This document shows, one piece after another, positions 1 to 64,000 of a stretch of DNA of 64,000 nt. The stretch is from Mayamaea pseudoterrestris (lineage: Eukaryota > Bacillariophyta > Bacillariophyceae > Sellaphorales > Sellaphoraceae). The notes under the pieces are model-generated. The model searched no databases, was not told the DNA's origin, and saw only the letters and a program-made list of their open reading frames with translations. Position 1 is the stretch's first letter, and each line of letters opens with the position of its first letter. Both the position numbers and the translations under genes were made by a program. The stretch covers positions 186,001-250,000 of the forward strand of contig BROI01000005.1 of assembly GCA_027923505.1 (NCBI GenBank). The letters run 5' to 3'.

Positions 1-2848
1 CCAGTTCTTGACGCACACCAGAATCTTGCGCCAAGTTTTGAATCGCAAAACACGCGTAAAGGCGAGACTCGTCGCTTTCGGAATTGGCTGCCTTGATGAG
101 TGCTGGAATAGCTTCCCGCTCCTGGAACACTAACAACTTGGTATTTTGGCGGTGCCGCGTGAGATTCGCAAGAAACTTGACAGCGAGAACGTGACAAGGG
201 CTGTCGTGAAACGTTGCAATTTGTACCATCGTCTGCACAAGAGAGGTCTCGCGAGCAAAGTGATAAGCGTTGTCTTTCTCCTTGCTCAAGTGGCCCAATA
301 ACGCAAAGACATTTTGGCGGCTGCCTCGCAACGTAGGGTCGGCGGTTTCGTCATAACCAAACAGCTCAATCGGAGACTGTGAAGCAGAAACTTTTAGCGT
401 TTTCTGAGAATCTTCAGACGCAATAGAGTGAGTCTTTTGACTTTCACTATTAGAGTCATCCGAGGATCTTGTCTCGCTATTTGCCGAATAACACGTAGTC
501 TTTGCCGATCTCGACTCGACCCTTGGTGGTTTTGGGACAAGGACAGGGACTAGTGCGTCCACAAATCCAGGAATCTGTGCCATAAGCAGGCGATTCTCAA
601 TAGATTTGGCAAGATATGCGAGAATGGCAGTACATCCTCGACTTGCGCTGTCGCTGCCACCCTTGATTAAAAAGATAATGGCCTGCATGAGTCTTGGAGT
701 GTGAAACACAGCAATGCGATTCTCCTTAGGCATGGACAGGTTCAACAGAGTAGTAATAGCACGATTGCGAGCTGCTTCGTATTCAAATCGAATCCGTTTG
801 TCGAGTTTGACCATGAATCCTTCATCCAGACTGTCTGTCAAAACGGAAGTCAGTGCTTGAAGGACACCGACAGTCCAGCATAGTTTAATGCGCTTCTTCG
901 AATCATTCGTCATGACTTTAATCGCTCCGCACGCATTTTTACGTCTAACCATGTATCCCAAATCGATTTTTGAGGAGTCTTCGGGAGTGGCAATTGCGAC
1001 GAGCAAGTCCTCCGTTGTCTTGGTTGGATCGGTCATGCGATGTTCCAGCGACTCCAACTTTTGCTCCGTTTTGAAGCTGATTAGTTCGCTGATGCTGCGA
1101 CGACCAAGTAAAGTATCCTCCGATGGTGGATGAAAAGCGCTTGCAAGGTTTTTGCCTGAATGGCTGGTCAGTAGCTGGGTGTCGCTGTCCGATCTGCAAT
1201 CACTCTTACCAACACGATTGGCCGGCACAGCTTCAGATCGGTCTCTGGTTTCTGCAATGACAAAGTCAGAGACGCTTGATCGCGGCGTCAACATGGCCGC
1301 AACTGCAGCTGATGCCGTTTTATGGAAATTTTCATGTCGATTTAGAAAGGATGGTGTATGCACCGAGATTGAGTCTTGCTGTGAAAGTGTCTTCTCCACC
1401 GTGAGTTTTGACTGTGGATTGTAGCGGCGGTTCATTTCGGACCCTGTCTCATATTCTTCCTTGGCCTTTTCCAATGCAAGGCCTATTTCTCGAACAGAAT
1501 CTTCTTCTGTCTTTGGTGGCGTCCAGTTAACAGTTGGGACCGTCGATACTTCTTCGCTCTCCATGATATCAACACTCTCTCCGACTGAATGCTCATTCTT
1601 GTTCTTTTGGATTTGAGTAGAAGCCGACTGGAGTGTACTCGACGTTGGATTAGGTCCGACCAATTTTCCACTAACTTGATGACTTTCCGAACGCGTCGAG
1701 CAAGCCGTTGGGCTTTCGAGGTTACCATCAGTTTCGACGACATCCTCATCACACGAATTTGGCTTGGAACCATGGACCGGATCTACTGGCTCTCCAGAGA
1801 ACGTATCGTCTCCAGTGGTGAACATTGTCAACTCATCATCCGCTTCATCGCCACTAGAACTATCAGAGTGCTGCTCGGACATAAAGTCATCAAAATCGTC
1901 GTAATCTTCTTCACCATAATCATCTCCAACGGTAGTCTCATCTGCTTCCTCATCATCCGCGTCCTGACTCGTATGCGCACTGGCGGAAGCCAGCTTTGGC
2001 GGAACCAAGTGATCCAGTTCCTGTCCCTCCTTCAAAGAACTACACTTGGCGGACCTCTTGGCGTCGTTAGTGGAATTGGGGCTGACGCAATCTGATGAAT
2101 TAACGGTCAACTTCAAGTCTGATTCGCCTCCGTCGTTGGTACTTAGCAAAAGCGTGCTCCTCAATTTTGTTTTACTTGGACTCCCAGCGGCTGACTTGTC
2201 ATCGGTCCCGTCTGTAACATCAACGAGCAAAGGTGAACTAATCGACTTTGCACCTTGCTTGTTTGCTTCTTGAGACTCCTTCGATGAAACGAAAGAAAGC
2301 ATTGATGATTCTGGAGACACCATGGACGACTCTGGCGAAACAATGGAAGACGACTGCATGGACGACTCTGGCGATCGCATGGACGAACGCGAGCTGGAAG
2401 GCTCGGAGTGCGACTCCACCGACTCTGCCTCACTGGAACTTTCCTCCGAATGACTGGAACTGTCACTGTGAGAGTTTGACGCTGAGCCTTGAGAGTCGTA
2501 GCTTGACTGACTTTCGCTCTCGTCGCCGTCTTCGTCATCAGAATGCTCCTCGGAGTGGGAAGGAGCAGACTCCTCCGAGTGCTCGCTCTGCGAAACTTCT
2601 GGACTGACAGTTTTTGTCTGAGTTCCTCCCGTCCAATTGCTCAAAAAGCCTCCTCCATTCGATGGAGGCGGACACTTCTTTTCTTCCAAAGAGTCTGCAG
2701 TGCTGCTCAAGCTCTTGTCAGGAGTTTCCGGCGGCGACGGCGTTGCTTGAGCGCGACGACGATTGCGTCGGCGAGAGTTTTGCTTTTTGCGACGCCTTGT
2801 TGGCGGCTTGTCAGTAGTCGCCGTTTGCGGACTACCGAGTCCAAACAT
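1..2848 (-). CDS. ARM-repeat protein with long Ser/Asp/Glu-rich N-terminus (partial)
   Basis: The minus frame is open from an ATG at 2848 to the window edge (about 948 codons) with no stop, so the gene continues to the left. The N-terminus is basic (KPPTRRRKKQNSRRRNRRR), which suggests a nuclear signal. It is followed by several hundred residues of Ser/Glu/Asp-rich low complexity with repeated SPESSM units. From about residue 600 to the window edge the sequence is helical and armadillo-like, for example RAITTLLNLSMPKENRIAV and CTAILAYLAKSIENRLLMA, and ends in the window with YAFYAIQNLAQDSGVRQEL. ARM repeats bind proteins, so a scaffold role is likely. I do not recognise a named orthologue. 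It is divergent from VPS33. Confidence 0.75.
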   Translation of the reverse strand, partial: MFGLGSPQTATTDKPPTRRRKKQNSRRRNRRRAQATPSPPETPDKSLSSTADSLEEKKCPPPSNGGGFLSNWTGGTQTKTVSPEVSQSEHSEESAPSHSEEHSDDEDGDESESQSSYDSQGSASNSHSDSSSHSEESSSEAESVESHSEPSSSRSSMRSPESSMQSSSIVSPESSMVSPESSMLSFVSSKESQEANKQGAKSISSPLLVDVTDGTDDKSAAGSPSKTKLRSTLLLSTNDGGESDLKLTVNSSDCVSPNSTNDAKRSAKCSSLKEGQELDHLVPPKLASASAHTSQDADDEEADETTVGDDYGEEDYDDFDDFMSEQHSDSSSGDEADDELTMFTTGDDTFSGEPVDPVHGSKPNSCDEDVVETDGNLESPTACSTRSESHQVSGKLVGPNPTSSTLQSASTQIQKNKNEHSVGESVDIMESEEVSTVPTVNWTPPKTEEDSVREIGLALEKAKEEYETGSEMNRRYNPQSKLTVEKTLSQQDSISVHTPSFLNRHENFHKTASAAVAAMLTPRSSVSDFVIAETRDRSEAVPANRVGKSDCRSDSDTQLLTSHSGKNLASAFHPPSEDTLLGRRSISELISFKTEQKLESLEHRMTDPTKTTEDLLVAIATPEDSSKIDLGYMVRRKNACGAIKVMTNDSKKRIKLCWTVGVLQALTSVLTDSLDEGFMVKLDKRIRFEYEAARNRAITTLLNLSMPKENRIAVFHTPRLMQAIIFLIKGGSDSASRGCTAILAYLAKSIENRLLMAQIPGFVDALVPVLVPKPPRVESRSAKTTCYSANSETRSSDDSNSESQKTHSIASEDSQKTLKVSASQSPIELFGYDETADPTLRGSRQNVFALLGHLSKEKDNAYHFARETSLVQTMVQIATFHDSPCHVLAVKFLANLTRHRQNTKLLVFQEREAIPALIKAANSESDESRLYACFAIQNLAQDSGVRQEL

Positions 2849-3291
2849 GGTAGTAGCAAATTTTACTCTAGCTTAGTGTTGCGCGTCTGTTCTTTTGAAT
2901 GCAACAATGACTCGAAACTATTAGATTAGAATCGTGGAACGTGTGCAACTGGCGAATGGCGCATGCCAAGTCGCTCTTGGCGGCAGGCGGCGATAATGTG
3001 AGCTACAATTACCGAATTCGTACCGACCGGCGTGAAAGCCGGCGCGGCAACATTCATCGAGTACCGCTACGAATGCCGGACAACAGCTCGCCCTCTGCAT
3101 TCACAGTCACCATGAAGATTTGCTTGCTAGGCGCATCAGCATAGCTTCTTGCTTATCTAACATTGAGAGCTTAGAACTTGATTGAGCTTGATTTTAGTCA
3201 CAAACGAAGAAGAGAGCATATTTTTCAAACATTACGATTCGATCAGTTTGACCGAAACAGAAAACAGACGCACCAAAACAACCGCATCACC
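2849..3291. promoter_or_regulatory. Divergent intergenic region, ARM gene / VPS33
   Basis: This 443-bp stretch separates two divergently transcribed start codons and must hold both promoters. I saw no convincing gene in it; a short plus-strand open frame at 2941-3144 has no recognisable features. No clear TATA box or strong repeat was seen. Confidence 0.5.
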
Positions 3292-5277
3292 ATGGCGGAG
3301 GAAATAATTCTGCCACCTCCTTCCGCCTTGCATCCGATACCTTCATTGACAGCCGCCCTGAGACTAGATAATCAGGATCAGCTAACCGAACTCCTTCGAA
3401 CGACGGAACATCCAATGCTAGTGTTTGGAAGCGAATCATTGCGCACGCTGATGTTACGACAAGTCTTGGCGGATCCAAACAATCGACAACCAAAGAAGAA
3501 GCTGGACGCATGGAATCAATTTACAAGTCTACCAAAGGGTTTAGTGTTCAACTCGACTGATGTCCTGAGCGAAGCACCGCTCGAGACTGGCCCTGCATCA
3601 ACCATATTCTACTTTATTCAAGCCTCCAATCCGGGGCAAACTCAATTGACAGTGCAAAAAATAAAGGAGCATGGCAAGCTTGACCACAAGATTGTATACA
3701 TTCCTCAAGCGACTGCAATGATAACGAAACTCTTGTCTGATTGGAACATTAGCTCCATGCCAAACGTTTCCATCCATCGCCTGCAGTGCAACTACTTGTT
3801 TCCCATTGAAACAGACATTTACAGCAGCGAATACAAGGATGCGCTGTGGGAGTCAGCAGTGCAGGGAACACCATCCTTTCTCATTACACACGTTGCCAAG
3901 AGCTTGATGCAGCTCCAGCAAGTGGTTGGTCCGATTCCTCGCATTCAAAGCTACGGACCAATGGCGGAGGAAGTCTTGCGCAAGCTGTTGAATTTGACCG
4001 TCGATGACTACTTTACGCAGTCGGCTGGTAGTGAGCAGGATGCACCCACCAGTGTTTTGGGCGGTCAAGTGAGTGCGCTCATCATTTTGGATCGCAAGGT
4101 GGATCAGGTGACGCCCATGCTGACGCCATTGACCTACGAAGGGTTGCTTGATCATGTATTGAAATTGGATTGCGGATATGTTCGAGTTGCAGCTGATTTG
4201 ATTCAAGATAAGGACGATGACAAGAATGCTAAAACGAACAAGCTTGACGACGAAACGAAAGCGTTGTCGACTGGAGCCCCTGCGTTGGTGGCGGTTGGCT
4301 TAAACTCGGCCGACACGCTCTACGCCGAAGTCCGCAACCAACATGTGGAACAGTTTGGATCCTTTCTGCAGAATCAAGCCAAGGCCTTGCAGGAGTCACA
4401 CGCCAAGTTCACCAGTACGGGCAAGAAGAAGGATTTGCAGGAGATTCACCAATTTGTCAAGAATATTCCAATGTTTACGCAGAATCTCAAGTCGCTAACG
4501 ACGCACATTCACTTGGCGGAGATTGTGAAAAAGACGACGGAAGACATGGAGTTTCGGGAACAATGGAACTTGGAGCGTTCCATATTAGAAGGAGAGTCGG
4601 CCTATGATCAGCTGGAAGACTTGGTGGCCATGCAGTATCCGCCGTGGAGATTTCTGAGATTACTTTGTCTACAGAGTCTGTGCGGAGGAGGCATCAAGTC
4701 GAGCAGGTATGATACGATGCGAAGAGATGTCGTCCAAACGTATGGCTACGAATTTATGTTTGTGTTGCAGAATCTGGAAAAAGCAGGCCTTTTGCACCGC
4801 CGAGAAGGCTTGTGGATGGACACGGCGAGCCCCTTTTCGTCCTTGCGCAGTAAGCTGCATTTGATTCATGCCGAAGTTGACACTGTGGAGCCAGATGACA
4901 TAAGCTACGTATCCAGTGGATACGCGCCATTATCAATCCGAATTATTCAAATGGCCGTCAAGGGATGGCAAGGGAAGGACGACATTTTGAAGGAGCTTCC
5001 AGGACGGTTGGTGGATATTTTACAGCAAACTCCTCCGGAGGATTTGTCGGCCGCACTTACTCGCCCGCGCCCGACGCAGTCTCTTGGAACCATGGTCGAG
5101 TCCGAGCCATCCAGCAAGAAGCCAGTCTTGGCGGTATACTTTGTCGGAGGCGTCACTTACATGGAACTGGCAGCCATGCGGTTCTTGTCAAAGCGACCCA
5201 CCTTTCCGTTTCACATTATATGTTGCACGACGAAGATCATCAATGGCGATACTTTGCTGGAATCTCTGGCTCAGTGA
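3292..5277 (+). CDS. VPS33: VPS33-family Sec1/Munc18 protein
   Basis: A single-exon Sec1/Munc18 protein of 661 aa. The frame is open further upstream, but the ATG at 3292 in a good context (caccATGGcg) gives the expected MAEEI start. VPS33 is the SNARE-binding subunit of the HOPS and CORVET tethering complexes, acting at endosome and vacuole fusion. Supporting segments are VLGGQVSALIILDRKVDQVTP in domain 2, the C-terminal YGYEFMFVLQNLEKAGLL, and above all the end VYFVGGVTYMELAAMRFLSK, in which VGG(V/C)T-x-E-x-AA-R is typical of VPS33 and SLY1 rather than plasma-membrane SEC1. Human VPS33A is about 600 aa, so the size fits. It is convergent with the DnaJ gene. Confidence 0.88.
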   Translation: MAEEIILPPPSALHPIPSLTAALRLDNQDQLTELLRTTEHPMLVFGSESLRTLMLRQVLADPNNRQPKKKLDAWNQFTSLPKGLVFNSTDVLSEAPLETGPASTIFYFIQASNPGQTQLTVQKIKEHGKLDHKIVYIPQATAMITKLLSDWNISSMPNVSIHRLQCNYLFPIETDIYSSEYKDALWESAVQGTPSFLITHVAKSLMQLQQVVGPIPRIQSYGPMAEEVLRKLLNLTVDDYFTQSAGSEQDAPTSVLGGQVSALIILDRKVDQVTPMLTPLTYEGLLDHVLKLDCGYVRVAADLIQDKDDDKNAKTNKLDDETKALSTGAPALVAVGLNSADTLYAEVRNQHVEQFGSFLQNQAKALQESHAKFTSTGKKKDLQEIHQFVKNIPMFTQNLKSLTTHIHLAEIVKKTTEDMEFREQWNLERSILEGESAYDQLEDLVAMQYPPWRFLRLLCLQSLCGGGIKSSRYDTMRRDVVQTYGYEFMFVLQNLEKAGLLHRREGLWMDTASPFSSLRSKLHLIHAEVDTVEPDDISYVSSGYAPLSIRIIQMAVKGWQGKDDILKELPGRLVDILQQTPPEDLSAALTRPRPTQSLGTMVESEPSSKKPVLAVYFVGGVTYMELAAMRFLSKRPTFPFHIICCTTKIINGDTLLESLAQ

Positions 5278-5554
5278 CGAGCATGTGTCAGGTATACAAT
5301 ATTGACAGGTAGCAGATATGTATAAATCAATTTTTTTTGCGATTATTTTACAATGTGAACAACAATTATGCTAAAACACACCACCCGGTGTAGTTTTCGC
5401 TGAAGATTATGGTTGTCTTTCAAATATTGCCGTACACGATCAAGATGCATCGTTCTGATGCTGCAAGACGTCATAGTTTGCATAAAACACATGTCGTTTC
5501 CGCAAAATGGCGATATCATCAAGCATACTAAAACGTCACCAACAAGACAGCTGC

Positions 5555-6670
5555 TCAATAGAATTCAACAATCAAATTCCCTCGAGACTTTCCATCCTTA
5601 CTCAACACTCCCTGCTCTGGAATGACGAGTCGCTTGGACGACAGCGTCGACTTGCGAATCTTGCGGTGCATGGTCGTTCCATCGAGCAGTGGCATGTTTA
5701 TGGAGATCAGTCCGCCCGTTGCCTTGCCTTTCAGATCCGCGGCACTGATTGGATACTCGTATCTCACATCATTCGTGCCCTGCTGTCTTGAATAGAATGG
5801 ATCTTGCTCCTGCACGACAAAGACAATCTTGGGGAAATTTTTGGTTGCCGCGAAGGTAATGCGCGTGCCAGACTTGTAGCTTGGCTTGAGTTCAATGCTA
5901 TAAATGCGCGACTGCGATCCATGCTTCACCTTTAGTTTCTTGGTGACGCCTTGATGCAAGTCGCGCAACGTGACGGCAACGGTCCGCGTGTAGGATTGTG
6001 CAGGTGCAGATGCCTGCTGCTGTTGGCGTGGCGGCGTGCTCCCACCGGATGGTTGCTGCTGCTGCGAAAAGGCTTGCGAAAAGGCTGACGCGTCAAGACC
6101 CTGCCCCATCATCATTTGACGCAACATTTCCTGCAAGTCAAAGTCCATTCCTGGTGGCGCCTGCTGTTGCTGCCGTCCTTGCTGCGCGCCTCCTTGCTGG
6201 AACGAAAAGGCGTTTCCAAACGACTGAAAGAAATTGGCAGACGCTCCATTGGTAGTGCCGGATTGATATTGATGACCACCATTGCTACTACTGAATCCTT
6301 GAAATGGATTACCATTATAGTTATTTCCAGTCGTTCCGTAGGCGTCATACATTTTGCGCTGCTCCGGATCCCCCAGCACTTGGTAGGCTTCCGAAACTTG
6401 CTTGAAGGTTTCCTCATCGCCGCCCTTGTCGGGATGATGCTTCAAACACAATTTTCGATAGGCCTTTGTAATTTCCTGGTCGGATGCATTCTTGGAAACG
6501 CCAAGGGTGGTGTAGGGTGACGCGGCTGGTTTGTTGGAAGCGAGTGTTGTGTGGCTGCATAGAGTGACAAGTAGTAGCAGCAGCAGCAGCGTCCGTGTTA
6601 TTTTATGATAAAGTAGCTTTGATTGACTCCGACAACGACGAAAGCGAGTAGCATTATGAAACAGTTGCAT
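5555..6670 (-). CDS. DnaJ (HSP40) co-chaperone, class II, probably ER-lumenal or membrane-anchored
   Basis: 371 aa from the ATG at 6670; a longer open frame upstream would overlap the neighbouring promoter. Residues about 28-40 are a run of leucines following a basic stretch, like a signal peptide or anchor, so the J domain would face the secretory lumen. The J domain (about 52-112) contains the HPD triad (LKHHPDKGG, 79-81) that stimulates HSP70 ATPase. A Gly/Ser/Gln-rich linker with several poly-Q tracts follows. The C-terminal substrate-binding region starts near residue 230 ([20 protein letters not shown]) and has the usual DnaJ_C pattern. No cysteine-rich zinc domain is present, so this is class II (DNAJB-like). 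Confidence 0.88.
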
Positions 6671-6878
6671 TGATGAGTAACTATACAAGGCAGACAAAAG
6701 AATATACAGCAGCAGCAACACGGATCTGGAATGCCTCGGCGGCAGGGCTCCGAAAGAATGTGTGGCAAAATCGCGCGCGCCAGTCGCTGAAAATCGTGAC
6801 GTCAATCGCCAGAGAATGAACGCGTGACATTACGGCTACGACACAGTCAGCGTCCACGCAATGTTTCTCGTTTCGACC
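6671..6878. promoter_or_regulatory. Divergent promoter DnaJ / CTNNBL1 with TGACGTCA palindrome
   Basis: A compact 208-bp region between two start codons. It contains a perfect TGACGTCA at 6797-6804, the core bound by CREB/ATF-type bZIP factors. TGACGT half-sites act as CO2/cAMP-responsive elements in the diatom Phaeodactylum. Whether this copy is used is inference. Confidence 0.45.
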
Positions 6879-9071
6879 ATGGCGGAGGCATCTCAAACCG
6901 TCTCTACTTACTTGTCCTTGCAAACAAGCAAAATGAACGGATCCAAGCATGAGACATCGTCTGAACCTCCCTTTATACCTTCATCAATCTATAGTGGCTC
7001 GATTGAAGGTTACTACTTCAAGGCTGGCCCTCACGGCACTGGCTACTACATGGATCGAAATGCACCAGTAACAACAGAGCATGAGCAATCAGCAGCAAAC
7101 TCATCAGCCGACCAATCATTGCAGCAAAAACCACCAAAAAAGGCTCGCTTCGACACGAGTCAGAACCAAACCACCATTATTCCCAGTCGCCTCTTGGAGC
7201 AAGCCGAGCAGGATGCAAGCAAGTCGTACGTGGTGGAACTCTCACTCAAAGGACTGCAGCACGCCACAAGTCTGCTCCAGAAAAGCATGACGCGCAACGA
7301 ACTGGAGCGGGCGCAGCAACAAGATACTGCTGACGATTCCTTACTGTTTGTGCCGCAAAACGACCCAACAAAGTACATGGCGAGTGAAATCACGCTCTAT
7401 GAGCAAATCGTTTCGCTCAAGAGTGTGGCCGCGTCTCCGAAGGAACTGTATGGAACGATTGCCAGTGGAACAAACGGCACTGACGACAACTCGCAGCCGG
7501 ACTTGCTCGCTCTGCTGTGCCAGCTGCTGCTGCATCCCAATCCAGACATTGGCGCGAGCGTCGTGTCGGTATTTTTGGAGTGGATGGATCCTAGCTTGCT
7601 GGACGAAACTGACGAAACTGCTGCACCAATGTCGAAACTGGCGCAGCGTATACTACTGGAGGCGACGGATGCACTCTATGACAATTTAGATCGACTTGAT
7701 CCAACGGCAACTAATAATGATGGAGATAGTGTCAACGGATTGAATGTTGCGGAAGCAGCAGCAGCAAACGACGACAATGACGACGACGACGACGAAGTAG
7801 GCAAGGGAACAGAAGATATATTGAGTCTATGGGAAAATTTGATGGAGATTGAATCAGAGGTCATGACAGTGTCTGATGACGACGACTCGACGGCAACGTT
7901 GCGCGTATCACCCACTGGCGAAACGGTCGCCTCCTACCTTTGTCGTCAGACAAGACTAGTTGCGTGGCTGCTGCAACGAATCGACCAGGTGAACCATGGT
8001 GACAATGCACAACCATCATCGCTACAGATTCGAGCCATGGAGCTACTTGCCAATTTAGCGCCGCGCGAGGGAGTATATGCTGTGATTCCGGACTGGAGTC
8101 GGGTTGCATCACAGGACATCCCAATTCACGCCAACTTGATTCCAGACGACTCTACTGATCTCACTACGGAGCAGAACAGAAACAATGATGAAGATGACGA
8201 CGACGACAAGATTAAAGATTATCTGGATGGCATTGAAATATTGCTGCAAATTGTTGCCGGATACAAAAAGAGACAACCAGCGGACGACGTTCAGCTCGAG
8301 TTTCTGGAGAATGCATGCATCGTCATGGCGTCCACCTTGACCTACAGTGCCTTGAACGTCAAGGCGTTTGTCGATTGCCAAGGCATCGAGTTGGTGGTTC
8401 GTTGCCTCAAGGAAAAGGTTCATGCCGGAGGTGCGGCATTAGCTTGGAACGACTTTGCATCCGGAAACGAAACCATCCATCGACAAGCCTGTGAGCGATT
8501 GGTGGACGCCGGCGCGCTAAAGTATCTCTTTCCAATCTTTATGGGTCGGTCATTGCCAAAGCAAGCTTTACAAAGTAATGCAAAGGAACAAAAGGAGGGG
8601 ATACTGTCAATGGAAACAACAGTCATTCGAATATTCTACGGATTGACGCGGCACTTGAGCGACGAGTCGCCGCATGACGTCAAGGCAAGGTTTCTGGCCA
8701 AGTTTGTGGACGACGAAAAGTGCGATAGACTGGTCGAGCTATGTATAGCATACGAGCAAAAGGCACGCATGGCCGAATTTCGATTCTACAAGAGCGAAGT
8801 TGAAGACGAGATGCAAGACGAAGAGGCCGTCCAGTTAGCTGCTCTTGATGCAAAATTGGAGGGTGGCGGTGATTTGTATCATCGACTAGCTGCAATTGTT
8901 GCTTTTTGCTGCGTTGGAAGTCGACAGTGTCACGAACGCATTTTAGGGCAACTGCATTTACACCAAAGTGGCATTAGCTTGATCCAAGACGGCTTGGAAG
9001 AGTTCGCGTCCGTGCTTGACGAAGGCGAGCAAAAGGATCAACTCAAGCAATACTTGAAAGAGCTTTTATAA
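6879..9071 (+). CDS. CTNNBL1: Beta-catenin-like protein 1 (spliceosome-associated ARM protein)
   Basis: 730 aa, single exon. An in-frame ATG lies at 6861, but the one at 6879 (gaccATGGcg) is in better context. CTNNBL1 is an ARM-repeat protein bound to the PRP19/CDC5L complex of the spliceosome. Diagnostic features are the N-terminal GYYFKAGPHGTGYYMD, an NLS-like KKAR, EQIVSLKSVAASPKELYG, the helix around QIRAMELLANLAPREGVYA, and the C-terminal LKYLFPIFMGRS and DLYHRLAAIVAFCCVGSRQCHE. It is longer than the human protein (about 560 aa), mainly through acidic Asp-rich insertions near residues 295 and 430. It is divergent from the DnaJ gene. Confidence 0.9.
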   Translation: MAEASQTVSTYLSLQTSKMNGSKHETSSEPPFIPSSIYSGSIEGYYFKAGPHGTGYYMDRNAPVTTEHEQSAANSSADQSLQQKPPKKARFDTSQNQTTIIPSRLLEQAEQDASKSYVVELSLKGLQHATSLLQKSMTRNELERAQQQDTADDSLLFVPQNDPTKYMASEITLYEQIVSLKSVAASPKELYGTIASGTNGTDDNSQPDLLALLCQLLLHPNPDIGASVVSVFLEWMDPSLLDETDETAAPMSKLAQRILLEATDALYDNLDRLDPTATNNDGDSVNGLNVAEAAAANDDNDDDDDEVGKGTEDILSLWENLMEIESEVMTVSDDDDSTATLRVSPTGETVASYLCRQTRLVAWLLQRIDQVNHGDNAQPSSLQIRAMELLANLAPREGVYAVIPDWSRVASQDIPIHANLIPDDSTDLTTEQNRNNDEDDDDDKIKDYLDGIEILLQIVAGYKKRQPADDVQLEFLENACIVMASTLTYSALNVKAFVDCQGIELVVRCLKEKVHAGGAALAWNDFASGNETIHRQACERLVDAGALKYLFPIFMGRSLPKQALQSNAKEQKEGILSMETTVIRIFYGLTRHLSDESPHDVKARFLAKFVDDEKCDRLVELCIAYEQKARMAEFRFYKSEVEDEMQDEEAVQLAALDAKLEGGGDLYHRLAAIVAFCCVGSRQCHERILGQLHLHQSGISLIQDGLEEFASVLDEGEQKDQLKQYLKELL

Positions 9072-9298
9072 TGCGTTGCTCAAGCGCAACCACGAGTCTC
9101 TCGCCAATTCTGAAGTTACACTACGTGTAATAACAGGTATTGATTCTTTTGATTTATTATATTGCTTTATTCATTCGTTTATGTGTTTCTGTATTCCATC
9201 ACGCTGCTATGTCCGTGTCGTACCCTGTTTCCGAACGTTGTTTTATCACAACTCTTCAAGCGAGATTGCCAAAAGAGGCTATACAAACGTTCATTCCA

Positions 9299-10140
9299 TC
9301 AAATCTCGCCATGCGGCCTTCGTGGCGGTCGTCCTCGGAGAATGCTTGCCTCTCGCCGGCGCAATCGCGACTCCAAATCAAGTTGCTGCTCTTCCACTCT
9401 TGGATAACTGGTATCGCCAGCCATGTAGCTGTGTCGCCGCGATGGAACATGGCGGGAAACATTCAAACGCATGTCAGCATGTTTATTGTCGTTTGACTCT
9501 AGTTTCTGCGGCACGAGCGAACACGATCGCGGCGACTCCTTGTGCGAAAAGCGTCCACGAGATTGCTGCCGCGACTCGGATCGCTCCATCTGTCGTGATG
9601 CGCGGCCCTTGTCGGGAGATAGTGGAGGTTTCGGAAGAGAGTTTCGTCGCTGCTGCTGATTGTGATGGCGCTCGTCACTTTTCTTTGGCGGAGACCAAAG
9701 GTCAAAGGTCGGAATGGTGTTGAGTGTTGAATAGGACGGCACTTTAAACTGCGAGTAGTGAGATTGCTCCGGGTAAGGAGGCAATACCAAGTCACGAACT
9801 CTCGTCATCGCTTGGCTACTTGTATTCTTTGGTGCTGGTGGAGCCGTGGTGGAAGGAAAGTGTCCAAAGAGGCGCGAGCAAAAAGGGTCCTGCGACTGCG
9901 GGTGGCGATGTACCATGCGTATGAACGAGCGTAGCTTGAATGAGATGGACAAAATTCTTGTCTCTTCTTGATTATGCGATGAGCAACATGGTAAAAGTCA
10001 CAGGGAGCACATGCAAATCCTGCTCCCGGATGGTTCAAGCTTCTGGACAAGATACCTGCGGAAGAAGCTTCGTGGAGTCGTGAGCCCAAGCTATTCATCG
10101 ACTCTTCGTCGACGCTGCGAGCGAGCCTGTCGCATTTCAT
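9299..10140 (-). CDS. Hypothetical basic/Ser-rich protein, probably two exons
   Basis: This is an uncertain call. An ATG at 10140 opens a 111-codon frame (MKCDRLARSVDEESMNSLGS) containing CAPCDFYH. A second, overlapping minus frame ends at 9299 and encodes an Arg/Ser/Pro-rich, disordered sequence (DLVLPPYPEQSHYSQFKVPS, then SPPKKSDERHHNQQQRRNS). The second frame has its own ATG at 9916, but splicing the two with a roughly 80-nt intron (for example a donor at GCATG/GTACATC) would give one protein of about 250 aa. The GSRLH...CxPCxFY piece faintly resembles a zinc-finger motif seen in stramenopile proteins, but I could not complete the finger. No function is assigned. Confidence 0.35.
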
Positions 10141-10443
10141 TCATGCTTGACCAGCGAATAAAAGTCACATCGGTTCATGGTGCGGCATTTTCATTGCTTG
10201 TTTGCTTACCTAATTTACATAGTCGCTTCTTCGATTTACGATTTGTAGTAACGCTGTAAAAAGAATTGCATAAAATTAAAGAGACGGGGAGCCATCGACC
10301 AGTTGCATTGTAAAGCGTCCATACTGTTAAAGTGTTCTACGCGAATGCTACCACGTCATTACACGTACCAGACACGACGATGGAGCCAGAACCTAGGACG
10401 TGCATGCAACTCTGCTTACATATATATATTTTCTATCTTATTG
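10141..10443. other. Intergenic stretch without recognised gene
   Basis: About 300 bp upstream of the uncertain hypothetical gene and downstream of the LRR gene. It has a short TA-rich run near 10421-10432 and nothing else I can name. Confidence 0.4.
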
Positions 10444-10547
10444 ACGTTCCGATCCTGCAAAACCAATCTTCATTGAACTTGTCAGTTCCGTAAAACGTTC
10501 CGATCCTGCAAAACCACTCTTCATTGAACTTGTCAGTTCCGTAAAAC
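10444..10547. repeat. Direct tandem repeat, two copies of a 51-bp unit
   Basis: Copy 1 begins at 10444 (acgttccgatcctgc) and copy 2 at 10495. They match over the full 51-bp unit apart from one base (accaat versus accact). The second copy contains the stop codon (10533-10535) and last codons of the LRR gene, so the unit duplicates the extreme 3' end of that gene plus 3' flank. The near identity suggests a recent duplication. Confidence 0.85.
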
Positions 10548-12001
10548 TTGTCGTTTCTTGCGCGCCGCGGCTTCATCCTTCGCTTCGACAATGCCGCACA
10601 GCGATGGATTCTCTTGGCTCAAATGATAAAATGCGCAATCCAAATCGCTACTCACGGCACCAAGCATGCGCATACCAGCACGTCTGTTCATGCTATCCAC
10701 CAACATGTAGCTGCGACCAGCGGCATTGAGCTTGGGGATAGTGGTAACGCTCTTTTCATACTGCCAACTCCACGGCTCGCGCTTAGGTTGTCGCGTTCTA
10801 CTAATCCGGGCAACAGCGTTAAGACGTATGCGCTGAATCGTATAATTCTTTTGAGGGCTTGAACAAGCGCCGGAGATGCGGTCGCTTGATGGGATTGCAA
10901 TGTCGCGAGCGCTTGGCAATTTAAATGAATCTGCACAAGCTGTCGATTCACTGGAGCAAATGCTTCGTCCAGCTCAGGAAGAAGATTATGTAGCGAGAGG
11001 CTCAGGCGCTTCAGCGTGTGGCATTGGGCAACAGACTGGGCAACCTGAACGACAGCTCGATCATTGGCAAGTTGCGTGGCCTCCACTTCGGTATTGTTTT
11101 CAGTTAACGAATGCGTATTGAAAAAATCGCAGCACAAATCTTCAAGCTGGGTCATGCCATTGATATCCCAAGATAAATTTCCCAAAAAGTCAGCGCATCG
11201 ACCAGTAACAAATTTCAGGTATGATAACTTCATTTCCTTCAGCTTCGAACGGCCTATAGCGCTCGATAGCGTTTCTGCATCAGCAAATTTACAACCAACC
11301 AAACTCAAGCTCTGAATTCTAGTAACTTCAATCGCACGACAAAAAACATCTTGCGACTGTTCGGATGTAAAGTGACAACCTTGAAGCCTAATCGTAAGCA
11401 GCGAACTGTTTCGACCCAAGAGACCCGCAATAATTAGCGACGATTCTGCCATGATAAGTTCATTGTCCAGCCTCGCAAATGCGTGTAAATGGATGTCTCT
11501 CAGCACCGAGCACATGGCTGGCAATATAATGCTGTAAAATGAACGTGGGACTTGAACAAAAGCGGTTGTAAGAGCTGGAAGTTCGCGGACCGCCGCAGCC
11601 AAAGCGCGCATGCTGCGCTCATCCGACTTGTTGATAATTAAAGACAAATGCCGAATCCAATGCATGTTTTTTAGAATAGCAACATGACTCAAGTTCAATA
11701 ACTTGGAAATAGAAAGATAGTCAGTCGCCTGCAACCCTGAAGCAAGCGTTTGGCAGAGAAATTGAAACCGTCGCAGATGATCTGCATCTATGGGGAGGTC
11801 AGGAAGCGAATCAAGTCGCAATGTATTCGCATGCACGTTCTGCAGAGCAATCTTAAAGTCGTTCAAGTCAGTTTCATGAAGATTAAGATAGTTCGCGACA
11901 AAGGGACCGTCGATAACTAGCTTGTAATGTCGATCTCGAGCGGTAGATTTTCGAATAAACTCCGCGAGGCTTTCACCCACTAGCCACTCAAGACTACTCA
12001 T
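10533..12001 (-). CDS. Leucine-rich-repeat protein with an apparent -1 frameshift near the 3' end
   Basis: Starts at the ATG 12001 (MSSLEWLVGESLAEFIRKS). It has irregular leucine-rich repeats such as NSSLLTIRLQGCHF, RIQSLSLVGCKF and SKLKEMKLSYLKF, the type abundant in diatom genomes. The first frame runs on to 10688 with implausible sequence. The adjacent frame, ending at 10533, carries the usual C-terminal tail of this family: NYTIQRIRL, then LNAAGRSYMLVDS and a LDCAFYHLSQENPSLC block. The two join at a CTCAAAAG sequence near 10856-10863, where one extra A would restore a continuous reading (ALVQALK then K-NYTIQ). No GT-AG intron of normal size fits there. This could be a sequencing error in an A-run or a real disabling change. 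Function unknown. Confidence 0.6.
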
Positions 12002-12622
12002 GCTCGCTATTGATATTGTAGTTAGAAAGAAAGTGCTCGGACTGAAATTGTTTAAGGTAAAACTGTGTGACTCTCTTGTCTCACTTCTTATCACTGTCGT
12101 GAGGGTACAAGAAGTATAGTGCTACCGTACGTATGTACTGCACGAACGTGGACGCGCAGCGCGCAGCTTGACCTAGTGTCGCACCGTTATACATTTTCCA
12201 TCGGAATAGCTACCGTAGATGTATGCAGCGACCATCACACCCTACGTCGCTTGTTGAGATACTTTGTTGCTAGCAGTTGCGCCGGTAATAGTTCGCTACA
12301 AAGTTATGTTCAAAAGTCGCTGCTGGCTGCAGCAAAGTAAATGGGCAACGGTACAAATGAAGCCTTGCGCGCTCCTGCATTTTTCCAAGGTAAATCTTTT
12401 ATGGACCGGTATGTATACTGGCAGCTTCCATAACTTGTTCAGTAAAAGGAATACTTTCTTGGTTCAGTAAATAAGTCAACTGTAGCTGCGAGAGTGCTCG
12501 CTAAGCTATTCGCTCCGACTCAGCACCTTGAACAACAAGCAAATGCGCTTTTTGGGATGTCGCCCGAGAATTTTTTCTGCCATAGTCAAGATTACGTTTA
12601 ATGCTCGTTTGCACGGACAAAG
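12002..12622. other. Intergenic stretch, promoter side of LRR gene
   Basis: About 620 bp between the LRR start and the 3' end of the arrestin gene. The only motif noted is ACCGGT at 12405-12410. Short open frames here look random. Confidence 0.4.
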
Positions 12623-14297
12623 TCATCTGCCTCTAGTGACGTACGAAGCCAAAAGTGTCCTCATTGAATACTGGAGCTGAGAATCAGGAACTTGAGCAAC
12701 AATCCTGCCCATCTCCGATGGCGACAGAGACAGCATCAGATTGACCCATTTTCCATCCTGCAAACATGTTTGGACTAGGCCATGGGGATCGTCAGTGCAT
12801 GCCATTTGATGCAGCAAGCTCGGCAGTGAAACTTCGTTCGGCGGCGGCAATGGCACAAGATCATCGAGGCAAATGCCTTCGGCAAGCACTGCGTCATCAT
12901 CAAAATCACCCGTCTTTACTCTTTGGAGATTCTCATCAAAATTGTCACAAGGAACGGCATTGGCAACTGGAATGTTACTGCCGCTAATATAATAATGTCG
13001 TTGTTGTCCATGACACGGTTCGACTTCGTCAGCGTCTGGTATCAGCAAGTCTGACAGCGACGGTGGAAAGGCATATGCCACGCCGTCACTCGATTGAGGA
13101 CTCGATGAATCCGACGTTGATTCGTAGGAGTCGTTCAGCGCACTGCTTCCCTGCGATGACACTGGCGACAGGTTCGGTACGCAATCATGGAAGGTAGTTG
13201 GCGGAGAGCATCCCGGCCGACTTGCAATCTTTACCCACAATGAGACGTATACATTGTTTGTCATGGAAGGAGTGAGCAGCTTGATTCTGACGGTATGCCA
13301 AACACGGAGCAGCGTCCCTTGATGCGAGTCACGCGCAGATGCAGGTACAGTCAGGGTCAACCTGCTTGACGCTGGCGACAAGGAGTTGTTTAATCCTCTC
13401 AGCTCATCGGCGCTATGCACCGCACTCGATGTTTGTCTACCGCCTCGCCGTCGCTTTTTCGCCAGCTGCGCTGGCAGTCCTTCCATACGAGCAGTGTCCA
13501 AAACAATGGTTGTCGTTTCCTCTCGTATGCGACCGTTATCCTCCAGCTTCCAGTACACGTGCTCCAACAGTTTCACGCTGACTTCCAAAATGGGAACGGT
13601 CGAATCATTAACCAGCGCAATGCTTATCGGCAGCGCTTGTCCGCGACCAATCAATGTGTTGTCAATACTAGCAGTGACTGTCACTTGGCCCCGCTGCACG
13701 CAGAGGGTTCGAATACAAAATGACTTGGCCGGAAACAAGCAAGGTACGGGCCTAGTCGTCGGCACCAAAGTAGATTGGCATTGAAAGTTGATTGTTTCGC
13801 AAAGCGTCCCCATTTCCGCAACTAACGTGTACTCGATGCGCATGCCCTTTCGAAAGCCTGCGCGGCTAGAGGGATAGACAGTGGACGACGGAAGTGACTC
13901 TGGGAGCTGTATTTGAAAGGGCAGTACGCACTTGTTCGACTTGGAGCGATTTCCATGGGAACATCGTACTGTTTGCGTCGTTTGAAAGAAGCATTCCTCG
14001 GCGCGGCGAAGCTGATGATTCTCCGAGTACAGCATGACAATCTCCTTGCCGTAAATGGTGATTTGGACGTTGCATCCTTGACAAGACTTGTCACCTTGTT
14101 CGACGAGCAAATTGCCTTTCAAACAGTCTCCTGCCATGACAGGTGCTGCAAATGAAGAAAGTTGTGTCGAGATTAGAACGGAATTACATCGAACCTCAAG
14201 TCCTATCCAGGGCTGATCCAGGCACAAATTGGATGCAATACAAATTGGCCTTACCATTCGAGTCAAGAATGACGGCCAAGCTTGCCTTGTTCCCCAT
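12623..14297 (-). CDS. Arrestin-fold protein (alpha-arrestin/ARRDC-like)
   Basis: Two exons: 14297-14255 and 14145-12623, with a 109-nt intron (donor G/GTAAGG, acceptor TTTGCAG), giving 521 aa. The spliced start reads MGNKASLAVILDSNAPVMAGDCLKGNLLVEQG, a typical first strand pair of the arrestin N domain; unspliced, the frame loses this similarity. An N-domain-like region follows (VQITIYGKEIVMLYSE, LPFQIQLPESLPSSTVY), then an arrestin C domain (TVTASIDNTLIGRGQALPIS). The last 170 residues are Ser/Pro-rich and disordered. Alpha-arrestins recruit ubiquitin ligases to membrane cargo, but I see no PPxY motif, so the partner is unknown. A more upstream non-coding exon is possible. Confidence 0.75.
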
Positions 14298-14651
14298 CAC
14301 TGCTGCTGTTAGAGGTCCAGTGAAAGTTATATAATCGACTTGCTCCTGCAAAAAGGTTCGAATGCAGCAGCACATTCGATGCGGAAGGTTTGCTCGGAAG
14401 GCGAAGCGTGACGGAGGGAGGACGATGCGCCGGCGCGCGCGCGAAAGTCTGACCCGCCTAAATTGTCAACACTGTAGCTATCATACCGGTTTCTAGTCAC
14501 GCTGCTACCTTCCATAGTTTTTATTCTTGTCATTGTCATGCACTTTGGGAAATGCGCAATACTGGGTCCCTGACAAGCTCATTGTATATATTTCTTGTAG
14601 TGTACTATTAAGCATTTACTAGCAATATGATTTTGTACAACAGCTACGTTA
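14298..14651. promoter_or_regulatory. Upstream region of the arrestin-fold gene
   Basis: 354 bp between the arrestin start and the 3' end of the ABC1-kinase gene. ACCGGT at 14485-14490 belongs to a recurring palindrome family. A minus open frame at 14327-14539 could hold 5' UTR sequence; I do not call it coding. Confidence 0.4.
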
Positions 14652-16926
14652 TCAAAATTTCTGTCCTTTGACAACCTTTTCCGCGTGATGCTTCCATTGC
14701 TGCGCCACCGACGGATTCACTTGGAGCGACAGCGCCAAACCGCGAAGGAGCAAGGACGTTCGATACACCATGGAAAGTTCATTTGGAAAGTACGTCACCT
14801 TGTCAAGTTCATGCAGCTTTCGATGCCAGCCATGATCCATGTGTTCCGGCTGCAAATGACTAAACATGAGTCGAGCAAACGTCGCCAAGAATAACGTTGA
14901 ATCGTTCTTGGTCTGTATCTTGAGCGCCCGCAGTGCGTCAGCAATGGACTCATCCGATTCATGGTTGGCGACGCTGAGTATAAGGTGCGCAATACGAACC
15001 TGCTCGTCCGATGAAAGGCGCTTGCATTGCCCAAAGTCAATCAAACCAAGCTGCTGCTGTTGCTGCTGTCGTCGAAATGGCTTTTGTCGAGTATTTGACG
15101 TTCCTTCATCGACGTAGTCCTTGTCCAACACCAATATATTCTGCAAAAAAGGGCGTAGGCATTGAGTTGACCGAGTATGGCAGCCAGACAAGACCGCAAG
15201 CAAAACACTCTATCAAGCACTTACACCCGGGTGCGGATCACCATTAAACAACCCGACGGCAAAAATTTGATGCCCGTGCACGTCAAACAGTCCATCAATC
15301 CACGTGGCCGTCAACGATAAGCGCTCCGCCTGCAGCGCGGCCGTTTGATGTTCCGTTGCCCATTGCAGGAGCGTGCCTGGAAGCACTGGAGCAGCCGACT
15401 GAATGGCAGATACAGCAACGGCAGTCGACCAAAGCACGACGCGACGGGCCAGTCGAATCGAATACAAAACGGCGTCAATACCAATGGTTCGTCCAATCAG
15501 TTGCGATACTGCAGCCATGACGGACGACCGACGCGACGACGTGACCAAGCTTGCATCCTCCTTTACAACATTCAACTCTACGTCTCGCTTGGAATCATAT
15601 GCTTCAGCGGTAGCATCCCTTGCCGAATCTCTAACCACGGCACTCATGCTTTGCTTGCTTGTATCAATACCAAGCATGGCCAATTGTCGGCGCGCCTCAT
15701 CCTCAAGCTTGCTTCCAGGTAGATATGTCATGGTAATGACCCTTGGCGTACAGTAATCCTTCAACACGCGCGGCACAACAATGTTTCGTTTCAGGTATGG
15801 CGCACTTTTATCCAATGATGACTCATAGATAGTTTGTAGGTTGTTTCGTTCCGACTCGTAATCCAACTCGTTGATGAATTGCCGCGAAAATTCTTGAAAG
15901 CTCATTTGTGCGGCGTCTTGATCCAAAACTCCGGCCCATACGCAAAGCTTCATAAAGTTGCCGACACTTTCAATGTCGGCAGGAACCTGCCAGGCAGCAT
16001 CTGGATATTGAATCTGTGCGCCATGTCATTGAAATGGAAGAAAAACGAGCCTCAATGTGAAATGATCAAATCAATGAATGCGGATTTTTATTTACACAAC
16101 CGGAGCCAACCATGACAAACGACCTTCCCAGCCACGAGCAATCGCATCATTCCTTGCATCCACAGATCACACACTATTCATCCCTAGCATCCACAGCTCA
16201 TACTGCGACTATAGACACACATACCTTGACAATGACTTGCTCGCCCGTTTTTTTCAAAATGGCGCGATGCGCCTGCCCAATGGATGCGGCTCCCGCCGGC
16301 GTTTCCTCCACGCTCTCAAAGATTTCGTGCAACGTTTCCTTGCCAAATTCCTGCTCCAGTATGGCCATGATTGTGGCATAGTCTTCATGTCCCGGAACTT
16401 GATCCTGCAGTGTTTTAAAGGCGAGTCGATATGGTTCTGGCAGTGGCAGGGCTGAGACGGAAAGCACTTGTCCAAGCTTGACGAAAAGTCCCTTGAGATC
16501 GAGCATGACTTGTAATATTTCCGGAGCATGCTGCTCGTGGCAAGCTTGGAGTTGTTTCTGGCGGCGGAGAGAATCTTGTTGCTGTGACATGATCGTTGTT
16601 TCATTGGCATCAACAGTCGCTGTTTCGTTGCTGCTGCTGTTTCCTGCATTACTTGCTATATTGTTGTTTGCTCCACCTGCACTCCATCTTTGGTACTTGA
16701 CCAGCGGACTACGGGAGGAAAACTTCCAAAAGTAGTCCAAAACGACTGGAACCACGCGATACCAAAAGGTGGCCTGTCGCTGCAAGCCGACGAGTGATGG
16801 AACATCTTCGGAATGTGCCGCGTAAACGTAGGCGGCGCCGCCAGTCAAACCAATGGCACCAGTCGAACAAGCTAATATAAGATTGCGACGCCTATTTGCA
16901 AGTCGTTGTGCTGATATGCGAAGCAT
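14652..16926 (-). CDS. ABC1/ADCK/UbiB-family atypical kinase
   Basis: Three exons: 16926-16225, 16013-15225 and 15140-14652 (introns 211 and 84 nt, both phase 0), giving 659 aa. All family motifs are present: KLGQ (about 150-153), AASIGQAH (213-220), the ATP-site lysine in VIVK-IQYP across the first splice, NELDYESE (the ExD region), NGDPHPGNILV (catalytic loop, split by the second intron) and LGLIDFGQ (DFG). The N-terminus is Arg-rich with no acidic residues in the first 35 positions and a hydrophobic segment (about 17-37), which suggests a mitochondrial or plastid inner-membrane location. Unusual features are an insertion of more than 100 residues with a hydrophobic helix before the catalytic loop and a poly-Gln tract just before DFG. 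The family supports quinone biosynthesis and lipid homeostasis in organelles. Confidence 0.9.
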
Positions 16927-17220
16927 GGTTCGTCGTTGTCTTGGAGGAGGAGGTGGGGCGATGAAGGATGAATGAGTCGATCGCCGTATAATAGTGGACG
17001 GAAGACGACGGAAGGAAATGCAGGGAAGTGTCGGAGTGGTAATGACCGAGAAGGTTACTTAGACGATTTGAGGCTCGTCCGGCGCGCAAACACGGTTTTT
17101 GGAGCCGTCGCCAAAATTCAAAATCGATTGGCGTCGAACAAGACGGCTCCGAGAACTACCTCTGCTTGTTTCTTCAAGTTCACTCATATCATTCCTTTCG
17201 ATTGCCAATCATATGCTACC
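16927..17220. promoter_or_regulatory. Divergent promoter, ABC1 kinase / Cys-rich membrane protein
   Basis: 294 bp between the two start codons. A plus-strand frame is open through most of it but lacks coding character, and the downstream ATG at 17221 begins a clear signal peptide. Confidence 0.4.
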
Positions 17221-17829
17221 ATGATGCGTCGCTGCTTTCTAGTATTGCTACTGATTTCTCCTGTCATTGCATCGAATTCTCTTGCTGATGCAGCCACCGC
17301 CGCCAACAGTCACGTCCAAGCCGCCAACCTTGCGACAAGCTCCCACCATGCGACGAATCACCTTGCGTTGAGGGTCGCTATTGATGAGGCCATTGAAACC
17401 AATTCATTAGGTACACATGCGCTGACACCTTCTCCGCAGCGGCACATTCGTCAACGACGAAGGACCAAGGAAAACAACAAACATTATTATCCACAACAAT
17501 TTTTCAAACACAATGACGCTTATATGCAGAACCATCGCCAGCTACAAGACGCACTGGACGATGAAACAATCATTGCCATACTTGCCGGTGTGGTCATGCT
17601 GTTGCTATTTTGCATGATATGGTCCTGCCTTTGCTCGTGCTGCTGTCGGCGGCGGCAATACTACAATGATTCCTACTATGGCTACAATAACTATGGTGGA
17701 CGCGGACGAGGTGGTGGCGGCTGCGGCTGCTTGTGCGATTTACTGGCGCTCTTGTGCCTCTGGGAGATTTGCTGCCCGCAGAATGACTGCGGACCGGCGT
17801 GCGCAATTTTGCCAGAGCCAATTTGCTGA
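17221..17829 (+). CDS. Secreted/type I membrane protein with Cys-rich, Tyr/Gly-rich tail
   Basis: 202 aa from tandem ATGs at 17221/17224. Residues 1-17 are a signal peptide (MMRRCFLVLLLISPVIA). A Thr/Ala/His-rich ectodomain follows. A single membrane helix around residues 118-142 (IIAILAGVVMLLLFCMIWSCL) runs directly into CSCCCRRRQ, a possible palmitoylation cluster. The tail has NDSYYGYNNYGGRGRGGGG and ends in a cysteine-rich LCLWEICCPQNDCGPACAIL. The layout resembles small eukaryotic single-pass membrane proteins with Cys/Tyr-rich tails. I do not recognise the family. Confidence 0.65.
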   Translation: MMRRCFLVLLLISPVIASNSLADAATAANSHVQAANLATSSHHATNHLALRVAIDEAIETNSLGTHALTPSPQRHIRQRRRTKENNKHYYPQQFFKHNDAYMQNHRQLQDALDDETIIAILAGVVMLLLFCMIWSCLCSCCCRRRQYYNDSYYGYNNYGGRGRGGGGCGCLCDLLALLCLWEICCPQNDCGPACAILPEPIC

Positions 17830-18128
17830 ACTTGTGTAATCCAGTGAGTGAGCGAGCGACGAGCAAGCGATTGCCGTTGATTCTGCAGCGTCAAGATGGA
17901 AGAATGCAAGGTTGTATTGGCCTCTGGTGGTCTTACAATTGCAGCTCAACGCTGACAAGATCTTCGTCGCAATGCGAGTTTTTTAATCAGTCCTTTACAC
18001 TCTCTTAAACTTTTATTTCGCATAATGGTTAACTACAAGTCTTGTTGTGGCCACAATCGTTTGGAGCGGCACTTGTACGTCATCTTTTATTTGCTGATGC
18101 CTCCTCGCCAGTCAAGGCCGCCAAAAAG

Positions 18129-19829
18129 TCAACGCGCCAGCAAAACGTGCGCCCGGACGGTATATTCGTCGTCTATTCTATACTCGTGTGTTTCCGCATG
18201 CGCCGAAGCGTGGCGCAGCTTCCAGTTGGTTGCTGCTGCTCGGTCGGTAGTTTGAATGTGATTTGAAACAATTGTCTTCCATTGCGCCAATGCTCGCTTT
18301 AGCTGGCGGTGCTTTTGACTCGTAGATTGGACACCAAGCCTACGGTTAGCCGTGGTAGCTTCTATTGTAGATGCAATGGTTGGTGCGGCTGTAGCAAAGG
18401 CGCTCGGTGAAACCGTCGGCGCAGTCGTCGACGAGTCATCAAACGATCCGTAGAGTGCATACAAATAATCGTAGTTGTCACCATTGGGGTGCATGTTAGC
18501 TCTTGGGTTCTGCAAAAAGCGATCGCAAGAAGTGAGTCATGACTGATGTGTGGGCAAATTTTTTTCTCATAATTGTTAAAATCTCGCGCTTCACTTACAA
18601 TACTGTAATCCATGCACGTCCCTTGGTCGCGGTTGTAAAAGTTCTCATCACTGTGCGGTAGACCAAAGCCTGAAGATCAATAATCATCAAGCGATTCAAA
18701 GTGAGCATAGTATAAGATGTCGCCATTGCGACGGAAACTCACAATTGAGATTAAAATTTTACTCACCATGACCAATCTCGTGACAAGCAACATATTGCTT
18801 CTGTGCATCCCCAAAGACCGACCATTTTAAGTAGTACTCATTCATGTTTGCCACACTGGAGACAATATATCCATCCGAGTCCGTCATGGCATAGTTAATG
18901 CCATTCCATCCGGTATCGCCCCAATCCTTGTTGCAAAACTTAATGACACCATCAACGGGCGTGCAGTCTGGATCAACCGTCACATTCTCCATGGTCAGTG
19001 ACAGCGACGAGCTATTGTTCCAGTCGGCAACGGCATTGACAAAATACTTGTACCACTTTGCATCCGCTGCAAACTGCATGGTCATTTCCAATCCGCTGTT
19101 ACTGTTGGGCCACTTGTTGGCTTGATCCGGATCCGTCATGTTGAACTGCGACTCCTCCAAAAACTTTTCGTAGGATGGCCGATAGTCGGCAATTGCCGAC
19201 ATGGCTTGCTCCAAATAGGGTCCAACGCTTCCTAACCCGTGCTTGCCATAGTAGTAGCCAGCAGTGGCGGATATAAATAAGAGCCAAAGAATGCTCCAAA
19301 GGCCTCGATTGCCGCTGGCGGCTTGGGCACTGGTTGCTTGGAGTTGGCGGCGTTCCTGCAATTGCTTTTCCTTTTGCAGTTTTATAGACTCGGCAGTTGA
19401 CTTGGTCGGGACTACGAGAAACTCTTTTTTCATTAGCGGCTGAGACAGCATTGGTGCGGCAGAAGCAGCAGCAGTCTCTCGACGCGAACGACCATACTTG
19501 CCGACGCGAACATTTTCATCCTTATAGATTCGCTCGGCTCGTCGCTGTCGTCTTTCATTGGGACTAGATTGTCGCTTTTGTCTCGGCCGATCATCAAGTC
19601 CGGCTCGACCCAGCATGGTCGTAATGGAGGGATGTGGATCAGCAGCTTGTCGACGCAAAGGCGACGGTTGTCTCTGCTGCCTTGGGCTTTTGCTGCGGCT
19701 GCTATTCATGGAACGAATTCTGCGGTAGCGCTCAATGTCGTCGGATGTTTCCTGGCTCGCTCCCGGTCTAGGGGAGCATGGATATGGTTCATGATCATCG
19801 TTAAAGGGATTATATGATGTATGAGACAT
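18129..19829 (-). CDS. Type II membrane metalloprotease with metzincin motif
   Basis: Three exons: 19829-18767, 18669-18599 and 18509-18129 (introns 97 and 89 nt), giving 504 aa. The spliced product creates HEIGHGFGLPHSD (about 350-362), a perfect HExxHxxGxxH zinc site, with its third histidine in the 71-nt middle exon. The following CMDYS (about 373-377) is the probable Met-turn. Residues 1-170 are basic and Ser/Arg-rich, and a membrane helix at about 177-195 (LWSILWLLFISATAGYYYG) predicts a type II protein with the protease outside or lumenal. The domain resembles M10/M12-like metzincins; no pro-domain cysteine switch was seen. The Ala/Thr-rich C-terminus is unassigned. Confidence 0.8.
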
Positions 19830-20584
19830 AGCTACTTCTTTGTTTTACAGTGAAATTGAGTGACTGCAAGCCAAGATTCATTATGCGCGGAGGACGGCGT
19901 GAATGAACGATATAAGCGTTTTCACAGCCCCAGCTGCATGGCTGCGTCGCATCCCAAGAAGCCCAAGGCCTTTCGCCGGATTCAACAGGCGTCCGTTGAC
20001 TCGAATATGAACTGGCTACAGGTGCGCGATGGACGCTCGAACGGCCGCGACTCTGCGCCGTTTCGTCATGGTTGCCGTCGCGGCGGGCGCGCCAAAAACG
20101 AGTAAAGCTATGACATAAAAGAAACATTCGCAGCGGTTTTGTCACGATACGATAGCAAAACCGGCGGCGGCAGCCCAATGTAGACCAGCCCAGAGCCAGT
20201 ATGTTCAGCAAAAGATTGAAAAATTATAAACCAGTACCCTTTGTTCACAACTCCCAAGGTTACCAACTCCAGCTACCTGACATGGGGCATTGAGATTTAG
20301 CTGCAGTCAAAGTCAGATAACTTAGGTGCTGGTTGAGAGTCGCCAATCGAGCAGGCGACATTGTTGTTGACACTGCTTGGGATATAGGCAGAGGGACACA
20401 CATAGATCAAATGCGCTAGCTGAATTTGACGTGTCGTTACTAGCGCGCATTTGTCTCGCGATCACGGTAGACAGGCTGTATTAATAGCTGGTCCCCGTTA
20501 TCATACTTGCGGCATGTTTCATAATAAGAACTCTACACGTTACATATTTTATGCGTCTTTCAAAGAAAGTGCCAATAATGTAAA
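19830..20584. other. Intergenic stretch without recognised gene
   Basis: 755 bp between the metalloprotease start and the 3' end of the BTB gene. Overlapping open frames on both strands (minus 19810-20211 and plus 19860-20105) have no recognisable domain. Nothing else stands out. Confidence 0.4.
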
Positions 20585-21718
20585 TCAGTCTTCTAGCTGA
20601 ATTGCAGAAAAGTGACAGCTTCCAGTGGTGAGATTCACGTAGGGTATCATCTCATGATCACCTGGTACCGAAAACCCCAGAATTTGATATGCATGAATCA
20701 TAGTTGCGATCGTGCCGAGGTCAAGAGCTTTGGTGGTTCCAACAACAAGGACGCCATCGACATAAAACTCAAAATCGCCTGTTCGATGGTGTTTAGCGCA
20801 CCGCACCTTACTGCCATCCTTCCATTCCAGTTCCGGTAAATCAACAGACGTCCATTCATTCTGCTGGTTAGCAAAACATATTTTCTTCATTTTTGGTGTA
20901 AAAAGTAAACGTCTGGTGCGATGTCGAAAAGTCATGACGTCATTACAAGCAACTGGTGCTCGACCAATCCATCCAATTTGACCACAAAAAGACTGACCGG
21001 CAGTAACTTCAAAGGACTGGACTTGGCGATCATGGCATGATTGTTCAATTGTCTGCATCGGTCGATCCAGCGAAAAATGTTGCACTTCTCCGTTTGGCAT
21101 TGCCGCCATGGAGTAGTCCAAGACTGAAACGCCCTGGGATGCAAGAGACACATTGTTCCACAAAGAAATATTGTTTGGATGCGAGTAAATTTCGTAGTTG
21201 AAGAGGACGTTGGTCAAACCGTAGCTGTCTACCATGCGATAAAACGCGTTCTTGTCCAGTGGTTTGCTGAAACATGGTGTGATTGGTGGAGCTCGGTCGC
21301 TCCTTAAATCGCTGGTTACCACACAATTCAAACTGCGGAGAAACTTGAGCAAGGGCAAGAAAATCTCGGGCTCATGATCAATGTAAAAGTTCCCATCCTT
21401 GTCTTTGGGGAGAGAGTCGTCCCAGCGTCCGCTAAACGTTTCCGCTAGCTCGGATCCAGTTACGTTCGTCAGTGTACTTCGGCGCGCCATGACAAGATCT
21501 TTTCCTCCAATGTTCAGCGTTAAAACATCCGATCCTTTGGCTTTCGCGCTCGATACAATGCGGTTATTCTCCGTCTTTTGACGCTTGGTGGACTCGTTTC
21601 GCTGCAAGTCACCCTCGTCTTCGCGAAGAGTGCGTGTGGCTGAAGCGATGATGCTTTCGCGAGTAGACGCAGAAGCAAGGCCTTTACTGGATGCAGCCAA
21701 TCCTTCCATTTTCTTCAT
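20585..21718 (-). CDS. BTB/POZ (K+-channel tetramerisation type) domain protein
   Basis: 377 aa, single exon. After a basic/Ser-rich 60-residue head, the T1-type BTB fold covers about 64-170: VLTLNIGGKDLVMARRSTLT, then TFSGRWDDSLPKDKDGNFYID, EPEIFLPLLKFLRSL and the closing FYRMVDSYGLTNVL. KCTD proteins with this fold often act as CUL3 adaptors. The C-terminal half (about 200-377) is a beta-rich domain with GQSFCGQIGWIGRA and DFEFYVDGVLVVGTTKALDLG, suggestive of a lectin/SPRY-like sandwich that could bind substrate, but I cannot name it firmly. It is divergent from UTP7. Confidence 0.75.
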   Translation of the reverse strand: MKKMEGLAASSKGLASASTRESIIASATRTLREDEGDLQRNESTKRQKTENNRIVSSAKAKGSDVLTLNIGGKDLVMARRSTLTNVTGSELAETFSGRWDDSLPKDKDGNFYIDHEPEIFLPLLKFLRSLNCVVTSDLRSDRAPPITPCFSKPLDKNAFYRMVDSYGLTNVLFNYEIYSHPNNISLWNNVSLASQGVSVLDYSMAAMPNGEVQHFSLDRPMQTIEQSCHDRQVQSFEVTAGQSFCGQIGWIGRAPVACNDVMTFRHRTRRLLFTPKMKKICFANQQNEWTSVDLPELEWKDGSKVRCAKHHRTGDFEFYVDGVLVVGTTKALDLGTIATMIHAYQILGFSVPGDHEMIPYVNLTTGSCHFSAIQLED

Positions 21719-22033
21719 TCAATTGCTTGGATGCTTTAGATTTTCAGAAAGTAAATCAGGAACGGTACGCTACCGCTAGCGGCACGTTCAGCGTGATTGT
21801 TTAGAAGGTGGCGGTGATAATAACGCTTTCGCATCTCCCGATGGTGCGCCCATGATGCGGCGGCGTCAACAATGTTCTTTTCATTCCCGCTAAGATTTTC
21901 TAGTCGTACCGGTTTCGCTTGAGTGCCGACGAGAGCCATCGGTTTTGCGAAACGATCACTCGCTCCCCCTTTTTGTTCTTTCACAAGTTCACCAAGTAGT
22001 GTAAGGGGCCTTAACTTTACAACGTGCATCACC
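21719..22033. promoter_or_regulatory. Divergent promoter BTB / UTP7 with TACCGGT
   Basis: 315 bp between start codons. TACCGGT at 21907-21913 is one of several near-identical palindromes upstream of genes in this window. The frame of UTP7 is open upstream to 21923, but the similarity starts at 22034. Confidence 0.4.
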
Positions 22034-23824
22034 ATGACGGACCGGAAGGACGTAGAATACGACCCCGATGGTACCTTACTTGTAGCCCGCGGTAATGTCT
22101 CCATCAACGACAAGGAGGAGGATGAACAAGCCACCGAACAGCTCGCCAAGCTGCAGCAACAAGTCGAAAACGACCCAGCACTTCAATCCTTTCTATACAG
22201 CACGACGCAGCCCCAAGCTGCACAGGACCGCTTGAAAATGATGCAAATGGATGATCAGCGTCCAAATCTCTCCAATCTCTCCGATAAGCAGCGACGCGCC
22301 TTTTTGAAGCGATCCTTGTCCAAGAATACTGTCGTGGCCGCCAAACTGAAGCGACACGACACGAAACGTTTACAGGCTGCCATTGCAGCACGAGATGCAA
22401 GTCTAGTCTTTGCAGATTCCGTAGGTTACCTTCAAGCAGAGAATGACATGGAACGAACTACTGCCATGAAGCAGTCGCAGCTGAAGAAACACTTGGATCC
22501 CGAAACGGCGCAGCATATATACGATCTCAAGCTAGCCTGTCCACATGGACTTCAGTATGATCGCTCCGGTCGGTATTCACTGTTATACAGCACGGCGAGT
22601 ACGTCACGCGGCCATGTTGCCGTAATGGACAATTCCTTTCGCACGCTGCAAACCGAGTTTGTCGTGCAGGAGCGCATTCGCGATGCCTGCTTTTTGAACA
22701 ACTCCAAGCTCTTTGCTCTCGCGCAGCAGCAGCATGTATACATTTACGATGATACTGGAGCGGAGATTCACCGGCTGGCCTCTCACATTGATCCGCTGCA
22801 ACTGGAATACTTGCCGCATCATTGGTTACTGGCGAGTTTGGGGCGCGCCGGGCATTTGAAGTATACCGACACATCGACGGGTCAGCTTGTTTCGTCGCAC
22901 AGCGTTGGGGCGCATACGAATGTACTGCGACAGAATCCAAGTAATGCAGTCTTGGTCGCAGGACATGGCAATGGCAGCGTAAGTCTCTGGAGTCCATCGT
23001 CGAGCACGTATTTGGCCAAGGTCATGTGCCACAAGGGTTCGCCCGTCCTGTCATGCGCCATTGACGCAGCGGGACATTCGCTCGTGACGGGCGGCGCCGA
23101 TAAGCAAGTATCGGTGTGGGACTTGCGCATGATGAAGCTCCGACATTCCTACTACACGGCAGCTGGTGTTCCATGTAGTTTGGACATCTCGCAACGAAAC
23201 ATGCTAGCTATTGGTCACGCAGGTCATGTGACAATCTGGGGCGCCGACGCGTTGGAATCAAAGGTTCGGGATCCGTATCTGCACCACTTGGTACCCGGTG
23301 GTAGTCCAATCGAGACGGTCCGGTTCCGTCCCTTTGAAGATGTTTGCGGTGTAGGCCATGCCAATGGAATAACCTCCATGGTTGTCCCTGGTGCAGGTGA
23401 ACCAACATTTGACACGAACGAATATCATTTGAACCCGATGCAGAGCGTAAAGCAGCGACAGGAGCAAGAGGTCCGATCGTTAATGGATAAGCTAAGGCCC
23501 GATATGATTGGACTCGATCCGGATCAAGTCGGTGCCATGGAGGAGAGTGACCCGCATCGACGATTGGAACGGATTCAGCAGCTACAAGAGGAGGCAAATG
23601 CCAAGCCTCAAGCGAAGAAAAAGCAAAAGTCGAAGAAGAGAGGGCGCAGCAAGATTCAGACACAGCTGAGACGAAAGCAGGCCAATATAGTCGACCAGAA
23701 TGTCATGCAACTTCGACAGGCGCGAGAGAAGGAGAAGAGCGATGCAGAGGCGACAAGAAATGGTATCGAGCCCGAGCCGAGTCGAAAGGAAAGTGCTCCA
23801 GCGGCACTGAGACGCTTTTTCTGA
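22034..23824 (+). CDS. UTP7: U3 snoRNP protein UTP7 / WDR46 (BING4)
   Basis: 596 aa from the ATG at 22034 (caccATGACGG). UTP7 belongs to the small-subunit processome that processes the 18S rRNA precursor in the nucleolus. The N-terminal region (about 80-160) is helical and basic (RRAFLKRSLSKNTVVAAKLK), as in the family. WD-type repeats follow, for example GHVAVMDNSFRTLQTEF and ALVTGG-like LVTGGADKQVSVWDLRMMKL. The C-terminal BING4CT region is very clear: VRFRPFEDVCGVGHANGI, then GEPTFDTNEYHLNP. The tail is a Lys-rich nucleolar-type extension (KKKQKSKKRGRSK). Confidence 0.93.
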   Translation: MTDRKDVEYDPDGTLLVARGNVSINDKEEDEQATEQLAKLQQQVENDPALQSFLYSTTQPQAAQDRLKMMQMDDQRPNLSNLSDKQRRAFLKRSLSKNTVVAAKLKRHDTKRLQAAIAARDASLVFADSVGYLQAENDMERTTAMKQSQLKKHLDPETAQHIYDLKLACPHGLQYDRSGRYSLLYSTASTSRGHVAVMDNSFRTLQTEFVVQERIRDACFLNNSKLFALAQQQHVYIYDDTGAEIHRLASHIDPLQLEYLPHHWLLASLGRAGHLKYTDTSTGQLVSSHSVGAHTNVLRQNPSNAVLVAGHGNGSVSLWSPSSSTYLAKVMCHKGSPVLSCAIDAAGHSLVTGGADKQVSVWDLRMMKLRHSYYTAAGVPCSLDISQRNMLAIGHAGHVTIWGADALESKVRDPYLHHLVPGGSPIETVRFRPFEDVCGVGHANGITSMVVPGAGEPTFDTNEYHLNPMQSVKQRQEQEVRSLMDKLRPDMIGLDPDQVGAMEESDPHRRLERIQQLQEEANAKPQAKKKQKSKKRGRSKIQTQLRRKQANIVDQNVMQLRQAREKEKSDAEATRNGIEPEPSRKESAPAALRRFF

Positions 23825-24105
23825 TGAATTTACATGTATGAGTACCCTGCTAGCGCTACGCTTTACAGCTAATTATACATCTTGAGAACTAATGATGTAC
23901 AATAATATCGGTGTAGGTGCATCACCCTCTCCCATCAATGCGTACGGACATGGGCAGGCCAGGCTTGTCTCTTCGTCGACTGCTTGTTCATCGCGCGAAA
24001 CTTATTCAAGCGATCCTCTAACTGGCATCGCTTTAAAATAGTAAATCTTCTTGGACTCGACGCATATCGACTTTATGGTCGTCCACGATGACTATTTGCT
24101 TCTCG
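23825..24105. other. Convergent intergenic region UTP7 / ArsJ
   Basis: 281 bp holding the 3' ends of two convergent genes. No motif recognised. Confidence 0.35.
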
Positions 24106-25818
24106 CTACTTGTACGGCCTTTCCTCATCGTGATTATCTAAAGGAGCCGCCGGCACAAGGGTCCAACAAGGCCCGCACTTGAGCCCCGCCTTGTTGTCGT
24201 TGATGCGTGTCGTAATCATGGCAGCTATGACGCTGCTTACCGTTCCCGCAATAAAGCATGCTGCAAGTCCCGAGACGGCATTGTTGCCCGAATAATCATT
24301 GTAATCGTCTCCAATGTACGTGTAAAGAAAGCCACTCCCAAGAGTTCCAAGCAGTCTACCGAGTGCATTGCTCATGTAGTATAACCCAACAGAAACTGCA
24401 ATCTTTTCCTTGCTGGCGTAATTGACGACGAGGAAGGAGTGAATGGACGAATTGACGGCAAAGATGACAGCGAAAGTAACGATGATCACGGTCATCCAAG
24501 CAATCATTTCAATTTCGTTTCCATTCACAAAACTTGGAGACCATAGCAACACTATGAATCCGACAAGGGTGGGAATGCAGTTGATGATTCCCCAAAACAC
24601 TTCCGTCATTTTGTTGGGCGGCGATTGACGCAACGGTCCCGTGGCAAACTGCGGCGTCCAAGACTGGACCTGACCGTACAATATGATATAGCCGCCAAGG
24701 AATGCGCCTACAACGACGCGCGACAAACCAAGACCACCGCAGCCGCCTCCAACGTTAATGTTTTGGCAGATCTCGTCAAAGCAAACGGCACCAGTCGATC
24801 CGCAGTCTCCATCCACTTGACATGCCAATTCACCCAGCCCCTCGCAAGGCGGACTGCGCAGAAAGAATGGCAGCGGCACTTCGAACCAAAAGTCGCGCGA
24901 CGCGAACAGAAAGAGTCGAGCAACACTCAGCAGCGTCAAGTTGGTGTTTTCAAACGTAAACACTTCCTTCCACGACGCATTCTTCGTCTTTGCAGTTCCA
25001 AGTCCCTTGTGGAGTCCCAGAATCGCCCACGGCATGGCGAGCAGTATCAGTCCCATCATACTCGCCAAGGCAGCTTCGTAGGAGACTTGAAGCAGCGCGC
25101 TACCCAAAAAGTAACCAACGCCCTTGAGACTATTCTTCCATCCCGTCAGCAGCGAAACTAGCTTGAAGAGTTTCGTCTCCTTTTCATCCGGCGTCACCAG
25201 CTTTGTCACCGTCTTGCCTCCCAGTTTCGTCAAGTCCTTGGCAATACCGGCAAACAATTGAGACATTGTCACGTAGATAATGGCCGTCCGTTGACTCCAA
25301 CTTTCGTTCCATCCGAACAAGAGTCCATAGCTAAAGAGCTGCAGCACCAATCCGCTTATCAACGTATACTTGATGCCCCAGCGCGCTCCGAGTATGCCAG
25401 CGGCAAGGTTCGTCACGACTCCGGCAAGTTCGTAGAGTGTAAACATGAATGCCACCTGCAGCGCCGAAAACGACTTGTTGTAGGCATGCAGCAAGACAAT
25501 CATGCGAATGGCGCCATCCGTAATCGTAAACAAGAGGTAGCTGGAGGATATAATGACAAATGGACGAAGAGCTTGTGACCTGGCAGCTTGGAAGAATGAC
25601 TCTTTTGGTGCCGAAGAAACTGCCGCGGTCGAGTCGGACGCGTCGGCGTGGAACGTTTCGAGCTTGCCGTTAACGTCAGCAGGAGCAGCTTCCATGCCAA
25701 GCCGTTCGTCGCGACGCAAGGAATCCATATATTCCTCCTTGACTTCTTCACACTCCTCTCCATGAGTTTCAATGGTCGTCATGACTTGTTGCAACTCGTT
25801 GTTGTTGATGTTGCTCAT
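24106..25818 (-). CDS. arsJ: ArsJ-type MFS permease (1-arseno-3-phosphoglycerate efflux)
   Basis: 570 aa, single exon, ATG 25818. In bacteria ArsJ exports 1-arseno-3-phosphoglycerate made by its partner GAPDH, which detoxifies arsenate. The core (about 85-540) has roughly 11-12 membrane helices and the family's own motifs: FTITDGAIRMIVLLHAY (97-113), YELAGVVTNLAAGILGARWG (129-148), GIAKDLTKLGGKTVTKL (191-207), LLTGWKNSLKGVGYFLGSAL (223-242), LSVARLFLFASRDFWFEVPL (297-316), FAVNSSIHSFLVVNYASKE (453-471) and GLYYMSNALGRLLGT (478-492). Eukaryotic-looking additions are an 80-residue acidic N-terminal extension, an inserted loop with six cysteines (325, 333, 339, 346, 351, 360) and a C-terminal CGPC (548-551). 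It is head to head with the ArsJ-type GAPDH. The cellular membrane is unknown; no plastid presequence is seen. Confidence 0.92.
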   Translation of the reverse strand: MSNINNNELQQVMTTIETHGEECEEVKEEYMDSLRRDERLGMEAAPADVNGKLETFHADASDSTAAVSSAPKESFFQAARSQALRPFVIISSSYLLFTITDGAIRMIVLLHAYNKSFSALQVAFMFTLYELAGVVTNLAAGILGARWGIKYTLISGLVLQLFSYGLLFGWNESWSQRTAIIYVTMSQLFAGIAKDLTKLGGKTVTKLVTPDEKETKLFKLVSLLTGWKNSLKGVGYFLGSALLQVSYEAALASMMGLILLAMPWAILGLHKGLGTAKTKNASWKEVFTFENTNLTLLSVARLFLFASRDFWFEVPLPFFLRSPPCEGLGELACQVDGDCGSTGAVCFDEICQNINVGGGCGGLGLSRVVVGAFLGGYIILYGQVQSWTPQFATGPLRQSPPNKMTEVFWGIINCIPTLVGFIVLLWSPSFVNGNEIEMIAWMTVIIVTFAVIFAVNSSIHSFLVVNYASKEKIAVSVGLYYMSNALGRLLGTLGSGFLYTYIGDDYNDYSGNNAVSGLAACFIAGTVSSVIAAMITTRINDNKAGLKCGPCWTLVPAAPLDNHDEERPYK

Positions 25819-26425
25819 GTCGCTGCAATTGTGTGTATCGTGCTATTGCTCTAAGTACAAGATTCGTCCGGAACGTTTGCGTCGCGCTGACGCGAGCAAG
25901 AGAATCCGCAGGTATGGAATCGAATGATGGTAATGACGCGCACGGCATTTTGAGGGAGGTTTCAGTGAAGTTACGTCGTCTGCCATGGTGGTGGAGGCGC
26001 AAACCTTTGTCTCGAGGTGGACCGGCGCATGAATCTGGAACGTCATGGCACGAATCTCAAATGCAAGTGCAATGTCGCACCGAGAACCGTTTGAATTGTA
26101 CTCTTCGATACACAGTGCTTGCCCGGCTTTTATGCGCGCCGGTCCTGCAATGCTCTGCTTCACAATTTCTTCCCTCAAACTTCCACCATGGGACGACAGC
26201 CACGCACGCTGCCAGAGGCAGCATCAACAATGTGATTCTTTTAGTATCTCAGGAGCCTTCTCAAGCCACACATTATTTTTGCAGACGAGGGGCTCAGGTA
26301 CGTGTGCGAAAGAGAGTGGCTCTGAAATTTGGTCATTCGCTCACACTGCACCTCACATCTTACATCTTTTTCCTTCACAAAGCTCAAACATCTTATCTCT
26401 AGTAAACCAGAAGTCATTTACCATC
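25819..26425. promoter_or_regulatory. Shared divergent promoter of the arsJ / GAPDH pair
   Basis: 607 bp separating the two start codons. Open frames on both strands here have no coding character. A short inverted repeat GCGTC-N5-GACGC lies at 25879-25893, about 60 bp upstream of arsJ. The 60-100 bp just before the GAPDH ATG are pyrimidine-rich with CACATCTTACATC-like sequence, probably 5' UTR. Co-regulation of the pair is inferred from the arrangement. Confidence 0.5.
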
Positions 26426-27565
26426 ATGCCAGTTAAATGTGCCGTCAATGGGTTCGGCCGCATTGGCCGCTTGACGTTTCGATACGTTTGGGACGATCCG
26501 GAGCTTGAGATTGTCCACGTCAACGATTTATGCAGCTGCGAAAGTGCCGCCTACCTGTTAAAGTACGACTCGGTGCATGGAACGTGGGACAAGGAAGTGG
26601 AGCAAGCCGAAAATAATGAAGATGCCTTTACTGTGGACGGCAAGTTGGTTACCTTTAGTCAATGCAAGGACTTTACCCAAGTCGACTACAAGGCCATGGG
26701 AGTTGAGCTTGTCATGGAATGCACTGGCAAGTTTCTCAAGGTTCAAGAACTCAACCAGTACTTTGACTGCGGCGTCAAGCAAGTCGTTGTGAGTGCTCCC
26801 GTCAAGGAAGACGGCGCGCTCAACATTGTGCTTGGTTGTAACGACCACAAGTTCACGACGGAGCACAAGCTCATCACCAACGCTTCCTGCACCACCAATT
26901 GCTTGGCTCCAGTCGTCAAGGTGATACACGAAACGTTTGGAATTGTCAAGGGATGCATCACGACCATTCATGATGTGACTGGAACGCAGTGCTTGGTGGA
27001 CATGCCCAATACCAAAAAGAGTGATTTGCGGCGGGCCCGCAGCGGCATGGTCAATCTTTGCCCGACTAGTACGGGAAGTGCCACTGCCATTGTCGAAATT
27101 TATCCCGAGCTCCGCGGCAAACTGAATGGACTAGCCGTTCGCGTTCCGTTGTTGAACGCAAGCTTGACCGACTGCGTGTTTGTGGTGAACCAAGACGTTA
27201 CCGTCGAGCAGGTGAATGAGGCACTCCAAAGGGCCAGCGAGTCGGGACCTCTCAAAGGCATTCTAGGTTACGAAGTCAAGCCGCTCGTATCGACGGACTA
27301 CACCAATGATACTCGCAGCGGCATTGTGGATGCCTTGTCGACGCAGGTGATTGACGGAAACATGGTCAAAATCTATGTGTACGTGGTGGTTGATTACTGG
27401 ATGGTGTGTTATGTAATACTTTGGTAGTAAACCCACTCATTTTTGTCTTTCATTGGTTGCAGCTGGTATGACAATGAAGCTGGGTATTCCAAACGCATGG
27501 CAGAGCTTTGCAACATTGCTGCTGCCAAGAACATTTCCGAGAAGGAACCATCGTTCAATGAGTAA
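26426..27565 (+). CDS. gapdh (ArsJ-associated): ArsJ-associated glyceraldehyde-3-phosphate dehydrogenase
   Basis: Two exons: 26426-27378 and 27463-27565 (84-nt intron, TATGT/GTACGT to TTGCAG), giving 351 aa. The enzyme has NAD-binding NGFGRIGR (8-15), catalytic Cys155 (NASCTTNCLAP) and His182. It is not the glycolytic form: the usual TTVHAYTATQ is TTIHDVTGTQ, the DGPSxKDWRGGR segment is replaced by KKSDLRRARSGMVNLCPTST, and DSVHGTW and GSATAIVEIYPELRGKLNG match the subgroup encoded beside bacterial arsJ. Splicing restores VWYDNEAGYSKRMAEL, the conserved C-terminal block. The predicted reaction is arsenolysis of glyceraldehyde-3-phosphate to 1-arseno-3-phosphoglycerate, the ArsJ substrate. No targeting peptide is evident (MPVKCAVNGF), so it is probably cytosolic. 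Confidence 0.93.
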
Positions 27566-27667
27566 GAGATATCAAAAACATAAGCTGGCATGTAACGCTG
27601 CATCTATAGGCAATAACTAATATACATATGCAGTTTCTGTCTATAGTCTTGCTCCAAACCCTATTAG

Positions 27668-29863
27668 CTAATCGGAAAGATCTTCATGGATTCGTCCCTC
27701 GCTGACAATGTCCCGCAAACGCTGCGCAGCCGCTTCCTCGCTCATGTTGCCGATCTTTTTGAAAACCTCCAACAATTCTCGTTGCACAGCAGCGCCAAAG
27801 CTTCTTGCGCCCCCACAAACAAAAAGGTGGCCACCTTCTACAGTCAGCGAGTGATAAACTAGCTCCTGTCCATACTTCCGCATCGAGTCTGTAACTTGCT
27901 CGCACTTGCCACTCGAGCATCCCGTTGTGTACGTTATAAATGACTTGTTCACCGCTCCTAGTGCCTTGGCTTGATCCACCAAGTCTTGATAGACAGCATC
28001 GGCTGGGTTGCGAAAGCCAAGAAAGAGCAAGTGGTGCTTGTGCGTTCCAAACATGTTTGCCGCTTTGTTTCCACTCAATGTTGCGAACGCAATCCGCTCC
28101 TCCAAAAAGCCGCGAATCGGAGCCACGCCGCAGCCACCGGCAATCAAAATGACAGGAGTCGCTGGATCGTCTGGGAGGCGAAAGGTGGGGTTGGACTTGA
28201 TAGCGCCAACGAGATGGCTGGTGCCGCCAGTAAGGTTGGACATGTAGGACGTGCAGGTTCCGCGTCGGAGGGATCCTTGATTCGTTACATACTTGACTGG
28301 TCGGTACGTCAAGTAGAGCTCGTCCGGATGCAGCAAGGGTGTCGTGGCAATCGAGTAATATCGTCCCTGCATGGGTGGAAGGTTGTACAGCCAATCTTCC
28401 AAGGCAAGGTTCAATCCCTTTGTCGATGACATGGATAGCACCAGCTCCAACGCAGTCTTTCGAGGAATGGCAACCTCATTCTTGTAGTCAATGTCGGTTC
28501 TATCCAAAATTCGTTTGCAAAAGGACGGCGACGGAACAGCGCCAAGGTCGACGCAGTGACTCAGAGTTTCATACACTGAAATCTTGGTCGGATGCGGATA
28601 TCGCTTGTCGTTCGCATACACAATGACAGCGTGCGGATCAACATCAAGCACTTGGCAGAGAGCGTCCACCAAGAAGTCGGGATTGCGAGGAAAGATTTCA
28701 AAGTGATCGCCAGTCCCATAGGTCATGTTTGCTCCCAGCTCGATGCGAAGCTCGTGGAGCCCGTTGGATGCAGGATCCGAGTTGAGGGAATCATTGGCTT
28801 GCACCCGCAGCTCCTTGCAACCTTTTGGATAAAGTTCTGGTGCAACCTTCATAAGGTTCGTGCGTACGTAGGAAGTCAAGGGAGCTTGCAGCTGCAGTGG
28901 ATGTTTGGCCGACACTCGACGACGGCCATTTGACGACTTGGCTCCTGGGCAAAGGACTGTTTTCATTGCAGTCTCTTGTTGAGTAGCATTTGCCTCACTT
29001 TCACGTACACCCGCTGAAGCAACGATGCTAGGAGCTTGATCATGCGTATCGAGTGGCTCCTTGTCGATTGCAGTGGCACTGTTGTTACCATGCTTTAGCA
29101 AATTCAAAATTTGAGCCTGCCACTGATCAAAGTCGTCTTCGATGCAGTCGGCATCATTTCCCAAAGCCAGTGGCAAGACTCCAGATTCTCCCAATGCATG
29201 ATCCACAGTCTTGGCCACGGCATTGTAGTGGTTCGGATGGGCCGCCTGGTTGCCGAGTCCAAAGATGCAGTAGTGAAAGTTGCTGCTGCTGCTGTTGGTT
29301 TTCGTTGCATCGTCACTAGTTAGGTAACGAAACAAATCTCTTCCGTTATCGGGCGGCTCACCGACACCAGTCGTGGAACAAATCAAAATTGTCAGCGTCT
29401 CTGGGTCGCTGCCTTGCAGCAGCAAGTCTTGCGGCGCCACGGACGCCCATGGCGCCACATCTACCTGGAAATCGCCAAACGCATCCTGAATCGCGTCGCA
29501 TAGCTGCATGGAAAACATTTGGGCGGTTCCTCCCTGACTCGCAAAGCGAATGCGAATCTTGGTGAATGATGTACTACAAGATGGTATGGCGGCACTGACT
29601 GTTGACATGAAGCGAAAGTTGGAGAATGGTGCACATATGCGGAACGATGACTGAGCGAATGACTTGCACGTTGACAGAGTCCCTTCAATCGCACCAGTAG
29701 CCTTTGACAAGGAACGAAGCAAGACTTGAGGTCCTGCAGAAAGGCATGGGCGCATCATGGAGCAAGACGACAGGATTGACATTGCTCGTTGAGTCGAGGA
29801 AGCGACTCGACGTGTAGCTCCTCGAGTGACGCCGAGCGATGATGCAGGTCGAAGAATCATCAT
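27668..29863 (-). CDS. Diflavin (FMN/FAD) NADPH reductase, organelle-targeted
   Basis: 731 aa from the ATG pair at 29863/29860. The first 100 residues are rich in Ser/Arg/Ala and lack acidic residues at the start (MMILRPASSLGVTRGATRRV), like a mitochondrial presequence. The flavodoxin-like domain (about 100-240) has IRFASQGGTAQMF for FMN phosphate, CSTTGVGEPPDNG and IFGLGNQAAHPNHYN. The FAD domain has a GTGDHFEIFPRN stretch, RYYSIATTP and GTCTSYMSN; the NADPH domain has AGGCGVAPIRGFLEER and HLFVCGGARSFG. The architecture is that of P450 reductase, methionine synthase reductase and sulfite reductase flavoproteins. The end, GRIHEDLSD, lacks the terminal aromatic residue (Trp/Tyr) that stacks on FAD in these families. 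It is only about 100 bp from the GAPDH 3' end, convergent. Confidence 0.82.
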   Translation of the reverse strand: MMILRPASSLGVTRGATRRVASSTQRAMSILSSCSMMRPCLSAGPQVLLRSLSKATGAIEGTLSTCKSFAQSSFRICAPFSNFRFMSTVSAAIPSCSTSFTKIRIRFASQGGTAQMFSMQLCDAIQDAFGDFQVDVAPWASVAPQDLLLQGSDPETLTILICSTTGVGEPPDNGRDLFRYLTSDDATKTNSSSSNFHYCIFGLGNQAAHPNHYNAVAKTVDHALGESGVLPLALGNDADCIEDDFDQWQAQILNLLKHGNNSATAIDKEPLDTHDQAPSIVASAGVRESEANATQQETAMKTVLCPGAKSSNGRRRVSAKHPLQLQAPLTSYVRTNLMKVAPELYPKGCKELRVQANDSLNSDPASNGLHELRIELGANMTYGTGDHFEIFPRNPDFLVDALCQVLDVDPHAVIVYANDKRYPHPTKISVYETLSHCVDLGAVPSPSFCKRILDRTDIDYKNEVAIPRKTALELVLSMSSTKGLNLALEDWLYNLPPMQGRYYSIATTPLLHPDELYLTYRPVKYVTNQGSLRRGTCTSYMSNLTGGTSHLVGAIKSNPTFRLPDDPATPVILIAGGCGVAPIRGFLEERIAFATLSGNKAANMFGTHKHHLLFLGFRNPADAVYQDLVDQAKALGAVNKSFITYTTGCSSGKCEQVTDSMRKYGQELVYHSLTVEGGHLFVCGGARSFGAAVQRELLEVFKKIGNMSEEAAAQRLRDIVSEGRIHEDLSD

Positions 29864-30217
29864 GATTAACTTTTTTAAAGCAAATTGCTGCTTGATATCA
29901 GAGTAGAGTCTTTTATGACTACTCCATGTCTTTGACAGTAAAAAGGTGCCGGTAGTTGTGTTATGAACGAGAAGAGCTTCGCGTTCAAAATGGATCGCGA
30001 TCTTCATCGTCCTGCTAAATCTGTGAACGAAAGCGAAGTGTCGTTACGGTACTCCGATGTCCGTGCGGTACACATTATTTAAATATCTAGGTCACAACGG
30101 TAATCAACGGAGCCGGCTGTCACACGACGACGATGGAAGACGCACCAACACCATTTGCGATGATGATGGCAATACCATGGCAGGCTACAAAACCAATAGT
30201 GATTCTGCAATAACAGC
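29864..30217. promoter_or_regulatory. Divergent promoter, diflavin reductase / AAA ATPase
   Basis: 354 bp between start codons. No clear gene and no strong motif; GCCGGTA near 29949 is a weak match to the recurrent TACCGGTA. Confidence 0.35.
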
Positions 30218-32365
30218 ATGCTTCGCGTTTTGCATCTATTAGTCTCCCTAGTGACCGTGACAAGCTTTCAGGTCCCGCATACTGGAGGATCCCGACGATC
30301 ATCGCAACTGCTGCCCCTGCTCGTCGCCAAGGACATTGGAACCAACAACAAAATCAACCTTGAGCAACAAGCACTTCCATTGGCTTCTCCAAATGATGAT
30401 TCAAGTGCATTCCAGCTACTCTCTGATTTAGCCGAAGCATGCATGCTCAAGAGCGACATTCAACGAGACGCCGTCGTGGTCGATCCAAAGAATGTTGGTA
30501 AATTTCAGCAGGCATCGTCCGCGTCGAACTGGATCCACGAGCCATCGGCGTTTGCACTGCAACAAGCCTTGAGTCAAGTACAGTTGCAATACTATTCGAA
30601 AAATACTGCAAGCAAAAGCAGTAAAGAAGACAACGACAGCAAGGCAACTCAGCAGGATGCCATTGCTCGTCGAGAGGAAGCTGGCTCGTGGATTCGATGG
30701 ATGAAAAGCGTACCAAGTCCAGCCATTGTTGACCTTACCAGCGATCTCCACAACTTGCTTGACACCAACTCTACAGTCCTCAAACTGCTGGACCAAAAAC
30801 CCGACGAGTTCAAGTCTCGACTATTCTGTCGCTTGCTCCTCTTTCCAAGTGGACTCGCACTCGACGGCCCCCTCGTGGAACCTCCCAACTCGATCGTCTA
30901 CGGCAAGCTCCTCTACGGCGGCGTCACCCGCTACCGCTCGCTCGAGTCATCGACTGGCACGAGCGCGCATGTCAACAGCAAGCGCGACGGCGCCCGCCGC
31001 GCCGGCGAACGCACCGCCATGCAAGCCCACGCGCCGTGCTGGCTCATGTTTGGCGGCGCCAAGCGCATGTATCAAGCGGTCGACGTGGGACCGGCGGCCG
31101 TCTTGGAGCTGGGACTCTTGCCGCGCAAGCGGGAGCTCATTGTGCCAGTGTCGTCCGACGAAACGTATGTGGCGACGCCACCGGGCATGGTCATGATTCG
31201 CAACGTGCCGTGGTCGCCGCATGAAATGTTTGGGTTTGTGAATGAACATGAGGATCAAGATAATGATAAAGACACAAGTGAATTGGACGATATTGCTAGT
31301 GCCGCGTCCATGTCCGGAATGAAACGTAACCAAGCGTTTCAGTCTGATTTCGAGTCCAGTGTGGGTGGGTTGTCGCTGCAAATCAACGCCATTGTTCGTC
31401 GCGTCTTGGATGGTCGAGTCATGCGCCCAGCGGATGAAGGCTCTATTCAAACAAAAGGAGAGGAATGGGATTCAACGACGCAACAACTTGCCACGGCGTC
31501 CTTGGAAGCTGCCGAACTAAAGCTGCTTGGTCTGGAACCAGTGAGAGGTTTGCTGCTATATGGACCGCCTGGCTGCGGCAAGACGGCACTGGCGCGTGAG
31601 ATATCTCGAGCTTTAAAGGCAAGGACGCCCAAGATTGTCGCTGCGCCCGAGCTTCTCGATCGATGGGTCGGTGGATCCGAAAAGGCAGTACGTGCCTTGT
31701 TTGCTGAAGCGGAGCAAGAATTGGCAGTCTGTGGAGGAGATGCCACGCGATCCGCGCTACACGTGATTGTCATTGACGAGATTGATGCAGTCTTTCGGAA
31801 GCGATCGTCTGCAGAAGATACAGGTGAATCAACGCGCTCGAGCGTGGTGAACCAAATCTTGTCCAAGCTGGATGGCATTAATGCTATACCGAATGTGTTG
31901 CTTATTGGAATGACGAATCGACGGGAATTGCTGGATGAAGCATTGCTTCGACCTGGACGGTTGGAAGTACAGATTGAGATTCCACTTCCCGACAAGGAAG
32001 GCAGGAGAGAAATTTTCCAAATTCATTTCGGGCCACTGCGGAGAAATGGGAGACTGAGCCAGCCACTTTGCCGCGCAATCGATGGCAAGCTGCCGCTTTC
32101 AGACATGCCGAGCATGTACATGCGAAAACGCGACTATGTAAAGAGAAAGCTTCGAGATGTGGTGGAGTTGATTCCGTCAATCTCTGGAGGAACGTACGAT
32201 TTGGCTGCTGATTCCGTGACTGGTGGTTTCTCCGGAGCCGACATTGCTGGCCTAGTACGTTGCGCTGGGTCCATTGCTTTAGCACGAGCCAGAATAGATG
32301 GAAGTGGCATTACGGGTATGCTAATAACGCTAGAAGATGTCAAGCAAGCGCTGGCAGAAGTATGA
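30218..32365 (+). CDS. NSF-like single-AAA ATPase with plastid-type presequence
   Basis: 715 aa, single exon. The start (MLRVLHLLVSLVTVTSFQVP) is a signal peptide ending in VTSF, then a Ser/Arg-rich stretch: a diatom bipartite plastid presequence is likely. Residues about 170-360 resemble the NSF N-domain region (NVPWSPHEMFGFVNEHEDQ). The AAA domain has Walker A GPPGCGKTA (about 449), PELLDRWVGGSEKAVRALFAEAEQE, Walker B VIVIDEIDAVF (about 515) and LLRPGRLEVQIEIPLPDKEGR, closest to the D1 ring of NSF. There is no second AAA domain, so it is about one ring shorter than NSF. A basic insert (MYMRKRDYVKRKLRD) lies in the lid. It possibly remodels membranes or SNARE-like complexes in or around the plastid. 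Confidence 0.82.
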   Translation: MLRVLHLLVSLVTVTSFQVPHTGGSRRSSQLLPLLVAKDIGTNNKINLEQQALPLASPNDDSSAFQLLSDLAEACMLKSDIQRDAVVVDPKNVGKFQQASSASNWIHEPSAFALQQALSQVQLQYYSKNTASKSSKEDNDSKATQQDAIARREEAGSWIRWMKSVPSPAIVDLTSDLHNLLDTNSTVLKLLDQKPDEFKSRLFCRLLLFPSGLALDGPLVEPPNSIVYGKLLYGGVTRYRSLESSTGTSAHVNSKRDGARRAGERTAMQAHAPCWLMFGGAKRMYQAVDVGPAAVLELGLLPRKRELIVPVSSDETYVATPPGMVMIRNVPWSPHEMFGFVNEHEDQDNDKDTSELDDIASAASMSGMKRNQAFQSDFESSVGGLSLQINAIVRRVLDGRVMRPADEGSIQTKGEEWDSTTQQLATASLEAAELKLLGLEPVRGLLLYGPPGCGKTALAREISRALKARTPKIVAAPELLDRWVGGSEKAVRALFAEAEQELAVCGGDATRSALHVIVIDEIDAVFRKRSSAEDTGESTRSSVVNQILSKLDGINAIPNVLLIGMTNRRELLDEALLRPGRLEVQIEIPLPDKEGRREIFQIHFGPLRRNGRLSQPLCRAIDGKLPLSDMPSMYMRKRDYVKRKLRDVVELIPSISGGTYDLAADSVTGGFSGADIAGLVRCAGSIALARARIDGSGITGMLITLEDVKQALAEV

Positions 32366-32672
32366 GGAAGGTGCTGCCACCTGAAGCCCCCTCGCATATC
32401 GATCAATATGGTCGGTAATAATTTTGACGCGATCAACATAACATATTAATAAAGCTAAACAAAGTTCGGAAAATTCCAAAAGCCCGGTGCGAACAGTGCA
32501 TCTCTGAATTTGAAGAAAATCGCTCCTCGCTTATTTAGACAAACGTATGAGCTTTTTAGTCGTCACATAATTTAACTGTAATCTTACGTAGCATGTCCGG
32601 ATTAGTCTTGCATGAAAAAATTCTTCTATCTATTGAACACTCTGTAACGTTTTTAGTGGGGTATTTAGGCAA
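32366..32672. other. Convergent intergenic region
   Basis: 307 bp, AT-rich, holding the 3' ends of the AAA gene and the HSF gene. An AATAAAGC-type polyadenylation-like sequence occurs near 32448. Nothing else seen. Confidence 0.35.
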
Positions 32673-34726
32673 TCAAGTATCAAAGAAACTGCCCATTGAC
32701 CCCGAATCCTCATCGTCATCTTCCTCATCCGACTGATCGGCTTGCGATCGCTTGTTTCGTTCCAAAGGTACTGGGATACTGGTTCCTCTGGGAATAGGGG
32801 GGATGGGACTACATTTGTAAAAATCTGGATCAGATTGTGGATCTCCAGGCTGCCGTGTGCCTTTACCATTGACTCGAGTGCGCCGCATTGTGAACGCAAG
32901 CTCGGGCCGTCCTCGCAAAAAGTTGGGATTGTGGTAAGCTCCTTTATCCGCCAAATTTTTAGTAATTCTCGAGAAACCATACATGTGCAATTGACGCTGG
33001 AAAGAAGCATATCTTGATTGATTGAAATGGACTGGACTCAGCTCATTCACAAATCGGTTGACGTCGCGGACAATGAATGCTCGGCCATGTGGGAGCCATG
33101 ACATGACATCAGTCTCACCATCTGCTTCCAACTTGTCCAAAATGCGCTGCAGCCTAAGTGGAAAAGCTGCATGGATGCTATTAAGGTCTTTTGACAAAGA
33201 ATCCGCTTTAGGTTGACTCGCCTTGAGAGCTTCCATGGTGAGTGGCTGCCCTGCAGTGCCTGCAAGTGCTAACACTTTGGCAACAGGTACTGGTGGGGTG
33301 ACTGCCTTCTTTTGAGCTGCTGTTCTGGTGGCACGCATTGAGGCATCCACCTTTTTATGTGCAACCATTGGCAGTGGTGGGAAGTCACCTAGATTTGGCT
33401 CCTCTGTGGGGTTGCCAGCTGTACGAATACCATTCCCATTCACCTTCTCTCGTTGCATGCGCTTGGCAAGAAACTTCTTGCCTCGCAGAAACAGGGGATG
33501 GTAGTATGACTGTTGGTCTGGTCCTGGTCTGCAAAGCCTATAAAAAATGTTGAGACAAGGTGAGCACAGTTTCTCCATGACTGAAACTGTCAAAGTTGTT
33601 ACATCCAAAAAATGGCTCACCTCTTGAAATGATACAGGTTCAATTGACGAAGAAAGGAGCTCTTTTTAGTCATTACGAAATATCTTGGTAACACTACATC
33701 CACGAATTCCTTTTGTTTGAAGATTTTGAAGGAGCGACCGTGAGGAAGCCAGCCGAAAATGTCGCCGTTTCCTTCCGACTCAATTTGGTGCAAAGTCTCA
33801 TGCAGCTTCAACGGAAAGGCCCAGCTCGTAGACGAGAGTGCAGGCGTCCCTTCAATGGTATTAGTTGCGACAATGTGTTCCAGTTCTCCGTGCTGTGGCG
33901 TTTCCTTGGAGTAGTCGCGATAGTCGTGACGAACGAGCAGCCGCTTCGTCTGCCTCTCACTCGTCACGGCAATAGGCGGCAGCTTCCTGTAAGTCGAAGA
34001 GTCGTCTATAGTCTTTCTTTTGATAGGCTGCGCCGTCTCGTGTATCTGCGAACTTATGCGGGCGAGCATATCAATGGAAGTGCTGCGGTGCACCATAGTG
34101 TCTGGGCGAGCGCCAACGCTCGAGCTGCTCACCACCATGGCTGGTTGCGGCATCATGTCCGAGACTTGCTGCTGCTGTTGTTCGACTTGATCCCACGTCG
34201 AAGGAGGCACAATGACTCCAGTGCGAGCTTGTAGCTCGTTCGGACTGGTCGTGTAAATGCCCAAGAGCGCAATGGAAGCGCAAAAGTTCTCCTCCGCAAC
34301 GACGAGTCCTCCGATCGAAACGTTAAACGGAAGAACTTGAATGTTTGGAGGAACTAGTAATCTCAATCGTTCAACATCGACAGACATGAGTTCCAAAGGT
34401 TCGTCGCCTGACGTGGGTTTTGCCGGCACTCCCAGCTTCACTTGAATCTGCAAGTCGTTCTGCTGCAGAAGCATCCGCATCGTGACGGCGGCACGATCCA
34501 GGGCATCGAGAACGGCCTTTGCTGCCGTGACTGTTGCATCATTCGCGGCAGACTGAAAGTTCGCGTCAATGCCAAAACCGACGAAGCTTGCGAGGGTAGT
34601 CGAAGGCATAGCTTCGATGGATGCTACTGCATCATCAGAGGCTGCCGGTGGCGTGCGCGAGAGTTGCTGAAACGCTGCAATAGTTGCAGCAGTCTCGTCC
34701 TCCCCGCCACTTTGATCGTCATTCAT
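32673..34726 (-). CDS. Heat-shock-factor-type protein with two HSF DNA-binding domains
   Basis: Two exons: 34726-33621 and 33537-32673 (83-nt intron, GAG/GTGAGC to TTATAG), giving 656 aa. The first HSF domain (about 304-400) is split by the intron: FPLKLHETLHQIESEGNGD, WLPHGRSFKIF, KKSSFLRQLNLYHFKR joined to LCRPGPDQQSYYHPLFLRGK. A second HSF domain (about 494-600) follows in the same frame: FPLRLQRILDKLEADGETDV, WLPHGRAFIVRD, RYASFQRQLHMYGFSRITK and GAYHNPNFLRGRPEL. The tail is acidic (DEEDDDEDSGS). The N-terminal 300 residues are Ser/Ala/Gln-rich. HSF proteins bind DNA as trimers through one such domain each; I see no obvious HR-A/B coiled coil. It probably acts in the nucleus. Confidence 0.85.
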
Positions 34727-35469
34727 AGTCCTATTACGTAGCTAGACTGTAAGATGCGATAAGCAATATAATAGTGTAGAAGGAGCACAAAGGATCCGAG
34801 TGTCGGACACTTTCTTCGGATGGCTCCAGCGCGATGCGAAACGAACCGTCCGTAAGGTGAGAACCAAGCGCCGCGCGCAATAAGTTGAAGAAAGGAACCA
34901 ATCAAATCCAAGGATGACAGAATGGATGGACGCTGTGCACCGACGTTCGTGCGATGACAGACGTCCTGTTAGCTAACAGATCCATCCAGGCGAACTTGCA
35001 AGCTAAAGAAGCACGGTGCAGTCAGCAACGAAGTACCTAACGTAGCCAAAATGGATGCGAGTACAGTAGTAAGTAGTTATATAAGTAGATATACAAGACT
35101 ACTACCGTATGTATCTACAAAATTTCTACTTAAAAAAGCCGTACCAGACAAGTCGAAAATTGCGCTGAAACCTTGTCGTGGGCAAAGCTGACAAACCAAG
35201 AGCGGTCGAGACCTGAAAAAGAAGTGAACTCAACAATTTCTTCAAACAAACGTTTGAACAAAATGGATACTTGGTCAAGCGACATCTTCCAAGGCACTGT
35301 GCCAGTCGACTACACTCTTTCAAGCACCTTGTAAACCAGCATCAGCTATAAAAAACATTACAACAGCAATACAAACGGTAGAACAGTCTCGATCGCAGCT
35401 GGCAGCTGGTCTTGCAGTGCATGAGCAGCTTCTTCTTTTGCTTCACATCATCCGGGGGCGCCGCTGATT
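34727..35469. promoter_or_regulatory. Upstream region of the double-HSF gene
   Basis: 743 bp without a recognised gene. A perfect 14-bp palindrome CTGTTAGCTAACAG lies at 34966-34979, and a 13-nt inverted repeat AGTGTC-G-GACACT near 34799. A TA/AG-rich stretch (35069-35110) repeats short AGTAGTA-like units. The right part must contain the 3' UTR of the RING gene. Confidence 0.4.
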
Positions 35470-36357
35470 TCAATTGGCAGCGCTAACACCAACAGCGTCG
35501 GCATCATCCACTGCACTGACCGCCTCTGAACGCGCTTCCTCAGCATTTTCAACAATTCCATTCTCCACGTCATACGGATCAACAATAAAGTCTCGGCGAC
35601 AGCAAGGACAGAGTGGTCCGTCGCGTTGCCGCAGCAGCCACTGCTCAGCGCATTCCACATGAAACACGTGCTCGCAGAGCTTGTTGGACGACCAAACGAC
35701 ACTGGAACCGATTTCGTAAGGCGTCAAGCAAATGGTACATGTTCCTGCCACTACTCGTTTGGAGCAGCATGGCTCGTCCATGTAGAGACCTGCCGCTGGG
35801 ACACGGATTGCCTTGAAGGATTCCTCATCGTCACTCTCCTGGTCCGTGTACGGATCATTTTTAGTCTGCATTTCGTCGGTCATTCTCTCCACAAAGTCTT
35901 CTTCCTTTAAAGTCTAGTGTCAACGTGAAAAATACGATTGTAAGAGAATACTGAGTTCAAATTGCGGTCCATAATTCCAAGGCTCGGACAGTATCTTGCT
36001 GCGCGCCATCCAGGTTCGTACCAATTTGACGGGCACCATGAGCTGCATAATCCTCGCCTTACGCTCCTCCAAGTACTTTCGTTTCGCCGCCAATGACTCG
36101 GCTCGATTCACTTGCGTCGACTGCTCCAACACGGTCCTCATTCGTTCGGACTCCAGCCGCGCCAGTCGCTGCTCGCGTCGCGACTCAAAGTAGCAGCGAA
36201 TGTAGTAGAGTAATGGAATGACAAAGCAAAAGGCGAGGATTGACAAGTACAAGACGGTAAAGATGAAGCGGCCTCGATCTGCAGTTGATTCATTTTTTCT
36301 GTCTTGAAGGAACCTTGCTGCGAGTTGGTGCGCGCTAATGCTGTCGTGATGCTCCAT
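35470..36357 (-). CDS. Single-pass membrane RING-H2 E3 ubiquitin ligase
   Basis: Two exons: 36357-36022 and 35913-35470 (108-nt phase-0 intron), giving 259 aa. The start at 36357 (MEHHDSISA) is the first ATG. A membrane helix at about 34-52 (FTVLYLSILAFCFVIPLLY) is followed by a basic amphipathic stretch. The splice joins MVPVKL to TLKEEDFVERMTDEM, restoring a sequence pattern common in diatom membrane RING proteins. The RING-H2 finger spans about 171-217: CTICL, CEHVFHVEC, then W and CPCCRRDF. It probably ubiquitinates membrane or cytosolic substrates; the target is unknown. Confidence 0.82.
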
Positions 36358-36794
36358 GATATTATTGACTCTTTCGACAGGCACTTGAGCTTGTACCGGT
36401 AGTATAGTCAGCTGAGCACAAAATGGTAACTAGAGAAAACAGGAAGCAAGGAAGGTTTCGACAAAACTGGAGACCAGGGTTTGCAACAGAACCCACGCGA
36501 GATGAAAGCAACCAAGCAGCTGCGCGTTTCAGTCTTTTCACGATCTTTTCAGTCACGAGTGAAGACGCTCGCCAATTTCTCGCGCCAAAGTTGAGCCAAA
36601 AGATACGCTTCGAACTGCGTGCGTCAGCTCGCACCTTGGGGCATATCAAGAGCCACTGGCAGCAGGCGTCAACTTCGACGAAGCTCCACAGCCGAGCTCG
36701 CTTGCATCGGATCCGATCTCAACTGCTGCCGCTTGCTTGCGATACTTATCTTTCTTGGTCTTCTACAACTTGACAGTAAATACATAGAACTACC
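36358..36794. promoter_or_regulatory. Divergent promoter RING / Mpv17 with TACCGGTA
   Basis: 437 bp between start codons. A perfect TACCGGTA palindrome lies at 36394-36401, 37 bp upstream of the RING start. Open frames on both strands here look like noise. Confidence 0.45.
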
Positions 36795-37659
36795 ATGAAG
36801 CTCTCCAGTATTCTCTTTGTCTCATCCTGCGTGGTTGTCTCTGCCTTTGGCGTCAACCCATCGCCTGGTCTCTCCGCCACCAAGGCGTTTAGCCCCGCCT
36901 TTCGAACCACCACGAGTTTGGATAGTCCGCTCTTTCGCGACGTGAACCGCGTCCGTGGAGGTGCCGTCCCGGGATGGGCCGCCTACAATGACGCGCTCGA
37001 CCGAAAGCCGCTGGTGACCAAGGCCATGACTAGTTTGGTGGGATGGGGTCTTGGAGACATTTTGGCCCAGGTAAGGAGAATGGGTTCGCAGGGCAGCAGT
37101 ATTTTGCAGTTGCTGGTCTTCCGAGTGCTGCCAAAGGCTTGATTAGTTTGTAGCAAAGAGGAAGCTAGAATTTGAGTCTCCATATTGAAGCTTTATGTCG
37201 TTCAGTATCTCACGACTTCTTCCTCTTCGCCTTTCCTCTCAACAGATCTTTATCAGCGGAGGTCCCTTCGACTGGAAGCGATTCATTACGCTCTCAGCCT
37301 TTGGTCTCCTCTACCACGGACCATCGGGCCACTACTTTTACAACTGGCTCGACAAGCAAATCCCAGGAAAATCCGCCAAGGATGTTGCCAGCAAGGTTGC
37401 CATTGACCAAATCTTTTGGTGCCCCATCTTCATGACTGTCTTTTTCACCTACCTTGGCCTCGTCAATGGCGACTCCCTCGCCACCATTGCCAACAAGATC
37501 AAGGTTGATCTTCTTTCCGCATGTCAAGCAAGCTGGAAGGTCTGGCCCATTGTCCATGCCTTCAACTTTAGATTCATCAAGACCCAGCACCGATTGGTCT
37601 ACCTCAACTCGATCCAGGTTGCCTTCAACATGTTCCTCAGTATCTTGGGATCAAAGTAA
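36795..37659 (+). CDS. Mpv17/PMP22-family membrane protein with plastid-type presequence
   Basis: Two exons: 36795-37070 and 37246-37659 (175-nt phase-0 intron), giving 229 aa. The N-terminus MKLSSILFVSSCVVVSAFGVNP is a signal peptide ending at a VSAF site, the ASAF motif of diatom plastid import, so a plastid membrane is likely. The body is a typical Mpv17 protein: YNDALDRKPLVTKAMTSLVGWGLGDILAQ, GPFDWKRFITLSAFGLLYHGPSGHYFYNWLD, then WPIVHAFNFRFIKTQHRLVYLNSIQVAFN. The four membrane helices are as expected. Family members form small-solute channels in mitochondrial, peroxisomal or plastid membranes. Confidence 0.9.
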
Positions 37660-38100
37660 TTTAATGAAGTGTAATGGTGTTTGGCGAGTTGGCTTTGCTG
37701 TCAACTTAATGTTATAATAAGCGCTATAAGTTACAAATAGCAATGTTTCTCTGTATGCGCCTGCATGAAGCTACCGTAGCTAAGACGTTGAAAGTCGCTT
37801 GGATATACTTTCTTTCTGCTTCTCGTTGCTTGACAAGAAATTGGCAGCAAAGCTAATAGTGACCTGCAAGTATTCTCTGCCGAGGGACTGGTGTCTTGAA
37901 TAATGGACGATGTACGGTATATACTGCTCGGCAGCTACAACACCACGCAGGTGGACAGGCAGAAAAGGACGCAGGTAGATTCACTAGAGAGAGCCGAAAA
38001 TGTAAGCCAGTTCTTATAACACGCATCAAGCGTTTCACTTCATCCTCCTAAAACTTTCGCTGGACGTTTTTATAATCCTATTAAATACTAGTGAGGTATG
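37660..38100. other. Convergent intergenic region Mpv17 / TFB1
   Basis: 441 bp. A short palindrome CTACCGTAG at 37771-37779 is the only motif noted; no gene is evident. Confidence 0.35.
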
Positions 38101-40144
38101 TTAGCTTTCCACCGTCACAAACCCTCCGCCGCCACTGCTACCACCCCCACTTCCTTCTCGATGAAGTTGAAAGGCCCAGTCAAGTTGACGCATTATAGGT
38201 AAAAGCATCTTTCGCATTGTTTCTCCGGTATCTGTCTGTGGAAGCTGATTCCGCATTTGTTCCATTTCGCGGTAGAAGCTTTCCATGCCGCGAACAATGC
38301 GCCCAATTTTCTCAGTGGTAGTAATATGCTGGTCACTGATCTTTCGCAAGCCGTAAAAGTGACGAAGAAGTTCCGACGATCGTCCAAAGTACAGTTGCAG
38401 ATTGTTTCGGAACTCCTCGGGTAGCTTCTTGACAGCTTCCAACGAGGCTTCCTCGGTTTTTGAATCGTTGACCATTTTCTTAGTCAAGGCAGCCAAAAGT
38501 CCTCGACCCAATGAAGCTGGAGGGAAGCAGGATGCAGGCAAAACATCTTCCAAGTCAGTTGATTTTGCCACCGTTCCTATTTGCGCCGCCACAGAGTTGG
38601 CAAATGCGATATGTAGCCGAACAGCTTCTTGTTCCGCTTCCGGCGACTGATCAGCCGTTTCCTTTCCTCTTAGCCCAGAATAGTAAGCTTCTACATTGCT
38701 GAGCGTTAATTGTTCATATTCCTGGTGCACGCCAAGTCCAGCCGCATGATCTGCATCTCCTTCGCTCGCCGACGCAAAGGCGACGAGATTTCGCATCTCC
38801 TTATCCAAGCCGCCACCAGCGTTTGCGTCTTGGTCACCATGCAGTACTTCGTTGACGCTCTTCCTTGCCACCTGCTGCAGGTCCGAGCCCGCCACTGCGT
38901 CGTCTGGATGTAAAACCATGGCCCAATGACGATTGTATTTTTGAATGACGCGAGCGCCCTTGCCGTCGTCGGCCTGATTGGGTGGAAAATTGTCCTTTGG
39001 TTCAAGCAAATGCCCTCGTTCCGTTTCAAACGTGCTCGCCAAGTCAAACTGTCCACAAGCCAGCCGCCGACCCCACGCGCGGCGATTCGTATCTCCAGCA
39101 GCATTTGCATCCGCCGCTTGCTGCTTTTTAATCTTTTGGTCGTAGCGTGAAAACAAGTCATCCGTACCGACTGCTGCCGCCCGCGCTTCCTGCTCCTCCA
39201 CGGAAGGTCCTGCCGTCTTTTTCGGTCGCTTACTTTGATTACTTGCCGGATCCGCATGATTCCTAGCCGCCTCGCCCATTCGTCCGCGATCGCGATGAAA
39301 GTATTCGCTTTCCAAATACTTGCGCCAAAACTGCTCATCCGACAACTCGAGCGGTACCTTTTCTTCATATGCCTGCAGTAGAGATGTAAGTGAAAGTGCA
39401 TAAGTAACCACAAAGAAAGTATCTACCCAAATATTTCAGTCGCTAGCCAGTACATACCTTATGCACTGCTGGATAGAGTATAAAAATTTGTCGCATTTCC
39501 TCCACGCCCAACACAATGCGGCCCGAGCTTGGCAAGTGCGACGCAAAGAAGGACGACGTTCCAGACTTGCGCACGCCCGAAATCTTGGCATACTCCTCCT
39601 CGAGCAATGACTGATGCGTTTCCCAAAAGTCGTTTTCGGCCAGTGTTTGCGTTTCGCAAACTAAATGGGAGTGTTGCTTGCGCAGGGCGGGATTGGCGGC
39701 CAAGAGCGCCGAGCGTGTCACGGCTAATACCGTAGGATCAAGATCATCAAACGCTGTAGCATTACTAATCTTGTCGTTTCTGTAAACGTCTGTCAAAGTT
39801 CGCTTCTTAGTGGCGGAGCCATTTATGTTGTCGCTGCTTCGTGAGCGCAGGAGTCGGTCGGTTATTTCGTTTCGAACGCCCTCCAAATCATTTCGATTCG
39901 CCAATTGAAAGGTCAGATTAGTCGAATTCTGCAGTATTATTTTCAATAGCGGTTTCGGATAGGTAGCTGGACTGACTTGATGCTTTGACACGGTGCTCCA
40001 TGGAATGACAGCAAGAGACGACGAAGACGCTCGAGTCTGAAAGGTCAGCTGCTCGGAGGTGAGCGTCAAGGCGCCTTGCTGCTTTTTGTGCAATACATTT
40101 TCGTACGTCAATTTATTCTGATCGACATTTATAGATTCGGCCAT
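38101..40144 (-). CDS. TFB1: TFIIH core subunit p62 / TFB1
   Basis: Two exons: 40144-39458 and 39372-38101 (85-nt phase-0 intron), giving 652 aa. TFB1 (GTF2H1) is a structural subunit of TFIIH, used in RNA polymerase II initiation and nucleotide-excision repair. The PH-like domain (about 10-105) has ALTLTSEQLTFQTRASSSSLAVIPWSTV and LLKIILQNSTNLTFQLAN. Two BSD domains follow: LAENDFWETHQSLLEEEYAK and, across the splice, VHK-AYEEKVPLELSDEQFWRKYLESEYF. The C-terminal third is helical with LQLYFGRSSELLRHFYGL and ends in a Gly/Ser-rich tail. The region between DLFSRYDQKIKKQ and RVIQKYNRHWAMVL also fits the family. Confidence 0.9.
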
Positions 40145-40675
40145 GGTTTTGCAAACACTTTTGTAACACTAAGCCAATCGAAGAAGAAGAAAAGTGATGG
40201 CAGATCGTTTTTGTTTGGTCGTCGCGTTCCGTCGAATCCCGACACATTTAAGTGGTGGTACGATCTTTTCAGTACCGGTACGATTGCAGTTATGCTTGAC
40301 CAAACGGGATCACCATGAGTCTATATGATCTCTATACAACTCTTCTCGTCAACATCAGTTGTGTATATGTAGATGCTGCATGTCCATTTTTCTTTTACAG
40401 GTTAATGTAGTTTAGGAAATTCTTGCATAGGGCGATTTCGCAATTTGCCTGTCTCCTTGTGAAGTGGACTAACAGTAAGTCGACTATGATACCAACGTCT
40501 TTTGTGCTGGCCAAAAGTGTTTACGGCTCACAAGTGAGACCTTGGATTTCCACAAAAGACTGGTGACCTGCCTTGCACGTCCTTGTCTGTCATGGCCCAT
40601 TCTCCGCCTTTGTCAGTCGGTGCCCAGTTGGCGATCTGCATTGGCTCAACATTCGGCGACGATCAATTGTGTACC
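40145..40675. promoter_or_regulatory. Upstream region of TFB1 with TACCGGTA
   Basis: 531 bp between the TFB1 start and the 3' end of the next minus gene. A perfect TACCGGTA lies at 40273-40280, 129 bp upstream of TFB1. No gene recognised. Confidence 0.45.
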
Positions 40676-41945
40676 CTAGTAGAAAGATTCGTCTTCATAC
40701 AAGACATTCGTCACATTGCCCTTGTTGACACCGGTAGCACTAATGGTGTTTGTCAAGGCGCCTTTGGAGTGCGCGTAACCAAGCGCCATGACGAGCATAA
40801 TGCCAACCACAGCCACTTTCGAAAAGAGATTCGAAAAGATTCGTTTTGGTAATGGTTCTTCCACGTCCGCTCCATTGACAGGGAAAGCGTTAGCATCGTG
40901 TTCGGATTCCTCCTTGCCTGTGAAGAGCAAAAATTGTGTGATCAAGGCATACATTGTCAACAGCGCTGCTATAAGAAATGGGCTCAATGTATGTTTGTTT
41001 ACCTGCATGCTCCTTGTCGTCATTGTCATGTTGGTGCTTGTCAAGCGCTGCTTTGCCATCCGATTCAGTGTCGTCAAAAGCATGGTTTGCATTGCTTAAA
41101 GTGTTTGGTGATGACTGCCGCACATTGCCAAACGCAGGCGCTTTTCGCAGCGGTCGCGGCGCATCAATGTGACCCTTTGTTGCATTGATCAACGATTTGG
41201 CGCTGCCAAAAGACGTGTGCGGAGCAGCTAGCAGGTCTAAGGGCAGCCCGTGCGTGACAGCTTGCTTGTCGTTTGTTGCTTCGCTTGTCGTGAGGGCTAG
41301 CGGTGGACGCGCAATGCCAGCAGCAGCTGGCTCGTGAGCATGATGAACGGTTGATGCAGCTGCATTGCTCGAGCTCGTTGCAGGCATTTGTATAGAGGTT
41401 GTCCTGAATAAGGTGATTCCATCCTCCACTTGCACCTTGCGCTTTTTGGCTTCTCCGCTGTCGCCATTACTGACAACTTTGGTCATGTATCCATCGTCTT
41501 TCATAGTTTCTCTATTTCTGTCGTCCAAATCACCGTTTGACGTGCTGCAAGAGCTACCGGTAGCGTCATCGTCATTCCTTTTGTTTGGAGATGTTGCTTC
41601 GTCATGGGTTCGCTTTCGTGAATCATCATCACGCATATTCACGTCAAGGCCATCTGCGACGATGCATCGTTGGTCAATGCCATTGTCCTTTAACGTCGGA
41701 ACAGTTTCCGTAGTCGGGCCAAGCTTGCTTTGGCAAGTGATTGCTTCGTCTGCAAACGCTTCCGAGCGATTGCTGCAATGATCATGGTGCTGCGTGAGCT
41801 TGCCTTGCTGCTCGCCTTTCGCATTGCAGTCAGCTCTTTCGCAGCACCATGATTCGGAGGACATGCTAGTTGATGATTGTACCGATAGAATGAGATTGGT
41901 AGCGTGTTCCTTGTCAACAACTACAAGATGAGAGACAAGGTGCAT
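40676..41945 (-). CDS. Low-complexity protein with C-terminal membrane helices (hypothetical)
   Basis: A minus frame from ATG 41945 (or 41864, MSSESWCCERADC) encodes about 310 residues rich in Ser, Asp, Lys and Thr with KKRKVQVE, a likely nuclear signal. It then runs into a different frame that carries two hydrophobic segments (ALLTMYALITQFLLF and VAVVGIMLVMALGYA) and ends at 40676. A GT-AG intron at 41002-40969 would join them cleanly (HA-AALLTMYAL) into 411 aa, but at 34 nt it would be unusually short. Without it the protein ends at 40890. No family recognised. An NLS with terminal membrane helices could suit a nuclear-envelope protein, which is only a guess. Confidence 0.45.
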
Positions 41946-42076
41946 GGACGTTTTGCCTCGTTTGCTTTCCTCGAAGCGATCCGAAGAGCTAATGAAAATG
42001 TCGCAAAGGTTCTAAATGAGTCGTAGCGGTACTTTCAATTTGTTTTTCGAGATCCGTTCAAAACTCCGTCGCCACC

Positions 42077-43245
42077 ATGACCAGCAGAACTTCCATCACT
42101 GTTCCCTTTCTACTTGGAGCACTAACCTCTCTCTTTGTCACGACACTGATCGAAAGACGAAGGAAAGTGAATGAGAGACGGAATGGTATGTCCTGAATAC
42201 AGTATACGAGTACGCAGGAAATCAATGTGCTGTGGGCTGTGGATGGCGACGCAGTTCATGCTTGTTTAGCCTTTCTGCGCGAGCCTACGAAGCTTACACC
42301 AGGCTTCCATTAGCATTTACTGATCGGATTACCTTTTCTTGTAATGAAAACATCTGATCTCGTTGTCTTCTCTTTTTCGTTGGCGCTTTCACACAGCTGG
42401 TGCCACTCCCGAAGCCAACGACCTGTCACTCTTTTACGGAAACCAAGCGGCACTCACCACTGTCACGGAAAGACAGCGCTTTCTGGATGCCAACGTTTAC
42501 GGCGCATTGGTGCGCGACGCCGTGGTGTGCTGCGTCGACATTGTGCTGGTGCGAAACAACGACGAAACCAAGCGCAGGGAGTGTCTTTTGGTGGAGCGAT
42601 CGTCCGAGCCGGTCAAGGGAGCTTGGTGGTGGCCGGGCGGAAGACTACTGAAAGGTAAACGTGTATGATTATGATGTTATATGAGATGGTATGAAAGCTC
42701 AATTTTACATGCAACTGACCTCACCTTTTTGTTCGTGTAGGCGAAACCTTCTTTGACGCGGCAAAGCGAAAGGCTCGGCAAGAGGCAGGAATCACAAATG
42801 TTAATTGCATTCAAATGTAAGAGTTTTGATGCGATGTGATGAACTTGTATTGTTGCTGACTGTGAATGTTGTTTACTGACATGCGCCTCTAACTTCTACA
42901 TTCCTCGTGCAGCCTTGGTGTTTGGAACACCTTTTTTCCGTAAGTCGATACATCATGCGTCCCTTTCATTGCTTACTAAGATCCTTTCCTGATACTAACG
43001 CTCGCCCGTCTACCCGCAGTACATCCGCATGGGACAATGACTTTTCCAAGGGCACGCAGACTGTCAATGCCATTGTCTTGGTCGAGATTGTTGATCCATC
43101 CGAAAATCACGTCAAGCTCGACGATACGTCGGAGAATTATCGATGGATCAGTTTGGATGCTGACAGCGCTAGAGCAAACAATGAGGACGAGTATGTTGTG
43201 CAAGCCTTGCTGCGACTCAAGGCATGGAACCCAAACTATGTTTAA
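42077..43245 (+). CDS. Nudix hydrolase, GDP-mannose mannosyl hydrolase-like
   Basis: Five exons: 42077-42185, 42397-42654, 42741-42816, 42913-42939 and 43020-43245, giving 231 aa; every junction is GT-AG and keeps frame. The first exon encodes an N-terminal membrane anchor (ITVPFLLGALTSLFVTTLIE). The Nudix box, split by intron 2, reads GGRLLKGETFFDAAKRKARQEAGI. The canonical RE and first E of EE are RK and QE, a divergence also seen in GDP-mannose mannosyl hydrolases. The segment ILGVWNTFFPTSAWDNDFSKGTQTVNAIVL also matches that subfamily (GVWxHFYxDNF). It probably hydrolyses a GDP-sugar at the cytosolic face of a membrane; the substrate is inferred. Confidence 0.82.
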
Positions 43246-43573
43246 CGATTGAAAATATAGTCGCCGAGCAGTAAGCTGGGACGGACTGGACTATCGCGCA
43301 AGTACCTTACTACGAAACGCTTCGCATGCAACCTAGTCTAATAAGACCGTGCGAGTTTCTCAGTTGTCATGAACGCAGAGTGTAGAAATAGGAGAGAGAT
43401 TGAAAAGCTACACATGGCGAATGGCTGAAGCAAACACAGAGTACCGCTCCGAATCGTTTTGTCGCAGAGGTTCTCGTGAGATTCATCAACATCGCACGCT
43501 GTGGCGGTGTCGAGACCATGGGAAGCATCCGCTCAACAGCATTCATACGCTTTCTTTTCTACATCATAATCCC
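43246..43573. promoter_or_regulatory. Intergenic region, Nudix 3' end to next plus gene
   Basis: 328 bp. The downstream frame is open from 43400, but the ATG at 43574 precedes the first coding-like sequence. No motif recognised. Confidence 0.35.
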
Positions 43574-44470
43574 ATGTCAAAGAAAAAAAAATTGTCGAGA
43601 ATAGAAGTTTCGAAGGCAGCTTTCAATGAAGCCGTGCAGTCCTTCAGCGAGTCCATGCCTTTGCTGATGCATGGCTGCGGCGACGTGACTCCGAATCATG
43701 TCAACCAGGATACAGCTAAACTCGTCGCGTCCCTCACAGCCGACTATATTTCATCCTTGACGGATGCTGCCATTCGCGTTCAGCGTTTGCAGTCGCCGGA
43801 ATCGTTGCTGACGGCTCCGCCGCCTCGATTTCCCAAGTCGCTCCAACCATTGGCTCCGCCGCCGCAAAATGACTCGATGACGACGACGAACCATCAGCGA
43901 AAGCGACCAAGACGCAGCACGGACGAGTACTGGGACGAGCCGCTCCCGGCACCAAAGATCAAGAATCAAGCAGCGTCCAGTAACAGATCATCATTAGCAT
44001 GGGTCGGTCTTGCCGGTTGCGATTTCAGTAGTCGCACGCGCTCGGTTTTCGTTTCCGAGTGCCACGCCCTGTCGACGCGCACCTTTTTGTTTCCCATTTG
44101 CCACGACGCCTACGCCTATGGACGCGTCACGCAACTGCAGGCCTCCAAGCGAGCGTTGGTGCCGCTGCTGACGGATGCAGCCACCATGGAACTGATGAAA
44201 ACGGAAGGAGTGTTGGTGCGAACGAAAAAAGCAACAAAGGATAGAAGAAAGAAAAAGGCAATTGCTGCTGACGATGATGATGAGGACGACGATGAGCAAG
44301 ATGTAAACGAGGATGATGATGAGGATAACGAGTCGGCGAATAGTGACGAGGAAGATGGTGGACCAACCTGGACAGGCTTGGACGATTTGCTGCCAAGCTA
44401 TCGAACGCGGACGGAACATGATGTGGAATTGGAGCCAAACGTGGAAAGTTCCTTGTTTTGTAACATTTGA
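43574..44470 (+). CDS. Nuclear hypothetical protein with possible histone-fold and acidic tail
   Basis: 298 aa from ATG 43574 (MSKKKKLSRIEVSKAAFNEA). Residues about 10-70 are helical (SMPLLMHGCGDVTPNHVNQD, AKLVASLTADYISSLTDAAI) and resemble the histone-fold of TAF- or ADA1-like transcription subunits, with the helix-strand-helix spacing, though the match is weak. A basic NLS (QRKRPRRSTDEYWDE) follows. A mid-domain at about 145-225 has LAWVGLAGCDFSSRTRSVFV and FLFPICHDAYAYGRV. The last 70 residues are strongly acidic (Asp/Glu runs). A transcription or chromatin role is plausible but not shown. Confidence 0.6.
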   Translation: MSKKKKLSRIEVSKAAFNEAVQSFSESMPLLMHGCGDVTPNHVNQDTAKLVASLTADYISSLTDAAIRVQRLQSPESLLTAPPPRFPKSLQPLAPPPQNDSMTTTNHQRKRPRRSTDEYWDEPLPAPKIKNQAASSNRSSLAWVGLAGCDFSSRTRSVFVSECHALSTRTFLFPICHDAYAYGRVTQLQASKRALVPLLTDAATMELMKTEGVLVRTKKATKDRRKKKAIAADDDDEDDDEQDVNEDDDEDNESANSDEEDGGPTWTGLDDLLPSYRTRTEHDVELEPNVESSLFCNI

Positions 44471-44612
44471 TTTGCTGTAGTAGCTTATAAAAGCTTTGTT
44501 AAAGCATTTTGGTGGTTGTGAAATACATAAGACTCAGCTCGACAACTCCGATAATACACCATGTACAGTACTAGAGTACCTACATACATGGCGTACTCTC
44601 CGCTCAGTGAAA

Positions 44613-45487
44613 TTACATCATACTGTCTCCCGCGTAGGCTGTCGCATTGAAAAGGATACACAAAGTGAGTTCCGTCTTCTTGTAGACAAATCGTCATGCA
44701 TAACACAACGTTTCAACTCACGCGCTGCCCGACCACTCTTCCAGTACGCTTGCAGGTTGGGGCGCTTTTTAAAGTGTTCGTAAAACTCCTTTAATGCAGG
44801 AACGTTGGCAGCATCCCAAGCATGCTCGTAAAAGTCGGTGTTGAACTGATGCACCGATGCATCCAACACATGAAACAAGCAAAAGTCGGCATACGTGACT
44901 CCACTTCCACCGGCAACAGGATTACTTAGACCAGCCTTTTTGACAATCTTGTCAAAGTGCGCCAAGTACTTGAGCATGCGATCCTTGGAAAATTCCTTGG
45001 ACGCTTCGTCGGCCTCTTCCTTTTGATCCTTGTAGCTGGCGTGATTCTGGACTGGATGAAAGGTGCTTCGGCCTTCGCCAATGTAGTCTAGCGCATTCAA
45101 TGTAATGGATGTAGCTTGGGCGCGCTCCTTGGCCGACTTGGGAGCGTAACCAAGGGCTTCGCCCAAGTACTCCATGCAGGCGCCAACTTGATTCACAAAG
45201 ACTTGTTCGTCATCGCCATTGCTTGGTCGATGCCAAATGGCTGGCGGATACAAGACGGGAAATGGCTGACTACTAATATCGTCGCTCACGCTAATCAACG
45301 CGGGCGATCCGCGAAACATATCCATGGATCCTTGTGGCCCGTACAAGCCATCGCCGGAGTCTAGATAGGCAACGCCAGCATCCTCCAGCATGAGGCGGAG
45401 GAATTCGCCGCGGCCTTTGAGGGTTCCGGGTGAATGATAGAGGACAGTCCACTCGGGAACTGCGTTTGATGAGGTGGAAGATGTCAT
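44613..45487 (-). CDS. Glutathione S-transferase (soluble, sigma/pi-like)
   Basis: Two exons: 45487-44722 and a 26-nt last exon 44638-44613 (83-nt intron, GCGC/GTGAGT to GCGACAG), giving 263 aa. The N-terminal thioredoxin fold starts at EWTVLYHSPGTLKGRGEFLR, with an SPALISVSD-like cis-Pro region near PFPVLYPPAIWH. The helical C domain includes GGSGVTYADFCLFHVLDASV, the conserved N-capping box. The tiny second exon replaces the odd read-through tail with PYAGDSMM and a stop, the ending typical of stramenopile GSTs (x-AGDSMM), which confirms the splice. It conjugates glutathione to electrophiles in the cytosol. Confidence 0.85.
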
Positions 45488-46172
45488 GATGGTATGTATG
45501 AATGAAAGATTGGAAGCAAAGACAGAATAGCGACGTTTGCCATGTGAATGTGACGGAAAGATCTTGGTCGGGTGCATGGATCGCGATGTTCGTCGACGTT
45601 CCAAATTCTGTGTCGCACTGGTGACTTAACGTAAGCACTCGTACCGGTAGTCGTCGCTTCGTCAAAAGCTAGCGCATCGTGCAATGTAATGTGCTGTAGT
45701 CTTCTAATGCTTGACTAGCCTTGCCGTCTACCAGTAGTGACGCTTTTCCTCATTCATATCTTGTAGTTACTGACGAAGCAAAACCTACTCTAAGGACTTT
45801 GTTGAAGCATAGCTAGCGAAAAGAGCTATATCTAGCAGTCGCCGGAATGTATGGGCGGATGAAAAAGTCTACGGGTAGCTCAGGCTGTGTGAGCCATGAT
45901 TTGGTATTTGTCGGACAGATACGAGTAAGTCGAATGTTGACTGTACATATACTGGAACAGGTTAGTATGAAGATCTTTCGTGGCATTGAAGCGAGTGTGT
46001 AAAGGCGCACATGATAGTTAAGGTACGGCTAATCGCAATTGAATCTTCTGGTAGGCGCGACTACATAGGTACTTGTTGTTTCATGCTCTGCCGACGGCAC
46101 GCAATCTAGATACAAACAATTGCATTTGCGTATACTGATAGTAGTAAATGAAAGATTCAACGCTACAGCAAT
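45488..46172. promoter_or_regulatory. Intergenic region upstream of GST with TACCGGTA
   Basis: 685 bp between the GST start and the 3' end of the LEA-like gene. A perfect TACCGGTA lies at 45642-45649, 155 bp upstream of GST. Nothing else recognised. Confidence 0.45.
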
Positions 46173-47132
46173 TTAAACATCATAAAAGTCCCGCTTTGGC
46201 TCGCCAATTGGATCAGGCTTGTCAATGGACTTTTCTGGGCGCTTTTCGCGACGCTCGCGCTCGCCCCGAAAGATATTGTCCTCGGCATCCTTGTCGCCGC
46301 CGACATATTCCGTGGTCTTTTCAATCACTTCCTGTGCGCCACCACGTAACTTGTTCATGCCAGTTTGGGTAGAGTAATCGGTGTCGGCAGCGGCTCCTGC
46401 TGCCTTGTCTCCTGCCTTGGTTAAATCTTCCTTGGCGCTGTCTTTTGTGTTCTCGTAGCTTGCAGTTGCACTTTCCTTGGCGTTTCCTGCCATGTTTTTG
46501 GCGCTGTCATATGCGGATGATGCCTTGTCTTTGGCAGTCTCATATCCATCCTGCATCTTGTTCCCCGCCTCGCCAAGCATGTCCTTTGCATTGCCGGCCT
46601 TGTTCTTCATGTCTTCGACGGTATCGTCACTTGGTGTCACAAAGTCTTTTGTCGTTTCGTAAGCTGAAGACGCCATGTCCTTTGATTTCTCATAACCAGC
46701 TTTTACATTGTCCTTGGCTTGATCAACTGTTTCGTCACTTGGAGTGACAAAGTCTTTCGTCTTTTCAAAAGCTGACGCAGCCATATCCTTCGTCTTTTCG
46801 AACCCAGCCTTCACCTTGTCCTTCGTTTCTTCAACAGTCTCTTCCGTGGGAGTGACAAACTCCTTCGTCTTGACGAATGCCGCGGCGGCGGCTTCCTTTG
46901 TCTTTTCGAGACCAACCTTTGCCATGTCTTTGGATACTTCAAAGCCTTCTTGAAGCTTATCGCCGGCCTTGGAAAAGATGCCAAGATCTTCATTTCCACC
47001 ATCCCTCGTCGTGACTTTGGATCGCTGCTGAAGGGAAGCAAAGGCAAACGGCGCCGTCCTTGGCGCGAGGCGGAATCCCGCAAGGCCTTGTGCCGCGCGG
47101 GCACTGGGGACTGCTAGGCGCATCATGTACAT
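46173..47132 (-). CDS. LEA-like protein with long amphipathic repeats, probably mitochondrial
   Basis: 319 aa; possible starts at 47132, 47126 and 47123 (MYMMRLAVPSARAAQ). The N-terminus is Arg/Ala-rich without acids, a mitochondrial-type presequence (RLAPRTAPFAFASLQQRSKV). The body consists of imperfect repeats of about 33-35 residues built on an 11-mer helix: FEKTKDMAASAFEKTKDFVT, PSDETVDQAKDNVKAGYEKS, KDMASSAYETTKDFVTPSDD. These Lys/Ala/Glu/Thr amphipathic repeats are typical of group 3 LEA proteins, which protect membranes and enzymes during desiccation or freezing. A charged tail (GERERREKRPEKS) ends the protein. The repeats are in register in the DNA, suggesting tandem duplication. Confidence 0.75.
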   Translation of the reverse strand: MYMMRLAVPSARAAQGLAGFRLAPRTAPFAFASLQQRSKVTTRDGGNEDLGIFSKAGDKLQEGFEVSKDMAKVGLEKTKEAAAAAFVKTKEFVTPTEETVEETKDKVKAGFEKTKDMAASAFEKTKDFVTPSDETVDQAKDNVKAGYEKSKDMASSAYETTKDFVTPSDDTVEDMKNKAGNAKDMLGEAGNKMQDGYETAKDKASSAYDSAKNMAGNAKESATASYENTKDSAKEDLTKAGDKAAGAAADTDYSTQTGMNKLRGGAQEVIEKTTEYVGGDKDAEDNIFRGERERREKRPEKSIDKPDPIGEPKRDFYDV

Positions 47133-47414
47133 AATGATTGCTTTGTTTCAAAATTGCAGCAACGGAGATTTGGTTTGCAGGTATAGTGAGCAACTGTGTC
47201 ACTTCTTCGATGTAACTTGATCTTCCAAAAGGTTCGCAGCAAGATTTCCATCGTCGTCGAGCAAAAAAGCGTCGCATCGTCCTCGACGCTTCATGTCGCA
47301 CCAATACTCAGTGCGACACGCAAAAAGCGTCGACAAAAAATTCGCCATTCCAAAATCACAGGTTTGCTGCCAATATTCAGGCGCAGAGTTGATGTAATAT
47401 CTTTATAATCGAGG
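47133..47414. promoter_or_regulatory. Divergent promoter, LEA-like / methyltransferase
   Basis: 282 bp between start codons. GTCGTCGAGC-like and GCGTCG elements recur (47245-47340), including two AAAAAGCGTCG copies near 47264 and 47323. These could be promoter elements; no gene is seen. Confidence 0.4.
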
Positions 47415-48254
47415 ATGAAATGTCGTCCATACGAGTCAGTCCTTTGGGGATTGCTGCTTCTGCTGCCAACATGTTGCTCGACGTTCACACCTTCCATTAT
47501 GTCGTCGTCGACGCATCGGATGAACAGGAAGAATTTAAACCATCGGCACTATCAGCCAGTTGCATTACAACGCAAGCATATCAAGCTTTTTAGTTCCGCA
47601 GACTTTGACTTTTCGTCGTCCTGGGCCTGGGAGCAGTACTATGCCAGGAATGAAAGCGTCGTGACGGATTGGCACGGCTCGGTGCCGCTTCAAGACATTG
47701 CCTTATTGGTGAGTGAACAACTTGATGCACAGCAGATGCAGCAGCAAGAAGAAGGCAAAGAAGAAGATGCAGAGAAAGACACAGAGACTTTTAATCCGAC
47801 ATGCCTCATTATCGGATGCGGCACCTCCGACCTACCGACCGTTCTACGTGCATTCTTGCCAAAACTGCGCATGATTCTGCTCGACTCGTCGGCAACCTGC
47901 ATGATCATGTTACGCGAACGATATCAACATGATTCTCTCGTCACATGCATTTGCGAGGATGCCACGCGACTCGACTCCATCGCAGACGACTCGATTGACT
48001 TGATCATTGACAAGGGTTTCTTGGACGCCTTGCTTTGTAGCGAAGGATGGAACGGGTTGGTAGAACGAACAATGGCGGCGGCGACGCGAGTCTTGAAGCG
48101 CGGCAGCGGGAAATATGTTTGGATTGGATACAAGCTTCCGCAGTCGACGCTTGATTTCATGGCGGAAACGACAGCTTTGGATATGCATTGGGAGAATGAT
48201 TGCGATGGCTCAAACGACAATGTGGCAATTCGAATTGGTGTTAGAAAACGTTGA
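47415..48254 (+). CDS. SAM-dependent methyltransferase (METTL13-like) with signal/plastid presequence
   Basis: 279 aa. The N-terminus MKCRPYESVLWGLLLLLPTCCSTFTPS is a signal peptide with an aromatic at the likely cleavage site, then a Ser/His/Arg/Asn-rich stretch, so plastid import or secretion is predicted. The class I methyltransferase domain has WAWEQYYARNESVVTDWHGS, motif I LIIGCGTSDLPTVLR, a motif II-like MILLDSS, and DSIDLIIDKGFLDALLCSEG, a stretch shared with the METTL13/EEF1AKMT family. The substrate is unknown; the family usually methylates lysines or N-termini of proteins. A Gln/Glu-rich insertion (QQMQQQEEGKEEDAEKD) precedes motif I. Confidence 0.8.
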   Translation: MKCRPYESVLWGLLLLLPTCCSTFTPSIMSSSTHRMNRKNLNHRHYQPVALQRKHIKLFSSADFDFSSSWAWEQYYARNESVVTDWHGSVPLQDIALLVSEQLDAQQMQQQEEGKEEDAEKDTETFNPTCLIIGCGTSDLPTVLRAFLPKLRMILLDSSATCMIMLRERYQHDSLVTCICEDATRLDSIADDSIDLIIDKGFLDALLCSEGWNGLVERTMAAATRVLKRGSGKYVWIGYKLPQSTLDFMAETTALDMHWENDCDGSNDNVAIRIGVRKR

Positions 48255-48963
48255 AAGTGAAGCGCTGAATTGAGTCCTGCATCATCTTCCTTGCCTTTGC
48301 TTTTCGCTATTGACTCATATGGTGGTGGGGCCTTGCCTGAATGCATGCTTTTTGACGCCTTCTCGCAGCGCGAAAAGCAAGTCGCCAACCCAAAGCTGAT
48401 TGCGATCAGTCACACAATCACATGGACAATAGAGCTCTATTGGATTGCTATTATAAACAGCCTTCCTCGTAAGAGTCACTGATGGGTGAGACGAAGGAGC
48501 GCACATGTAAAGTGTGCTCCTGCTCCTTTGAAAGATAACAATGCAACTACCAGCTCTTAATCCATTCAACCAATTTCATATTTAAACACATTCGCGGGGC
48601 GGGGAGGTGGTAGGATCAATGGTTTCACAAAGCCTGCAAAGACTTTTGCGCGCTCCGCGCGCACAAACACTGCCAAACAGACAGTAGATACAGTGGCCTT
48701 CAAAGCAACCATTTGATGGGTTGGTGCCAACAACACTTGTCCATATGGAACCAAAGGAGAGACGAAAGATTGCAGTAATTGAGTGGTAATCAATGGTTTA
48801 AGAGCATACTCCTAAAGTAAAGCAATGTGTTTTGGGATAGCTAATACGGTCATTGTGTGGGTCATTGCATGCGCCCAAAGCCTGACGTCATATCTGTCGC
48901 AGTGGCAGCCTTCCAATTAATGTCGTGAAGCATGTTCGGATAGATCCTACCACAACTAATGAA
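48255..48963. other. Convergent intergenic region with strong hairpins
   Basis: 709 bp between the methyltransferase and PRP8 3' ends. It has a 12-bp stem at 48494-48528 (outer arms AAGGAGC/GCTCCTT, inner GCACA/TGTGC, 7-nt loop and 4-nt bulge) and a perfect 7-bp hairpin TGCGCGC-TCC-GCGCGCA at 48647-48663. A TGACGTCA lies at 48883-48890. No ORF with coding character. Confidence 0.5.
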
Positions 48964-51900
48964 TTATTCTAGAAAGTCGTCCAAATCAGCTTCGTCCGAT
49001 CCTTCCTCCATGTTGGCGAATGTCAAAAAGTGTTGTGGACGGTGACACTCGGCGTAGAATGGCTCTGGCACGTCCATCTTTAAGCTGTAATCCATTGTCG
49101 CGTTGTGTTTCACGCCCTGGAAATTGTAGTTCCAGCCCAAGCCACTCTCCGGAACCATAAAGAACCCTTTAAAGCGATCCGACAACAGCATCTGCACCTT
49201 TTCAAAACAGTAGGTCGAATAGTCATCCGCGTTGGCGACGCCTCCAGGCACATTGCGGCTCTTCTTGCCCCAATCCAAACCGGCGTCCGTAACGCGATAC
49301 GCCGTCAACGAACACGATCCCTGCGTGAACGCTGTTGTAATGATAATTTCGTCCTTGCCATTCCAAGCCTTGGGATTATCCTGCATTATGGAAGCGTGGG
49401 CAACCACGTCGGGCGCCGGAAGGATCTGGACGCCGTTTTGAATAATCTCATTCGGCTGCGTGTGAATCCAGCCCAGTGGCTGCAAATCCTTCAGCATGTC
49501 CGATTCGGGAAATCGTTTCGGTACTGTAACACTTTGATGATTGCCGACTTGCGGTACCAAAACAATACATCTCACTTCGCGGACTTGATCATTGTCCGGC
49601 GGCGTCACACCGAACAAATATCCTGCAATCTGAGTTCGCAAATCTGCGCACATGATGAATTTCGAGAGAATGTTCTTCGGCAGTACATACGTCAAACCAT
49701 CCTCCGAAATGTCTTCCGACGAGACGTAAATGTGCTTGGTGCGCAGATACAGATTCGTTGCGCTTATTGCACGAACTCGCCAGTCAGTCTTGCTTTGAAA
49801 GGTTGCTGACTCGTACTGCGTTGTCGTAGTCACCACAATTTGTTCGCCGTGCACATTGGTCGTTTTGGTAGTTGTAGCCGTCATTTGCGATTGATCACGA
49901 GCCTGAGCTTCAATTTCAGCCACTTGCTGGCGTTGCACTGATGGAGGCGCAATCTCCATTCCAAGAATAATATCGCGAATCTCACTCTGCGTCAGCGACG
50001 ACACGTTCACGTTGTTCTTCTTTCCGTAGTCACCAAGAATCAAGTCCTTGAGCGCTACCTCCACCTTGATCCACTGTGCGTCCGTGAGAGTCGGCCAAAC
50101 ATGATGGGGCTCTGTGATAACGCTCTTATCCGGTCGCAAAATCTGTTTCACTTTGTCAGCGTTGACGTGCAAGCCGCGCAGAATGAGAATCAGACGTGAA
50201 AATGCAGTGTAAGACGATATGCTCTTCAGCCAATCGTCGTATATGTTAAACAAGACCATCTGTGGCTCCGTCGCCCGAAGGATAAGATCGCCAAGCTTCT
50301 CTACTTTCAAAGCCGCCTGGAAAGGAAGCTGTAGCTCGGAGCCCTTCAACACAATATTCGGAAAGTCAAGACAGTGCACTTCCAACGGATCAAGCAATCC
50401 CTTGCGCGTCACAATAATCTGCTTCGGTTGTTCCTCAATCGGCAATGAGCGAATCAGCGCAGCGACTTCTTCGGCTGTCTTCCACTTTGCAAGCTGCGAC
50501 AAACGCTTCTGGCCGGCCCAGACACTCGTGTGGATAATCTTGAGGAAGAGCTGACCTGTCCTTGGGTTGAAAATGAAAATGGCACCGTTGATCGGTTTCG
50601 TAACCAAATTTCCTTCAAAAGTCTTGTGAATTGTAACGCGGTAGACATTCGTATCGTCGACAAACCAGATAACCTGATTACTGAATAATTCTCCATAATT
50701 CTGCGAGCTCAAGTAAGGCTCCGTTGGCTCACTGCTGTAGAGCTGCAGCGCTTTTCGGATCCGCTCGCGTAGAACGTACAAGGCAGGGTTCGCCTTCATG
50801 ATCTTTGCCATTGCTTGCTGCAGGAGAGGCTTGCCGCCAGGGATGTAGTTACCGAACCCGCTATACAGTGAATACGCCAGGTCGACTGCGAGAAGAATAC
50901 CAGTAGGCGAAGGATAGATACTCATGTTGTCCGTCGTGTAGTCAAGAAACTTGGCGCGACCATAGCGTTCGATGTCGTGACTGTCGAAGTCTCCCCATCG
51001 TAATTGGACATCAATCCAGTATTTATTCGTCGTGGTTCCATCAAAATCATCTTTCGTATCGTGCAAAAGTGATGGCTTGGTGACCTGCCACTTGTATGCG
51101 GCGAATAGTACCAAGTCCGCGCAGCTACTGTTCATTTTGTATGACTTTCGCGGATGAATTGTTTCCTTCTGCACAGATTCAATCTCAAGCGCGTCAAGCT
51201 CCTGGTCAAAAACTTGAACAATGTCCATGACAAGTGATTCGTGTATCTTCTGCCACAGATGGGCGCGGAAAATTTGAATCAAAGATATTTTAAGAGTGGG
51301 AATCTTTCCGTGCATGAATATTCCGGTCAAATCTAATTGGACTTGGAATCCAACGTATACGTTGGCTCGGTTAATGGTTGGCGACCACCACAGCGTGAAT
51401 CGACGGTTCGGGATCTGCGTCAATCCAGAACGTTGGGCGTTGGTCAGCTTTTTGAACTTCATGCTCTCTTCAAATCCACTGTACGACGAAAAACAATCAG
51501 TGTGAGCGAAACAAACAAAACAAGTTTATAATGGCGGTCCACTGCTGCAAAAGACTTACGATGCCTTTTCCCAAAAGAGACCCTCCCAAGTAGGAAAATA
51601 GGTGCCTTTAAACAAACTATGTTCGAGAATGCCTTCAACACCACCCAGAGCTTGAATCATATCCGTTCGATAAGCGTTCAAATTCCACAGCTTTCCATCA
51701 TGTCGCTGATGAGTCCACCAAAAAGGATTCACGCGAAGAATGTGGAACTTCTTCATCTCCTCGCGGCATCGCCAGCCGCGGTCATACGCCAGCGTATGAC
51801 GGTCCTTCGAAAATAAAGTGTTTATCCGAGGAATACCACGATCCCAAGAGTCTTCCAAATCTTCTAAAGTCAAGCGACGGTTTTGTGCGTTTGCCTCTTG

Positions 51901-54900
51901 GCGCTTCAGTGCATACTCAGCCCAGACTCGCTGAGAATCAACAAATTCACTCTCCCACGGCTGAATGTATCGAAACAGGTTGGGAATCAGCTGGTCGGCA
52001 TCGTGCGAAAGACCCGCCCGGAAATGCGTAACACCTAGATCCGTCTGCTTGCTGTATCGCAAATCACTTTGAGGAATAAGCACATGACCCATCGAAAGCA
52101 TACCCAATCCTCCAAGTTCCTTTGGACAGTAGAAGACGACTGGAGGGAATCGTGAAGGCATTTTCGAGTTCAGTCCGATCTTAATGCGTGTTTGAATCTT
52201 GTTTTCGTTTTTAACCAACAAATCAAGGAGTTCCTGGCTATTCAAAACAGCCTCGCGATAGTATGTCATCAATCCGATAAGTGCAGTGTTCCATTTATTG
52301 GCAATTTTCGTGAACGTCGTTGCTCCACTACTCATTAATACCTGACGGATTCTATTGTCGAACGACCTGATAGCTTCCTCTTCGACACGAAGATGCGCCT
52401 GCGCCGTCATTTCCTTTGTCGTGTCATTCTGAAGATTCCAAACACCGTCCTTATAAACAATACCTTTTGCGCCCGGTTGATTATCCTTGCGAGCCGCCTT
52501 AATAGGCTGGATACGTACTTCAAAGCCACTCATATCAAACAATAGGTTAGGATTGTCGCAGCTGTAAACGCTGACAAACGACAAATCCCAGTCAAGACTT
52601 GTGACACTTCGAGGAAGCCGATTTTTCACTTCATTAAAGACACCGCGTCCAAGATTTACATCGCGCTTCAAAAGCCTCATCCTTGAGTCACGCGGCCAGC
52701 ACTTCTTGTTCTTGTAACCGACTGCGTTTGTGTTGTTCGGATCGGGATGCTCCATCAAAAAACGCTGTATGAGATCTTTGCTCTCGCCCGCGCTGAATTT
52801 AAACACAATGTAGATCTTGTCGAAATAGCGCATATACAACCGAATTGGATGCCCTATCTCAGTCTCAACATCAGGATACGTGAGAAACTCATTCGGCCGC
52901 TGCGGCTCACCAGCAATCTCGCTTGCTCTAGCCAGTCCAAGGACCAACAGATCCAGCACTAAACCGTAGTACTGAACGACAAAGGAAGCGAACTGAAGTC
53001 CTCGAATAAGTCCGTAAGAGTTCGTATGGAGCATGTCCTTGAACGCAATGCTGACGTTGTTCTTGGCTGTGATGTAGTCACTCAAGTTATGATCCATGAT
53101 CAGACGCAAAAGTCGATTCAAAAGCGTCAAATCAATTTTCTCGTAAAATTTGTCGAACTGCGATTGCAGCAGAACAACTGATTCCCCTGGATCCTCGACG
53201 TCCCAGACTTGTTCCAAATTATTGATGCCTTGGCACCACTTGTAAACAAGCAAAGGCGGCGGCTCCGAGTCTGACGGCTTCACCCAGTTGGGGAACAAAT
53301 GTCGTTTGTCCGCTTCGTACCACAAGTACTGATCCAGATAGGCATCTGTGATCTTTTCCAGTGGCTCGATGGTATACACAGGCGAAAGGTACTCGTACAT
53401 ATCCATAAACTCTATCTCCACCTCTTTAAATGTACGTTGCGTCAATAGATGACGCTTGATTCGAGATAGAGCTTCGTGTGGATTGTCGTACGCTTGTTCA
53501 ATGAGAGCAAGCTCCTCTCGAGCAGCGCTATTCAACCGAGTAGCAAGCCCGTAATTTTCCTTTAGTCGCTCTAGCGCGAGGATCAGCAGCTTTGTATCGT
53601 GCTTGTATGACAGCGGCGGAAACGGAATGGGCGTGAACTTACGGCTTTCAAGCCAGTGAACAGTCGTTGTGTAAATTGCAACCGCTTCCTCGGCGGAAAC
53701 GTACGGACCGTCCTTCAAATAGTTGTGCTGGCGCTCCTGCTCAGCCTTCAGCCAAAGCCTAGTCAAGCGGCCAAGATTCTTCTTCACTACCGTCTTGTCC
53801 ACAGTTCCTCCACGCTTTATGCGTTCGCGATTATAATGAGCAATGTTCGTCCACCAATCCGCCTTTGCCTTGACGTAACGAAGAATCATCTGCTCAATGG
53901 GCCCAGGCATTCCCGGAACCTTCCATGGAATGTTTGCTTTCCAGCAACGAAATGCTTCAGATAGATGACTCAATATGACACGACTCTTGTTCTGTTTGAT
54001 ACCAGCAGGCATCATATCCAGGCTTTGATAAGTCAAGCGAAGCGCAATGTTAGTAAGGCATGCGATAACTGATTTTAAAGAAACAACATGCGAGAACACT
54101 TACATATCATGCATGACACTCGCCCGAAGTTCCAAGTCAAAATGAGACTCGACTCGTTGCTTCGTCACATTCTTGGCAAGCGCCTTGGAGTGGCGGCCCT
54201 CAAATTGCCGAGCCAATAAATTTCCCAGCCATCGCTCCAAAAGCGGAGTAATGCCGCGCAGAAAGAACATCCAAACGCGCCAACTCGGCGCCCAGACACC
54301 GACGCCCGGTCCCTTGCCGACCGGTCCAGTGTTGAATTTGTAGTAAATCAAATGCTTTAAATCCTTGCACGTCCGGATTTGTCGCATGACACGGTACTTG
54401 TAACGATACATTCCAGTAAGCTGCCCAACATGGTTGAATATATACTGCAAACCATCCGCTAACTGGTATGCATCAATATTTCCTAGCCGAAATTGAACGT
54501 GGGCGTCAACGACAAGTTTCGTCAGACGAAGAATCTCACGGACCAAGTGAAACGCGTTTCCAAAGCGAGACTTCTTTCGCTCCTTCGTCGTCAATGTCTT
54601 CGTCGGCTTCAAATTGAAATTGTAGTCAAGATGCAAGTACTTAAGTCGTTTGCGCTGAATCAAAAGATTGAGCACATTGTGACCCTGCCGACAAAGCTGC
54701 AAGCCGGCCTCGACCCAATCCAGTTCGGTGCACTGGAAGAACTTTGTACTCTTGAGACTCTTCAGCAAGTCGCGCTTGTTCTTTGGCTTCATGGGCTTGA
54801 AGTGAAGTTGACTCAACACCCAAGCCTTTAACAGCTTTTGATAGGAAACGCGAACCTTGGTCGGATACTTCATGTCGGGCGAAACACGGTCGCGGTACCA

Positions 54901-56559
54901 ATGAGCGATCAACGGTATATCAATCACGCGACGCGTGCGTCCCGACCGCTGATCATATGGCGCCGGCGCAAAGTAAAGGTGAATGCCAGCATTTGTATTT
55001 TCCGTCGACAACGGGGCATCCTCCAAGATTGGACGCAGAGACTGCGACGCGACAACTTCCTCGTCCGGTTCCCAGTCGTCAAAGTCGTGCTGGACTGCCC
55101 AGACATTGTCCATGTCATCTTCCGTTTCACCAACCAGCGGCAAAAAGTGTTCATCGTTGAATTCGTCCGGTTCAAATGAATAGGTCTTGGTCTCAACGCG
55201 AACAATTGGGTTCAGCTGCAATGGATACGTCGAGTATGCCACATTGCCATCATCCACCATTTCATCTTCCTCTCCATTTCCCACGTAGCTTGATGGCACG
55301 TAGTGATAGGCCGCCAATCGCACCTTGCGCGGCCGCGAGTTGAACACGTGCGGAAAGGCAATTTTGTATTCGGTGCGAATAGGCTGACGAATCACGACGC
55401 GATGAATGTCGTTGAATTCGTCCCAATCTTGGTCATGCTCCTGGTCGTCACGAAACAGTGGTTCAAACTTTGGTCCGCCAGGAATGGCAGCGTTCAAAGC
55501 CTTGGCTGTGAGAAAGTGTTCCTTTTCAAACAAGTACTTGTGGTTGTTATCGGGCATCAGTGTCAACATTGGTTCCGCAAGATTGTATAGCTGGGACATA
55601 ATGGGCGTACTAAGTCGCCACTCCTTGTAGGTTGGCCCATTCACGTAAACGTGACGACAAAGTGGCTCCTCCCGCGACACGCGAATGTCACTGAGCGGCT
55701 CATTCTCAAACAGCCATCCATCCAGCAATGGATATTCGTTCGGATCCAATTCCATTTTCACAGCTTCACCCGGCTCGACCGTCAACAAATGATCCGAGTA
55801 GTCCAGCGGCGGCTCCTCATCATCAAAGGCTGGAAATCGCATTCGTTTAAAGTGCAGTCGATCACGCTTCTCTCTTCGCATGAGCGTCCAAGCCATGCCC
55901 CACTGCGCCCGATAGATGGGTTCAATCACCTTTGGCGTATGATCGACAAAACTAATGGCACCAGTGATATGAAACAAGACTGGCACCTCCTTGTATGATT
56001 CCCATGGCATTGGAATATTCTCCAGCAGCTTGTAGAGTGCGTGCGGAATATATTTCAAGGCTCCCAAGTAGAGGCGCTTTTCCGACTGGTAGCGCTTGCT
56101 CGACATGTCGCCGTGGTCCTGCAAGATTTTGCGCAAAAAGTCGGCCGGGAGCTGCTCCTTTTGGGGAGCGGAAAAAGTGGTCATGCGTTTGGACGAGTAC
56201 TTTTTGGATTGCAGCTTGGCCCAGCGCTTGGTCTTTTCCTCGAGCGACAATGGTGGCGGTCCGGATGATGGCGGAGGAGGAGGTACTTGGGAGGGCGGCG
56301 GTCGAGGCAAATGATGCATTCCTGGCGGCGGCGGAAGACTGGCATCTCCGTGCTGGTGCATACTATTTCCGGGAATATAGGGATGCAATCCCGCAGGAGG
56401 CGCCATTCCGGGAGGTGGAGGTGGAAACATTCCTGGCGGAGGTGGCGGCGGCGGCAAACCATATCCGCCTTGCTGCTGCTGCATACCAGGCGGCGGAAGC
56501 ATGCCGGGAGGCGGTCCCATTCCCGGCGGTAACGGTACTCCATTGTTATTGTTTGACAT
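48964..56559 (-). CDS. PRP8: Pre-mRNA splicing factor PRP8
   Basis: Three exons: 56559-54104, 54022-51560 and 51478-48964 (both introns 81 nt), giving about 2477 aa. PRP8 is the central scaffold of the U5 snRNP and the catalytic spliceosome. The joins restore [16 protein letters not shown] and [15 protein letters not shown], identical in order to the human protein. In order: a Pro/Gly/Met-rich head of about 115 residues, the PRP8 N-terminal domain ([20 protein letters not shown]), the reverse-transcriptase-like core, linker and endonuclease-like region ([20 protein letters not shown]), the RNase H-like domain ([20 protein letters not shown]) and a C-terminal JAB1/MPN domain ([19 protein letters not shown]). 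It is longer than human PRPF8 (2335 aa), partly from the proline-rich head. Confidence 0.97.
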
Positions 56560-56830
56560 TTGCAAGTCAGTTAATGCGTTGATCAGTTACATACGTTCTT
56601 GATCCCATGGTGATGTGAAAGGAAGAGTTGTCGCGAGGTGTGGTGCGACGGAAACGGACGAAGGAAAGACGAAAGATCTTGTGACGTCATCTGATGGTGA
56701 GTTTAGCTACCAAAAACTTGACTGACAAACCAGAGAAACGATGAAAAGTTAATTGAAAGGTCTATCTACCTGCATCATACAAGCAATTCATTAGCTGTAC
56801 GCATACGTTTCTGAGAGATGTTACTAGATT
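56560..56830. promoter_or_regulatory. PRP8 upstream region with TGACGTCA
   Basis: 271 bp between the PRP8 start and the 3' end of the glycosyltransferase gene. A perfect TGACGTCA lies at 56682-56689, 123 bp upstream of the PRP8 ATG. Confidence 0.45.
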
Positions 56831-58177
56831 TTACGCTATCGCTGCATATGGCGTGCACTGCCAATGCCGACACTTTTGACAAGGCTCATTCATCCAAAGC
56901 GACCGATGAAAGCCAATTCGATTTCGTTGACACTGCCGATTGTTGACAATGTCGGCGCATGGATATCGAAAGTACTGCGGAAAGGTACTTTTGTAAAGCC
57001 GTTGCTGGTCCAGTCCAGCATTTTGGCGCTTGCGACTCTCGTCATCGTAGGCATTGGTATCAATGTGTACCACAGGAGTCGCTTGAACAATCATGCAGCC
57101 AATCGGTCGCTTCTTGTCTGGCTCAACTTGCTCCACTTGGCAATTGTCCAAACCAGTGTAAGGAACGGGCAATCCTTCGGCCTGGAGCGCTTCGAAGGTA
57201 ACATTATGCAATTCGTTTTGCACAATCCCGCACCAAACATTGTCAATGCCCCAGGTAGTTTGGCTGTGGTTCCACATGCCAATACCAGCATCCAATACAC
57301 TTCGAACGGCAAGCCATGCATCCTTGCGAAACATTGGTGCCTGCTGCTCGATGAAGGACGTTTCAATGCCAACGAGCTTTTGAAACTTGGCGTCATTGAC
57401 GCAGGCAGATGGATGACTCACAGCCTTCCAAAAGTTGTGCGCTTCGCGTTGCGGATTGTCAATGAGGGAAGGTTGATTGATAGCGGGATTGTGTTTGCGC
57501 AGAATGTTCCAGTAGCAGTCCCAGGCCATGTGTCGAATGACAATGTCGCCGTCGAGAAGCCAAACGTAGTCGACGGAGGATGGAAGCGAGTCTTCCGTCA
57601 AGTGATTGTACCAAAAGTAGGTTTTGAGAACCTTTTCCTTGAGAATGATTTCCACGTTTAGTTCATCCAAGCGTCCGTCAAGCTTGAAGTGGAGCGAATC
57701 GAAAGCTTTGCGGGACCAGCAAAAGAGGCGCCAACGAACGACCGTGGAACGCTTGCTTTGCATGGCGAGTATATCGAGAAGTGTTTCATCTACGTCGAGT
57801 GGCCCAAGTGTCTTGGCAATCAAGACTTCGATTGGTTTGTTGCTGTTGGTGGTGCCTTTTCCTCTGACGGAACGGAGCATTTGGATCGTGGACGACTCGT
57901 GGCTTGCCGATTTTGAATCTGCTGAATCAGTCGCCGAATCAGTCGTTGAAGGGGGCGCGACCCTTGTAGATTGTTTCTTACTCCTCCATTCCTGGCGGGC
58001 AAGCTGTCGATGCTGCTGTCGCTTCGTTCCCCTGTCCAAGTCTTGAAGTAGATGTTGACCGGAGCGTTGCATGGCCGCGACGCCTTCTTCCATCGGCTGA
58101 CCGACCAAGCACATCATGTTCAGTACCTGCATTAGAAAGCACAAGCCGAAGAAAAAGTAGAAGCAAGCGCTTCTCAT
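56831..58177 (-). CDS. DUF707-like type II glycosyltransferase
   Basis: 448 aa, single exon. An N-terminal signal-anchor (ACFYFFFGLCFLMQVLNMMCL, about 4-24) predicts a type II Golgi/ER protein. A low-complexity stem follows to about residue 110. The catalytic-type domain has SVDYVWLLDGDIVIRHMAWD with a DxD at 209-211, IETSFIEQQAPMFRKDAWLA and TTWGIDNVWCGIVQNE, the pattern of DUF707-type proteins (a Trp-Gly-x-Asp near the end and an exposed DxD). A cysteine-rich tail (PCQKCRHWQCTPY) may form disulfides. The donor and acceptor sugars are unknown. Confidence 0.72.
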   Translation of the reverse strand: MRSACFYFFFGLCFLMQVLNMMCLVGQPMEEGVAAMQRSGQHLLQDLDRGTKRQQHRQLARQEWRSKKQSTRVAPPSTTDSATDSADSKSASHESSTIQMLRSVRGKGTTNSNKPIEVLIAKTLGPLDVDETLLDILAMQSKRSTVVRWRLFCWSRKAFDSLHFKLDGRLDELNVEIILKEKVLKTYFWYNHLTEDSLPSSVDYVWLLDGDIVIRHMAWDCYWNILRKHNPAINQPSLIDNPQREAHNFWKAVSHPSACVNDAKFQKLVGIETSFIEQQAPMFRKDAWLAVRSVLDAGIGMWNHSQTTWGIDNVWCGIVQNELHNVTFEALQAEGLPVPYTGLDNCQVEQVEPDKKRPIGCMIVQATPVVHIDTNAYDDESRKRQNAGLDQQRLYKSTFPQYFRYPCADIVNNRQCQRNRIGFHRSLWMNEPCQKCRHWQCTPYAAIA

Positions 58178-58932
58178 GGTAGGATTTGAGTTTCTAGGTT
58201 ATCGACGCGAGCAAGCGCTTTAATGTTTAGGTGATCTATTGCGCGCATTTCCAAGGGGTAGGCTACATACGTATCAAGTCACTTCGTAGAGCCATATAAG
58301 CATAAGTGGGGGCACAGACGGTTTAAGTAAGAGTCACATTGACTGGAAAGGCCAACCTGGCGTATGGGTGATCGTATCAATGGTGAAAGTTAAGCTCGGA
58401 GGCGAAAGCCTCTGCACTGAAGGGAGGGCTTATATCGAACACTCATGCATTGCGATGTGTCAGTCATTAAGGTAGCACGTGAACCGACGTGAAAGTCGAT
58501 ACGATTGGCGGACTCAAGTGCCGCGCAAAATTGTCACTCAATCTTTTCTGTTCGCATCCTGGGTGCTATGTTAACGATAACAGAAGTGCCTTGGGAGAAG
58601 TAAGCCCGTCCATCGACGCCATACGCATGCATTTCTACCATCATCCGCTTCTGTTACTCGAGTGTGAAAGGAAATCAACCATTCGCGAATGAAAACGTTG
58701 ATTTACTGCAAGCTTATGCGCATCTTTAGCAAAGAGACGTGACACGGCCTTCAAAAGTTGAACAGCAAGTGGGTTTTCACCAATTTATTGCAGTCGAAGC
58801 AACCATACAGGCATGGCCATGCTACGCTTAATTCATTAACAATCACAGCAAAAGATGATATATGTCAAAATAAAGTTTAGTATGCATTTGAAAGACGCTG
58901 GTATAGCTGTGTGGCTTGCGAAAAGTCACCAT
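58178..58932. other. Intergenic stretch with small structured hairpins
   Basis: 755 bp. A 5-bp Watson-Crick stem closed by a GAAA tetraloop (GAGGC-GAAA-GCCTC, 58399-58412), extended by one G-U pair, lies in a low-ORF stretch, and a CGAC-N6-GTCG stem follows near 58483-58498. I could not match them to tRNA, 5S, spliceosomal, SRP or RNase P RNA. No protein gene recognised. Confidence 0.4.
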
Positions 58933-59469
58933 TTAGCTTAAACCAGGGACAATCTTGTTTTGAAGGTTTTCCTCTCGTGTACGCTTGCCGGCCCAGTCAA
59001 ATCCTGGTCCTGATCCCAATAGACTGGCACTCTGTTGCTTCTTGTACCCGCCGCGGGCATAGTCCTTGTCTTCCCGCAGCCACTTGAGTCGTTTGGCACC
59101 AAAGACATCACTATTATCCCAGCTTCCCCCTCGCACCATGTAGGGAATGTCTTTTTTGGCAATGAGACCTTTACGAAGCTTTTCCTGAAAGTTAAAGGGG
59201 GCAAATGCATGGTCTGCCTCGCCGCGCTCATAAGCCTTTTGCCAGGCTTCCATGGAGCGAGACTTGAATCCACGGGGACCCAGACGACCCAAGTCAACTC
59301 CTTTGTATTTGATAGCTTCTTGCTTCTTGATCTTGTTGTATTCTTGCGCGGTCAAACCGTCCGGAACATAGGCAAAGAGAGCGGTTGGTTGATGCGTAGG
59401 TGTTGGCGTGCTTGTAAATGCATATGCTGTTCCAGTAAGGAGGCTCAGGATGAGTGCAGTAGTCTTCAT
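58933..59469 (-). CDS. Plastid-targeted protein of unknown function
   Basis: 178 aa, single exon. The start MKTTALILSLLTGTAYAFTSTPTPTHQPT is a signal peptide ending in AYA with Phe next, then a Thr/Pro-rich transit peptide: a textbook diatom bipartite plastid presequence. The mature part begins near YVPDGLTAQEYNKIKKQEAI and contains YKGVDLGRLGPRGFKSRSME, GEADHAFAPFNFQEKLRKGL and DIPYMVRGGSWDNSDVFGAK. It is hydrophilic, basic, has no membrane helix and no cysteine, and the second half is Gly/Lys-rich. It looks like a conserved stramenopile-type plastid protein; I know no function. Confidence 0.8.
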   Translation of the reverse strand: MKTTALILSLLTGTAYAFTSTPTPTHQPTALFAYVPDGLTAQEYNKIKKQEAIKYKGVDLGRLGPRGFKSRSMEAWQKAYERGEADHAFAPFNFQEKLRKGLIAKKDIPYMVRGGSWDNSDVFGAKRLKWLREDKDYARGGYKKQQSASLLGSGPGFDWAGKRTREENLQNKIVPGLS

Positions 59470-59956
59470 TGTGTCTGCTTTTGTAGTAATGGGGTTGTAG
59501 GCTGTCGGTGTTTTAATTGTGAGCCGATTTCACTGCAGTGGCTAGGATCATCGACGGGATGACTAATCGCAATGATTCAGGATGGTTAGCTGACACAGTA
59601 CAGTATATACCATAGTCCATCCAGCCGCTTTGCTGATTCATTGAAAGCGTCACGGTTCACGTCAGTCTGAGTCATTTCACGATGACTCAGTGTCTCTCTC
59701 GATGAAACAGCTCACTTAAGCACGATTTGAAACGAACAAGGTTGACAGTGAGTTGAAGTGGTGCGACAGTGGATGGCGCTGATGCCGACTGCCAGAGAAG
59801 ATAATATAAAATGCCAAGTCAAACAGTCGAACATCTTCCTGTCTATAGCAAAGCATTCACGCTGTACAACAACACTGATTTCCGGCAACTATGCATACAT
59901 CGTAGAAGAATCACATACAGAAAGCTTACTTTACACTCGCGAAGTACATGTTTTGC
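59470..59956. promoter_or_regulatory. Promoter region of plastid gene with AP-1-like inverted repeat
   Basis: 487 bp. Perfect 9-bp arms CTGAGTCAT (59667-59675) and ATGACTCAG (59682-59690) flank a 6-nt spacer, about 200 bp upstream of the plastid gene. Each arm includes TGAGTCA/TGACTCA, the AP-1/GCN4-type bZIP core. The right part must contain the 3' UTR of the PX-like gene. Confidence 0.5.
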
Positions 59957-60790
59957 TCATTCAAAGTCGTCCTCGCAATCATATTCCGTTTCTGACTCTT
60001 CAATTGCTCCAAGCTTGTCACATTTGGTAGTAAATGGACCCCGAGAAAGCGACTGGCCCACCCAACAAGTTACATCTGGCTCGTTACGAAGAAATTGCTT
60101 CCAAGCCATGCTGCAGCTAGGATCAACGACTCGCACCACTTGGTCCAGCCAGTCCTGCAAATGTGGTATTTGCGAACGAAGCAATTCCTGCAGCATGACC
60201 AACCCTCGACCGACAATGCCAGTCGTAGCCTGCCTTTCTTGCTTTCCCATGACTGGAAACAAGCAGTTCTCTTGGTCCTGCAGTCGCGGCAGAGAAGGAA
60301 TTCTTGGAGCAGCTATTGACGAAGAGCTCCTCGAATCGGCGTGACTTGTACTCCGTTCACCAGCGCAACCTACTTTTTCTTCTTCCTCGTCAAGAAGGTT
60401 TTGATATAGCTGAACAATTTGCGAAAGACTTCGTTTGCAAGTGGCGCTGCTGCTGCTGCTGCAAGTGCTCGCAAACTCTGGTAATCCAGTAATCGTTAGT
60501 TCGTATTCCACGGCATCGTCTTCAGGACAGTTTGTTGCAATGGCTGTCTTGTTCAGTGATCGAGGGCGCCGCTTATGCTTCGAGTTACTTCTTTGCTGAT
60601 TGCAGTCCAGTAGCAATGCATGAATGAGAGTTGCCGTGTCGATGCGAGCGTCTTGCACGGTGACTTCGATGCGACAAGTCTCGTCATGCAGTATCGTTTG
60701 CTCCATTTGCTGCTGCTCATGCGTCAAAGAGTAGTTATGGAAAGATTTCTCCAGAGGGGGAAACACACCTGGAGCTGCATATGCTGACAT
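59957..60790 (-). CDS. Divergent PX-like (phosphoinositide-binding) protein
   Basis: 277 aa, single exon, ATG 60790. Residues about 38-225 show a PX-like order: FRIEV-type IEVTVQDARIDTATLIHALL, VEYELTITGLPEF, then SLSQIVQLYQNLLDEEEE, a Pro-rich IPSLPRLQDQEN, and a helical RGLVMLQELLRSQIPHLQDW, LDQVVRVVDPSCSMAWKQFL. PX domains bind phosphatidylinositol phosphates at endosomes. The canonical R(R/K)Y basic strand is not clear, and Ser-rich insertions interrupt the fold, so the call is tentative. An acidic tail ends the protein. It is divergent from the EEF1AKMT4-like gene. Confidence 0.5.
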   Translation of the reverse strand: MSAYAAPGVFPPLEKSFHNYSLTHEQQQMEQTILHDETCRIEVTVQDARIDTATLIHALLLDCNQQRSNSKHKRRPRSLNKTAIATNCPEDDAVEYELTITGLPEFASTCSSSSSATCKRSLSQIVQLYQNLLDEEEEKVGCAGERSTSHADSRSSSSIAAPRIPSLPRLQDQENCLFPVMGKQERQATTGIVGRGLVMLQELLRSQIPHLQDWLDQVVRVVDPSCSMAWKQFLRNEPDVTCWVGQSLSRGPFTTKCDKLGAIEESETEYDCEDDFE

Positions 60791-61451
60791 GCTGAAATTG
60801 TGTGAGGATTGCTGGCAATATGGAGATGCGCGTGAAAACGCGTTTCACTTGCAAACCCTGCAATTTAAGAAGGAAAAGCACTATGAGATATTGCCTTGGG
60901 TTGTATTGGCCGTGCGCACAGCTTGTATTCAAAAAGGAATAATTTTCGGAGCGAGCTTCATTTTGCCATTTCGAGCGACAGCATTGGTTCGCAGTTCGCA
61001 TGAACCTCACTGGTTCAGCAGCTCATACAGCAAGAAAGATGCATGATTTGAACCATGAGGAGATTGTACCACTGCTGATCCGGTATGCTGTCAATGCATC
61101 ACTCACCTCTTTCGTTCTATGGACACTTGCTTCGTTTGTTTCGGAAGTCCATTGCTCGCAGGTCCAAGGCCATTGAATTCCATCGTCGTCGAGGGTTGAC
61201 GATGCGAGTTTTTGGCGGCCGACGTGGCATTTGTACAGCTTTAGTGACAGTGCAGTTTAGCTGATGACAAAATGAAACGTCCGGGTTTCGTCATCAGTTG
61301 CTCACGATGCGACATTTTTCGAACGATCGATCGCGCTCACTTCTTTGCTTCTTTGACGATCAACCTTTTGCCAGAGCCAATGAAAGATGATGGTCACTGC
61401 AATTCCTGCCTGCCAAACTCTGCACGTATAGTAATCTTGTCCGATATCATT
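60791..61451. promoter_or_regulatory. Divergent intergenic region, PX-like / methyltransferase
   Basis: 661 bp. The downstream frame is open from 61272, but the conserved protein starts at 61452. A short plus frame at 60789-61046 overlaps the other gene's start and has no recognisable features. No motif seen. Confidence 0.35.
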
Positions 61452-62186
61452 ATGACAAACGATGCAGACAGCAGCCGACAAATCAGCTCAGAATTAGTTT
61501 TGCCGAAGCAAAACTGTGACTACAACTCGCTCCACTACTGGGAGGACCGATTCTCCAAGGAACCAAACTACGAGTGGCTCCTTTCCTACCAGCAGCTACA
61601 AGCAACCTTGTCCAAGTATTTGTGTAAACCATCATGTCGAATACTGATTGTTGGCTGTGGTAATGCTCCATTCTCTAAAGACTTGTACGACGCCGGCTAT
61701 GAAAATATTGTCAACATTGACTACTCGAGTGTCGTCGTTCATGCCATGCGACAACAACATGCAATGTTGCGACCAAAGATGGAGTGGTTAGTCATGGACA
61801 TGACCAATTTGACGTTTGAGGATGCGTCGTTTGATGTGGTGATTGACAAGGCTGCCTTTGACGCCATGCTTGCCGACGAGGGCGACGTTTGGAAGCCAAA
61901 CCATTCTTCCATTGACGCTGGCTATGACGCTTGTCGGTCCATTTCCAGAGTGCTCACGCCAAACGGCGGAGTCTTCTTGCAAATATCCTTGGTGCAGCCG
62001 CATTTTCGAAAGAAGTACTTGCTTGGATGGCACCAGAGCCAAGACTCGAACGTTTTGGAAGAGTCTTATGCAAAGGAGTTTGCATGGTCGCTGCAAATAC
62101 AAAGCGCGACGGAGGAAGCCGAGAACTCCTTTGGCCATTTTCTATACGTCATGACCAAGCAGGACAAAGCGAACGAGCCAATTTAA
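61452..62186 (+). CDS. EEF1AKMT4-like protein-lysine methyltransferase
   Basis: 244 aa from ATG 61452 (MTNDADSSRQISS). EEF1AKMT4 methylates a lysine of elongation factor eEF1A. The match is good along the length: YWEDRFSKEPNYEWLLSYQQ, motif I ILIVGCGNAPFSKDLYDAGY, NIVNIDYSSVVVHAMRQQHA, EWLVMDMTNLTFEDASFDVV, IDKAAFDAMLADEGDVW, SRVLTPNGGVFLQISLVQPHFR and a closing FGHFLYVMTK. No presequence, so probably cytosolic. It is convergent with RAD18, and a METTL13-like methyltransferase lies about 13 kb to the left. Confidence 0.87.
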   Translation: MTNDADSSRQISSELVLPKQNCDYNSLHYWEDRFSKEPNYEWLLSYQQLQATLSKYLCKPSCRILIVGCGNAPFSKDLYDAGYENIVNIDYSSVVVHAMRQQHAMLRPKMEWLVMDMTNLTFEDASFDVVIDKAAFDAMLADEGDVWKPNHSSIDAGYDACRSISRVLTPNGGVFLQISLVQPHFRKKYLLGWHQSQDSNVLEESYAKEFAWSLQIQSATEEAENSFGHFLYVMTKQDKANEPI

Positions 62187-62307
62187 TCTGGACAGTGACG
62201 TGACGAAAGAACTGTGTGGGTGGCTATTCTTTTATATATGTAAACCGGTACATGCTAAAGTATTACTTGAAACTATTCAAACATAAGAATGTCTTAGTAG
62301 CCTAGAA

Positions 62308-63869
62308 TCAGCCTTTGGTAGCAGTTCGAAGAGTGCGGCATACTTCGCATGGCGCGTTTCTCCATGTATGTTTCTCGTTGTAAAAGGTGCAAGCATTGCA
62401 ACTCCACGGCCCAATAAGACTATACGTGGAAGGACGACCGCGTAATTTCGCTGTGCTACTGCTTTTAACATACGTGGACTTAGAATGCTGGATCGGTTCT
62501 TGCGGCGGCGTGATAATGTTGTTGTCATCGCCGCGATCGGAGAGACCTTTGTCGTCATTTTCCTTGGAGACTTCATACACGCTAATGTCGTCTTCGGATG
62601 CTGAAGAGGAAGCAATGGAATAGGCGTCATGATCCGGCGCACAGGGGGCGTCATCCTCAGCAGTGACTGCCGAGTGCACTTGAAGATTGGTAGGATCGGA
62701 ATCATGAATCAGGCCATTATCAACATCATGGTGGACTTTATCGTCCCCTGTCGCTGCTGCATCCTCCATGACATCATCCTGACGAGCAGCAGATTCGGCG
62801 TAATCCTTATTAAATTCTTCATCAATTTCATGAGCAGCAGGTTTGACATTATCGTTGCCACCGTCGCTATCCGCACTGGACGTGGGCTCCTCGCTTTTGA
62901 CCTGCGCACGCCTTTCTCGTTCCTCCTGTATCAGCTTGTCAAACCCATGCTTCAGCTTTTTGTTCATTTGCGGATTGCTCGCGTTCAACGCGGACTTTGC
63001 GCTCCGCTTGCCCCACGACGATTGCCTGCGCGCACGTTCCTGGACGGCCAGCTGTGACACAATTTCCGCATGCGATTTAGGATGCAGCGAATCACATTCG
63101 GCGTTCCACGCCGTGACGAATGTTTTGTGACGCTCAATGAGCTCCTGGTCATTGCCGTCGATTGCAAGGCCTTCCGCGCGGCAAACCTTTCGCAGCGCCT
63201 CCTTCTTCAGATTGCCGTAGATGCGACGACTCTTTTTTGCGTGCGCCGAAGGAAAGACTTGAACGTTTATTGTATCTATTCCAATGTCGGCAGCAGCAAT
63301 CGCACTCGCAGCATGAACGTTGCGTGCCGAGCATCGTTCTGCTCGTTCATCCTGCGCAGGCAGCTCAGAATTAGCAGTAGCTAGATCATTTGATTTGGCA
63401 GATACAACAGTCTTGAGTCCTTCTCTCATACGTTCAAAGCTCGAAACAATCTTTTGCAACTGATGATTCGGATAAAACGCCTTGCAAAAGTCCCGTCCCG
63501 ACGTTTCCACCTCGGCGTTGCAGGACGGACAGTGCGGCTTGACCAAAAACTCGCTCTTGCTCATGCCGTTGGACAGCAAGTGCGTGCGAATGCAAACGGA
63601 GCAAAAGGTGTGCTTGCAGGCAACCAAAGAGACTGGAACATTGAAGAATTCGCGACATATTTCGCAGCGCAAATGCTCCTCGAAATCGCAGAGTGGAGGA
63701 AATGATGGCTTCCATATTTCTGAAAGTAGAAAGCAAAAAGGAAATGTGACAATGAGAAACGATGAGAGTCGTGGAGCAATCGCAAGCAATCACATTCAAG
63801 CCCATCATTTTGCTTACGTTCGTCATCCAATTCATCAACCATGAGGTCAAGCTTGTTGTCTTTCTCCAT
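62308..63869 (-). CDS. RAD18: RAD18-type E3 ubiquitin ligase (RING-SAP) with RanBP2 zinc finger
   Basis: Two exons: 63869-63818 and 63719-62308 (98-nt intron), giving 487 aa. RAD18 with RAD6 ubiquitinates PCNA for translesion synthesis. The splice joins LDDE-QIWKPSFPPLCDFEEHL to the RING (about 36-84): CEICREFFNVPVSLVACKHT, FCSVCIRTHLL, CPSCNAEV, followed by FYPNHQLQKIVSSFERMREG, the RAD18-specific extension. A SAP motif (about 190-225) reads YGNLKKEALRKVCRAEGLAI, with DSLHPKSHAEIVSQLA after it. The middle is acidic and disordered. The last 35 residues are a RanBP2-type finger: GPWSCNACTFYNEKHTWRNA, CEVCRTL. I see no UBZ4 finger between RING and SAP. Confidence 0.88.
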
Positions 63870-64000
63870 GATGTACGTATTTTTTGACCAGACGTTATAT
63901 CAGCGAGAAAGTGAAGCGGCAGCAGAAGCAATCCCATGGCGCAAGGCGCGCGTCGTCCAATGCTCGCCGACAGTGACGTCATGAGTACCGGTGCGAGTCG
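63870..64000. promoter_or_regulatory. RAD18 upstream region with TGACGTCA and TACCGGT
   Basis: 131 bp to the window edge. TGACGTCA (63974-63981) and TACCGGT (63986-63992) lie four bases apart, 105-124 bp upstream of the RAD18 ATG. This is the only place in the window where both palindromes occur together. Confidence 0.45.

Follow-up and report, generated by a model that had tools for sequence, protein, structure and literature searches.

Divergent, neighbouring genes for an ArsJ-like permease and a GAPDH in the diatom Mayamaea pseudoterrestris raise the question of whether a bacterial system for arsenate detoxification operates in a eukaryotic genome. The window analysed is the whole 64-kb stretch of DNA (64,000 nucleotides), in which 29 open reading frames of at least 250 aa were found. 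The permease gene (24106..25818, minus strand) is a single exon encoding 570 aa, with its ATG at 25818, preceded by a stop codon in the same frame, and its own stop at 24106. The GAPDH gene lies on the plus strand and consists of exon 1 (26426..27378, with the ATG at 26426), an 84-nt GT-AG intron (27379..27462) and exon 2 (27463..27565, including the stop), and its spliced product of 351 aa was 100% identical over the full length to the public M. pseudoterrestris protein MPSEU_000337800. Three diatom-like proteins (P0134, P0194 and P0228) end at the position of this intron, as if translated into it. The two ATGs are separated by 607 bp (25819..26425), the presumed site of both promoters. Both genes were found where the original prediction had placed them, all motifs that it quoted were present in the translations, and the gene reading, the intergenic gap and the GT-AG intron confirmed an adjacent, divergent pair with one intron.

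Curated profile, tree and diagnostic residues all assign the GAPDH to the ArsJ-associated type. The protein matched NF033735, the model for ArsJ-associated GAPDH, with an E-value of 4e-143 and 476.8 bits, above the curated cut-off of 450 bits. Five GAPDH loci were found in the genome and only the ArsJ-linked locus reached this cut-off, its exon scoring 442.6 bits alone and 454.4 bits with frame neighbours as compared with 328, 307, 284 and 281 bits for the main exons of the others. Identity to these other, ordinary GAPDHs was 39-42%, versus 49-63% to bacterial ArsJ-linked proteins, where the 63% value comes from a partial frame. A 75-row tree placed 14 diatom sequences, 42 bacterial ArsJ-neighbour sequences and one unlinked ArsJ-type copy in one group (100/100), and forcing the diatom rows to join the genome's four other GAPDHs was rejected by the AU test (p 2.8e-70). 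Eight alignment columns were diagnostic of ArsJ-linked versus other GAPDHs. Ser218 was present in 120/120 diatom copies and 77/77 bacterial ArsJ-linked copies and in none of 21 others; the ArsJ-type residue Thr151 and the catalytic Cys155 and His182 were likewise kept in all 120 diatom copies. A search of solved structures gave 140 matches, the best being 1gd1 (333 bits), with no ArsJ-linked name among the 60 listed. These results agree with the original view that this enzyme stands apart from the organism's glycolytic GAPDHs.

Profile matches and the tree identify the permease as an ArsJ homologue. In an NCBIfam scan at E 0.001 the ArsJ model NF033734 was its sole match (E 4e-101, 339 bits). 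A Pfam scan gave MFS_1, and we name the protein ArsJ-like rather than an ArsJ equivalog because the NF033734 score is below the 400-bit cut-off curated for bacterial equivalogs. When 80 of 121 diatom permeases were scanned, every one matched the ArsJ model, while other transporter models were matched by at most three. When the 121 diatom and 85 bacterial copies were aligned, 81 columns reached an identity of at least 95% in each set, and in the tree the two sets were separated by approximately 4 changes per column (2.89 + 1.39). Given the score under the cut-off and this long branch, it is possible that the substrate of the diatom permease has changed from that of bacterial ArsJ. Plasmid matches to the permease, 40 of which were listed from 66 records, were annotated as arsJ in 34 cases and as an MFS protein in one, with five unannotated. 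The search of solved structures with ArsJ gave no meaningful match, the best being a TFIIH subunit at E 0.76. With regard to the two groupings named beforehand as contrary to the prediction, the GAPDH fell outside the genome's own glycolytic group and the permease matched no MFS family of NCBIfam other than ArsJ at E 0.001.

A concrete difference between diatom and bacterial ArsJ is a loop with six cysteines, apparently new, at permease residues 320-366 (24721..24861, minus strand, coordinates placed by hand from residue numbers). Cys 325, 333, 339, 346, 351 and 360 were each invariant in 121/121 diatom copies; the stretch holds six cysteines in 120 of these and eight in the remaining one, as compared with zero in 85/85 bacterial proteins. 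Near the C-terminus there is also a CG(P/S)C motif (24166..24177, minus strand, again placed by hand) comprising Cys548, kept in 121/121 diatom permeases, and Cys551, kept in 110/121. Both columns were empty in all 85 bacterial ArsJs, the frames of which had been extended to the stop codon; some cysteine was present in 8/85 of the bacterial tails and a C-x-x-C in 0/85.

An ordinary metabolic role for the two proteins was considered, in which the GAPDH would serve glycolysis as an additional cytosolic isozyme while phosphoglycerate, another phosphorylated metabolite or phosphate would be the cargo of the permease. The ArsJ-type GAPDH of Phaeodactylum tricornutum (P0124) carries generic names only, and a third cytosolic GAPDH has been counted in that species in the available text of PMC2173943, which may be the same protein. 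The long branch of diatom ArsJ is in keeping with such a role, as is a weak match of one of the 80 permeases to a phosphoglycerate-transporter model (E 1.7e-4). Set against this are the invariant Ser218 and Thr151 noted above and a further two GAPDHs in the genome, L003 and L004, which start at the NAD domain and were read without a presequence; the ArsJ-type enzyme therefore need not serve glycolysis. It too lacks a presequence and is thus probably cytosolic. Furthermore, a Chlamydomonas arsJ mutant is sensitive to arsenate (PMC7826186, available text), and we regard the metabolic role as improbable.

Bacterial arsJ-gapdh pairs, as in P. aeruginosa DK2, Halomonas GFAJ-1 and the V. cholerae var locus, comprise the same two families in the same pairing, and the catalytic and diagnostic GAPDH residues are common to them and the diatom. 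In V. cholerae, the ArsJ-linked GAPDH VarG prefers arsenate over phosphate (PMC9601151, available text). At the five plasmid loci read, the bacterial genes lie on one strand with the GAPDH first and beside other ars genes, whereas the diatom pair differs in its divergent order, intron, N-terminal extension, six-cysteine loop, C-terminal CG(P/S)C and very divergent permease. The reading we prefer, at a probability of roughly 0.7, is that the two genes form a module for arsenate detoxification which descends from bacteria and has been retained by diatoms, and in which arsenate is loaded onto triose phosphate and then exported. The GAPDH would use arsenate in place of phosphate in its reaction with glyceraldehyde 3-phosphate to form 1-arseno-3-phosphoglycerate (1As3PG), and the ArsJ-like permease, which may sit in either the plasma membrane or the vacuolar membrane, would carry arsenic out of the cytosol, either as this adduct or as arsenate released from it. 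Arsenate entering with phosphate would in this manner be disposed of without first being reduced to arsenite. The substrate and product, the direction of transport and the arsenate tolerance are here inferred from bacterial and green-algal work.

As a sub-case of this module, with a likelihood that overlaps rather than competes with it, the adduct may be only a temporary store, which decays or is cleaved, leaving free arsenate for the permease to export; each protein would then act on its own and adjacency would be unneeded. This model has been argued for V. cholerae, where 1As3PG was found inside but not outside the cells and an arsJ mutant gathers more arsenate than a varG mutant (PMC9601151, available text), and it fits the loose linkage seen among diatoms in the matches listed. 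In V. cholerae, however, the phosphatase VarH takes part, and findings in P. aeruginosa and Halomonas GFAJ-1 have been interpreted to mean that the adduct itself is exported (PMC5930303, available text). We consider the temporary store possible for the diatom, though less likely than not.

Elsewhere in the M. pseudoterrestris genome no match to ACR3 or ArsB was found. Two ArsM-like loci were present below the cut-off, and the pair's contig (C5) was absent from the ten genome matches to the ArsM model. Ten further window ORFs, beyond the pair and two neighbours, were scanned with Pfam and none belonged to an arsenic-specific family; two of the ten are generic methyltransferases. PGK matched at five genome loci, none of which is on C5. 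This differs from green algae, in which an ArsJ-GAPDH3-PGK3/4 gene neighbourhood has been described in Chlamydomonas and others, with PGK3 or PGK4 beside ArsJ/GAPDH3 in most but not all species (Foflonker and Blaby-Haas 2020, PMC7826186, available text). Common to both is a eukaryotic ArsJ homologue near a bacterial-type GAPDH, and just as green-algal GAPDH3 is distinct from GAPC and GAPA/B, the diatom enzyme stands apart from the genome's others; ArsM homologues are also located elsewhere in the green-algal genomes. The words diatom, stramenopile and Phaeodactylum are absent from the available text of PMC7826186, and our literature search found no published account of ArsJ-GAPDH neighbourhoods in diatoms. 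In red algae, the arsJ tree published for Cyanidiales is reported to unite red-algal sequences with those of Viridiplantae and other eukaryotes (PMC9812998, available text); the presence of ArsJ in an alga is the likeness to Mayamaea, while the Cyanidiales gene is described as solitary and that of Mayamaea is paired.

With respect to origin, the same GAPDH type stood beside ArsJ in 72/80 bacterial loci, a sample biased by its selection as the best 80 of at least 575 by likeness to Leptolyngbya ArsJ, and in one locus both proteins were fused in a single 785-aa frame. A search with a mixed bacterial-diatom alignment returned, among the matches listed, readable names of diatoms and bacteria only. 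Viral contigs gave no match with the diatom query and a single locus when searched with the mixed alignment, and a phage search gave one record with a partial match. For the GAPDH, the AU test rejected none of three positions for the diatom sequences: next to eight cyanobacteria, filamentous or related (p 0.13), next to seven rows of the Synechococcus/Prochlorococcus type (p 0.35) and next to two Verrucomicrobia (p 0.27). Of the proposed transfer of a bacterial ars operon, a bacterial source is the part that appears likely; donor, date and joint transfer do not follow, as three bacterial neighbours are admitted and the ArsJ branch is very long.

All readable organism names were diatoms, both centric and pennate, among the best 120 of 3,826 permease relatives and the best 120 of 8,000 scored GAPDH relatives, so neither gene looks like a recent import. 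No row named P. tricornutum was found among those 120 permease matches, most of which are nameless. The pair is not a peculiarity of one genome, since relatives of both genes are widespread in diatoms and the neighbourhood is published for green algae, earlier work that the original prediction had overlooked.

Adjacency, in contrast, is not a rule among diatoms. The permease and GAPDH copies of Epithemia clementina and Fistulifera solaris, among the matches listed, are on separate contigs. One candidate for shared linkage was observed: the longest contig is exactly 6,973 bp for both the permease P0003, sister of the Mayamaea permease in the tree (100/92), and the GAPDH P0134, the only such coincidence between the two listings apart from the Mayamaea pair itself. 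Adjacency was judged by eye from contig sizes among the matches listed, where many GAPDHs are on contigs of 1-2 kb, and this evidence is weak in either direction. Within the 607-bp region no convincing shared regulatory element was found, only short repeats with exact arms of at most 10 nt; the promoter scan was of a bacterial type and not apt for a diatom. The proposed bidirectional regulatory region was accordingly not borne out, given this result and the separate contigs in two other diatoms. Both proteins may act in arsenate export while their head-to-head position arose by random rearrangement and brings no common regulation, an explanation which fits the motif-poor intergenic region and the separated copies. 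Against it, chance alone would bring a given pair of genes together in approximately 2 of 12,000 cases (the gene number is our estimate from the density in the window), and P0003 and P0134 may lie on one and the same 6,973-bp contig. We regard incidental placement as a serious possibility at somewhat less than even odds.

A further proposal, offered tentatively, is that a diatom-wide "cytosolic glycolytic" GAPDH is really dedicated to arsenate and works with a permease remodelled in diatoms, the export step of which would be guarded or gated by an extracytoplasmic three-disulfide domain and a C-terminal cysteine pair, both absent in bacterial ArsJ. The two would form a permanently active pump, linked to glycolysis, that keeps arsenate out, with the genes sharing one regulatory region in the Mayamaea line. 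Arsenate competes with phosphate where the latter is in short supply, and diatoms account for much primary production. Should the pair export unreduced arsenate, models of diatom glycolysis may have to drop a GAPDH that they now include, and a route would be added beside the reduce-and-methylate picture of diatom arsenic.

The pair lies on contig C5 of the 30.6-Mb Mayamaea pseudoterrestris genome (G000), of which the window is a part. The permease gene (24106-25818, minus strand) is an intronless open reading frame of 570 residues, and the GAPDH gene on the plus strand consists of two exons (26426-27378 and 27463-27565) separated by an 84-nt GT-AG intron, encoding a protein of 351 residues identical to M. 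pseudoterrestris protein MPSEU_000337800. The two start codons are 607 bp apart. The pair is flanked on one side by a plus-strand gene (21923-23824) for a BING4-type WD-repeat protein and on the other by a minus-strand gene (27668-30007) for a diflavin reductase-like protein; no link to arsenic was seen for either. Three diatom-like proteins, P0134, P0194 and P0228, stop at the point matching the end of the first GAPDH exon, which suggests that the intron position is common to all four genes.

The original prediction had named the two genes as ArsJ and an ArsJ-associated GAPDH distinct from the glycolytic type, and this was borne out. The GAPDH scored 476.8 bits against the ArsJ-associated model, exceeding its cut-off of 450. 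Four other GAPDH loci were found in the genome, namely a TPI-GAPDH fusion, a gene closely related to the GAPDH part of that fusion, and a further two loci on contig C2; main exons at these loci scored 328, 307, 284 and 281 bits, far under this cut-off. A tree of 75 rows comprised 14 of the 120 diatom copies, 42 of the 77 bacterial ArsJ-linked copies, the four paralogues and 15 further bacterial rows, which included two of the Epd type and L107, an ArsJ-type copy without linkage to ArsJ. In it the diatom GAPDHs formed a single clade (100/99) and grouped with the bacterial ArsJ-linked copies and L107 (57 rows, 100/100). Forcing them together with the genome's own paralogues was 193 log units worse (AU p 2.8e-70). 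As judged by eye, the first exon of two of the four paralogues, L003 and L004, opens right at the NAD domain with no presequence, allowing for a possible additional upstream exon, so that a cytosolic-looking ordinary GAPDH exists beside the one studied here. The fusion (L002, minus) and its relative L003 (plus) are divergent on contig C9 (approximately 222221-225606), apparently a few hundred bases apart, and constitute a second head-to-head GAPDH arrangement in the genome.

The catalytic Cys and His are retained in the ArsJ-type GAPDH. Eight columns set the ArsJ-linked and diatom proteins apart from other GAPDHs, a column being diagnostic when its residue was present in at least 95% of both diatom and linked bacterial copies and in at most 5% of 21 others. 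The cleanest were Ser218 (120/120 diatom, 77/77 linked bacterial, 0/21 other) and Thr151 (120/120, 76/76 of the linked bacterial copies with a residue there, and 0/21). Ser218 is immediately preceded by Thr-Gly, which lies at the phosphate-binding site in ordinary GAPDH, making this serine a candidate determinant of arsenate preference.

With respect to the permease, ArsJ was its sole NCBIfam match, with a score of 339 bits that falls short of the bacterial cut-off of 400. A profile search of the genome found no other ArsJ match, and this one was again under the cut-off. Of 121 diatom relatives compared, 80 were scanned with profile models; all 80 matched ArsJ and at most three matched any other transporter model. 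At 81 columns, identity was at least 95% within both the 121 diatom relatives and 85 bacterial ArsJs. In a tree of 61 rows (14 diatom, 46 bacterial and one viral contig) the split between the diatoms and the remaining ArsJs was fully supported, but the branch is very long, and the tree therefore names no donor. The viral-classed contig (L092, IMGVR_UViG_3300033439_001091) carries its ArsJ gene at its extreme start, and this copy clusters with L009, an alphaproteobacterial plasmid copy (100/100).

At residues 320-366 the diatom permeases have a stretch of 46-73 residues (median 48), versus 7-16 in bacterial ArsJs (median 8). Six cysteines in this stretch are each invariant in 121/121 diatom permeases, with a total of six in 120 copies and eight in one, versus none in 85/85 bacterial copies. 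The alignment places this stretch between the expected helices seven and eight. In general MFS topology the loop between these helices faces outside or the lumen, where disulfides can form, and the six-cysteine loop would by analogy face the same way, with disulfides possible. A C-terminal tail carries Cys548 in 121/121 and Cys551 in 110/121 diatom permeases, and its columns are blank in 85/85 bacterial ArsJs. A cysteine-rich repeat model matched only one of the 80 scanned permeases, weakly. The six-cysteine loop, absent from the bacterial ArsJs compared, is among the most useful new points.

Bacterial ArsJ loci numbered at least 575, and among the top-scoring 80 a GAPDH was found within the fetched flank in 72, on the same strand in every case and with its frame starting upstream of ArsJ in 70. 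These 72 bear names from eight phyla, five being without assignment. The exceptions in order were L088, whose ArsJ frame, read from stop to stop, has an early start, and L035 (2897-5254, Filomicrobium MAG contig NZGY01000106.1), where both proteins occupy a single 785-residue open frame, either a natural GAPDH-ArsJ fusion or a lost stop codon in a record with ambiguous bases. Of the eight loci with no neighboring GAPDH, L028 is truncated where its contig stops, while L067 comes from a genome (G006, Magnetovibrio blakemorei) that encodes an ArsJ-type GAPDH elsewhere, as L107. In L057 (Halochromatium MAG) and L068 (GSL gammaproteobacterial MAG) the ArsJ frames extend approximately 210-217 residues beyond the last helix into tails that by eye resemble a membrane-fusion (HlyD-like) adaptor, and are possible ArsJ-adaptor fusions.

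Organism names accompanied a minority of rows in both protein listings. Among the matches listed, all named rows were diatoms, for ArsJ including Nitzschia, Cylindrotheca, Seminavis, Epithemia, Fistulifera, Fragilaria and Skeletonema, and for GAPDH including Fistulifera, Phaeodactylum, Cylindrotheca, Fragilariopsis, Epithemia, Cyclotella, Eucampia and Helicotheca. Both families also occur in transcript collections (mmetsp). As both centric and pennate genera are represented, the two genes were probably already present in an early diatom, and this breadth is also among the most useful new points. Linkage is patchy: the listed Epithemia and Fistulifera copies lie apart, and one further possible case among the matches listed involves permease P0003 and GAPDH P0134, each on a contig of 6,973 bp.

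The novelty of the arrangement had been over-rated, since Foflonker and Blaby-Haas (2020, PMC7826186) already describe adjoining ArsJ, bacterial-like GAPDH3 and PGK-like genes in green algae, propose a bacterial origin of GAPDH and ArsJ as a functional unit, and report that Chlamydomonas mutants in arsJ and in pgk3 are sensitive to arsenate. Their paper mentions none of the words "diatom", "stramenopile" or "Phaeodactylum". A red-algal genome paper (PMC9812998) reports arsJ in Cyanidiales, together with a tree uniting the red-algal copies with those of Viridiplantae and further eukaryotes. Searches of the open-access literature turned up no title devoted to diatom ArsJ. Kroth et al. (2008, PMC2173943) count six GAPDHs in P. 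tricornutum, including a third cytosolic one, which we infer to be P0124; the probable re-reading of a so-called glycolytic GAPDH as the ArsJ-associated type is likewise one of the most useful new points. In the present genome, L124 (contig C37, around 115156-116346) holds a phosphoglycerate kinase domain whose long open frame also takes in upstream sequence resembling, by eye, a nucleotidyltransferase plus an RGG-rich linker, a possible fusion.

The adduct-export model for P. aeruginosa reportedly stems from Chen et al. in 2016. As relayed in PMC5930303 and PMC7826186, GAPDH is held to make 1-arseno-3-phosphoglycerate there and ArsJ to export it. For V. cholerae, PMC9601151 describes an adduct kept inside, export of free arsenate, and an ArsJ-linked GAPDH preferring arsenate over phosphate. 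The diatom pair would export the adduct, as in the former model, or free arsenate, as in the latter. Overall, the gene pair is real and functionally coherent. The exporters searched, ACR3 and ArsB, gave no match in the genome on a single-exon reading, which a gene in small exons could escape, and two arsenite-methyltransferase-like loci (contigs C1, 2339198-2339905, and C34, 242825-243535) matched the ArsM model at 182-183 bits, under its cut-off of 263; arsenate export by the pair may thus be a main efflux route in this diatom.
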